Assembly (NCBI GenBank): GCA_947453475.1
Contig: CANGGK010000012.1
Span: forward strand, 1-32,512
Direction of reading: 5' to 3'
DNA length: 32,512 nucleotides
DNA from: Microbacteriaceae bacterium
GTDB taxonomy: Bacteria > Actinomycetota > Actinomycetes > Actinomycetales > Microbacteriaceae
In this document: positions 1-32,512 of the stretch, one piece after another
Layout: every line of letters starts with the position of its first letter
Position numbering within the stretch: the stretch's first letter is position 1
Translations under genes and position numbers: made by a program
Notes under the pieces: model-generated
Seen by the model: the letters and a program-made list of their open reading frames with translations, nothing else
Told to the model about the DNA's origin: nothing
The model's database searches: none

Positions 1-13
1 CCCATCTCCACTC
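1..13 (+). ncRNA. possible 3' end of tmRNA (or tRNA-Ala), cut by window edge
   Basis: The first bases read as the end of a T stem, a seven-base acceptor strand CATCTCC and a discriminator A at position 10. The acceptor strand would carry U at tRNA position 70, which fits the G3-U70 alanine identity pair of tmRNA and tRNA-Ala. It would pair with a 5' end GGGGATG, which suits a tmRNA. CCA is not encoded. A terminator follows at 63-90, as expected for a stand-alone RNA gene. Most of the gene is outside the window, so this is a tentative reading. Confidence 0.4.
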
Positions 14-62
14 AGGGCGGTTCCGCAAGGAACAAGCCAACGAGTCATCCCATAACAAACAG

Positions 63-90
63 CCCACCAGAAATGGTGGGTTTTTTGTTT
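63..90 (+). terminator. intrinsic terminator
   Basis: A perfect 7-bp stem CCCACCA/TGGTGGG closes a GAAA loop and is followed directly by TTTTTTGTTT. It ends the transcript entering from the left edge, probably the RNA gene whose tail is at 1-13, and separates it from the DUF805 gene. Confidence 0.85.
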
Positions 91-125
91 TCTGGCGGTG
101 TTATCGTTGAGCCAAGGAGCTGATT

Positions 126-503
126 ATGACTTTCATCGATGCAATCAAAAGCTATTTCAAGAACTACGTGACCTTCAAGGGCCGCGCCCGTCGCAGCGAG
201 TTTTGGTACGCCGCGCTGTTCACCGCTCTGGTAAGCGCGGCCATTTCAATCATTGCCCCAGGTCACCGAGAAACTATGGGCGACTTTATTGTCGATCAGA
301 ACTCGCCCCTCTCAAGCCTTTGGTCACTCGCTACCTTCTTGCCGACCCTTGCTATTACTTGGCGCCGTCTTCACGACGTCAATAAGTCGGGCGGCTGGTT
401 CTTCTTCGTTCTATTGCCTATCGTTGGCTGGATCTTGCTTCTAATCCAGTTGGTCAAAGACAGTCAGCCTGGTGCAAACCAGTACGGCGAGCCAGTCAAG
501 TAA
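126..503 (+). CDS. DUF805 family inner membrane protein
   Basis: This 125-residue protein matches the DUF805 (YhaH-like) family in length and layout. Near the N-terminus is the family signature F-KGRARRSEFW (residues about 17-27), followed by a hydrophobic segment. A central segment ends in the conserved WRRLHD motif (about residues 79-84). A final long hydrophobic stretch holds the family's GW-LL pattern, and a short polar tail follows. I expect three to four membrane segments. The ATG is supported by AAGGAG 6 nt upstream. The biochemical role of the family is unknown. It is followed after 8 nt by the isochorismatase-like gene, so the two may be co-transcribed. Confidence 0.85.
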   Translation: MTFIDAIKSYFKNYVTFKGRARRSEFWYAALFTALVSAAISIIAPGHRETMGDFIVDQNSPLSSLWSLATFLPTLAITWRRLHDVNKSGGWFFFVLLPIVGWILLLIQLVKDSQPGANQYGEPVK

Positions 504-511
504 TACGTGGT

Positions 512-1066
512 TTGGCATTGAGCACCCTCACTGGTCGCGATAAGACCGCACTTATAGTTGTCGATGTTCAGAACGGCGTGGTTGCCGACGCGTTTCGTCG
601 CGCCGAGGTAATCGCCAACATCGAACAGGCTGTTGCCAAGGCTCGCGCAGCCAGCGTTCCTGTGGTTTGGGTTCAGCACTCAGACGAAGAGTTAGAAATC
701 GGCTCGGATGCGTGGCAAATAGTCTCGGAGTTGATTCCGCTCAATGACGAAGCGATGGTTCGCAAGACTTATCGAAGCTCATTTGAAGCAACCAACCTCG
801 AAGAAGTTTTGGCCAAGCTAAACGTTTCACACCTTGTTGTCTGCGGCGCTCAAACTAACAACTGCATTCGTCACACCTCGCACGACGCTCTGGCAAAGGG
901 CTACGACGTCACGCTCATTGGAGACGCTCACACAACCAGCAGCTATGAATGGGGTGGCCACAAGGTCGACGCCCAAGCGGTTGTCGAAGAGCAGAACGAT
1001 AATTTCAACGAAGCTTTGCCGGGCCGAAGTGGTCGCGTAGTTTCACTGGCACAATTGAGCCTATGA
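512..1066 (+). CDS. isochorismatase-family cysteine hydrolase
   Basis: The 184-residue protein has the isochorismatase-like fold signature. The catalytic triad is visible: Asp18 in the VVDVQ strand, Lys85 in MVRKTYRSSF and Cys118 in the QTNNCIRHT motif. The family hydrolyses amides, ureides or isochorismate. The substrate cannot be read from sequence, and a nicotinamidase- or ureidohydrolase-like role is possible. The start is TTG at 512, with a second in-frame TTG at 518. Neither has a strong ribosome binding site, so translation may depend on the DUF805 gene 8 nt upstream. The stop overlaps the next start by 4 nt (ATGA at 1063-1066), which implies coupling to the TRIC-type membrane protein. 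Confidence 0.85.
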   Translation: MALSTLTGRDKTALIVVDVQNGVVADAFRRAEVIANIEQAVAKARAASVPVVWVQHSDEELEIGSDAWQIVSELIPLNDEAMVRKTYRSSFEATNLEEVLAKLNVSHLVVCGAQTNNCIRHTSHDALAKGYDVTLIGDAHTTSSYEWGGHKVDAQAVVEEQNDNFNEALPGRSGRVVSLAQLSL

Positions 1067-1707
1067 ATCAGACCCTCGGTGAATGGCTTGTAACCTATGG
1101 AACCCAAGCTTTCGAAATTATCGGAACCTTAGCGTTTGCGTTATCGGGCCTTATTGAGGCAGCTCGAAAGAAGCTCGACATTGTCGGCATGGCCATCGTC
1201 ACATCTTTGGCAGCGTTCGGTGGTGGAACCCTGCGTGACATCCTGTTGGACCGTCGACCATTCTTCTGGGTTCAGAATGAAGTTTGGATTTGGGTCATCC
1301 TGGTCATGTGCGCTTTAGCGCTGTTCTTTATGAGAGCAAGGCACATCGAATTGACCGAACGGTCGATGCAGTGGCCTGACGCAATCGGGCTAGGCATTTT
1401 TGCCGCTGGCGGCACCCAGATTGCAATCACCGCAGGAGTGTCACCAATTATTGCCGTAGTTATGGGCGTCATCACCCCAGTCTTCGGTGGTGTTCTGCGC
1501 GATGTGGTAGTTAACGAGATTCCTCGCGCCTTCAACGATCACCAGCCATACGCGGTTATCGCTTTTGCTGGGGGCTGGTTGGTAGTTGCCGCTAACGCTC
1601 TTCAGTGGAGTTCATTCTGGGCTGTGGCGCTGGGTGCAGTGGTCATTACGGCCCTGCGAGCAATGGCGGTTATTTTCAGTTGGCGTTTGCCGACTTGGAG
1701 AGTTTAG
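1063..1707 (+). CDS. TRIC / UPF0126 family membrane protein
   Basis: The 214-residue protein is almost entirely hydrophobic, with about seven membrane helices. It contains two internal repeats, each with the UPF0126 (YadS/TRIC) glycine-rich motif: GGGTLRD at residues 53-59 and GGVLRD at 142-147. Prokaryotic TRIC homologues form trimeric monovalent-cation channels; that role is family knowledge and is not shown here. Translation is coupled to the isochorismatase-like gene through ATGA. Its TAG stop overlaps the TAA stop of the convergent HicB-like gene (shared bases 1704-1707), so no terminator fits between them. Confidence 0.87.
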   Translation: MNQTLGEWLVTYGTQAFEIIGTLAFALSGLIEAARKKLDIVGMAIVTSLAAFGGGTLRDILLDRRPFFWVQNEVWIWVILVMCALALFFMRARHIELTERSMQWPDAIGLGIFAAGGTQIAITAGVSPIIAVVMGVITPVFGGVLRDVVVNEIPRAFNDHQPYAVIAFAGGWLVVAANALQWSSFWAVALGAVVITALRAMAVIFSWRLPTWRV

Positions 1708-2096
1708 TTACTCGACATCGCTTCGGTGCATGGCGCTAACTGTGCAACACGCTGTGGAGTCACGCCTAGCAGAACCGCGATGTCACGCATCGTCAAACCT
1801 TGGTCGCGCATGCGGCCGACCACGTCGCGAATCTCGTTGGAAGCCTCTTCTTGAAGGCGGGTGGCTTCGCGCATCTTTGTCTGAGCAGACTCGATGTCGC
1901 AAATGATGCCGGGCATCACAGCCTCGACCTTCACCACGATGTCGCACTTTGACTCGCCAGTTGCCTTTTCGGCCATTAGCTTGATTTGCTCGGTTGCCTT
2001 ATCTAGGCGCTTTGCAGTGGTGCGAAAGTTATCGAGCTCAGGAACAGCAATGAGCCAACCATCAGCCTGGCGTTCGGCACTAGCGGTGATTTCCAT
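1704..2096 (-). CDS. HicB-like protein with C-terminal helix-turn-helix
   Basis: The 130-residue protein has two parts. Residues 1-50 resemble the HicB antitoxin fold: a strand ITASAERQADGWLIAVPEL, then a helix. Residues about 95-120 form a helix-turn-helix of sigma-region-4 or MarR type (RDQGLTMRDIAVLLGVTPQRV). The middle, about residues 55-90, is charged and probably helical. No HicA-like toxin gene is adjacent, so it is either an orphan antitoxin or a stand-alone regulator. The ATG is fixed by a strong AAAGGAG 6-7 nt upstream. It has its own promoter candidate at 2113-2141. The target is unknown. Confidence 0.65.
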   Translation of the reverse strand: MEITASAERQADGWLIAVPELDNFRTTAKRLDKATEQIKLMAEKATGESKCDIVVKVEAVMPGIICDIESAQTKMREATRLQEEASNEIRDVVGRMRDQGLTMRDIAVLLGVTPQRVAQLAPCTEAMSSN

Positions 2097-2112
2097 TGCG
2101 GTCTCCTTTCGA

Positions 2113-2141
2113 TTTATAACCTAGCCCAATCTTAGTGATAA
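2113..2141 (-). promoter_or_regulatory. candidate sigma-70-type promoter for the HicB-like gene
   Basis: On the minus strand, TTATCA (2141-2136) and TATAAA (2118-2113) are separated by exactly 17 nt. The predicted start of transcription leaves a leader of only about 10 nt, just containing the AAAGGAG box. It overlaps an inverted repeat TAGCCC (2122-2127) / GGGCTA (2152-2157) that could be an operator. Confidence 0.45.
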
Positions 2142-2154
2142 CCCTAGTAAAGGG

Positions 2155-2922
2155 CTACTTTACAAAGTTTGCTTTGTTGGAAGCTCTGCGGAGTGTGGAA
2201 AGAATGGCTTTTCCGGTCACGGCAATCACAAGGGCCGTCGTTGCAGCTCGGCCGGCATCCCAGAGCAATCCACCGGTGAAGATTTCATACTTGAAAAAGC
2301 GAGCCAGATTTTCGGAAAGTGGAGCACCTAAAAGGTAGGAGACGCTGCTTGAGGCACCGGCAAGATACGGCCAGTTCCACATTGTCATCAATGCACCATA
2401 GGCAAAACTCGCGATAACTCCATAAGTGGCCAAGAGCGCTATCTCTAATCTGCTCGAGGGCTTCGTCGATGTGAATCTGCGAAGTGCTCCGGCCCCAATG
2501 CCAACCAAGCCGGCCGCCATCATCTGAAAGGGTAGCCAGGGCCCCACACCTGCGCCGAGTAGCGCCGAAACCAATAGTGACCCAGCGCCAAGGATGAAGC
2601 CGAAACCCGAACCAAACACATAGGCACCGAGAATAATCAGGAAGAACGCCGTTTCAATCCCAGAAACACCAGCGCCAAGAAGTCGAATCACTGAATTTAG
2701 TGCGATTAGGAGGCCCAAAACTGCAAGTTGCCTTGCCCCCAACTTGCCCGAGCCAAATTCAACCAGTAGCACGGCAAGCAGCAGCGGCATCAGAGCAATG
2801 AAAGTACCCTGGGCAAGGGCTGACTGGCTGGGCTGTGAAATTATCAGCGGCCACAGAAAAATGAGAACTGACGCGCTGCTTGCGATGCCGACAGTAAAGA
2901 ATGAACCGAGGTTAGTTTTCAA
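2155..2922 (-). CDS. ECF transporter S component (predicted corrinoid-specific)
   Basis: This is a hydrophobic protein of about 255 residues with roughly six or more membrane helices and small-residue-rich segments typical of ECF substrate-binding (S) components. It is the last gene of the operon, after EcfT and the fused ATPase, so it would set substrate specificity. The upstream cobalamin riboswitch makes vitamin B12 or a related corrinoid the best prediction. I cannot assign it to CbrT by sequence alone. The start chosen is TTG at 2922, placed 7 nt after GAGGGG and overlapping the ATPase gene by 11 nt. A longer frame from TTG at 2952 adds 10 residues but has no clear ribosome binding site. 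Confidence 0.75.
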   Translation of the reverse strand: MKTNLGSFFTVGIASSASVLIFLWPLIISQPSQSALAQGTFIALMPLLLAVLLVEFGSGKLGARQLAVLGLLIALNSVIRLLGAGVSGIETAFFLIILGAYVFGSGFGFILGAGSLLVSALLGAGVGPWLPFQMMAAGLVGIGAGALRRFTSTKPSSRLEIALLATYGVIASFAYGALMTMWNWPYLAGASSSVSYLLGAPLSENLARFFKYEIFTGGLLWDAGRAATTALVIAVTGKAILSTLRRASNKANFVK

Positions 2923-4246
2923 CAATTCGCCCCTCGCAAAGTTCAATTTCAACTTCAGAGACTTGGGCGGCGAATTCGAGGTCGTGAGTGGCCATGACTA
3001 TCGCGCTACCTTGATTGCGAATGGAATCAAAAATTTCCACAAGCGCGTTCTTGGCTGCCTTGTCGAGCCCGCGCGTCGGTTCATCCAGGATGATCAGACT
3101 GGCACCCTGCGACAACTGAATCGCAATTGCCAATGCAAGCTGCTGACCAGCAGATAGGTCTCTCGGGTGCGTCGCCGGGTCGATGCGCCCGACTAACTGT
3201 TCTAGAAGTGCAGGTGCTCTCAGGGCTGAACGCTCCGCTGATTCTTGTGCTTGGGCAAATTCTGCTGAGATTGATGGCGCATACAGTAGGTCGGCTGCGT
3301 TCTGCGGAACCATGGAGACAGGCACGGCTTGGCTCCAAGCCTCCCGCAGCAGACACCAAAGCAAGCTGGTCTTGCCTGAGCCGTTTTCGCCAGTGATCGC
3401 CGTCAGGGTGCCCGACTTTACATCTAGGTCGGTTGGGTGAAGCACTCTGACACTCGAATATGTTTGAGTCAAACCTCTTGCGGAAATTACTGTTTCGCTA
3501 GCCGCATTGTGTCGATCTCGGGCTTGTTCAATTCTTCGGGCCTGCGAGGCAGATTCGGCGAAATCGGCAACATTGATTCTGGCAAGCGAGCCGTCGATAT
3601 CCAAGGCAATAACCCCATCGACAAAGGGAAGAACGCGCGAGGTGCGGTGTTCACTCAGAAGCACGGTGAACCCCTGGGTTCGAGCAAGGGTTGATAGAAG
3701 TCCGAGAATTCCCAGGGCCCCATCGCCGTCAAGCGCAGAGGTTGGTTCATCGAGCAACAGAATCTTTTGGCCTGCAGCGATTGCCGCACCAATGGCAACA
3801 CGTTGCTGTTGCCCGCCAGACAAGTTTTGAAGAGGGCGTTTCAGTAACCCTGTGAGGCCAAGTGTTTCAGCAACCCAGTTGATCCGCTCGCGCATTAGGG
3901 CGGGGGAGAACCCGAGTTGTTCCATTCCGTAAGCGAGCTCTTCTTCAACGGTATCTGTCGCAAATGCTCCCTCGGGTTGCTGATTCACATAGCCGACTTG
4001 ATGAGCCAATTCGTGCGGTTTCAAACCGGTTGTTTCTTCGCCATTGATCTTTATCGACCCTTTGAGCGTGCCTCCGGTGAAGTTTGGTGCGAGCCCAATC
4101 AGAGTCTTGAGAAGTGTGCTTTTGCCGCTTCCGGTAGGGCCCGTGACAAGAAGAAAATCTCCCTTTCCAATCTCGAGATTGACTCTCTTTAGAACCGCAC
4201 TGTCTTCGGCTGCATACGAAAAGGTCAGGTTATCGATCTTGATCAT
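2912..4246 (-). CDS. ECF transporter ATPase, EcfA1-EcfA2 fused in one chain
   Basis: The 444-residue cytosolic protein contains two ABC ATPase domains. Domain 1 has Walker A GPTGSGKST (36-44), signature LSGGQ (142-146), Walker B LLLDEP (163-168) and switch histidine His200. Domain 2 has Walker A GENGSGKTS (286-294), a variant signature LSAGQ (364-368), Walker B ILDEP (386-390) and His421. ECF importers usually use two separate ATPases, so this fusion supplies both. The start is ATG at 4246, overlapping the EcfT stop by 4 nt (ATGA). The open frame runs upstream to 4423, but that extension lies inside ecfT and has no ABC-type sequence. It would power the B12-type importer encoded here. Confidence 0.88.
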   Translation of the reverse strand: MIKIDNLTFSYAAEDSAVLKRVNLEIGKGDFLLVTGPTGSGKSTLLKTLIGLAPNFTGGTLKGSIKINGEETTGLKPHELAHQVGYVNQQPEGAFATDTVEEELAYGMEQLGFSPALMRERINWVAETLGLTGLLKRPLQNLSGGQQQRVAIGAAIAAGQKILLLDEPTSALDGDGALGILGLLSTLARTQGFTVLLSEHRTSRVLPFVDGVIALDIDGSLARINVADFAESASQARRIEQARDRHNAASETVISARGLTQTYSSVRVLHPTDLDVKSGTLTAITGENGSGKTSLLWCLLREAWSQAVPVSMVPQNAADLLYAPSISAEFAQAQESAERSALRAPALLEQLVGRIDPATHPRDLSAGQQLALAIAIQLSQGASLIILDEPTRGLDKAAKNALVEIFDSIRNQGSAIVMATHDLEFAAQVSEVEIELCEGRIVEN

Positions 4247-5193
4247 CCGAGCCCGCCAAGAATTCCGGTTGTCATTAAGGCAAACGACAAAGCGACTAAG
4301 ACCGAGTCGCGATGGCGCCACGGATGTGTCAGAAACCTGGTTTTTACGTGTTTCACGCTCGAAATTTTGAGCGTTGCGGCGATGCCGGCAAGCCCGATGG
4401 CAAAGCAGGTGCCGGTTGCCCAAGCGTTAGCCGTGGTGAGCAGTAGGTACGAGCCGATAGAAAGCGCAAAAACCGAAATCAACGATGAACTTCTAGCTGC
4501 AAAGCGTTGCCAGGCCGTCATGTTGCCCTGTCTGCCGAACCCCCGGGCATCCATGCTTGCTGCCAGAGTCATCGATCGCTCAAGTGTGTCTTCGAGAACC
4601 GGAACAATGAGCCGACCGAGTCTTGGAGCTTGCCTACCGTGGCCGCGCAATTTTTGGGCCTCACGAATTCGCTTGGCGCTTGCGATCAGTTGAGGTGCCA
4701 GGTTCAGTGCAATAACAAAGGCTGACGCCACCTCATAAAGCGCCCCCGGTGTGTTCTTTAGCAAACGGCGAGGGTTGGCCAGGGTGTTGGCCATGCCGAT
4801 GCTCAATATGATTGCCGACATTCTCAAACCATCGCGCAATGCAAAAATCAGTGCGGTTTGGCTCACATTCCCTAGCAGTTGCAAAGTGCCCAGGTCGCCA
4901 AAATGTAATTCGAGGTTGGGTAGCTGCAACCAAACATCCGTGTTCGTGTTGAAGTTGAAGACGATGCGAAAAACCACTCGGATTGCGATTACTAATAAGC
5001 CGGTGATTAGGTAAAACCTCAGCGACTGCGCCCAGGGCGCTTCGTCGCGGGCTAGCAAAATTATGCCGACCAGGATGAAGTGCAAAATCAAGAGAGTGGC
5101 AATGCTCGAAGTTAACCCTGAGACCACAGCGAAAGCGAGCCCTAGCAGCCAAAGGGCGCCTGGGCTGAATTGATTCGCCTTGAGATGCCTCAC
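4243..5193 (-). CDS. ECF transporter transmembrane component EcfT
   Basis: The 316-residue integral membrane protein has the EcfT plan: hydrophobic N-terminal helices, then a cytoplasmic region with two short coupling motifs. The motifs are AQKLRG (residues 179-184) and the typical MDARGFG (214-220); the Arg-Gly elements contact the EcfA ATPases in known ECF structures. Hydrophobic helices follow. The length exceeds the usual 250-270 residues because of a longer C-terminal region. The start is GTG at 5193, sharing one base with the stop of the DUF4430 gene (TAGTG), and its own stop overlaps the ATPase start. Order and overlaps indicate a single translationally coupled importer. Confidence 0.87.
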   Translation of the reverse strand: MRHLKANQFSPGALWLLGLAFAVVSGLTSSIATLLILHFILVGIILLARDEAPWAQSLRFYLITGLLVIAIRVVFRIVFNFNTNTDVWLQLPNLELHFGDLGTLQLLGNVSQTALIFALRDGLRMSAIILSIGMANTLANPRRLLKNTPGALYEVASAFVIALNLAPQLIASAKRIREAQKLRGHGRQAPRLGRLIVPVLEDTLERSMTLAASMDARGFGRQGNMTAWQRFAARSSSLISVFALSIGSYLLLTTANAWATGTCFAIGLAGIAATLKISSVKHVKTRFLTHPWRHRDSVLVALSFALMTTGILGGLG

Positions 5194-5717
5194 TACTTAC
5201 AGCCTCTTGGTTGCACATCGAATCGCGGTGCCACACTCTCTTGCCCGGCCGCTACCCAAGCCCAACCTTCGTAGGCCGCGCAATCTGGGATGTGCGTTGC
5301 AGCGCCTTGGCCACTTAGGAGCCACCCGCCGCCAAGTTGAATGCTTGTGACGTAGTAAGCCCAGTGCCCTTCGCTATAAGCAGGTGTGTCGGCGCAATCC
5401 TGAGAGGTTTCGGTCGGCCAGCCTTCGATTCTGCATACGAAGCCGGCCGGAAACTGCTGGGTTCCTTGAACGTTCAAATTGGCCAGGGCAAAGAGGTCCC
5501 AGCCGGTGGCGTTACTTTTCACATTCTGCAAATCGAAACTCTGCACCGGCTTACCCGAAGCTTTGCCGAAATCAACCACGAGGGTCACGGACTTCGCATC
5601 TTGAACCGGTGTCTGAATTGAGGGGTTGGCTGTAGGAGCTTTACTGTTCGCGAAAAACCAACCAACGGCTACAAGGGCAATTAGGCCGATCAGCGCGACC
5701 CTTAGCGAATTGCGCAC
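5193..5717 (-). CDS. membrane-anchored DUF4430 / transcobalamin C-terminal-like protein
   Basis: The 174-residue protein has one N-terminal hydrophobic segment (about residues 6-23) and then an extracellular domain. There is no lipobox cysteine, so it is either a membrane anchor or an uncleaved signal. The domain begins with a beta strand VTLVVDFG (44-51), contains FDLQNV and GWDLFALAN, and ends with Trp-rich strands. It has four cysteines (95, 108, 146, 173) that could form two disulfides. This fits DUF4430, which is grouped with the transcobalamin/intrinsic-factor C-terminal beta domain. It starts with GTG only 3 nt after the barrel gene stop. I infer that it caps the ligand held by the barrel protein. 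Confidence 0.72.
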   Translation of the reverse strand: MRNSLRVALIGLIALVAVGWFFANSKAPTANPSIQTPVQDAKSVTLVVDFGKASGKPVQSFDLQNVKSNATGWDLFALANLNVQGTQQFPAGFVCRIEGWPTETSQDCADTPAYSEGHWAYYVTSIQLGGGWLLSGQGAATHIPDCAAYEGWAWVAAGQESVAPRFDVQPRGCK

Positions 5718-5720
5718 GAC

Positions 5721-6731
5721 TTACTTCTGCAAAAGGTTTAGGTAGCTAAGACCCAACAGCGGGGTGAGGCCTTGGGCGGTGGCAAAAACGTCGCCGGCGC
5801 CATTAGACCAAGGCGTTGTCAAACCGCCGTTTGGAGCGACGCGAGTTTTCAACCACGATTGGATGGTCGAAATATTCCCCCCGGCGGCCTTGAGGCCCAT
5901 GGCTGCATAGGCGGTTCCATTGACATCAACATCACCCCAGGCTTCCCAGTGATCGGCACCAACCCAGGTTGCTCGCAGATAGGCACTCGCGCCAACTATT
6001 GCTTTTTGCTCTGCAGATTGCTGCGACTTGCTGGCGGTTCTTTTCGCCAACGACAGCGCTTGAAGCGCAATTCCGGTGGCATCTGCTGAACTCTTGAGAG
6101 TGTCACCGGTTTGATCGGTGCCAAAACCGCCGTCAGGTCGCTCTAATGAAGCCAACTTGAGTGCAACGATGTTGGCCAACTTAGGTTGGTTGTTCGAAGC
6201 CAAGCCAAGTATCGCCCAGGCATAGTCGAAAGTATTGCCGGCTGCCGACGCGATCAACCCGTTGCTTGCAATAGCCCTCTTCAGGTCGGCCACAACTGAA
6301 TTTCGCAGAGGAGCGTTCGGCACCCCGATTGCTGCACTAACAAATAGAAATTTGCCGGCAAGCCCGGGTCTAATGGTTTTGGTCGCGCCTGGCAAGCCCG
6401 ATAACTCAGAAGCATAGGCGTAGTTATAGACAATTGATTTCGAAAGCACCGTAGTGTCGGCAAGGGTTGCCCGAACTGTTGTCATTTGATTGATTAGTTT
6501 TTGACCAGCAGCTTTGCGCTGAAGAATAGCCTCGAGCGTGAAGCCGTAATCGGGGGTTCCTGCGGAGAAGCCATCGATGGTTTTACCGGCGACAAATTTA
6601 TCTGTGAGAAATTTGAGTGAGCTGGCGTATTCGTTGCCAGCCGCGCTGACCGGCGGTATGGAGTGAATTGAAGCGAAAGCCGCAATTAATAGAGCAGCTG
6701 ACACTCGCAACCCAGTTTTTGGTCCAAACAA
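5721..6731 (-). CDS. secreted alpha/alpha-barrel protein, transcobalamin N-domain-like
   Basis: A signal peptide covers about residues 1-31 (hydrophobic SAALLIAAFASI, then PPVSAA). It is followed by repeated helix pairs of the prenyltransferase/squalene-cyclase and transcobalamin barrel type. Repeat motifs include DGFSAGTPDYGFTLEAIL, FDYAWAILGLA, RPDGGFGTDQTGD, VNGTAYAAMGLKAAGG and APNGGLTTPW. There is no Cys/His zinc site or DxDD motif of the enzymes, so binding rather than catalysis is likely. The start chosen is TTG at 6731, with GAAAGG 7 nt upstream, giving 336 residues. The open frame extends to GTG 6881, but that codon lies inside the riboswitch core. First gene of the operon; predicted B12 or corrinoid binder outside the cell. 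Confidence 0.75.
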   Translation of the reverse strand: MFGPKTGLRVSAALLIAAFASIHSIPPVSAAGNEYASSLKFLTDKFVAGKTIDGFSAGTPDYGFTLEAILQRKAAGQKLINQMTTVRATLADTTVLSKSIVYNYAYASELSGLPGATKTIRPGLAGKFLFVSAAIGVPNAPLRNSVVADLKRAIASNGLIASAAGNTFDYAWAILGLASNNQPKLANIVALKLASLERPDGGFGTDQTGDTLKSSADATGIALQALSLAKRTASKSQQSAEQKAIVGASAYLRATWVGADHWEAWGDVDVNGTAYAAMGLKAAGGNISTIQSWLKTRVAPNGGLTTPWSNGAGDVFATAQGLTPLLGLSYLNLLQK

Positions 6732-6738
6732 TTTGGAG

Positions 6739-6744
6739 CCTTTC
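6739..6744 (-). promoter_or_regulatory. ribosome binding site that fixes the TTG start of the barrel gene
   Basis: GAAAGG is 7 nt upstream of TTG 6731. Upstream stretches TTCGC and CCTTCGT can each pair with GCGAAAGG in part. This is a possible route for riboswitch control of translation, but I have not folded it. Confidence 0.5.
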
Positions 6745-6837
6745 GCATAAAGCGATCTGAGTGCGAAGACGAAGGGTATGACACCGTTCGACCCCGACCG
6801 TAGACCTCGACGGTAAATAGGAGTCCTTTGCGAGTTC

Positions 6838-6960
6838 GGCAGGCATTCCGGCTGTCGATTGATCTGAATCACTCGAGTCACGGTTGCGGGTCAGCGCCAG
6901 ATTTCCACTGGCTTCCCCTGCACGATGCAAAAGGCGCTCGGGCACAAGCGCTCGTTAAGG
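6838..6960 (-). promoter_or_regulatory. cobalamin (vitamin B12) riboswitch
   Basis: On the minus strand the conserved cobalamin aptamer is readable in order. A P2-like hairpin comes first (GCGCT/AGCGC), then a small TGCA/TGCA hairpin. The core GGGAAGCCAGTGGAAATC follows with its complement CTGGC, and after it CCCGCAACCGTGA. Next is an arm TCGA-TGAT/ATCA-TCGA with a TCAG loop (6876-6855). The B12 box AGCCGGAATGCCTGCC closes it at 6853-6838. The peripheral arm is short, so it is a compact aptamer. It lies about 107 nt before the first operon start. No terminator hairpin with a U tract is visible, so control of ribosome access is more likely. Confidence 0.9.
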
Positions 6961-6966
6961 CTAGCA

Positions 6967-6988
6967 GGGAAGGGGTAGGGTTCGGGGG
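6967..6988 (+). other. four-tract G-rich motif (possible G-quadruplex)
   Basis: Four runs of G (3, 4, 3 and 5 bases) are separated by AA, TA and TTC, and the block is flanked by CTAG at 6961-6964 and 6989-6992. This meets the usual G-quadruplex pattern. It lies immediately upstream of the riboswitch on that operon's template strand, and between two divergent importers. Function is unproven. Confidence 0.45.
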
Positions 6989-7011
6989 CTAGACCGGACT
7001 TTGTCCGATTG

Positions 7012-7040
7012 TTGCCATCTGATTACGTTTTGAGAATAAA
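7012..7040 (+). promoter_or_regulatory. weak candidate promoter for the peptide importer
   Basis: TTGCCA (7012-7017) and AATAAA (7035-7040) are separated by 17 nt within an AT-rich stretch (7021-7075) that stands out from its surroundings. The divergent riboswitch transcript must also start near here. An alternative -35 is TTGAGA at 7030-7035. A small perfect hairpin CGGAC-TTT-GTCCG lies just before (6995-7007). Confidence 0.3.
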
Positions 7041-7171
7041 TACTATTTTTAGTTATCTGTTCTACTTTTCGGGCGTAGAGTGTTTTTCATCACGGGCAAA
7101 GGCGCACGCGTTTCTTGACTCATTTATGTTCAAGATCGGGTTCCGGAGTCCAACCAAAAAGGAGAAACTGT

Positions 7172-9121
7172 ATGAAAGCAACACGCGTATCGCGCGCCTT
7201 GGCTTTGACAGCAGCTACCGCCCTGGCCCTAACCGGCCTGGCTACGGTTGCTATCGCGCCGGCAGACGCCGCAGCAAAGTCAACCCTCATCATTGGTGAC
7301 GGTCTTGGCTGGAGCTCGCTAAACACCGCCAACCCAGACGAGAACTCAGCAGTCAACGCAGACGTTGCCTACCTGACCTCACAGGGATTCTGGTACTACG
7401 ACAGCGCACCTAAGCTGACCCGCAACACTTACTTCGGAACCTACGACATCGTCAAGGGCACCAAGGACTTTGAGGTTAAGTATGTTGTGAAGGCTGGCCA
7501 GACCTGGTCAGACGGTACCCCGATCGACGCAGTCGACCTACTTCTTAGCCACGTCATCTCATCAAGCGGTTACTCAGTAAAGGCCGGCTTGGGCGACCCA
7601 TCTTCAGAAGCTGGTTCAGCTTTCTATTCAGGTGGCTACGGCGGCTCATACGACCACAGCATCGTTGGTAACCCAACTCTTTCAGCTGACCACATGTCAG
7701 TTACCTTGCACTACAGCAAGTTCCAGCCTGACTGGGAAGTTCAGGGTCCTGGAGCATCACCGGTTCACACCCTAGAGGCAATGGCAGACGGCAAGACCGC
7801 TCTTCAGTCAGCTGCTGCTAACAAGGCTTACAAGGCTAAGTTCCTTGCAGACTTCACCAACGCTTACAAGGGTGACAAGGCTGCACAGACTCGCCTAGCT
7901 GCAATCGGTAAGATCTGGACCAACGACTACAACTTTGACTCAGCAGCGTACGACTCAGCCGCTAAGCCTCTAATTGCTGTTAGCAACGGTGCTTACCTTC
8001 TAAAGTCATACAACAACTCGACTCAGACCGTAACTCTGACTCAGAACCCGAAGTACACCTCGGGTCACCCGCTAAGCAAGGTAAACCCAGTAAAGACCAT
8101 TGTTTTCAAGTATGTTCAGGACGGAACCGCTTCGGTTCAGGCTCTGCAGAACGGTGACATCAACCTTTACCAGGGTGCCCCAGGCGCTGCCGGTTACTCA
8201 ACCCTTCAGTCACTTGCCTCTAACAAGTCAATTGGCCTACTAGGTGGAACCTCAGGTACCTACGAGCACATCGACCTCCGCACCGGTAACGGCCCAGGAA
8301 CCACCGATGACTACAACGGTCCATTCGCTTCAAGCCACGGTCAAAAGGGTAAGGACCTTCGCCTAGCATTCTTGCTAGCGTTCCCTCGCTACGCGACCAT
8401 GACCAACCAGCTCAAGCCGTTCAACAGCAAGGCAACCTTGCTGAACTCGAACTTCACTCTTCCTGGTTCGGTTTACTACAAGTCGGTAACTGCTAAGAAC
8501 GGTATTACCACCGCTCAGAGCGTCACCATTGGTGGTAAGAAGTACAGCTACAACTTCAACGTAACTTCAGATGCGCAGCAGACTGCCAATGAAGCAATCG
8601 CTTTGAAGCTTGTTCAGAAGTACTACCCAACCGCATCAGCAACCAACACCCCAGTGAAGATCAACTTGCTTCGCTCGGGCCGTCAGATGCGCGTAGAGAA
8701 CAACGCAGTTATCGTTCAGCACGAAGCAAACGCCGGATTCGAAGTTAGCAACGCGACCACTGCAAACTGGAGCAACCGTCTAAGCGAGAACCAGTTCGAC
8801 GCTGAAGAGTTCGCATGGGTACTAAACAGCGTTACTCAGGATGGCTCAAATGCAAACTACCTAAGCGATGGCGCTAACAACCACACCGGTTGGTACGACA
8901 CCGCTCTAGACAACATTTTGCACAAGCTAGAGAACAAGGCAACCCCTGCTCAGATTGGTACCCTAATGGGCCAGGCTGAGAACCTAATCACCCAGAACGC
9001 CTGGACTTTGCCGATCTACCAGTGGCCACAGGTTACTGCTTTCAGCAAGGGCCTAGTTGGAGTAAAGGCAACCCCTATCTCTCCTACTTACGCATGGAAC
9101 TACTGGGAGTGGCACTTCTAG
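7172..9121 (+). CDS. peptide ABC transporter substrate-binding protein (SBP family 5)
   Basis: The 649-residue secreted protein has a classic Sec signal peptide (about residues 1-34: basic MKATRVSR, hydrophobic core, ADA-type cleavage). There is no lipobox cysteine, which is unusual for a Gram-positive binding protein. The mature part contains the family-5 signature around GQTWSDGTPIDAVDLLLS and later SBP_bac_5 elements. The family binds oligopeptides, dipeptides or, in some members, sugars or nickel. The start is fixed by AAAAAGGAG 6 nt upstream; an open frame from 7115 has no such site. Codon use is strongly biased (Ser TCA, Leu CTA/CTT, Lys AAG), suggesting very high expression. A terminator separates it from its permeases. 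Confidence 0.9.
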   Translation: MKATRVSRALALTAATALALTGLATVAIAPADAAAKSTLIIGDGLGWSSLNTANPDENSAVNADVAYLTSQGFWYYDSAPKLTRNTYFGTYDIVKGTKDFEVKYVVKAGQTWSDGTPIDAVDLLLSHVISSSGYSVKAGLGDPSSEAGSAFYSGGYGGSYDHSIVGNPTLSADHMSVTLHYSKFQPDWEVQGPGASPVHTLEAMADGKTALQSAAANKAYKAKFLADFTNAYKGDKAAQTRLAAIGKIWTNDYNFDSAAYDSAAKPLIAVSNGAYLLKSYNNSTQTVTLTQNPKYTSGHPLSKVNPVKTIVFKYVQDGTASVQALQNGDINLYQGAPGAAGYSTLQSLASNKSIGLLGGTSGTYEHIDLRTGNGPGTTDDYNGPFASSHGQKGKDLRLAFLLAFPRYATMTNQLKPFNSKATLLNSNFTLPGSVYYKSVTAKNGITTAQSVTIGGKKYSYNFNVTSDAQQTANEAIALKLVQKYYPTASATNTPVKINLLRSGRQMRVENNAVIVQHEANAGFEVSNATTANWSNRLSENQFDAEEFAWVLNSVTQDGSNANYLSDGANNHTGWYDTALDNILHKLENKATPAQIGTLMGQAENLITQNAWTLPIYQWPQVTAFSKGLVGVKATPISPTYAWNYWEWHF

Positions 9122-9140
9122 TCTCTGACTAGATAAATCA

Positions 9141-9185
9141 AAAAAATCGGTGGCTTCGAGTCTTCTCGAAGCCACCGATTTTTTG
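9141..9185 (+). terminator. strong terminator between binding protein and permease genes
   Basis: A perfect 20-bp inverted repeat (9141-9160 with 9165-9184) has a TCTT loop. It carries a GC-rich inner stem of about 12 bp, an A tract before and a T tract after, so it can act in both directions. Partial read-through would give more binding protein than permease. Confidence 0.93.
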
Positions 9186-9253
9186 AAAACATTATTAGAC
9201 TTATTTTTTGTTTCAAACCCTGCAACCCACAGATCGATGGAGATTAAAAGAGA

Positions 9254-10792
9254 ATGCTCGCGTTCATTGGCCGGCGAATAGCCATAAGCTTTTTGATTCT
9301 TTTTGGCTCCAGCTTTCTGGTCTACAACATGGAGGCCATTGCAGGCGACCCGTTAGCGTCACTGGCCGAGAGCAGCGCCAGAAACAAGGCCTACCTAATC
9401 TCTCGCCTCACCGCCCAACTTCAGCTTGACGTTCCGCCTCCAGCCCGCTATTTCATCTGGCTAAAGGGAGTCTTAGGTGTTTTTGTAGGCGACCTAGACT
9501 TCGGCAAAACCCGACAGGGTGGAGCAGTTCTTGAACTTATCGGTTCAGCGGTGCCCGTAACCCTTCGACTAGTTACGGCAGCGACCGTGTTGGCCATCAT
9601 CCTGGGTATTTCAATTGGCGTATTGAGCGCTATTCGCCAGTACTCACGCCTTGACTACTCGATGACCTTTGTATCATTCCTTTTCTTTTCGCTACCGGTT
9701 TTCTGGATCGCTGTTCTTTTGAAGCAGTACTTTGCAATCGGTTTCAACGACTTTCTCGCAGATGGCCAAGTAACCACTCCCTTCATGATTGTGATTCCAC
9801 TGGCGCTCGGTTTGATAATCGCCGGTTTTATCGGAGGAGAGCGCAAGCGATTCTGGATCTCCTACGGTTCGGCGGCTGTCGGACTATTTGCGCTGATTAA
9901 CCTTCTGAACCTCATGAACTGGTTCCAAAACCCAGGGCTTGGCATCGTTTTGGTGTTCCTTTTCTCAGCTGGTGCGGGAATCGTTGTGGCAGGTCTAACA
10001 ATGGGCTTCGACCACAAGATCGCTAGAAACGCCGCTTTGAGCGTTGCGGCTCTAGGCGCGGTGCTTTACGTGCCTTTCAACATGATTCCTGGCCACTGGT
10101 TAAACCTTGGTTTGCTCGCTCTTCTCGGCGTAATAGCAGTGGTCGTCGGCGTGTTCACGGCTGGTTTTTGGGCCAAGGAAGACCGTTCAGCATTGCGTCG
10201 TATCGGTGGTCTAACGGCCTTCATTACTGGCCTGTTTCTGATTGTCGACAAGCTGATGCAAGTCTGGAATCCATACGTAAACTCGGATGCAATCAGCGGC
10301 CGTCCGGTTCCAACAATCAGCGCGGCAAATGACTTGATGGATAGCCACAACTATTGGTGGCAACTGCTCGATGTTTTGCTTCACCTCCTTTTGCCGACTC
10401 TCGGAATCATGCTTATTTCATTTGCTGGTTATGTTCGCTATGCCCGAAGCAGCTTGCTTGAGGTCATGAACATGGACTACATCCGAACTGCCCGTGCAAA
10501 GGGTTTGACCGAGCGCACGGTTGTTGTTCGTCACGCGCTGCGCAATGCGATGATTCCTCTAACCACGCTGATCGCCTTCGACCTATCAGGGCTTATCGGT
10601 GGAGCCTTCATTACCGAGTCAATTTACGGTTGGAAGGGTATGGGAACCATCTTCTTGCAGGCTGTTAGCTCTCAGGACCTGAACCTTTTGATGGGCGTAT
10701 TTTTCTTGACTTCATTCTTGGCGGTGATGGGTAATCTGCTTGCAGACCTTGCCTATTCCGCTCTTGATCCACGCATTCGAATGGGTAAGTAA
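9254..10792 (+). CDS. DppB/OppB-type ABC permease with an extra membrane insert
   Basis: This permease has 512 residues, against about 310-340 usual for DppB. The N-terminal part is standard: RRIAISFLILFGSSF, GDP at 31-33, then four membrane segments up to about residue 165. The C-terminal part carries the ATPase-coupling EAA loop DYIRTARAKGLTERTVVVRHA (409-428 region) and the family end ALDPRIRMGK. Between them, residues about 172-335 form an extra block with roughly five to six hydrophobic helices, including GGERKRFW and GFWAKEDRS cytoplasmic-like turns. The function of the insert is unknown. The start ATG 9254 has a purine-rich AAAAGAG upstream. The next permease begins 2 nt after the stop. 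Confidence 0.88.
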   Translation: MLAFIGRRIAISFLILFGSSFLVYNMEAIAGDPLASLAESSARNKAYLISRLTAQLQLDVPPPARYFIWLKGVLGVFVGDLDFGKTRQGGAVLELIGSAVPVTLRLVTAATVLAIILGISIGVLSAIRQYSRLDYSMTFVSFLFFSLPVFWIAVLLKQYFAIGFNDFLADGQVTTPFMIVIPLALGLIIAGFIGGERKRFWISYGSAAVGLFALINLLNLMNWFQNPGLGIVLVFLFSAGAGIVVAGLTMGFDHKIARNAALSVAALGAVLYVPFNMIPGHWLNLGLLALLGVIAVVVGVFTAGFWAKEDRSALRRIGGLTAFITGLFLIVDKLMQVWNPYVNSDAISGRPVPTISAANDLMDSHNYWWQLLDVLLHLLLPTLGIMLISFAGYVRYARSSLLEVMNMDYIRTARAKGLTERTVVVRHALRNAMIPLTTLIAFDLSGLIGGAFITESIYGWKGMGTIFLQAVSSQDLNLLMGVFFLTSFLAVMGNLLADLAYSALDPRIRMGK

Positions 10793-10794
10793 TC

Positions 10795-11862
10795 ATGACT
10801 GATAACAATTCACCGGCAACCAACGCTGCCGGAACGTCAATCGAAATGAAGGAAACCGCTGGCCTGAGCCAGGGACAGCTTGTTCGCAAGCGCTTTTTTA
10901 GGCACCGCGCTGCCAACATTTCGCTGGCTTACCTTGGGCTAATCATTCTCTTTGTATTTACCGCAGGTGGAATTCACCTCGGCAACAAAGATATGCCAAT
11001 CACTGTTCCTGGTTGGTGGCACCTAACCATCAACGACATGAGTGAGGTGGCAATTAGCCACAGCGATAGCGGCCAGCTTCTTATCGGTGCGCCTACTCTT
11101 GACCTAAACCCTTTCGATGGCAATGGTGTCTCGTTAGGTGCGCACCCATTCGGCCAAGACACCATTGGTCACGATTACTTCGCCTTGGTTATTCGCGGAG
11201 CACAGCAATCAATCATGGTGATGTTGGTCGTGGGCCTCATCGGCGGTTTGATGGGCACCATCATCGGTGCTATCTCTGGCTACTTCCGTGGCGCAACCGA
11301 CTCTATTTTGATGCGATTCACTGACCTCATCATCACCATTCCTACGGTGATTATCGGCTCGGTAATTGGCGCCCGCCTAGGAAACCTAGGTGTGTTCCCA
11401 CTTGCACTATTCCTTGGTTTATTCGCCTGGACCGGATTGGCTCGCCTCGTTCGCGGTGAATTCCTGACCCTTCGTGAACGAGAGTTTGTAGACGCTGCCC
11501 GTGTTGCTGGAGCATCAGCCGGCCGCATTATTTTCAAGCACATTTTGCCAAACGCAATGGGTGTCATTATCGTTTCGGTGACCTTGTTGCTGTCGGGTGC
11601 AATTCTTCTAGAAACCGCACTCAGCTATGTAGGCTTTGGTGTTCAATCGCCAGACGTGTCTCTAGGAACATTGATTAGTCAGTACCAAGACTCATTCCAG
11701 GCGAGCCCATGGTTGTTCTGGTGGCCAGGCTTCTTCATTATTTCGATTGCATTGAGCGTCAACTTCATCGGTGATGGTCTGCGCGACGCGTTCGACCCGC
11801 GTCAGAAGCGCAAGTTGAGCCGTAAAGATCTAGTTCAGGCAAAGCAAATCGAAAAGAACTAG
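10795..11862 (+). CDS. DppC/OppC-type ABC permease
   Basis: The 355-residue membrane permease pairs with the upstream DppB-like subunit. It has the OppC N-terminal region (RKRFFRHRAANISLAYLGL, about residues 31-49), an extracellular stretch, and the conserved GAHPFGQDTIGHDYFA segment. The transmembrane core contains the EAA loop EREFVDAARVAGASAGRIIF (about residues 225-245). The C-terminus has GDGLRDAFDPRQ, also typical. The start is ATG, 2 nt after the previous stop. Its TAG stop lies in a CTAG palindrome that is also the stop of the opposite-strand gene. The ATPase gene follows only after that intervening gene. Confidence 0.92.
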   Translation: MTDNNSPATNAAGTSIEMKETAGLSQGQLVRKRFFRHRAANISLAYLGLIILFVFTAGGIHLGNKDMPITVPGWWHLTINDMSEVAISHSDSGQLLIGAPTLDLNPFDGNGVSLGAHPFGQDTIGHDYFALVIRGAQQSIMVMLVVGLIGGLMGTIIGAISGYFRGATDSILMRFTDLIITIPTVIIGSVIGARLGNLGVFPLALFLGLFAWTGLARLVRGEFLTLREREFVDAARVAGASAGRIIFKHILPNAMGVIIVSVTLLLSGAILLETALSYVGFGVQSPDVSLGTLISQYQDSFQASPWLFWWPGFFIISIALSVNFIGDGLRDAFDPRQKRKLSRKDLVQAKQIEKN

Positions 11863-12434
11863 ATATGCAAATCCACGTAAGCCAGTATCAAAATGGCAAT
11901 AAGACAAGCAAGGCCCAGCCAGTTTGCGCTGAGTCGAACTTTCTTTGTCTGTGCCGTGTTGTTGGCTCGAAGCTCTTCAAACTGCCAGTAGGCGCTGCCC
12001 GATTCGGAACTATGGATGAGCCCGGGTTCAACAAATTCGAAGTTTTCCAGGCCAGAACCCTTGAGGTCGTCTCTGGTAAGTCGGCGCACTTCTCGTCGGC
12101 TTGGGGCAGGAGCCGACCAGGAAACGAACTTCTTGCCTTCGGTAACGAAAGCCAAGCCAAACTTGGTCTCGAAGCCCTTGATTGCACCCCAGTCTGCGCG
12201 GAAGATTCGAAGCGGGTTCGTTACAACGACCTGACCCTCATCGAAAGCAATCTTTGGGTTGACGAAGAAGAGCCAAACCGCAAGATCAATCACGGCAAGC
12301 GAGCAAATCAAGCTCGGCAGGTACACCCAGCTTCCGGTGAAAATCACCGGAACGATGGCCAACAAATTTACGATTACAGCGCCAATCGAGGCGTAAAGGC
12401 TGACCTTAGGTCGAATAGTAGTCACAAGTTCCAT
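11859..12434 (-). CDS. membrane protein with bacterial PH-like domain, inside the importer cluster
   Basis: The protein has about 191 residues with two N-terminal membrane helices (about residues 13-33 and 37-57) and one C-terminal helix (about 172-190). A soluble domain lies between them, with strands such as PKIAFDEGQVVVTNPLRIFRADW and GLAFVTEGKKFVSWSA. This resembles the small actinobacterial membrane proteins annotated with a bacterial PH domain. The function is unknown. It is transcribed against the importer genes, and its TAG stop overlaps the DppC stop. The start chosen is ATG 12434; GTG 12443 is an alternative that adds three residues. Neither has a well-spaced ribosome binding site. 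Confidence 0.6.
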   Translation of the reverse strand: MELVTTIRPKVSLYASIGAVIVNLLAIVPVIFTGSWVYLPSLICSLAVIDLAVWLFFVNPKIAFDEGQVVVTNPLRIFRADWGAIKGFETKFGLAFVTEGKKFVSWSAPAPSRREVRRLTRDDLKGSGLENFEFVEPGLIHSSESGSAYWQFEELRANNTAQTKKVRLSANWLGLACLIAILILAYVDLHI

Positions 12435-12485
12435 TATCTCCACTCACAAGCTTCAAAGGCACTCAAGATGCGCGAGGAAATCTAA

Positions 12486-14141
12486 ATGAACGACAAGCAG
12501 ACTGCCGTACTTCAGGTTGAAAACTACAACCTAGACTTTTGGGTCGACGGTGAATGGTATCCGGCCGCTATCGACATGAACTATTCGATTCAGGCTGGCC
12601 AGGTGCTTGCCATTGTTGGCGAGTCGGGATCGGGCAAATCATCGTCTTCGATGGGCTTGATGGGTCTATTGGCTTCAAATGCTCGTGTAAACGGCAGCGT
12701 TCGAATCAAGGGCGAAGAGATGCTCGGCGCCAGTGCGGCAACTCTACGCAAGTTCCGCGGCAAGGAAGTGGCGTACATCTTCCAAGAACCGATGACCGCT
12801 TTGAACCCCGTGTACACGATTGGTTTTCAAATCATCGAAACACTGCGAGCTCACTTTGACATCTCTTCGGATGAAGCACGCGCTCGAGCCATCGCGCTGA
12901 TCAAGCTGGTAGAAATTCCAGACCCAGAAACTTCGGTAGACAAGTACCCTCACCAGCTTTCTGGCGGTCAGCGTCAGCGCGCAATGATTGCCCAGGCTCT
13001 GGCATGTGACCCGGGCTTGTTGATTGCCGACGAGCCAACCACGGCGCTTGACGTTACCGTTCAAGCTGAAATTCTCGACTTGATGCGAAACCTGAAGCAC
13101 AAGCTCAATTCTGCTGTGCTACTGATTACCCATGACATGGGTGTGGTTGCCGACATGGCAGACCAGATTCTTGTCATGAAAGATGGGTTGACCGTCGAAT
13201 ACGACACAGCAGACAACATCTTTAATCGCCCGAAGCACCCTTATACCCAGGCCTTGCTTGCGGCGGTGCCAAAGTTGGGTTCTGTAGCCGTTCGTGAACT
13301 TAGCTTTGACTCCGGCAGTAAGCCTGAGCCTGTTCTTAAGCTTGAAAACGTAACCATTGAGTATCCAAAGCGTGGTCGTGCCCCAGCATTCAAGGCTGTT
13401 CAGGACTTCAGTCTTGAAATTTACCCTGGCGAAATCGTCGGACTCGTCGGTGAGTCGGGCTCGGGTAAAACGACCATCGGTCGCGCATCGATTGGCTTGT
13501 TGCCGATTAAGGAAGGCACCATCTCGGTTGCCGGAAACGACATCAGCAACGCAAACATGAAGTCGCTTTCACTTATTCGCCGCCACACCGGAATCGTCTT
13601 CCAAGACCCGGCCTCATCGTTGAACCCTCGTTTGCCGATTGGCGAGAGCATCGGCGAGCCGATATTCCTAGCTGGTCTAGCCAAGGGTGATGAGTTGCAC
13701 CGCCGAGTCGAAGATCTACTCGATTCGGTGGAGCTACCACGCAGCTACCGCAACCGCTACCCTCACGAGCTTTCGGGCGGGCAGCGTCAGCGCATTGGAA
13801 TCGCCCGCGCTTTGGCTCTGACCCCAGATCTGCTAATCGCTGACGAACCAACCTCTGCTCTTGACGTATCTGTTCAGGCGAGATTCCTCGACCTACTGCA
13901 GGGGCTTCAAGAGCAGTTGAAGTTTGCCTGTTTGTTCATCACTCACGACCTTGCCGTTGTCGACATCTTGTCGCACCGAATCGCCGTGATGCAGAACGGG
14001 CGACTGGTCGAGCAGGGTCCAAGAGACCAGATTCTCAAGAACCCTAAGGATCCTTACACCCAACGTCTCATCGAAGCCGTTCCGGTTCCTGACCCTGCAG
14101 AGCAAAAGCGTCGCCGCGAGGCGCGCTTAGCAGCCAAGTAA
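12486..14141 (+). CDS. DppD-DppF fused peptide ABC transporter ATPase
   Basis: The 551-residue protein contains two complete ABC ATPase domains of the oligopeptide type. Domain 1 has Walker A GESGSGKSS, signature LSGGQRQRAMIA and Walker B LLIADEPTTALD. Domain 2 has GESGSGKTT, LSGGQRQRIGIA and LLIADEPTSALD. Each ends with the OppD/OppF C-terminal extension (HPYTQALLAAVP and DPYTQRLIEAVP). It energises the permease pair at 9254-11862. The start ATG 12486 is supported by GAGGAAAT. A 623-nt stretch holding the opposite-strand membrane protein separates it from dppC-like, so it may need read-through or its own promoter. Confidence 0.93.
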   Translation: MNDKQTAVLQVENYNLDFWVDGEWYPAAIDMNYSIQAGQVLAIVGESGSGKSSSSMGLMGLLASNARVNGSVRIKGEEMLGASAATLRKFRGKEVAYIFQEPMTALNPVYTIGFQIIETLRAHFDISSDEARARAIALIKLVEIPDPETSVDKYPHQLSGGQRQRAMIAQALACDPGLLIADEPTTALDVTVQAEILDLMRNLKHKLNSAVLLITHDMGVVADMADQILVMKDGLTVEYDTADNIFNRPKHPYTQALLAAVPKLGSVAVRELSFDSGSKPEPVLKLENVTIEYPKRGRAPAFKAVQDFSLEIYPGEIVGLVGESGSGKTTIGRASIGLLPIKEGTISVAGNDISNANMKSLSLIRRHTGIVFQDPASSLNPRLPIGESIGEPIFLAGLAKGDELHRRVEDLLDSVELPRSYRNRYPHELSGGQRQRIGIARALALTPDLLIADEPTSALDVSVQARFLDLLQGLQEQLKFACLFITHDLAVVDILSHRIAVMQNGRLVEQGPRDQILKNPKDPYTQRLIEAVPVPDPAEQKRRREARLAAK

Positions 14142-14167
14142 ACCTGCACTTTTTGCCCCCGCTCAGT

Positions 14168-14173
14168 TAGACT
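14168..14173 (+). promoter_or_regulatory. candidate -10 element upstream of typA
   Basis: TAGACT occurs about 98 nt before the typA start, preceded only by a weak -35. The same hexamer is found upstream of the ferredoxin gene (17386-17391). The stretch around it also has pairing arms TGCCC/GGGCA but no T tract, so I do not call a terminator for the importer here. Confidence 0.3.
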
Positions 14174-14225
14174 GAAAGGGCAGGGGCTCAAAGATGCAAT
14201 TCTGCACCCCCTAAATAATTTCGAA

Positions 14226-14251
14226 GCGCCAACGTTATTGCTGCTTGGCGC
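14226..14251 (+). promoter_or_regulatory. hairpin in the typA 5' leader
   Basis: GCGCCAA (14226-14232) pairs perfectly with TTGGCGC (14245-14251) around a 12-nt loop, ending 6 nt before the AAAGGA ribosome binding site at 14258-14263. It could affect ribosome access or transcript stability. No effect is shown. Confidence 0.4.
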
Positions 14252-14270
14252 GCTCACAAAGGATGTTCTT

Positions 14271-16184
14271 ATGGCTAAGGCCACCAGAGATGACTTGCGC
14301 AACGTCGCAATTGTCGCCCACGTAGACCACGGTAAGACCACTCTGGTCGACGCCATGCTTCGCCAGACCGGATCTTTCAGCGACCACGGAACCGTGGGCG
14401 AGCGAGTAATGGACTCTGGTGACCTCGAGCGCGAGAAGGGTATTACCATCCTCGCCAAGAACACCGCTATTGCCTATAAGGGTGACCACTCAGGTGGCAA
14501 GGAAATCACCATCAACGTGATTGACACCCCAGGCCACGCCGACTTCGGTGGCGAGGTCGAGCGCGGTCTTTCAATGGTTGACGGCGTTGTTCTTCTAGTT
14601 GACGCTTCTGAAGGACCACTGCCTCAGACCCGCTTCGTTCTTCGTAAGGCACTTGAAGCCAAGCTTCCGGTTATCTTGTTGGTTAACAAGACCGACCGTC
14701 CTGACGCTCGTATCGACGAGGTTGTTGAAGAGACCCACGACCTTCTTCTTGGTCTAGCCTCAGACCTTCACGACTCAGTGCCTGACCTAGACATCGACGG
14801 CATCCTAGACTTGCCGATCATTTACGCTTCAGGTCGCGCAGGTATCGCCTCGCTAGTGAAGCCAGCTGACGGAACCCTTCCTGAGGGCGAGAACCTAGAG
14901 CCGCTATTCGGCGCAATCATGAAGTACATCCCGGCTCCGGTTTACGATGACGAGGCTCCGCTACAGGCTCACGTAACCAACCTTGACGCATCTCCATTCT
15001 TGGGTCGTCTAGCGTTGCTTCGTATTTTCAACGGAACCCTTCGCAAGGGTCAGCAGGTTGCTTGGGTTCGCCAGGATGGCACCACCCAGACCGTAAAGAT
15101 CACCGAACTTCTAAAGACCAAGGCGCTAGAGCGCTTCCCAACCGAAGAAGCTAACCCAGGTGACATCGTTGCGGTTGCCGGTATCGAAGAGATCACCATT
15201 GGTGAAACTCTTGCCGACCTAAACGACATCCGCCCACTGCCAATGATTACTGTTGATGACCCTGCCATCTCGATGACAATCGGTATCAACACCTCACCTA
15301 TGGCCGGCCGCGTCAAGGGTGCAAAGGTTACCGCGCGTTTGGTCAAGGACCGCCTTGACAAGGAGCTAATCGGTAACGTTTCTATCCGCGTTCTGCCTAC
15401 CGAGCGTCCTGACGCTTGGGAAGTTCAGGGCCGTGGCGAGCTTGCTCTTGCCATCCTTGTTGAGCAGATGCGTCGCGAAGGCTACGAGCTAACCGTAGGT
15501 AAGCCGCAGGTAGTTACCAAGCGCGTTGACGGCAAGCTACACGAGCCTTTCGAAGACCTAACTATCGACGTTCCAGAAGAGTTCCTCGGCGCTATGACTC
15601 AGTTGCTAGCTGCTCGCAAGGGTCAGATGGTCAACATGGTTGCCAACGCAACCGGTTGGGTTCGCATGGAGTTCAAGGTTCCAAGCCGTGGCCTAATCGG
15701 CTTCCGCACCGAATTCCTAACCAACACCAAGGGAACCGGTATCGCCAACGCAATCTCAGCTGGTTACCAAGAGTGGGCTGGCGAAATTCAGACCCGCAAC
15801 AACGGTTCACTTGTTGCAGACCGCGCCGGAGTCGTAACCCCGTTCGCAATGATTGGTCTACAGGAGCGTGGTTCATTCTTCGTTCAGCCAACCAGCGAGG
15901 TTTACACCGGTATGGTCATCGGCGAGAACTCTCGCTCAGAAGACATGGAAGTAAACATCACCAAGGAAAAGAAGCTCACCAACATGCGTGCGTCTTCATC
16001 TGATGAATTCCAGTCGCTGACCCCTCCTCGCACTCTGTCACTTGAAGAGTGTCTAGAGTTCGCTCGTGAAGACGAGTGTGTTGAGGTAACCCCAGAGGCA
16101 ACTCGTATTCGCAAGCTAGAGCTAGACCCAACCGTGCGTGCACGTATCTACTCACAGCGTAAGAACGCGAGCCAGGGCAAGTAA
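14271..16184 (+). CDS. typA: ribosome-associated GTPase TypA/BipA
   Basis: The 637-residue translational GTPase has G1 AHVDHGKTT (16-24), the switch motif REKGITILAKNTA, G3 DTPGHADFGGEVER and G4 NKTDRPDAR. EF-G-like domains III and V follow, with the TypA-specific C-terminal region (GLIGFRTEFLTNTKGTG, then an MRASSSDE loop). TypA acts on the ribosome in stress or low-temperature growth and large-subunit assembly; this is family knowledge. The start ATG 14271 (MAKATRDD) follows AAAGGA by 7 nt. The frame open from 14238 has no such site. Codon use is strongly biased like that of the binding protein at 7172, suggesting high expression. A terminator follows. Confidence 0.96.
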   Translation: MAKATRDDLRNVAIVAHVDHGKTTLVDAMLRQTGSFSDHGTVGERVMDSGDLEREKGITILAKNTAIAYKGDHSGGKEITINVIDTPGHADFGGEVERGLSMVDGVVLLVDASEGPLPQTRFVLRKALEAKLPVILLVNKTDRPDARIDEVVEETHDLLLGLASDLHDSVPDLDIDGILDLPIIYASGRAGIASLVKPADGTLPEGENLEPLFGAIMKYIPAPVYDDEAPLQAHVTNLDASPFLGRLALLRIFNGTLRKGQQVAWVRQDGTTQTVKITELLKTKALERFPTEEANPGDIVAVAGIEEITIGETLADLNDIRPLPMITVDDPAISMTIGINTSPMAGRVKGAKVTARLVKDRLDKELIGNVSIRVLPTERPDAWEVQGRGELALAILVEQMRREGYELTVGKPQVVTKRVDGKLHEPFEDLTIDVPEEFLGAMTQLLAARKGQMVNMVANATGWVRMEFKVPSRGLIGFRTEFLTNTKGTGIANAISAGYQEWAGEIQTRNNGSLVADRAGVVTPFAMIGLQERGSFFVQPTSEVYTGMVIGENSRSEDMEVNITKEKKLTNMRASSSDEFQSLTPPRTLSLEECLEFAREDECVEVTPEATRIRKLELDPTVRARIYSQRKNASQGK

Positions 16185-16199
16185 CCCTAAATCTCTTCG

Positions 16200-16236
16200 A
16201 AAACCCCCGGTCATTTGGCTGGGGGTTTTCGTTTTG
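16200..16236 (+). terminator. intrinsic terminator after typA
   Basis: AAAACCCCC pairs with GGGGGTTTT around a 12-nt loop and is followed by CGTTTTG. It begins about 16 nt after the typA stop. Confidence 0.85.
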
Positions 16237-16240
16237 CGCC

Positions 16241-16246
16241 TAAAGT
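16241..16246 (+). promoter_or_regulatory. -10 element placed for a leaderless transcript
   Basis: TAAAGT ends 6 nt before the ATG of the deacetylase gene, and no ribosome binding site fits between. With normal spacing, transcription would begin at or next to the A of ATG, giving a leaderless mRNA. Confidence 0.5.
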
Positions 16247-16252
16247 TGACTC

Positions 16253-17383
16253 ATGGCCAAGGCAACTTTTCAACCGCAGCGATTGCTCATTGTTCACGCA
16301 CACCCGGATGATGAAAGCCTGTTCACCGGGCACGTCATCGCAGACCGCGTAGCAGCGAAAGCTGAGGTTATGGTTTTTACGCTCACTCGAGGCGAGCGAG
16401 GCAAAGTTAAGCTCGAAGAGCTCAAATCTCTCGAGGGTAATCTGGCGGCTATGGGCGCCTTCCGTTCTGGTGAACTTCGCGAGGCTCTAGCGGCCTTTGG
16501 GGGAGTCAAGCACGCCTTTGCTGGCACTCGGGCTTATCTAGACTCGGGAATGCGACTAAACCCCTTTGGTAAGCCAGCCAAGGTGCGCAAGCTAGACGAA
16601 ATGGCGCTATCGGCAGCATCCACTTCGGTTATTGCCGATGATATTTTCAAGGTGATCAAAGATTTCAAGCCTGACGCCGTTCTGACTTATAACCGCAAGG
16701 GCGGCTTTGGGCACCCAGACCACAAAATGGCGCATGAGGCCACTGCTATGGCGGTTCGCATGTATGCAAAGCAGCGCAAGGGCCGCGCACCTGCGTTCTG
16801 GGTTATCGCAGAACCCGGCGAGCGCTTTGATGTGCAGATTGGCGACTCGAAGACGGCAGTTGTAAAGCGCGCTGCGCTCGAAGCTCACAGCAGTCAGGTA
16901 TCGGTTGGTGCCGAAACCTACTCGGTAGTTGCCGGTAAAGAGTTTCGTTACGACCGCACCGAACGTCTGCGTAAGGCATCACCAAACCCTCTCGTGCACT
17001 TGCGCCCACTGCTCACCTTCTTCTGGGCGATTCCCCTCGGCTTTTTACTCGGCGTTGCCGGAACACTTTTGCACCAGGTGCGCGCGAGCGATAGCCAAGG
17101 AACACCTATCGGTCTAATCGTTGCGATGGTTATGACCGGCTCGCTGGCTTTGGCGATGCGGTTGCTTCGTAGCAGTCGTGGCGCTCTATATCTACTGGCT
17201 GCAACCTTCGCCGCCACCATCCTCTGGCTGTCTCAACCGCAGGGTGATGGAACGCTTTTGATTCCGGGTAATGATCTCGGGAACATTTGGGCCTATGGTT
17301 CGCTTGGTCTATGTGCGGCAATCATTTTGTTCCCGAACATTCACGCTGGCTCATGGCGCAAGTCAGCCCGCGGACATCAATAA
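16253..17383 (+). CDS. PIG-L/LmbE-family deacetylase with C-terminal membrane domain
   Basis: The 376-residue protein has two parts. Residues 1-245 form a PIG-L (MshB/LmbE-type) zinc amidase domain with the metal/catalytic motif HAHPDDE (15-21) and the second motif GHPDH (about 152-156). Residues about 255-365 contain four membrane helices, so the enzyme is membrane-anchored. The family removes acetyl groups from N-acetylglucosamine-type sugars, including the mycothiol precursor. The substrate here is not clear; a mycothiol role is possible but would not explain the membrane tail. It appears to be translated from a leaderless transcript. The 7Fe ferredoxin gene follows after 36 nt. Confidence 0.83.
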   Translation: MAKATFQPQRLLIVHAHPDDESLFTGHVIADRVAAKAEVMVFTLTRGERGKVKLEELKSLEGNLAAMGAFRSGELREALAAFGGVKHAFAGTRAYLDSGMRLNPFGKPAKVRKLDEMALSAASTSVIADDIFKVIKDFKPDAVLTYNRKGGFGHPDHKMAHEATAMAVRMYAKQRKGRAPAFWVIAEPGERFDVQIGDSKTAVVKRAALEAHSSQVSVGAETYSVVAGKEFRYDRTERLRKASPNPLVHLRPLLTFFWAIPLGFLLGVAGTLLHQVRASDSQGTPIGLIVAMVMTGSLALAMRLLRSSRGALYLLAATFAATILWLSQPQGDGTLLIPGNDLGNIWAYGSLGLCAAIILFPNIHAGSWRKSARGHQ

Positions 17384-17391
17384 AATAGACT
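17381..17391 (+). promoter_or_regulatory. candidate -10 elements for ferredoxin
   Basis: Two overlapping -10-like hexamers, TAAAAT (17381-17386, which includes the upstream stop codon) and TAGACT (17386-17391), lie about 30 nt before the ferredoxin start. No good -35 is visible. Confidence 0.35.
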
Positions 17392-17419
17392 TAGTTTCAG
17401 ATTTAACAGAGGAAATTCA

Positions 17420-17737
17420 GTGACTTACGTAATCGCCCTTCCATGTGTCGATGTCAAAGACAAGGCATGCATCGAGGAATGCCCTGTTGACTGCATTTAC
17501 GAGGGCGAACGCTCACTTTATATTCACCCGGATGAGTGCGTCGACTGCGGAGCCTGCGAGCCAGTTTGCCCTGTCGAAGCCATCTATTACGAAGACGACC
17601 TGCCGTCTCAGTGGGCCGACTACTACAAGGCAAACGTTGAGTTCTTCGATGACCTCGGTTCACCCGGTGGCGCTGCAAAGGTTGGCAAAGTCGCCAAGGA
17701 CCACGCGGTTATCAGCGTTTTGCCTCCTCAGGCATAG
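17420..17737 (+). CDS. fdxA: 7Fe ferredoxin ([3Fe-4S][4Fe-4S])
   Basis: The 105-residue electron carrier has the cysteine layout of Azotobacter FdI-type 7Fe ferredoxins. Cys9, Cys17 and Cys50 would hold the 3Fe-4S cluster. Cys21, Cys40, Cys43 and Cys46 would hold the 4Fe-4S cluster, and Cys25 matches the free cysteine of that family. The acidic C-terminal extension is also typical. The start is GTG 17420 with GAGGAAAT upstream. The protein passes low-potential electrons in the cytosol; partners are not encoded nearby. dapC starts 14 nt after its stop, and the fdxA-dapC pair is common in actinobacteria. Confidence 0.95.
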
Positions 17738-17751
17738 TCACCCAGTCCTTC

Positions 17752-18864
17752 ATGTTTGATCGACTGCCGGAGTATCCCTGGGAACAACTAAAGCCCTATG
17801 CTGCTAAGGCTGCCCTTCATCCTGGCGGTGCCGTTGATCTTTCGGTGGGTTCACCCGTAGACCCAACCCCGAGCATCATCCAGGATGCTCTAAATGCGTC
17901 ATCTAACGCACCTGGTTACCCTTCTACCGGAGGCTCGGCCGAGTTTAAGGCCGCAGTTGTTGAGTGGTTTGGTCGTCGCCGCGGTGTGCCAGGTTTACAG
18001 CCAGAACAGGTAATGCCAACCATCGGCTCGAAAGAACTAATCAGCTGGCTACCACTTTTGATGGGGCTTGGCCCGGGTGACGTTGTGGTTCAACCAAAAG
18101 TTGCCTACACGGCCTATGTAGTTGGTGCGGCGCTTTGCGGGGCCGAGATTGTGTCTGAAGACGACCCGGCAAAATGGCCAGCGAATGCCAAACTCATTTG
18201 GATCAACTCGCCTGGTAACCCGGATGGTCGCGTCATGGATGTTGCCGAGATGAAAACTGCGGTTGACCGCGCCCGCGAACTCGGAGCACTCCTAGCGAGC
18301 GATGAGTGCTACGCCGAGCTCGGCTGGAACGAGTGGTCAGACAAGCTCATCCCTTCTGTGCTCGACCCTCGCGTCTGTGGTGGCTCGCACGAAGGTGTTC
18401 TAGCGGTTTATTCACTCAGCAAGCAGTCAAACATGGCTGGTTACCGGGCGGCCTTTGCGGTGGGTGAGGCATCCTTGATCAAGGGCTTGGTCAACCTGCG
18501 TATGCACTCCGGTTTGAACACGCCGCTGCCGGTTCAGCGCGCCATGGCAGTGGCGCTGGGTGATGAAGAGCATGTTGCCATCGAAAAAGAGATTTATCGA
18601 GAGCGCCGTGAGGTGCTTTTAGGCGCCGTTCGTGAATATGGGTTCAAGCTTGCCGATAGCGAAGCCGGGCTATATCTTTGGGCAACCTTGGGTGAAGACT
18701 GTTTCAAGACCGTTGATCGCATGGCAGACCTAGGTATTGTGGTTGTTCCCGGCACTTTTTATGGTGAATTTAGCGCCGAATACGTTCGTTTTTCGATAAC
18801 AGCAACCGATGACAAAATTGCCGAAGGTGCGCGTCGACTTCGCGATGCCATAGGCTTGGTTTAG
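17752..18864 (+). CDS. dapC: succinyldiaminopimelate transaminase DapC
   Basis: The 370-residue fold-type I aminotransferase has the actinobacterial DapC start LPEYPWEQLKPY, a substrate loop SPVDPTP, and SPGNPDGRV. The PLP lysine is Lys224 in SLSKQSNMAGYRAAF. The phosphate-binding region and C-terminal VPGTFYG and RFSITA motifs are also present. It converts N-succinyl-2-amino-6-ketopimelate and glutamate in the lysine and meso-diaminopimelate pathway, feeding peptidoglycan. The start is ATG 17752, just after fdxA. No strong ribosome binding site is visible, so coupling to fdxA is likely. gltA follows 36 nt after its stop. Confidence 0.9.
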   Translation: MFDRLPEYPWEQLKPYAAKAALHPGGAVDLSVGSPVDPTPSIIQDALNASSNAPGYPSTGGSAEFKAAVVEWFGRRRGVPGLQPEQVMPTIGSKELISWLPLLMGLGPGDVVVQPKVAYTAYVVGAALCGAEIVSEDDPAKWPANAKLIWINSPGNPDGRVMDVAEMKTAVDRARELGALLASDECYAELGWNEWSDKLIPSVLDPRVCGGSHEGVLAVYSLSKQSNMAGYRAAFAVGEASLIKGLVNLRMHSGLNTPLPVQRAMAVALGDEEHVAIEKEIYRERREVLLGAVREYGFKLADSEAGLYLWATLGEDCFKTVDRMADLGIVVVPGTFYGEFSAEYVRFSITATDDKIAEGARRLRDAIGLV

Positions 18865-18900
18865 CCCAAAACAAGGGCTTTGAGAGACACAGGAGCTTCG

Positions 18901-20190
18901 ATGACCTCGAGCGACAAAGTTACAGTCACCTACGGTGATGTCACAGCTGAATTTCCAGTTATTCAGGCGGTAGATGGCCCATCGGCCGTTGACATTTCGA
19001 AGTTGACCGCAACCACCGGTTTGACCGCCTATGACCAGGGTTTCGTAAACACCGCGTCAACCAAATCGGCAATCACTTTCATCGATGGTGGCGCCGGCGT
19101 TCTTCGTCACCGCGGCTACCCAATCGAGCAGCTAGCCGGTTCAAAGTCATTCCTCGAGACCTCCTTTTTGCTTATTTACGGCGAACTACCAACTCCGGCC
19201 GAACTAACTACTTTCGAAGAGAAGATCCGTCGCCACACCCTGGTGCACGAAGACCTCAAAAACCTTTTTCACGCCATGCCGCAGAACGCTCACCCGATGG
19301 CAGTTCTTGCCGCCGGCGTTTCTGCCCTATCGACCTTCTACCAAGACTCGCTCGACCCTAACGACCCGGCTCAGGTAGAGCTTTCTACAATTCGACTATT
19401 GGCGAAGCTTCCGGTCTTGGCTGCCTACGCAAATAAGAACAGCATGGGTCAGGCTTTGCTCTACCCAGATAACTCGCTTAGCTACGTAGAGAACTTCTTG
19501 CGTATGAACTTCGGCAACATGGCTGAGACCTATGTTCAGAACCCGGTTGTGACTCAGGCTCTAGAGACGCTATTGGTGTTGCACGCCGACCACGAGCAGA
19601 ACTGTTCAACCTCGACCGTCCGTCTAGTCGGTTCGAGCCAGGCCAACATGTTTGCCTCGATCTCTTCTGGAATCAACGCCCTGTTTGGCCCACTTCACGG
19701 TGGAGCAAACGAGGCGGTTCTAGAGATGTTGACTCAGATTCAGAACTCTGGCGAATCTGTTCAGCACTTCGTGAACCGCGTGAAGAACAAGGAAGACGGC
19801 ATTCGTCTGATGGGTTTCGGTCACCGTGTTTACAAGAACCTAGACCCTCGTGCCCGCATCGTGAAGGCAACTGCCGACAAGGTGCTTGCCGAACTTGGCG
19901 TGAAGGACCCTCTTCTAGACATCGCCAAGGAACTCGAGGCTGCCGCACTTTCAGACAGCTACTTCATTGAGCGCAAGCTTTACCCAAACGTAGACTTCTA
20001 CACCGGTGTCATCTACAAGGCACTGGGCTTCCCGCCACGCATGTTTACCGCCTTGTTCGCCCTTGGCCGTCTACCTGGTTGGATTGCACACTGGCGTGAA
20101 ATGAACATGGATGCTGCCACCAAGATCGGCCGCCCGCAGCAGATTTACATCGGCGAAGAAGAGCGCTCGCTAAAGGGCTTCTTCAACTAA
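18901..20190 (+). CDS. gltA: citrate synthase
   Basis: The 429-residue type II citrate synthase condenses acetyl-CoA and oxaloacetate to citrate at the entry of the TCA cycle. Catalytic residues are visible: His266 in GPLHGGANEA, a second histidine in GFGHRVYKNLDPRA and Asp365 in YPNVDFYTG. The substrate-binding LHADHEQNCSTSTVR segment is also present. The N-terminal beta region and length match the hexameric bacterial form. The start chosen is ATG 18901 (MTSSDKV) after CAGGAG. An in-frame start at 18880 adds seven residues with no family similarity. A strong terminator follows. Confidence 0.96.
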   Translation: MTSSDKVTVTYGDVTAEFPVIQAVDGPSAVDISKLTATTGLTAYDQGFVNTASTKSAITFIDGGAGVLRHRGYPIEQLAGSKSFLETSFLLIYGELPTPAELTTFEEKIRRHTLVHEDLKNLFHAMPQNAHPMAVLAAGVSALSTFYQDSLDPNDPAQVELSTIRLLAKLPVLAAYANKNSMGQALLYPDNSLSYVENFLRMNFGNMAETYVQNPVVTQALETLLVLHADHEQNCSTSTVRLVGSSQANMFASISSGINALFGPLHGGANEAVLEMLTQIQNSGESVQHFVNRVKNKEDGIRLMGFGHRVYKNLDPRARIVKATADKVLAELGVKDPLLDIAKELEAAALSDSYFIERKLYPNVDFYTGVIYKALGFPPRMFTALFALGRLPGWIAHWREMNMDAATKIGRPQQIYIGEEERSLKGFFN

Positions 20191-20199
20191 GCCAAAGAG

Positions 20200-20230
20200 A
20201 AAATCCCCGACCTAAGCGGTCGGGGATTTT
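20200..20230 (+). terminator. intrinsic terminator after gltA
   Basis: A perfect 13-bp stem AAAATCCCCGACC / GGTCGGGGATTTT closes a TAAGC loop. The A tract on one side and T tract on the other let it also serve the convergent rsmD transcript. Confidence 0.92.
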
Positions 20231-20263
20231 CAATTTAAGTTCGATGATTTGTGAAGGTCTTAG

Positions 20264-20836
20264 CTATTCCTTGACCAACCAGTAAACGGTGGTATCTCCG
20301 TAATACTTCTCTTCATCGAGGGTCAAACCTTCTGGTAGTTCGACCGCACCGCTGCGACTCGAACGCTCGAGCATGACAATCGCATCCTTTGCTAAACGAG
20401 GCATTAGAGCCTTTAGGTTCGTGGCTACCTCATCGTTGCTGATCTCGTACGGTGGGTCGATGAAAACTAGGTCATAAACCAGGGTGTCGGTGCTTAGGAA
20501 CGAAGTTACGGCCTTTTGTGCAACCTTGGTCACCTGGTCGTAGAAACCTTCGCTCGCCATCGCCTTCTGAATCATGTTTGCGTTGTTTACGCAAACTGCG
20601 GCAGCCTGGCCGTCGCGTTCAACCATCATTGCGTAGATTGCGCCTCGGCTAACCGCCTCGAGGGCTAGTGCGCCGGTTCCGGCATAAAGGTCGAGAACCC
20701 GCTTGTTATCGACCCAGTCGCGCGCCTGAAGGCGGTTGAAGATCGATTCGCGAATGCGATCGCTAGTTGGGCGGGTGGCTTTGGCTGGGCTGGCGAGCTT
20801 GCGAGAGCCGGCGACGCCACTAATGATTCTTGTCAT
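20264..20836 (-). CDS. rsmD: 16S rRNA (guanine(966)-N2)-methyltransferase RsmD
   Basis: The 190-residue SAM-dependent methyltransferase modifies G966 of 16S rRNA during 30S assembly. It has the N-terminal RIISG-AGSRKL and RPTSDRIRESIFN motifs, the SAM-binding motif LDLYAGTGALALEAVSRG and the catalytic FIDPPYE motif. The length is normal. It is transcribed away from recG with a 51-nt gap. In many actinobacteria rsmD lies between recG and coaD on the same strand, so its place here suggests a local inversion or relocation. Its ATG has only a very short upstream region with a TAGGCT box, so the leader may be short or absent. Confidence 0.95.
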   Translation of the reverse strand: MTRIISGVAGSRKLASPAKATRPTSDRIRESIFNRLQARDWVDNKRVLDLYAGTGALALEAVSRGAIYAMMVERDGQAAAVCVNNANMIQKAMASEGFYDQVTKVAQKAVTSFLSTDTLVYDLVFIDPPYEISNDEVATNLKALMPRLAKDAIVMLERSSRSGAVELPEGLTLDEEKYYGDTTVYWLVKE

Positions 20837-20887
20837 AACCGGTCAAGCCTACCGCGAGGGTGCTTGTCGACAGGCGAAGATAGTTGA

Positions 20888-23089
20888 ATGCTGCTTCCGC
20901 AAGAACCTCTAGACCGCGTGCTGGGCGACCGCACCGCCAAGTCGTTCGGCAAGCATCTTGGCCTGCGAACGGTTGCCGATTTGCTGCAACACTACCCTCG
21001 TCGCTATGCCACGCGAGGTGCGCTAACGCCAATATCCGAACTCCCGATTGGCGAACCGGCAACGGTGGTGGCCGACATCCTTGAAGTTCGCGAACGTCGC
21101 ATGAAGGGGCGCAATGGCAGCATCCTCGAGGTTCGAATCACCGATGGCCACGGTTCGATGTCTCTCTCATTCTTCAATCAAGCCTGGCGTCAGAAAGATC
21201 TTCGACCTGGGGTTCGAGGTCTGTTCGCAGGCAAGATTGGCAGCTACAACGGCAAGTTGCAGCTATCTCACCCCGAGTACGAGCTATTCCCTGAAGAAAT
21301 CTCGGACGAAGACGCCAAGCGCTGGGCCGAACTGCCGATTCCGATTTATCCAGCAGCCTCAGCAGTAACCACCTGGGCCATTCAGCGAGCCATGGCAGTC
21401 GTGCTCGACACCATCGCCCCGATCCAGGATGAGTTACCTCCAGACGTGGTTACCTCGAACGGCTTGATTTCTTTACACGAGGCAATAAATCAAGTGCACA
21501 GGCCAGAGGTTCAATCGCAATGGCAGCAGGCACGCGACACCTTGAAGTATCACGAAGCCTTCTTGCTGCAAGCCACGCTTCTTAAGCGACGTTTTGAGAA
21601 CATGGCGACTCCGGCAACTCCTAGAGTTGCACCGGCCAATGGAATCAGTGCAAAATTCGACGCCGCGTTGCCATTCACCCTCACCAAGGGGCAAATCGTA
21701 GTCGGTAACCAAATTTCCGAAGATCTTGCGACGGCCCATCCGATGAATCGCCTGCTGCAGGGCGAGGTTGGCTCTGGCAAGACTCTGGTGGCACTGCGAG
21801 CCATGTTGACGGTTGCCGATTCTGGAGGCCAATCGGCACTGTTGGCCCCTACCGAAGTCTTGGCGGCTCAGCATTTCAAATCAATTCAGAAATCACTTGG
21901 CGAAGACCTTGCCAAAGAAGTCGGCTTGACTCTGCTGACCGGTCAGATGCCCACCGCCGAAAGAAAGCGCGCCCTGCTGCAGATGGTTAGCGGAAAGGCT
22001 CGGGTTGTCATTGGCACCCACGCGTTGATTTCTGACAACGTCGAATTCTTTGACCTTGGCTTCATCGTGATCGACGAGCAACATCGTTTCGGTGTCGACC
22101 AGCGCGAAGCCCTGAGAAACAAGGGCAAGTTGCCACCGCACGTTCTGACCATGACGGCCACGCCGATTCCGCGAACCCTCGCGGTAACCGTTTTTGGCGA
22201 CCTCGATGTGTCGACTCTCACCGAACTGCCGGCCGGGCGCCAGGGCATCACCTCGCACGTAGTTCAGCTGTCGCAGCCCGCGCTGGTCGCTAGAACCTGG
22301 ACTCGCATTGCCGAAGAAGTTGCCGCCGGCCGGCAGGCCTTTGTGGTTTGCCCTCGAATTGACGAGGATGACCCTGGAGAGGAGCTCATCGAATCGGGCG
22401 GCCTCGCCGAAGAAGAATTTATCTACTCGGATGGCACCGATGAGATGGCAGCCGAGCTAGCCAAAAAGCCCCGCCAACCCCTTGCCTCGGCAATTGGAAT
22501 GACCGAATCGCTTCGAAGCATCCCTGCGCTTTCGAGTTTGCGCATCGAGACTCTGCACGGGCGGATGACCGCCGACGAAAAGGCCGAGGTAATGGGCCGA
22601 TTCACTGCGCGTGAGATTGACGTTTTGGTTTCAACCACGGTTATCGAAGTTGGTGTCGATGTTCCAAACGCCACCGTCATGGTGATTCTCGATGCCGATC
22701 GCTTCGGCGTAAGTCAGCTTCACCAGTTGCGTGGTCGCGTTGGTCGCGGAGGTAATGCTGGGCTTTGTCTATTGCTCACCTCTGCTGAGGAAGGTTCGCT
22801 TGCCCTCGAGAGAGTGCGAGCGGTGGCTGCAACTTTGGATGGGTTTGAGCTCAGCGAAATCGACCTAGAACTTCGTCGTGAAGGAGATGTTCTCGGCGCA
22901 ACCCAGTCGGGTGGGCGCTCAAGCCTAAAACTATTGCGCGTAATTGAAGACGCCAAACTCATCCAGGCTGCACGCAAGGCTGCAGACAAGGTTCTTGATT
23001 CTGACCCAACTCTCGAAAAACACTTGGCACTTGCCGAGGCATTAGACAGAGAAGATCAAGCGCGTCAAAACAATTTAACGAAGGCGTAA
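20888..23089 (+). CDS. recG: ATP-dependent DNA helicase RecG
   Basis: The 733-residue helicase remodels stalled forks and branched DNA. An N-terminal OB/wedge region recognises forks (about residues 60-160). The helicase core follows: Walker A GEVGSGKT (about 291-298), Walker B DEQH (about 395) in IDEQHRFGVDQRE, motif III TMTATPIPRTLA, and motifs V-VI VIEVGVDVPNA and QLHQLRGRVGRGG. The C-terminal hook-like EIDLELRREGDVLGATQSG is typical of RecG. The start is ATG 20888 (MLLPQEPLDRVLGDRTAK), with no clear ribosome binding site. coaD begins 45 nt after the stop and has its own promoter candidate. Confidence 0.96.
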   Translation: MLLPQEPLDRVLGDRTAKSFGKHLGLRTVADLLQHYPRRYATRGALTPISELPIGEPATVVADILEVRERRMKGRNGSILEVRITDGHGSMSLSFFNQAWRQKDLRPGVRGLFAGKIGSYNGKLQLSHPEYELFPEEISDEDAKRWAELPIPIYPAASAVTTWAIQRAMAVVLDTIAPIQDELPPDVVTSNGLISLHEAINQVHRPEVQSQWQQARDTLKYHEAFLLQATLLKRRFENMATPATPRVAPANGISAKFDAALPFTLTKGQIVVGNQISEDLATAHPMNRLLQGEVGSGKTLVALRAMLTVADSGGQSALLAPTEVLAAQHFKSIQKSLGEDLAKEVGLTLLTGQMPTAERKRALLQMVSGKARVVIGTHALISDNVEFFDLGFIVIDEQHRFGVDQREALRNKGKLPPHVLTMTATPIPRTLAVTVFGDLDVSTLTELPAGRQGITSHVVQLSQPALVARTWTRIAEEVAAGRQAFVVCPRIDEDDPGEELIESGGLAEEEFIYSDGTDEMAAELAKKPRQPLASAIGMTESLRSIPALSSLRIETLHGRMTADEKAEVMGRFTAREIDVLVSTTVIEVGVDVPNATVMVILDADRFGVSQLHQLRGRVGRGGNAGLCLLLTSAEEGSLALERVRAVAATLDGFELSEIDLELRREGDVLGATQSGGRSSLKLLRVIEDAKLIQAARKAADKVLDSDPTLEKHLALAEALDREDQARQNNLTKA

Positions 23090-23122
23090 TCTGCGGGGGT
23101 TTATTCAAGCAACGCCCTCGGC

Positions 23123-23128
23123 TAACCT
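23123..23128 (+). promoter_or_regulatory. -10 element placed for leaderless coaD transcription
   Basis: TAACCT ends exactly 6 nt before the coaD ATG, the same geometry as at 16241-16246. There is no ribosome binding site between. TTTAGAC, which overlaps it, is an alternative reading. Confidence 0.45.
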
Positions 23129-23134
23129 TTAGAC

Positions 23135-23641
23135 ATGTCAAAGATTGCTGTTTACCCAGGTTCGTTCGACCCAATCACGCTCGGGCACCTAGACATCATC
23201 GGCCGAGCGGCTCTGCTCGTGAATGAATTGCACGTGGTAGTTGTTCACAACCCAAACAAGCAGCCACGCTTCTCAAGCGCCGAGCGAGTCGAACTCGTTC
23301 GCGCGAGCCTTGCCGAGCACGGCATTCACAACAATGCAAAGGTAGTTGTCGACACGCTCGATAGCGGCCTATTGGTTAACTATTGCCGCATGGTCGGGGC
23401 ATCGATGTTGATCAAGGGTTTCCGAAGTAATGTTGACCTCGACTATGAACTTCCGATGGCACAGGTCAACCGCGACCTAGCCGGAGTAGAGACGATTTTC
23501 ATCCCAGCTAACCCAGAACATGGTCACGTTTCGAGTTCTCTGGTTAAGCAGGTTGCCGACCTAGAGGGTTCGGTGACAAAATATGTTTCACACGCCGTTG
23601 CACGAGCACTTGCAACCTCGGCGGCCAACAGAAAGAAATAA
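23135..23641 (+). CDS. coaD: phosphopantetheine adenylyltransferase
   Basis: The 168-residue nucleotidyltransferase forms dephospho-CoA from 4'-phosphopantetheine and ATP, the fourth step of CoA synthesis. It has the nucleotide motif GSFDPITLGHLDII (residues 9-22; the family T/HxGH motif is TLGH, 15-18), the substrate-binding IKGFRSNVDLDYELPMA segment, and the second ATP motif VSSSLVKQ. The length is normal. It is followed after 4 nt by the DUF177 gene, starting a run of closely packed genes through mutM. Confidence 0.96.
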   Translation: MSKIAVYPGSFDPITLGHLDIIGRAALLVNELHVVVVHNPNKQPRFSSAERVELVRASLAEHGIHNNAKVVVDTLDSGLLVNYCRMVGASMLIKGFRSNVDLDYELPMAQVNRDLAGVETIFIPANPEHGHVSSSLVKQVADLEGSVTKYVSHAVARALATSAANRKK

Positions 23642-23645
23642 TCCC

Positions 23646-24164
23646 ATGAGCGCCGCTTCTCCATACGTGATTGCAGTTCACGACCTCATGCACAAAGCGG
23701 GTGCAATGCGCGAGTACAAGCTCGACATCATTGTTCCTGAGGCTTTGGGTGAAGATTTCATCAAGGTTCCGGCTGGTGTTGAACTTGACCTAGATGTGCG
23801 TCTTGAGTCTGTTCACGAGGGCATTTTGGCCACCGGCGAGGTGTTCGCCGACGCCGACGGAGAGTGCAGTCGATGCCTTGATCCGCTAACTGTGCCTGTT
23901 GAAGTAGATTTTCAAGAGCTTTTCGCCTATTCTTTAACCAACGAGGATGAATTTGCCGTTTCTGACGAGCAAATCGATCTTGAGCAAGTCATCCGTGACG
24001 CGGTTGTTCTAAGCCTTCCGTTCAAACCAGTTTGTCGAAAGAACTGTCTTGGCCTGTGCCCAGACTGTGGTGTGAAAATGGCTGAAAACCCGCACCACGT
24101 GCACGAAGCCCCGGTTGATTCCAGGTTCGCCGCACTACAGAGTTTTACGCAAAAGGAAGAGTAA
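23646..24164 (+). CDS. YceD/DUF177 family protein
   Basis: The 172-residue cytosolic protein matches DUF177 (YceD), which is nearly always encoded just before rpmF and is linked to 23S rRNA maturation or ribosome assembly. It has the central ECSRCLDPL motif and a C-terminal cysteine cluster [13 protein letters not shown], both common in actinobacterial members and able to bind zinc. The start chosen is ATG 23646 (MSAASPY), 4 nt after coaD. An open frame from 23583 overlaps coaD and has no family similarity at its front. rpmF begins 5 nt after the stop. Confidence 0.9.
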
Positions 24165-24169
24165 GTACC

Positions 24170-24373
24170 ATGCCAGTACCAAAGAGACGCCTATCTCGCG
24201 CCCGCACTCACGCACGTCGTTCGCAGTGGAAGGCCGCTGAGGTTACCTTGGTCAAGACCATTGAAAATGGCAAGACCGTTTACAGCTTGCCTCACCGCGC
24301 CAAGGTAGTTGAGGATGCAGCCGGCAACGCGCTATTCCTTGAGTACAAGGGCCGCAAGGTCGCAGACGCTTAA
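24170..24373 (+). CDS. rpmF: 50S ribosomal protein L32
   Basis: The 67-residue basic protein has the L32 start [21 protein letters not shown]. It lacks the four zinc-binding cysteines of the C+ form, so it is the zinc-independent type. The end ([11 protein letters not shown]) is also typical. The ribosome binding site AAGGAAG lies inside the end of the DUF177 gene, which couples the two. rnc follows after 17 nt. Confidence 0.95.
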
Positions 24374-24390
24374 GACTTAAAGGTCTTAGC

Positions 24391-25080
24391 GTGAACGTCG
24401 ACGTACTCAGCAATCGCTTAGGCGTTGACATCGAGCCACAGTTGCTCGAACTCGCACTTACCCACCGCTCATACTCGTATGAGCATGGCAACCTACCCAA
24501 CAACGAACGTCTCGAGTTTCTCGGTGATTCGGTGTTGGGTTTTGTTGTAACTGCACATATTCATGATTTACTTACGGACTTGCCCGAGGGTGAACTCACC
24601 AAGGTAAAGAACGCAGTGGTCTCGGCAACTGCGCTCTCGCAGGTGGCGACCACTATTGGTCTAGGGGAGTTTCTTCTTCTAGGCAAGGGTGAAGACCAAA
24701 CTGGCGGTCGAGAAAAGCCAAACCTACTAGCCGACGCCTTCGAGGCCATCCTTGGCGCAGCCTACGTTTCAAAGGGTCTTGAAGCTGCCGAAGGAATCAT
24801 TAGAAAGTTTGTTTTTCCGTTGCTCGAAGACACCGATTCACTTCGCGCAAACAGTGATCCAAAGACCACGCTACAAGAGCGCACCCAGGCCGAATCAAAG
24901 CCTGCACCAGAGTATGAGACCACCCACGAGGGCCCAGATCACGATCGCACTTTCTTCTCAACTGTGAGCGTCGACGGCAAGCAGGTAGGCGCCGGACAGG
25001 GCAGAAGTAAGAAGCTTTCTGAAACCCAGGCAGCTATCGACGCTTTGAAGAACCTACCCAAGCGCAAAAAGAGCAAGTAA
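24391..25080 (+). CDS. rnc: ribonuclease III
   Basis: The 229-residue double-stranded RNA endonuclease processes rRNA precursors and structured mRNAs. The catalytic domain shows the signature NERLEFLGDS (38-47), with Glu42 and Asp46, and the second acidic motif NLLADAFEAILGAAYV. A C-terminal dsRNA-binding domain follows from about residue 155 (PKTTLQERTQ to SKKLSETQAAIDAL). The start is GTG 24391 with AAAGGTC upstream. An ATG is absent near this position, and the N-terminus fits the family. The stop shares one base with the mutM start (TAATG). Confidence 0.95.
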   Translation: MNVDVLSNRLGVDIEPQLLELALTHRSYSYEHGNLPNNERLEFLGDSVLGFVVTAHIHDLLTDLPEGELTKVKNAVVSATALSQVATTIGLGEFLLLGKGEDQTGGREKPNLLADAFEAILGAAYVSKGLEAAEGIIRKFVFPLLEDTDSLRANSDPKTTLQERTQAESKPAPEYETTHEGPDHDRTFFSTVSVDGKQVGAGQGRSKKLSETQAAIDALKNLPKRKKSK

Positions 25081-26033
25081 TGCCCGAGCTACCTGAGGTC
25101 GAAACCGTTCGGGCCGGGCTTGCACCAGCTCTTACCAACGCAGTTGTGACAGCAGTTGATGTCTTAGACGCTCGTTCGTTCAAGCGACACCCGGGTGGTG
25201 TCGAAGACTTCAAGGCCACGATCATCGGCTCGAAGATTCTGGCAGTGGTTCGTCGAGGCAAGTTTCTGTGGATGCCACTGGAGCTGCCGGCTAACCGATC
25301 TGGTGATTACAAGTTGGCAATGGTTGGTCACCTAGGTATGAGCGGTCAGATGCTGCTTAGAACACCTGGCTTCGCCGACGACAAACTAACGCGCGTGATC
25401 ATCCAGGCTCGAACCGCGGATGGCCAAATTGTTGAAATGCGCTTCGTCGATCAGCGTCTTTTCGGTTCGCTTGCCATCGATGAACTCGTGCCAACCAAGG
25501 ATGGAATGCCTGGTGGTTATAGCAATGGAATTGGCGAAACTGCAACTGGGCAGTCTGCTTGGTGGCTCAACCTCATCCCGGCATCGGCAGCACACATCAC
25601 TCGCGACCCCTTAGACGTGAACTTTGACGAAAAAGCGGTCTTGACGAGATTCAAAACGAAGAATTCGGGCATCAAGCGCGTGCTGCTAGACCAGCAAACC
25701 CTAAGCGGAATCGGAAACATCTACGCAGACGAATCTCTCTGGAGGTCGCAACTGCACTATGACCAACCGGCGGCTTCGCTAAGCACAGCCAAAGCCAAAG
25801 AACTACTCGAGCATGTGCGCGAAATTCTGGCTAAAGCAGTCACCGAAGGTGGCACTAGCTTCGATGAGCAATACAAGAACGTCAATGGTGAGTCGGGCTA
25901 TTTTGCGGTTTCACTGAATGCCTATGGAATGACCGGCATGCCTTGCAAGCGTTGCGGCACCGAGATCAAACGTGAAAACTGGATGAACCGCGGTTCGCAC
26001 TTCTGCCCGAAGTGTCAAAAACTCAAGATCTAA
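25080..26033 (+). CDS. mutM: formamidopyrimidine-DNA glycosylase
   Basis: The 317-residue base-excision enzyme removes 8-oxoguanine and formamidopyrimidines. It keeps the catalytic start MPELPEVETVR (Pro after Met is the nucleophile, then Glu), the RRGKFLW lysine, the H2TH region with LSGIGNIYADE, and a C-terminal zinc finger (CKRC, then CPKC). At 317 residues it is longer than the usual 270-290 because of an insert of roughly 25-30 residues around 140-170 (GGYSNGIGETATG), before the conserved HITRDPLD. The start overlaps the rnc stop by one base. A weak terminator-like hairpin follows. Confidence 0.94.
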   Translation: MPELPEVETVRAGLAPALTNAVVTAVDVLDARSFKRHPGGVEDFKATIIGSKILAVVRRGKFLWMPLELPANRSGDYKLAMVGHLGMSGQMLLRTPGFADDKLTRVIIQARTADGQIVEMRFVDQRLFGSLAIDELVPTKDGMPGGYSNGIGETATGQSAWWLNLIPASAAHITRDPLDVNFDEKAVLTRFKTKNSGIKRVLLDQQTLSGIGNIYADESLWRSQLHYDQPAASLSTAKAKELLEHVREILAKAVTEGGTSFDEQYKNVNGESGYFAVSLNAYGMTGMPCKRCGTEIKRENWMNRGSHFCPKCQKLKI

Positions 26034-26055
26034 CCCCTCTCGGTGGCAAAAACCG

Positions 26056-26076
26056 ACCGCATAATGCGGTAATTTT
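26056..26076 (+). terminator. weak terminator-like hairpin after mutM
   Basis: ACCGCA pairs with TGCGGT around a TAA loop and is followed by AATTTTG. The stem is only 6 bp and the T tract is short, so termination would be partial. The remaining 50-60 nt before smc show no clear promoter. Confidence 0.4.
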
Positions 26077-26133
26077 GATTGTTGCCCGTTTTGGTGCAAT
26101 CTCGACGAATCAGGCAAAGGGGAGTGACTCAGT

Positions 26134-29100
26134 TTGTATCTGAAAAGCCTCACCCTTAAGGGCTTCAAATCTTTCGCCCAGCCAACCACCTTTGCCTTCG
26201 AACCTGGCGTAACCGCCGTCGTCGGCCCTAACGGTTCGGGCAAGTCAAACGTCGTAGACGCCCTCGCCTGGGTAATGGGTGAGCAGGGCGCAAAGAGCCT
26301 GCGTGGTGGCAAGATGGAAGATGTCATCTTCGCCGGCACATCAACCAAGGGCCCTCTTGGTCGCGCCGAAGTAATTCTGACAATCGATAACTCGGATGGC
26401 GCTCTGCCAATCGATTACACCGAAGTCACCATCTCTCGCACGCTTTTCCGTAACGGTGGCAGCGAGTACGCAATTAACGGCGATGCCTGTCGACTGCTCG
26501 ATGTTCAAGAACTATTGAGCGACTCAGGCCTTGGTCGCGAAATGCACGTAATCGTGGGTCAGGGTCAACTCGACAGCGTCTTGCGTGCGACCCCTGAAGA
26601 GCGTCGAGGCTTCATCGAAGAAGCCGCCGGAATCTTGAAACACCGCCGCCGCAAAGAGAAAACTCAGCGCAAGCTCGAGGCTATGCAGGCTAACCTAACC
26701 CGGCTCAACGACCTAGCCGGCGAAGTGCGCCGCCAACTCAAGCCGCTCGGTCAGCAGGCAGAAGTGGCCCGCGAAGCCCAGGGAATCGCGGCAACCGTTC
26801 GTGATGCCAAGGCGCGCATCCTGGCGGCCGACATAACCGACCTTCACAAGGCGCTTGAAGAAACCGCCAAGACCGAGGCTGATCGCCGAGGTGAGCGCAA
26901 CATCTTGCAAACCCTACTAACCGAGAACACGGCACGTCTAGGCCAGCTCGAGGCTGCGCAGGTCTCAACCGAGCTAGACACCGCACGCAATCTTTCTTAC
27001 CAATTCGACTCATTGGCAGAACGCCTTCGTTCACTGCTGTCAATCGCCAATCAGCGAGTTGCCCTGCTTGGGTCGCAAGCTGAAGTAGCGGGTGCTCAGA
27101 TTGACCCGAGCGCGATTGAAGCCGAGGCACTTGCTGCCGAGCAAACCGGAGTCGAACTTGCCGCCTCTGTTGAGAAGCTAAAGCTTGCCTTGCACGAAGC
27201 CGAGGTTGCGCGAAGCGAAGCACGCGATGTGCTCGAGAAGTTCGACAACGAGGTTGCCGAGCAGAACGCTCTGATTTCAAAGTTTGACCTCGATAAGTCG
27301 CGACTAGCGAATGAGGCCGCAGTTGCCGAGTCACGACTCGCTAGCAAGCGTGATGAAGTTGCCCGTCACCAGAGCGCCTTAGCCGAAGCTCAGGAACGCC
27401 GAACTGCCAGACAGTCCGAATACGAAACGCTAGAGAATCAACTTCAAACCGATTCGGGTGCCAAGGATGCCGATAACGGCCTCGAGGCTCGCTACGAAGC
27501 AGCCCAGAAGGCGGTTTCTGAGGCTACCGCGAAGATCGAATCGGTGCGCGACGAACTGCACGTAGCTGAACGCGAGCGTGATTCACTTGCTGCCAAGCGT
27601 TCGGCACTCAACCTGATGCTCGAGCAGAAGGATGGCGCAAGCGAGCTTTCGGCTGCCGGCCTTCGAGGCATCCGTGGTTTGGTGGCTAGCCACATGAAGA
27701 TTCAGTCTGGCTATGAGACAGCAATTGCCGCGGCGCTTGGGCCATTGGCCGACGCGCTCGTTGCCGACAGTCGCGAAGACGGTTTGGCGGCCATTGAGCA
27801 CCTAAAGAAGGCCGATGGCGGCCGAGTTGAACTGATCGTTGCCGATGTTGACGCAAAGGGTAAGACCGGTTCGCTGCCTAGCGTGGCCGGTGCTCGACCA
27901 GCCGCTGAGGTAGTCGACGCCCCTTCTGGCGTGTTGGCTCTGCTTGCCAATGTAGTCATTGTCGATGACTTGGATGCTGCCCGCGCGCTGTACAAGGCAG
28001 ACAAATCGGCGATGAAGCTTGTTCTAATCACTCGTGAGGGTGACGTATTGACCGAGTCGGTCATCCGTGGTGGTTCGGCGAATAAGCCTTCGAAGCTCGA
28101 GCTGGTAGCCGAGCGTGATGCAGCCGAAGCCCAGCTATCAAGGGTTTCAAAGCAGATTGATGACCTAAAGGGCGAAATGGCCCAGGCGCGCTCAACCGAA
28201 GAGGCTGCCAAGGTTTCGGCCAAGGATGCACTAGCCGCGCTCAACGAACACGACGCAACCCTTGCCGCTAATGCTGAAAAGCTTGGTCGTCTCCGGGTGC
28301 AGGTTGAGGCCTCAGAAGCCGAAGTAGATCGTCTTTCTCGAGTTGCCGAACAAGCAACCGCATCGATTGTCATCGCCGAAGATGCTTTAGCTACGGCCGT
28401 TGCAGCCCACGATTCATTTGCGTCGCAAGAACGCCCTGCGCTGGACCTAGCCAACCGTCAGACCCTGTCTGAAAACCTAGAGCAGGAGCGTCAACGCGAA
28501 CTAGAACTTCGAGTCGACCTAGGTGCAGCTGTCGAACGCGTGCGTGTTGAAGCAGAGCGAGCCAAGGGGCTTCGCGAACAGATCGCCGAAGCACAAGAAG
28601 CCATCGAAAAATCGCGCGCAGCAGCAGCAGCGCAGGCTAAGCAGTTGGCAAGCGCTCGCCGAGTGCTTGAGGCGCTACCAACGGTTATGAACGCCGTGGC
28701 AGAGAGTGCGTCGCAGGCCAAGGTTCGTTTGCACGAGCTAGAGGCCGCTCGCGCACACCAGAACGAAGAACTCGTTCGCCTTCGCGGTGAAACTGCCGAC
28801 ATTCAGATGAAGCTTGCCGGGCTAACCCAGAGCGTTCACGATTTTGAGCTTGGCAACCATGAAAAGCGCCTCAACTTGGCCAACCTCGTCTCTCGCGCCA
28901 ATGACGAACTTGGTCTCGAGCAAGAGATTTTGCTCGAGGAATACGCGCCGAACGAAGAGTTCAACCGAGACGAGCAGACCAAGCGTCTTCGCGAAGCCGA
29001 GCGCCTATTCGAGCGCCTCGGCAAGGTCAACCCGTTGGCTCTAGAGGAATTCGCTGCGCTAGAGCAGCGCCACAAGTTCCTAACCGAGCAGCTCGCCGAC

Positions 29101-29619
29101 CTTACTCAGACCCGCAAAGACCTCTTGCAGATCATCGAAGATCTCGACACCAAGATGCAGGTCATCTTTGCTGACGCCTTCGAAGACACCCGCAAGGCTT
29201 TCGAGACGGTCTTCCCAACGCTGTTCCCGGGCGGAACCGGCTCGATTTTCTTGACTAACCCAGATGACATGCTCACCACCGGCCTCGAGGTCACCGTGAA
29301 GCCTGCAGGAAAGCGCATCGAGCGCCTCTCATTGCTTTCGGGTGGCGAGCGTTCCCTGGCAGCCGTTGCACTGATGGTTGCAATCTTCAAGGCGCGCCCA
29401 TCGCCGTTCTACGTCATGGATGAGGTTGAGGCAGCCCTAGACGACGCCAATCTCGGCCGCCTACTCAAGATATTTGAAGACCTGCGTTCAAGCTCGCAGC
29501 TCATCATCATTACTCACCAGAAGCGCACGATGGAAATCGCAGATGCTCTGTACGGTGTTTCAATGCGCCAGGATGGCGTGTCTGCTGTCGTTGGTCAGCG
29601 CCTTCTGGACAAGGCATAG
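26134..29619 (+). CDS. smc: chromosome segregation ATPase SMC
   Basis: The 1161-residue SMC protein organises the chromosome with ScpA/ScpB, which are not in this window. The N-terminal ATPase half has Walker A GPNGSGKSN (31-39). Long coiled coils run from about residue 165 to 505 and 670 to 1000, separated by a hinge (about 515-660; GLRGIRGLV to VIRGGS). The C-terminal half has the signature LSLLSGGERSLAAVAL and Walker B FYVMDEVEAALDDAN. The start is TTG 26134, supported by AAAGGGGAG about 10 nt upstream; the family start YLKSLTLKGFKSF follows immediately. ftsY begins 2 nt after the stop. Confidence 0.97.
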   Translation: MYLKSLTLKGFKSFAQPTTFAFEPGVTAVVGPNGSGKSNVVDALAWVMGEQGAKSLRGGKMEDVIFAGTSTKGPLGRAEVILTIDNSDGALPIDYTEVTISRTLFRNGGSEYAINGDACRLLDVQELLSDSGLGREMHVIVGQGQLDSVLRATPEERRGFIEEAAGILKHRRRKEKTQRKLEAMQANLTRLNDLAGEVRRQLKPLGQQAEVAREAQGIAATVRDAKARILAADITDLHKALEETAKTEADRRGERNILQTLLTENTARLGQLEAAQVSTELDTARNLSYQFDSLAERLRSLLSIANQRVALLGSQAEVAGAQIDPSAIEAEALAAEQTGVELAASVEKLKLALHEAEVARSEARDVLEKFDNEVAEQNALISKFDLDKSRLANEAAVAESRLASKRDEVARHQSALAEAQERRTARQSEYETLENQLQTDSGAKDADNGLEARYEAAQKAVSEATAKIESVRDELHVAERERDSLAAKRSALNLMLEQKDGASELSAAGLRGIRGLVASHMKIQSGYETAIAAALGPLADALVADSREDGLAAIEHLKKADGGRVELIVADVDAKGKTGSLPSVAGARPAAEVVDAPSGVLALLANVVIVDDLDAARALYKADKSAMKLVLITREGDVLTESVIRGGSANKPSKLELVAERDAAEAQLSRVSKQIDDLKGEMAQARSTEEAAKVSAKDALAALNEHDATLAANAEKLGRLRVQVEASEAEVDRLSRVAEQATASIVIAEDALATAVAAHDSFASQERPALDLANRQTLSENLEQERQRELELRVDLGAAVERVRVEAERAKGLREQIAEAQEAIEKSRAAAAAQAKQLASARRVLEALPTVMNAVAESASQAKVRLHELEAARAHQNEELVRLRGETADIQMKLAGLTQSVHDFELGNHEKRLNLANLVSRANDELGLEQEILLEEYAPNEEFNRDEQTKRLREAERLFERLGKVNPLALEEFAALEQRHKFLTEQLADLTQTRKDLLQIIEDLDTKMQVIFADAFEDTRKAFETVFPTLFPGGTGSIFLTNPDDMLTTGLEVTVKPAGKRIERLSLLSGGERSLAAVALMVAIFKARPSPFYVMDEVEAALDDANLGRLLKIFEDLRSSSQLIIITHQKRTMEIADALYGVSMRQDGVSAVVGQRLLDKA

Positions 29620-29621
29620 TC

Positions 29622-30809
29622 GTGGCCGGGTTCCTGTTCTGGAAGAAGAAGCGCGGGGCTGAAGTTGAAGCGCCGGTCGACGAGCCGGTTGAGCAAAATG
29701 AAACCCTCGTTGAGCTCGCTCAGCCTGTTGAGCAAAATGAATCCCTTGGCGCCGAGACAGCTGAAGCTGCCTATGTCGCCGCGGAATCAATTTCTGCTCA
29801 ACCGGAGGTAACCTCAGAAGAAACTCCTGAACCGACACCTGAACCGATACCTGAGCCGACACCTGAGCCGACACCTGAGCCGACTGTGGAAAAGGCAATC
29901 GAGCCTGAAGAGGTTGAGCAACTCGTTGCCGTTGAATTGCCTAAGCGAAGCGCCAAGAAGGGCATTCGCTCGCTGTTTAGTCGAGTCAAATTCAACCCTG
30001 AGAATCTTGATGAACTCGAAGACATTTTGATTCAGGCCGACTTTGGCCTAGACGCTTCGATTGCTATTGTCGACGAGGTAAAGGCCCGTGCGAAAAAGGC
30101 CGGTGCTGCTGGTGAGCAAGAACTGAAAGACATCCTTGCCGCGGTTATTGCCGAAAATCTTGAACGTGACGATAAATCGCTCAACCTTAGCGACGGAAAA
30201 CTTCCCTATGTTTTTCTAGTGGTCGGCGTCAACGGCGTTGGCAAGACGACCACCATCGGCAAGTTGGCAAATTGGCTTACCGAGGGTGACTGGAAGGTCT
30301 TCATCGGTGCCGCCGATACCTTCCGAGCTGCCGCAGTCGAACAGGTAGCCACCTGGGCCGAACGTGCCGGGGCAACTTTGATTCGCCCAAAGACCGAAGG
30401 TCAAGATCCTGCATCAGTGGCGTTCGAGTCTGTAGAAGTAGCCATCAAGGATGATGCCGATATCGTCATCATCGACACCGCCGGCCGACTTCAAAACAAG
30501 ACCGACCTCATGGGTGAGCTCGACAAGATTCGTCGAGTCATCGAAAAGCAAGCCAAAATCAGCGAGGTATTGCTGGTTCTCGACGCCACCACGGGACAAA
30601 ATGGAATGTCTCAGGCCAAGGCTTTTGCCGAGATTGCAAACGTCACCGGTGTCGTGCTTACCAAACTTGATGGCACGGCTAAGGGCGGAATCGTCTATTC
30701 GATTCAACGCGAACTGGGCATCCCGGTTAAGTTGGTCGGAGTTGGCGAAGGCGTCAATGATTTTGCGTTCTTTGACGCAACCGAGTTCGCCCGCGGGCTC
30801 GTTAGTTAG
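29622..30809 (+). CDS. ftsY: signal recognition particle receptor FtsY
   Basis: The 395-residue SRP receptor docks ribosome-SRP complexes at the membrane. Residues 1-105 form a low-complexity acidic region with a basic front end FWKKKRG, two VEQNE-(T/S)L repeats, and a run of Glu-Pro-Thr-Pro units encoded by a 12-bp tandem repeat. The N domain covers about 110-190, and the G domain has GVNGVGKTT (about 202-210), DTAGRLQNK and TKLDGTAKGG. The start is GTG 29622, next to the smc stop. ffh, the partner GTPase, follows 11 nt after the stop, so both SRP GTPases are co-transcribed. Confidence 0.96.
   Translation: MAGFLFWKKKRGAEVEAPVDEPVEQNETLVELAQPVEQNESLGAETAEAAYVAAESISAQPEVTSEETPEPTPEPIPEPTPEPTPEPTVEKAIEPEEVEQLVAVELPKRSAKKGIRSLFSRVKFNPENLDELEDILIQADFGLDASIAIVDEVKARAKKAGAAGEQELKDILAAVIAENLERDDKSLNLSDGKLPYVFLVVGVNGVGKTTTIGKLANWLTEGDWKVFIGAADTFRAAAVEQVATWAERAGATLIRPKTEGQDPASVAFESVEVAIKDDADIVIIDTAGRLQNKTDLMGELDKIRRVIEKQAKISEVLLVLDATTGQNGMSQAKAFAEIANVTGVVLTKLDGTAKGGIVYSIQRELGIPVKLVGVGEGVNDFAFFDATEFARGLVS
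29826..29885 (+). repeat. 12-bp tandem repeat in ftsY
   Basis: Five units of the form CCTGARCCGAYA/T lie head to tail, with only three variable positions. They encode Pro-Glu-Pro-Thr/Ile in the acidic linker. Loss or gain of units would keep the reading frame, so length may vary between strains. Confidence 0.9.
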
Positions 30810-30820
30810 GAGTAACCCAA

Positions 30821-32329
30821 GTGTTTGGCAATCTATCTGATCGTCTCGTCGAAACGTTCAAGAACCTCCGCAGCAAGGGCAAGCTAAGCCCTGCTGACAT
30901 TGACGCCACCCTTCGCGAGATTCGTCGCGCGTTGCTCGAGGCCGACGTAGCACTCGACGTTGTCAAGGACTTCACCGGAGCCGTACGTGAGCGTGCCCTC
31001 GGTGACGAGGTCTCAAAGGCTCTAAACCCTGCTCAGCAGGTTGTTCAAATTGTGAACGAAGAGTTGGTAACCATCCTTGGTGGCGAACAGCAAAAGCTCA
31101 ACTTTGCCAAGAAACCACCGACCGTGATCATGCTCGCCGGTTTGCAGGGTTCGGGTAAGACCACTCTGGCCGGAAAACTTGCTAAGTGGCTGAAAGACCA
31201 GGGTCAGACTCCGCTTTTGGTGGCGGCCGACCTTCAGCGCCCGAATGCGGTGAACCAGCTTCAGGTTGTTGGTGAGCGCGTCGGAGTGCAGGTTTTCGCT
31301 CCAGAGCCAGGCAATGGCGTCGGCAACCCGGTAAAGGTCGCCAAAGACTCAATCAAGCACGCCGAACAGAAGATGTTCAGCGTGGTCATCGTCGACACCG
31401 CGGGTCGTTTGGGCATCGATGAAGAGTTGATGCAGCAGGCGAAAGACATCCGTGACGCCGTCAACCCGGATGAAGTGCTTTTCGTGATCGACTCTATGGT
31501 CGGTCAGGATGCAGTAAACGTAGCCAAAGCTTTCGATGAAGGTGTTGGCATCACTGGTTCTGTGCTGACCAAGCTCGATGGCGACGCCCGCGGTGGTGCC
31601 GCACTGTCGGTGGCCTCAGTTACTGGCAAGCCAATCATCTTTGCTTCAAACGGCGAGGGCATGGATGCCTTCGAGCCGTTCTACCCAGACCGAATGGCTA
31701 GCCGCATCCTCGACATGGGTGACATCCTCACTCTGATTGAGCAGACGCAGCGTCAGTTCGATGAAACCGAAGCTCGCGCGATGGCCGAGAAGTTGGCCAA
31801 GGATAACTTCACTCTTGAAGACTTCCTCGACCAAATGCAGCAGCTGCGCAAGATGGGTTCACTCAAGAGCATGCTTGCCATGATGCCTGGTGCCGGCCAG
31901 ATGCGCCAGCAGCTTGAAAACTTCGATGAGCGCGAGATCGACCGCACCGAGGCAATTATTCGCTCAATGACCCCGGCTGAGCGCCGACAGCCAAAGCTTT
32001 TGAACGGTTCTCGTCGTCTGCGCATCGCCAAGGGTTCCGGCATGACCGTTACCGACGTCAACTCGTTGGTGAACCGCTTTGAGCAGGCTGCCAAGATGAT
32101 GAAGACCATGTCAAAGGGTGGTGTTCCGCAAATGCCTGGAATGCCCAACATGCCTGGTCTTGGCGGTTTCGGCGGTGGCCGATCTAAGGGCAAAGACAAG
32201 TCGAAGAAGGGCTCTAAGTCGGGTAACCCGGCCAAGAGAGCGGCTGAAGAAGCCGCCCGTCTAGCCGGTGGTTCTGCGCCAGCAGGCAACGACTCGGGTG
32301 CGGGTTCTGCCTTCGGTTTAGGTCAGTAA
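30821..32329 (+). CDS. ffh: signal recognition particle protein Ffh
   Basis: The 502-residue GTPase binds 4.5S RNA and signal sequences of nascent membrane proteins. The NG domain shows GLQGSGKTT (about 107-115), DTAGRLG and TKLDGDARGG. The M domain (about 325-440) carries the RNA-binding region around IRSMTPAERRQPKLLNGSRR and IAKGSGMTVTDVN. The tail has a Met/Pro/Gly-rich segment (MPGMPNMPGLGG) and a lysine-rich end, as in many actinobacterial Ffh proteins. The start is GTG 30821 (MFGNLSDRL), with TTAGGAG upstream. It is followed by an rpsP-type leader. Confidence 0.96.
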   Translation: MFGNLSDRLVETFKNLRSKGKLSPADIDATLREIRRALLEADVALDVVKDFTGAVRERALGDEVSKALNPAQQVVQIVNEELVTILGGEQQKLNFAKKPPTVIMLAGLQGSGKTTLAGKLAKWLKDQGQTPLLVAADLQRPNAVNQLQVVGERVGVQVFAPEPGNGVGNPVKVAKDSIKHAEQKMFSVVIVDTAGRLGIDEELMQQAKDIRDAVNPDEVLFVIDSMVGQDAVNVAKAFDEGVGITGSVLTKLDGDARGGAALSVASVTGKPIIFASNGEGMDAFEPFYPDRMASRILDMGDILTLIEQTQRQFDETEARAMAEKLAKDNFTLEDFLDQMQQLRKMGSLKSMLAMMPGAGQMRQQLENFDEREIDRTEAIIRSMTPAERRQPKLLNGSRRLRIAKGSGMTVTDVNSLVNRFEQAAKMMKTMSKGGVPQMPGMPNMPGLGGFGGGRSKGKDKSKKGSKSGNPAKRAAEEAARLAGGSAPAGNDSGAGSAFGLGQ

Positions 32330-32385
32330 ACGTCTTCATTCGAGAAAACGCTGTCGATAAGTAGCGGAACTCAGGTATTTCTGGC

Positions 32386-32512
32386 AGAATAGAGCGGTTG
32401 CCGTGCGTTTGACCCTCTAACCAAACGTGTCCGGTAACCCCTAGAGCTTTTTCACCGAGTGTGCCCCCACGCTCACGGTTGAACGTTCGCACCATTACGA
32501 AAAACAGGAGCA
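32386..32512 (+). promoter_or_regulatory. promoter and leader of a downstream gene, probably rpsP
   Basis: After ffh, a -10-like AGAATA/TAGAGC (32386-32395) is followed by a leader with two inverted repeats: CGTTTG/CAAACG (32406-32411 with 32422-32427) and GAGTGTG/CACGCTC (32457-32463 with 32468-32474, CCCC loop). The window ends in CAGGAGCA, a good ribosome binding site with the start codon just outside. In actinobacteria ffh is normally followed by rpsP, so the leader probably belongs to ribosomal protein S16; the gene itself is not visible. Confidence 0.5.

Follow-up and report, generated by a model that had tools for sequence, protein, structure and literature searches.

Within a 32,512-nucleotide stretch of a Microbacteriaceae genome (contig CANGGK010000012.1, positions 1 to 32,512; hereafter the window) we identified a riboswitch followed by five coupled genes. 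With a probability of about 0.8, we interpret these as a group I ECF importer under riboswitch control that takes up cobalamin or a different corrinoid and works with a pair of extracellular trap proteins corresponding to a split transcobalamin. The B12 reading of the operon is well supported by sequence comparison. Computation provides the riboswitch and the gene order, the kinship of the S component with CbrT, a fold resemblance of the two extracellular proteins to transcobalamin, their natural fusions in relatives, and the host's need for B12.

Organization of the operon

The open reading frames, together with Rfam and Pfam searches (Table 1), agree with the original prediction of a riboswitch followed by genes for a barrel protein, a membrane-anchored beta protein, EcfT, a fused EcfA-EcfA and an S component. 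Downstream of the riboswitch, and like it on the minus strand, the genes follow in the order B, D, T, A and S. The pairs D/T, T/A and A/S overlap, and B and D lie in the same frame, with a stop and one codon as the only gap between them.

Table 1. Features of the B12 operon in the window
Feature	Position	Strand	Assignment	Evidence
Riboswitch aptamer	6833..6933	minus	cobalamin, AdoCbl-II type (predicted)	RF01689, RF00174, compensatory pairs in 7 leaders
Expression platform	6732..6832	minus	conserved hairpin, then helix pairing the ribosome-binding site	alignment and consensus fold, 7 leaders
B	5721..6731	minus	secreted alpha/alpha-barrel (toroid) protein, 336 aa	TTG start, signal-peptide-like N terminus
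D	5193..5717	minus	membrane-anchored transcobalamin-type beta protein, 174 aa	related to SCO2322 and DUF4430 families
T	4243..5193	minus	EcfT (CbiQ family) transmembrane component	PF02361, E 7e-11
A	2912..4246	minus	fused EcfA-EcfA' ATPase, two ABC domains	PF00005 in two stretches, E 1.4e-45
S	2155..2952	minus	CbrT-related substrate-binding S component	six hydrophobic segments

A start of B at 6881 (ORF 5721-6881, 386 amino acids) was rejected. Because this longer ORF runs into the riboswitch, and because aligned relatives start just after a conserved GCGAAAGG, the shorter gene was adopted. The start of A was set at the ATG at 4246 by analogy with locus L003; its ORF is open to 4423. EcfT and the fused EcfA had also been predicted, and both are evident from Pfam, with PF02361 in T and two PF00005 domains in A; matches of A to TIGR04520 and TIGR04521 fall below the cut-offs of these models. 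At Pfam cut-offs the window's B, D and S match no family. T, two ATPase domains and S are encoded together, which places the system in ECF group I.

The riboswitch leader

RF01689 (AdoCbl-II) matched the aptamer at 35.7 bits against a gathering score of 36.5 (E 8e-7, searching 501 bases). RF00174 matched the leader at 27.4 bits against 31.5 (E 2.6e-5). The window riboswitch is thus below both thresholds, and nothing in the whole-window search reached the Rfam gathering level. No other RF00174 match at E<=0.001 occurs in the window's genome. Four of the six relatives' leaders score at or above a gathering threshold, and we call the window leader a cobalamin riboswitch on the strength of its homology to these passing leaders, since its own score would not suffice. 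In five of the 16 predicted aptamer pairs, both partners differ in one or more of the seven leaders; for the whole leader the count is 10 of 46. The near-threshold scores, the passing relatives and the compensatory pairs together sustain the B12 riboswitch that had been predicted ahead of the operon, and homology and conserved helices with compensatory change make cobalamin its predicted ligand.

In the consensus fold of the seven leaders, the last helix includes the ribosome-binding site GCGAAAGG (6739-6746) in its pairs; five positions of this helix are broken in one of the seven. Pairing of the ribosome-binding site suggests a translational mode of control, in which low intracellular B12 would leave the site free and allow the operon to be translated.

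The S component is related to CbrT

A profile of 76 S proteins had one significant match in the PDB, chain A of CbrT (6FNP, E 2.9e-15). The next entries followed at 0.45 and 0.65, one of them named as a folate S component, and homology of S to CbrT exceeds that to other S components in this search. Profiles built from close relatives alone gave no PDB match (alignments A2 and A3; for S, six close relatives), and the wider profiles gave PDB kin for B and S and none for D. CbrT is reported as an S component proven for B12 (PMC5997447). By profile comparison S is kin to CbrT, and we predict from this homology that it binds and transports cobalamin.

Pfam ECF_trnsprt was detected in 55 of the 76 S members, the window's S itself being without it. 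Some members also match the folate model TIGR04518 (11 of 76, best 2.7e-7) or the riboflavin S family PF07155 (20 of 76, best 1.9e-11), as would be expected if S served one of these vitamins and the riboswitch were incidental. However, the window's S reaches only 18.2 of the 60 bits required by TIGR04518, the PDB profile sets CbrT far apart from the entries at 0.45 and 0.65, and, across the phylum, at least 24 of the 40 S stretches have a riboswitch directly upstream. We consider a folate or riboflavin transporter highly improbable, and the concern raised with the original prediction, that S might belong to another vitamin, is answered by the match to CbrT.

Predicted resemblance of B and D to the two halves of transcobalamin

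The label of B comes from its wider family (alignment A4, 39 rows, with permuted-looking barrels left out), in which 18 of the 39 members match squalene-cyclase C-terminal toroids and nine match prenyltransferase toroids. A hydropathy scan found one N-terminal hydrophobic segment in B, and the prediction of a secreted alpha/alpha-barrel protein agrees with these results. The strongest PDB sequence kin in the wide profile search are squalene-hopene cyclases; the profile of B's close relatives alone (A1) returned weak cyclases and a catalase, and no useful kin. The window's B lacks DxDD, the acid motif of class II cyclases, and the five of 39 members that carry it do not all have it in the same place. 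We set aside a terpene cyclase, given that DxDD is largely missing and that the fold search ranks cyclases behind intrinsic factor and transcobalamin.

D had been described as a membrane-anchored DUF4430 protein. A single N-terminal hydrophobic segment (hydropathy scan) is consistent with the anchor, and the family label holds for three of 50 relatives, which match PF14478 (DUF4430) at E<=0.001 (best 4.6e-18), but not for the window's D, which has no PF14478 match at E<=0.1. The SCO2322 family NF040672 matches 38 of the 50 at E<=0.001, and the window's D at 28.6 bits (E 1.6e-6), under the NCBIfam cut-off of 85 bits. These 50 rows (A5) leave out permuted-looking D proteins, the clade with fused T-A and some second D copies.

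B appears circularly permuted in seven loci (L107 and L111-L116), and D in some; internal repeats of the barrel could mimic this appearance.

When B and D were modelled as a single chain, the top three matches among 350,542 PDB chains were intrinsic factor (3kq4_A, E 2.8e-5) and transcobalamin (2v3n, 6.2e-5; 2bb6_A, 9.3e-5), with alignments of 441-494 columns for a modelled chain of 512 residues. By this model, B and D resemble transcobalamin in fold. The mean pLDDT is 65.6 (below 50 in the second half of D), the pTM is 0.58, the TM-scores against transcobalamin are 0.32-0.36 (query) and the rmsd is near 24 A. Because of these values a cleft is not predicted, and the joint model gives neither the domain orientation nor half of D. 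The D model alone had no match at E<=0.001 in the PDB fold search; transcobalamin entries ranked 2, 10, 11, 12 and 19 at weak E-values of 0.27-1.1, below a ubiquitin-like protein. The wide D sequence profile found no transcobalamin in the PDB. Both predicted models have short strands after the helix, at low confidence. We dropped 21nr_A ("TLP-IPT") as a PDB match of D, because its overall E of 1.8e-4 comes from four repeats with i-Evalues of 77-93 each.

Members of the transcobalamin family have the barrel and then the beta-grasp domain in one secreted chain, whereas the window encodes two separate genes. Five of the 73 related stretches encode B and D as a single reading frame, and either protein may come first: D-B in L038 and L040, and B-D, which is the order of transcobalamin, in the other three (L102, L118 and L124). 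The original prediction that the two halves of transcobalamin exist here as separate genes is supported by the best PDB matches of the joint model and by natural fusions; for the two-domain cleft of its proposed structural check, the rmsd is large and D alone is weak.

Spread among relatives

Two sets of related stretches were compared. S was matched in 71 of 198 genomes, and 40 stretches from 38 of these were taken. The other 33 genomes are the window's own, two in the order set (G005 and G017), four with strong S matches near contig ends, which were left out (G253, G338, G272 and G187), and 26 with weak matches (E 2.6e-23 or weaker; the similarly weak G331, G225, G257 and G201 were taken in). 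D was matched in 32 of 149 genomes, and the 31 besides the window's own yielded 33 stretches; all 33 contain D by construction, because they were chosen by a D match. Riboswitches were scored among 49-58 first-look candidates per genome where more existed, so riboswitch counts are lower bounds and the absence of a riboswitch at a locus is unproven.

In the 40 S-selected stretches, D was detected in 31, B in 28 and an RF00174 match in at least 28. The riboswitch is directly upstream (within 471 bases of the first detected gene, same strand) in at least 24, of which 23 are on the T-A-S strand and one precedes a divergent B-D pair; the remaining four of the 28 listed matches are 2.8-6.5 kb upstream. 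In nine loci T and A are fused; these retain D and S, with no riboswitch among the matches listed and no detected B, and at least 16 loci have the riboswitch, D, T, A and S with B undetected. Since B is undetected in both groups, it is not indispensable everywhere.

The loci with a riboswitch and D-T-A-S but no detected B would also fit a B12 ECF importer without a transcobalamin-like trap. On that view the barrel would work elsewhere, perhaps as an enzyme or in the wall, and D would be an accessory subunit of the transporter. The squalene-hopene cyclase kinship of B and the unpredicted cleft point the same way. Against this, B-D fusions exist in both orders, the fold search places intrinsic factor and transcobalamin above cyclases, and DxDD is missing from the window's B and from most members; we regard this alternative as unlikely.

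Host B12 economy

Each of the seven genomes compared, which are partial (G000 is 82.8%), encodes exactly one protein with a B12-binding domain; that of the window's genome, the only one identified, is MetH (1407 bits). MetE and CbiC were detected in none of the seven, and a FecCD (BtuC-type) permease was above cut-off in none, with a sub-threshold match in two. As CbiC is missing in all seven, the corrin-making pathway is probably missing. The host, a freshwater bacterium, needs B12 and seems unable to make it; lakes offer little of the vitamin.

B12 riboswitches commonly control cobalt importers, and T belongs to the CbiQ Pfam family, as for a CbiMNQO-like cobalt importer under B12 control. 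Yet CbiC was detected in none of the seven genomes, so that cobalt has no obvious role in B12 synthesis there, S groups with CbrT, and metal S families had no match in the S family; we give a cobalt importer hardly any weight. A doubtful but possible variant is that the substrate is a B12 precursor or degradation product (cobinamide or other corrinoids) and not complete cobalamin. CbrT is reported to carry cobinamide too (PMC5997447), and a split pair might be tolerant because, in transcobalamin, initial binding is ascribed to the beta domain and selection to the alpha domain (PMC11107200). The probable absence of the corrin-making pathway, with CbiC undetected in all seven genomes, speaks against such a precursor.

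Each transcobalamin domain, alpha and beta, is reported to bind B12 on its own, and the two to associate in a B12-dependent manner (PMC11107200). For the split-transcobalamin importer, we infer corrinoid binding, a cleft, ligand-induced pairing of B and D, and hand-over to S. Secreted B and membrane-anchored D would each hold one face of the corrinoid, and the ligand would bridge them much as in transcobalamin. The loaded complex would be kept at the membrane by D and pass its corrinoid to the CbrT-like S, and T and the double ATPase A would drive it inward, mainly for MetH.

Relation to known systems

We found no published description of the split pair, its actinobacterial spread or the kinship of S with CbrT; surveys by Rodionov (2003, 2009), reportedly of B12 regulons and ECF transporters, might mention the operon. 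To our knowledge, the textbook ECF design has no external binding proteins. Transcobalamin, intrinsic factor and haptocorrin of animals likewise comprise an extracellular alpha/alpha barrel and a small beta-grasp domain, and have uptake receptors. Surface B12 lipoproteins of Bacteroides are part of a Gram-negative outer-membrane system. These lipoproteins are likewise reported to capture B12 at the surface before import (PMC6143338). The animal carriers are one chain (PMC11107200), whereas here there are two proteins, with D membrane-anchored, adjoining an importer.

Whether the system had been described before was left open in the original prediction. The general idea was published in 2007, when B12 scavenging was predicted for bacterial toroid/beta-grasp (SLBB) proteins beside CbiO/CbiQ genes, in a clade of low-GC Gram-positives, planctomycetes and, less often, euryarchaea (Burroughs 2007; PMC1796856); here the toroid and beta parts are split, actinobacterial and riboswitch-led, and the words riboswitch and Streptomyces are absent from the main text of that paper. 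ECF-CbrT of Lactobacillus delbrueckii shares the ECF module and a homologous S component; it is group II with a shared module, whereas here a dedicated module lies in one operon with B and D, and the available portion of that report has no mention of external binding proteins (PMC5997447). In freshwater acI actinobacteria, which are reported to lack B12 synthesis as well, riboswitch-led ECF modules were proposed as cobalamin transporters (Kang 2017; PMC5301498); extracellular barrel and beta proteins, both present here, are not mentioned in the available portion of that text.

We give somewhat better than even odds to a wider proposal, that these loci form an actinobacteria-wide ECF class with a dedicated, ligand-glued two-protein trap outside the cell. 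This trap would be a free-living, split counterpart or forerunner of animal transcobalamin and would dock B12 on a CbrT-type S component. Locus L004 belongs to the genus Rhodoluna, and Rhodoluna lacicola is reported to be naturally transformable, with gene inactivation published, which makes the proposal testable (PMC11577799). If true, the system would show an ECF transporter supplied by external binding proteins, and would offer bacterial relatives for examining each half of the animal B12 carrier separately. The split halves would then bear on the proposal that animals acquired the fused form from bacteria (PMC1796856). The B12 uptake route of freshwater actinobacteria has so far only been predicted, and a split transcobalamin with an ECF importer would, if true, explain it.

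Riboswitch and gene order

We read the operon as encoding a putative B12 or corrinoid ECF importer fed by a split transcobalamin-like pair, the secreted barrel protein B and the membrane-anchored protein D. The original prediction, a cobalamin riboswitch before five coupled genes, held in its positions for all six elements. The aptamer scores slightly below the Rfam thresholds, at 35.7 bits for RF01689 (threshold 36.5; E 8e-7, local search) and 27.4 bits for RF00174 (threshold 31.5); at E ≤ 0.001 it is the sole RF00174 match across the window's genome sequence. Six relatives have homologous leaders, four of which exceed the Rfam threshold; the six comprise three Microbacteriaceae MAGs and one relative each from Rhodoluna, Micrococcales and Actinomycetota. 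The aptamer helices are common to all seven leaders, with compensatory changes in 5 of 16 aptamer pairs, as is a leader helix in which the ribosome-binding site GCGAAAGG is paired (five positions are broken in one of the seven). This pairing makes riboswitch control at the level of translation likely. The full order B-D-T-A-S occurs in five of the six relatives, and in locus L005 the contig end falls inside D.

Features of the operon and its neighbours in the window
Feature	Position	Strand	Remark
Small protein downstream of S	1704-2096		weak HTH matches under Pfam cut-offs
S, substrate-binding component	2155-2952	minus	
A, fused EcfA-EcfA'	2912-4246	minus	
T, EcfT	4243-5193	minus	
D, membrane-anchored beta protein	5193-5717	minus	
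B, secreted alpha/alpha-barrel protein	5721-6731	minus	
Riboswitch aptamer	6833-6933	minus	RF01689 and RF00174 scores
Family 5 solute-binding protein gene	7115-9121		PF00496; divergent from the operon
Apparent peptide-type permease and ATPase genes	9254-14141		follow the solute-binding protein gene

The solute-binding protein gene adjoins the riboswitch directly in L002-L004, and one or two genes intervene in L005-L007. A small protein similar to that downstream of S is encoded near the operon of L004 (13322-13723).

Transporter components

T is a CbiQ-family EcfT and A has two ABC ATPase domains. Taken singly, the window's S has no strong match, and it falls far below the cut-off of the folate S model (18.2 bits, cut-off 60). 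A 76-member S profile searched against 177,635 distinct PDB sequences gave a single significant match, 6FNP chain A (E 2.9e-15). This entry is described as the ECF-CbrT vitamin B12 transporter (PMC5997447); to judge from the profile match itself, chain A is the S component of that transporter. The two entries that follow lie at E 0.45 and 0.65, and one of these carries the name of a folate S component. Weaker Pfam/NCBIfam matches among the 76 members are to the riboflavin (20) and folate (11) S families.

Extracellular proteins

B has a signal-peptide-like N terminus and belongs to a family of alpha/alpha toroids, 18 of whose 39 members match SQHop_cyclase_C and nine Prenyltrans; against the PDB, the family finds squalene-hopene cyclases at 3e-44. 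The DxDD motif of class II cyclases is not conserved (5 of 39 members).

D has one hydrophobic segment, at its N terminus. Of the 50 members of its family, 38 match NCBIfam SCO2322 and three match Pfam DUF4430, a domain reported to occur in the C-terminal part of transcobalamins (PMC4350170). Modelled alone (pLDDT 72.9), D matched nothing in the PDB at E ≤ 0.001; transcobalamin entries rank 2, 10, 11, 12 and 19 (E 0.27 to 1.1), which is no more than a hint.

Because B and D share one frame, with only a stop and one codon between them, we modelled them as a single chain, reading the stop as glycine and using an unpaired alignment of 12 rows. Mean pLDDT was 65.6, the barrel being mostly confident and the second half of D not. 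Among 350,542 PDB chains, Foldseek placed intrinsic factor first (3kq4_A, 2.8e-5) and transcobalamins next (2v3n, 6.2e-5; 2bb6_A, 9.3e-5), in alignments of 441 to 494 columns, with cyclases below them (best 2.1e-4). An rmsd of about 24 Å, with TM-scores on the query between 0.32 and 0.36, shows that the model does not reproduce how the domains are placed relative to each other.

Distribution of the loci

A D profile matched 32 of 149 genomes of the order, and a search with S matched 71 of 198 genomes of the phylum; 33 and 40 stretches, respectively, were surveyed with iterated profiles, counting RF00174 matches at E ≤ 0.01 as riboswitches. Among the 40 stretches picked by S alone, at least six of which are clipped by contig ends (L104, L122, L126, L133, L134 and L135), D occurs in 31, whereas B and a riboswitch are each present in 28. 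Across all 73, the counts are 49 for the riboswitch (including 32 of the 38 stretches bearing B), 38 for B and 64 for D. Counted upstream from the first gene detected on the same strand, 45 of the 49 riboswitches lie within 471 bases; 44 of these precede the transporter operon or the upstream end of that operon, and that of L131 precedes a divergent B-D pair. In L137-L140 the distance is 2.8 to 6.5 kb, and the link is therefore weaker there.

B and D form a single reading frame in five of the 73 stretches, ordered B-D in L118, L124 and L102 and D-B in L038 and L040, where the contig ends before any T-A-S. The fusions of L118 and L124 have a hydrophobic segment near each end. These two loci have an extra ORF with a weak D match (E 5e-4 and 6e-5), which lies ahead of the fusion and either overlaps the riboswitch or comes after it. 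The L102 fusion runs on for about 300 residues, which give the impression of cell-wall-binding repeats.

In L107 and L111-L116 the halves of the barrel match come in swapped order, resembling a circular permutation, and D looks likewise permuted in some of these and in other loci; the barrel repeats might alternatively give rise to such a signal. Two genomes have two S loci each (L103 and L107 in G252; L101 and L111 in G315), one of each pair with a permuted-looking barrel, and a division of labour between corrinoids is possible in them.

In nine loci from the same taxonomic order (L045, L046, L048, L050, L051, L055, L060, L064 and L068), T is fused to A in one reading frame, S also being fused in five, and D is kept. 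They form one clade (100/100 support) in which B was not detected and whose genomes gave no RF00174 match among the candidate sites scored; ligand or regulation may therefore have changed on this branch. The picture is not a simple one: besides these nine loci, a further 16, with riboswitch, D, T, A and S, have no B detectable by the iterated profiles.

B12 requirement of the hosts

Each of the seven genomes (the window's and those of the relatives) encodes one B12-binding-domain protein, which in the window's genome, the one typed, is MetH (TIGR02082, 1407 bits; cut-off 1010.85). None of the seven has the MetE N-terminal family, CbiC or, above cut-off, FecCD (BtuC type; two sub-threshold matches). 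Among 14 named control genomes, the searches found B12-binding in 12, MetE in 10, CbiC in seven and FecCD in 13. From gene content, these hosts require B12 and apparently do not make it, a picture that agreement across seven genomes renders firm despite the 82.8% completeness of the window's genome. The operon is the predicted importer found in these genomes, in which BtuC-type permeases were the other importer type searched for.

Relation to earlier work and proposed function

A role in B12 scavenging was proposed by Burroughs et al. (2007; PMC1796856) for SLBB domains of the transcobalamin type that they described in bacteria. These domains are fused to toroids, before or after them, and their operons include CbiO and CbiQ; the organisms usually lack key enzymes for making B12. 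Kang et al. (2017; PMC5301498) proposed that ECF modules led by riboswitches in acI actinobacteria transport cobalamin. The general idea is thus known, as far as we have seen as a prediction. In the open-licence literature we found no prior description of the split pair, no account of its spread with the riboswitch in Actinomycetota and no report of CbrT kinship for this S family; these aspects appear to be new, and we therefore rate the system a variant of one already predicted.

In animal transcobalamin, the isolated alpha and beta domains are each reported to bind cobalamin, and their association depends on it (PMC11107200). A naturally split pair, one of its halves being anchored, would trap B12 at the membrane through ligand-induced pairing, and the trapped B12 would then be handed to S.
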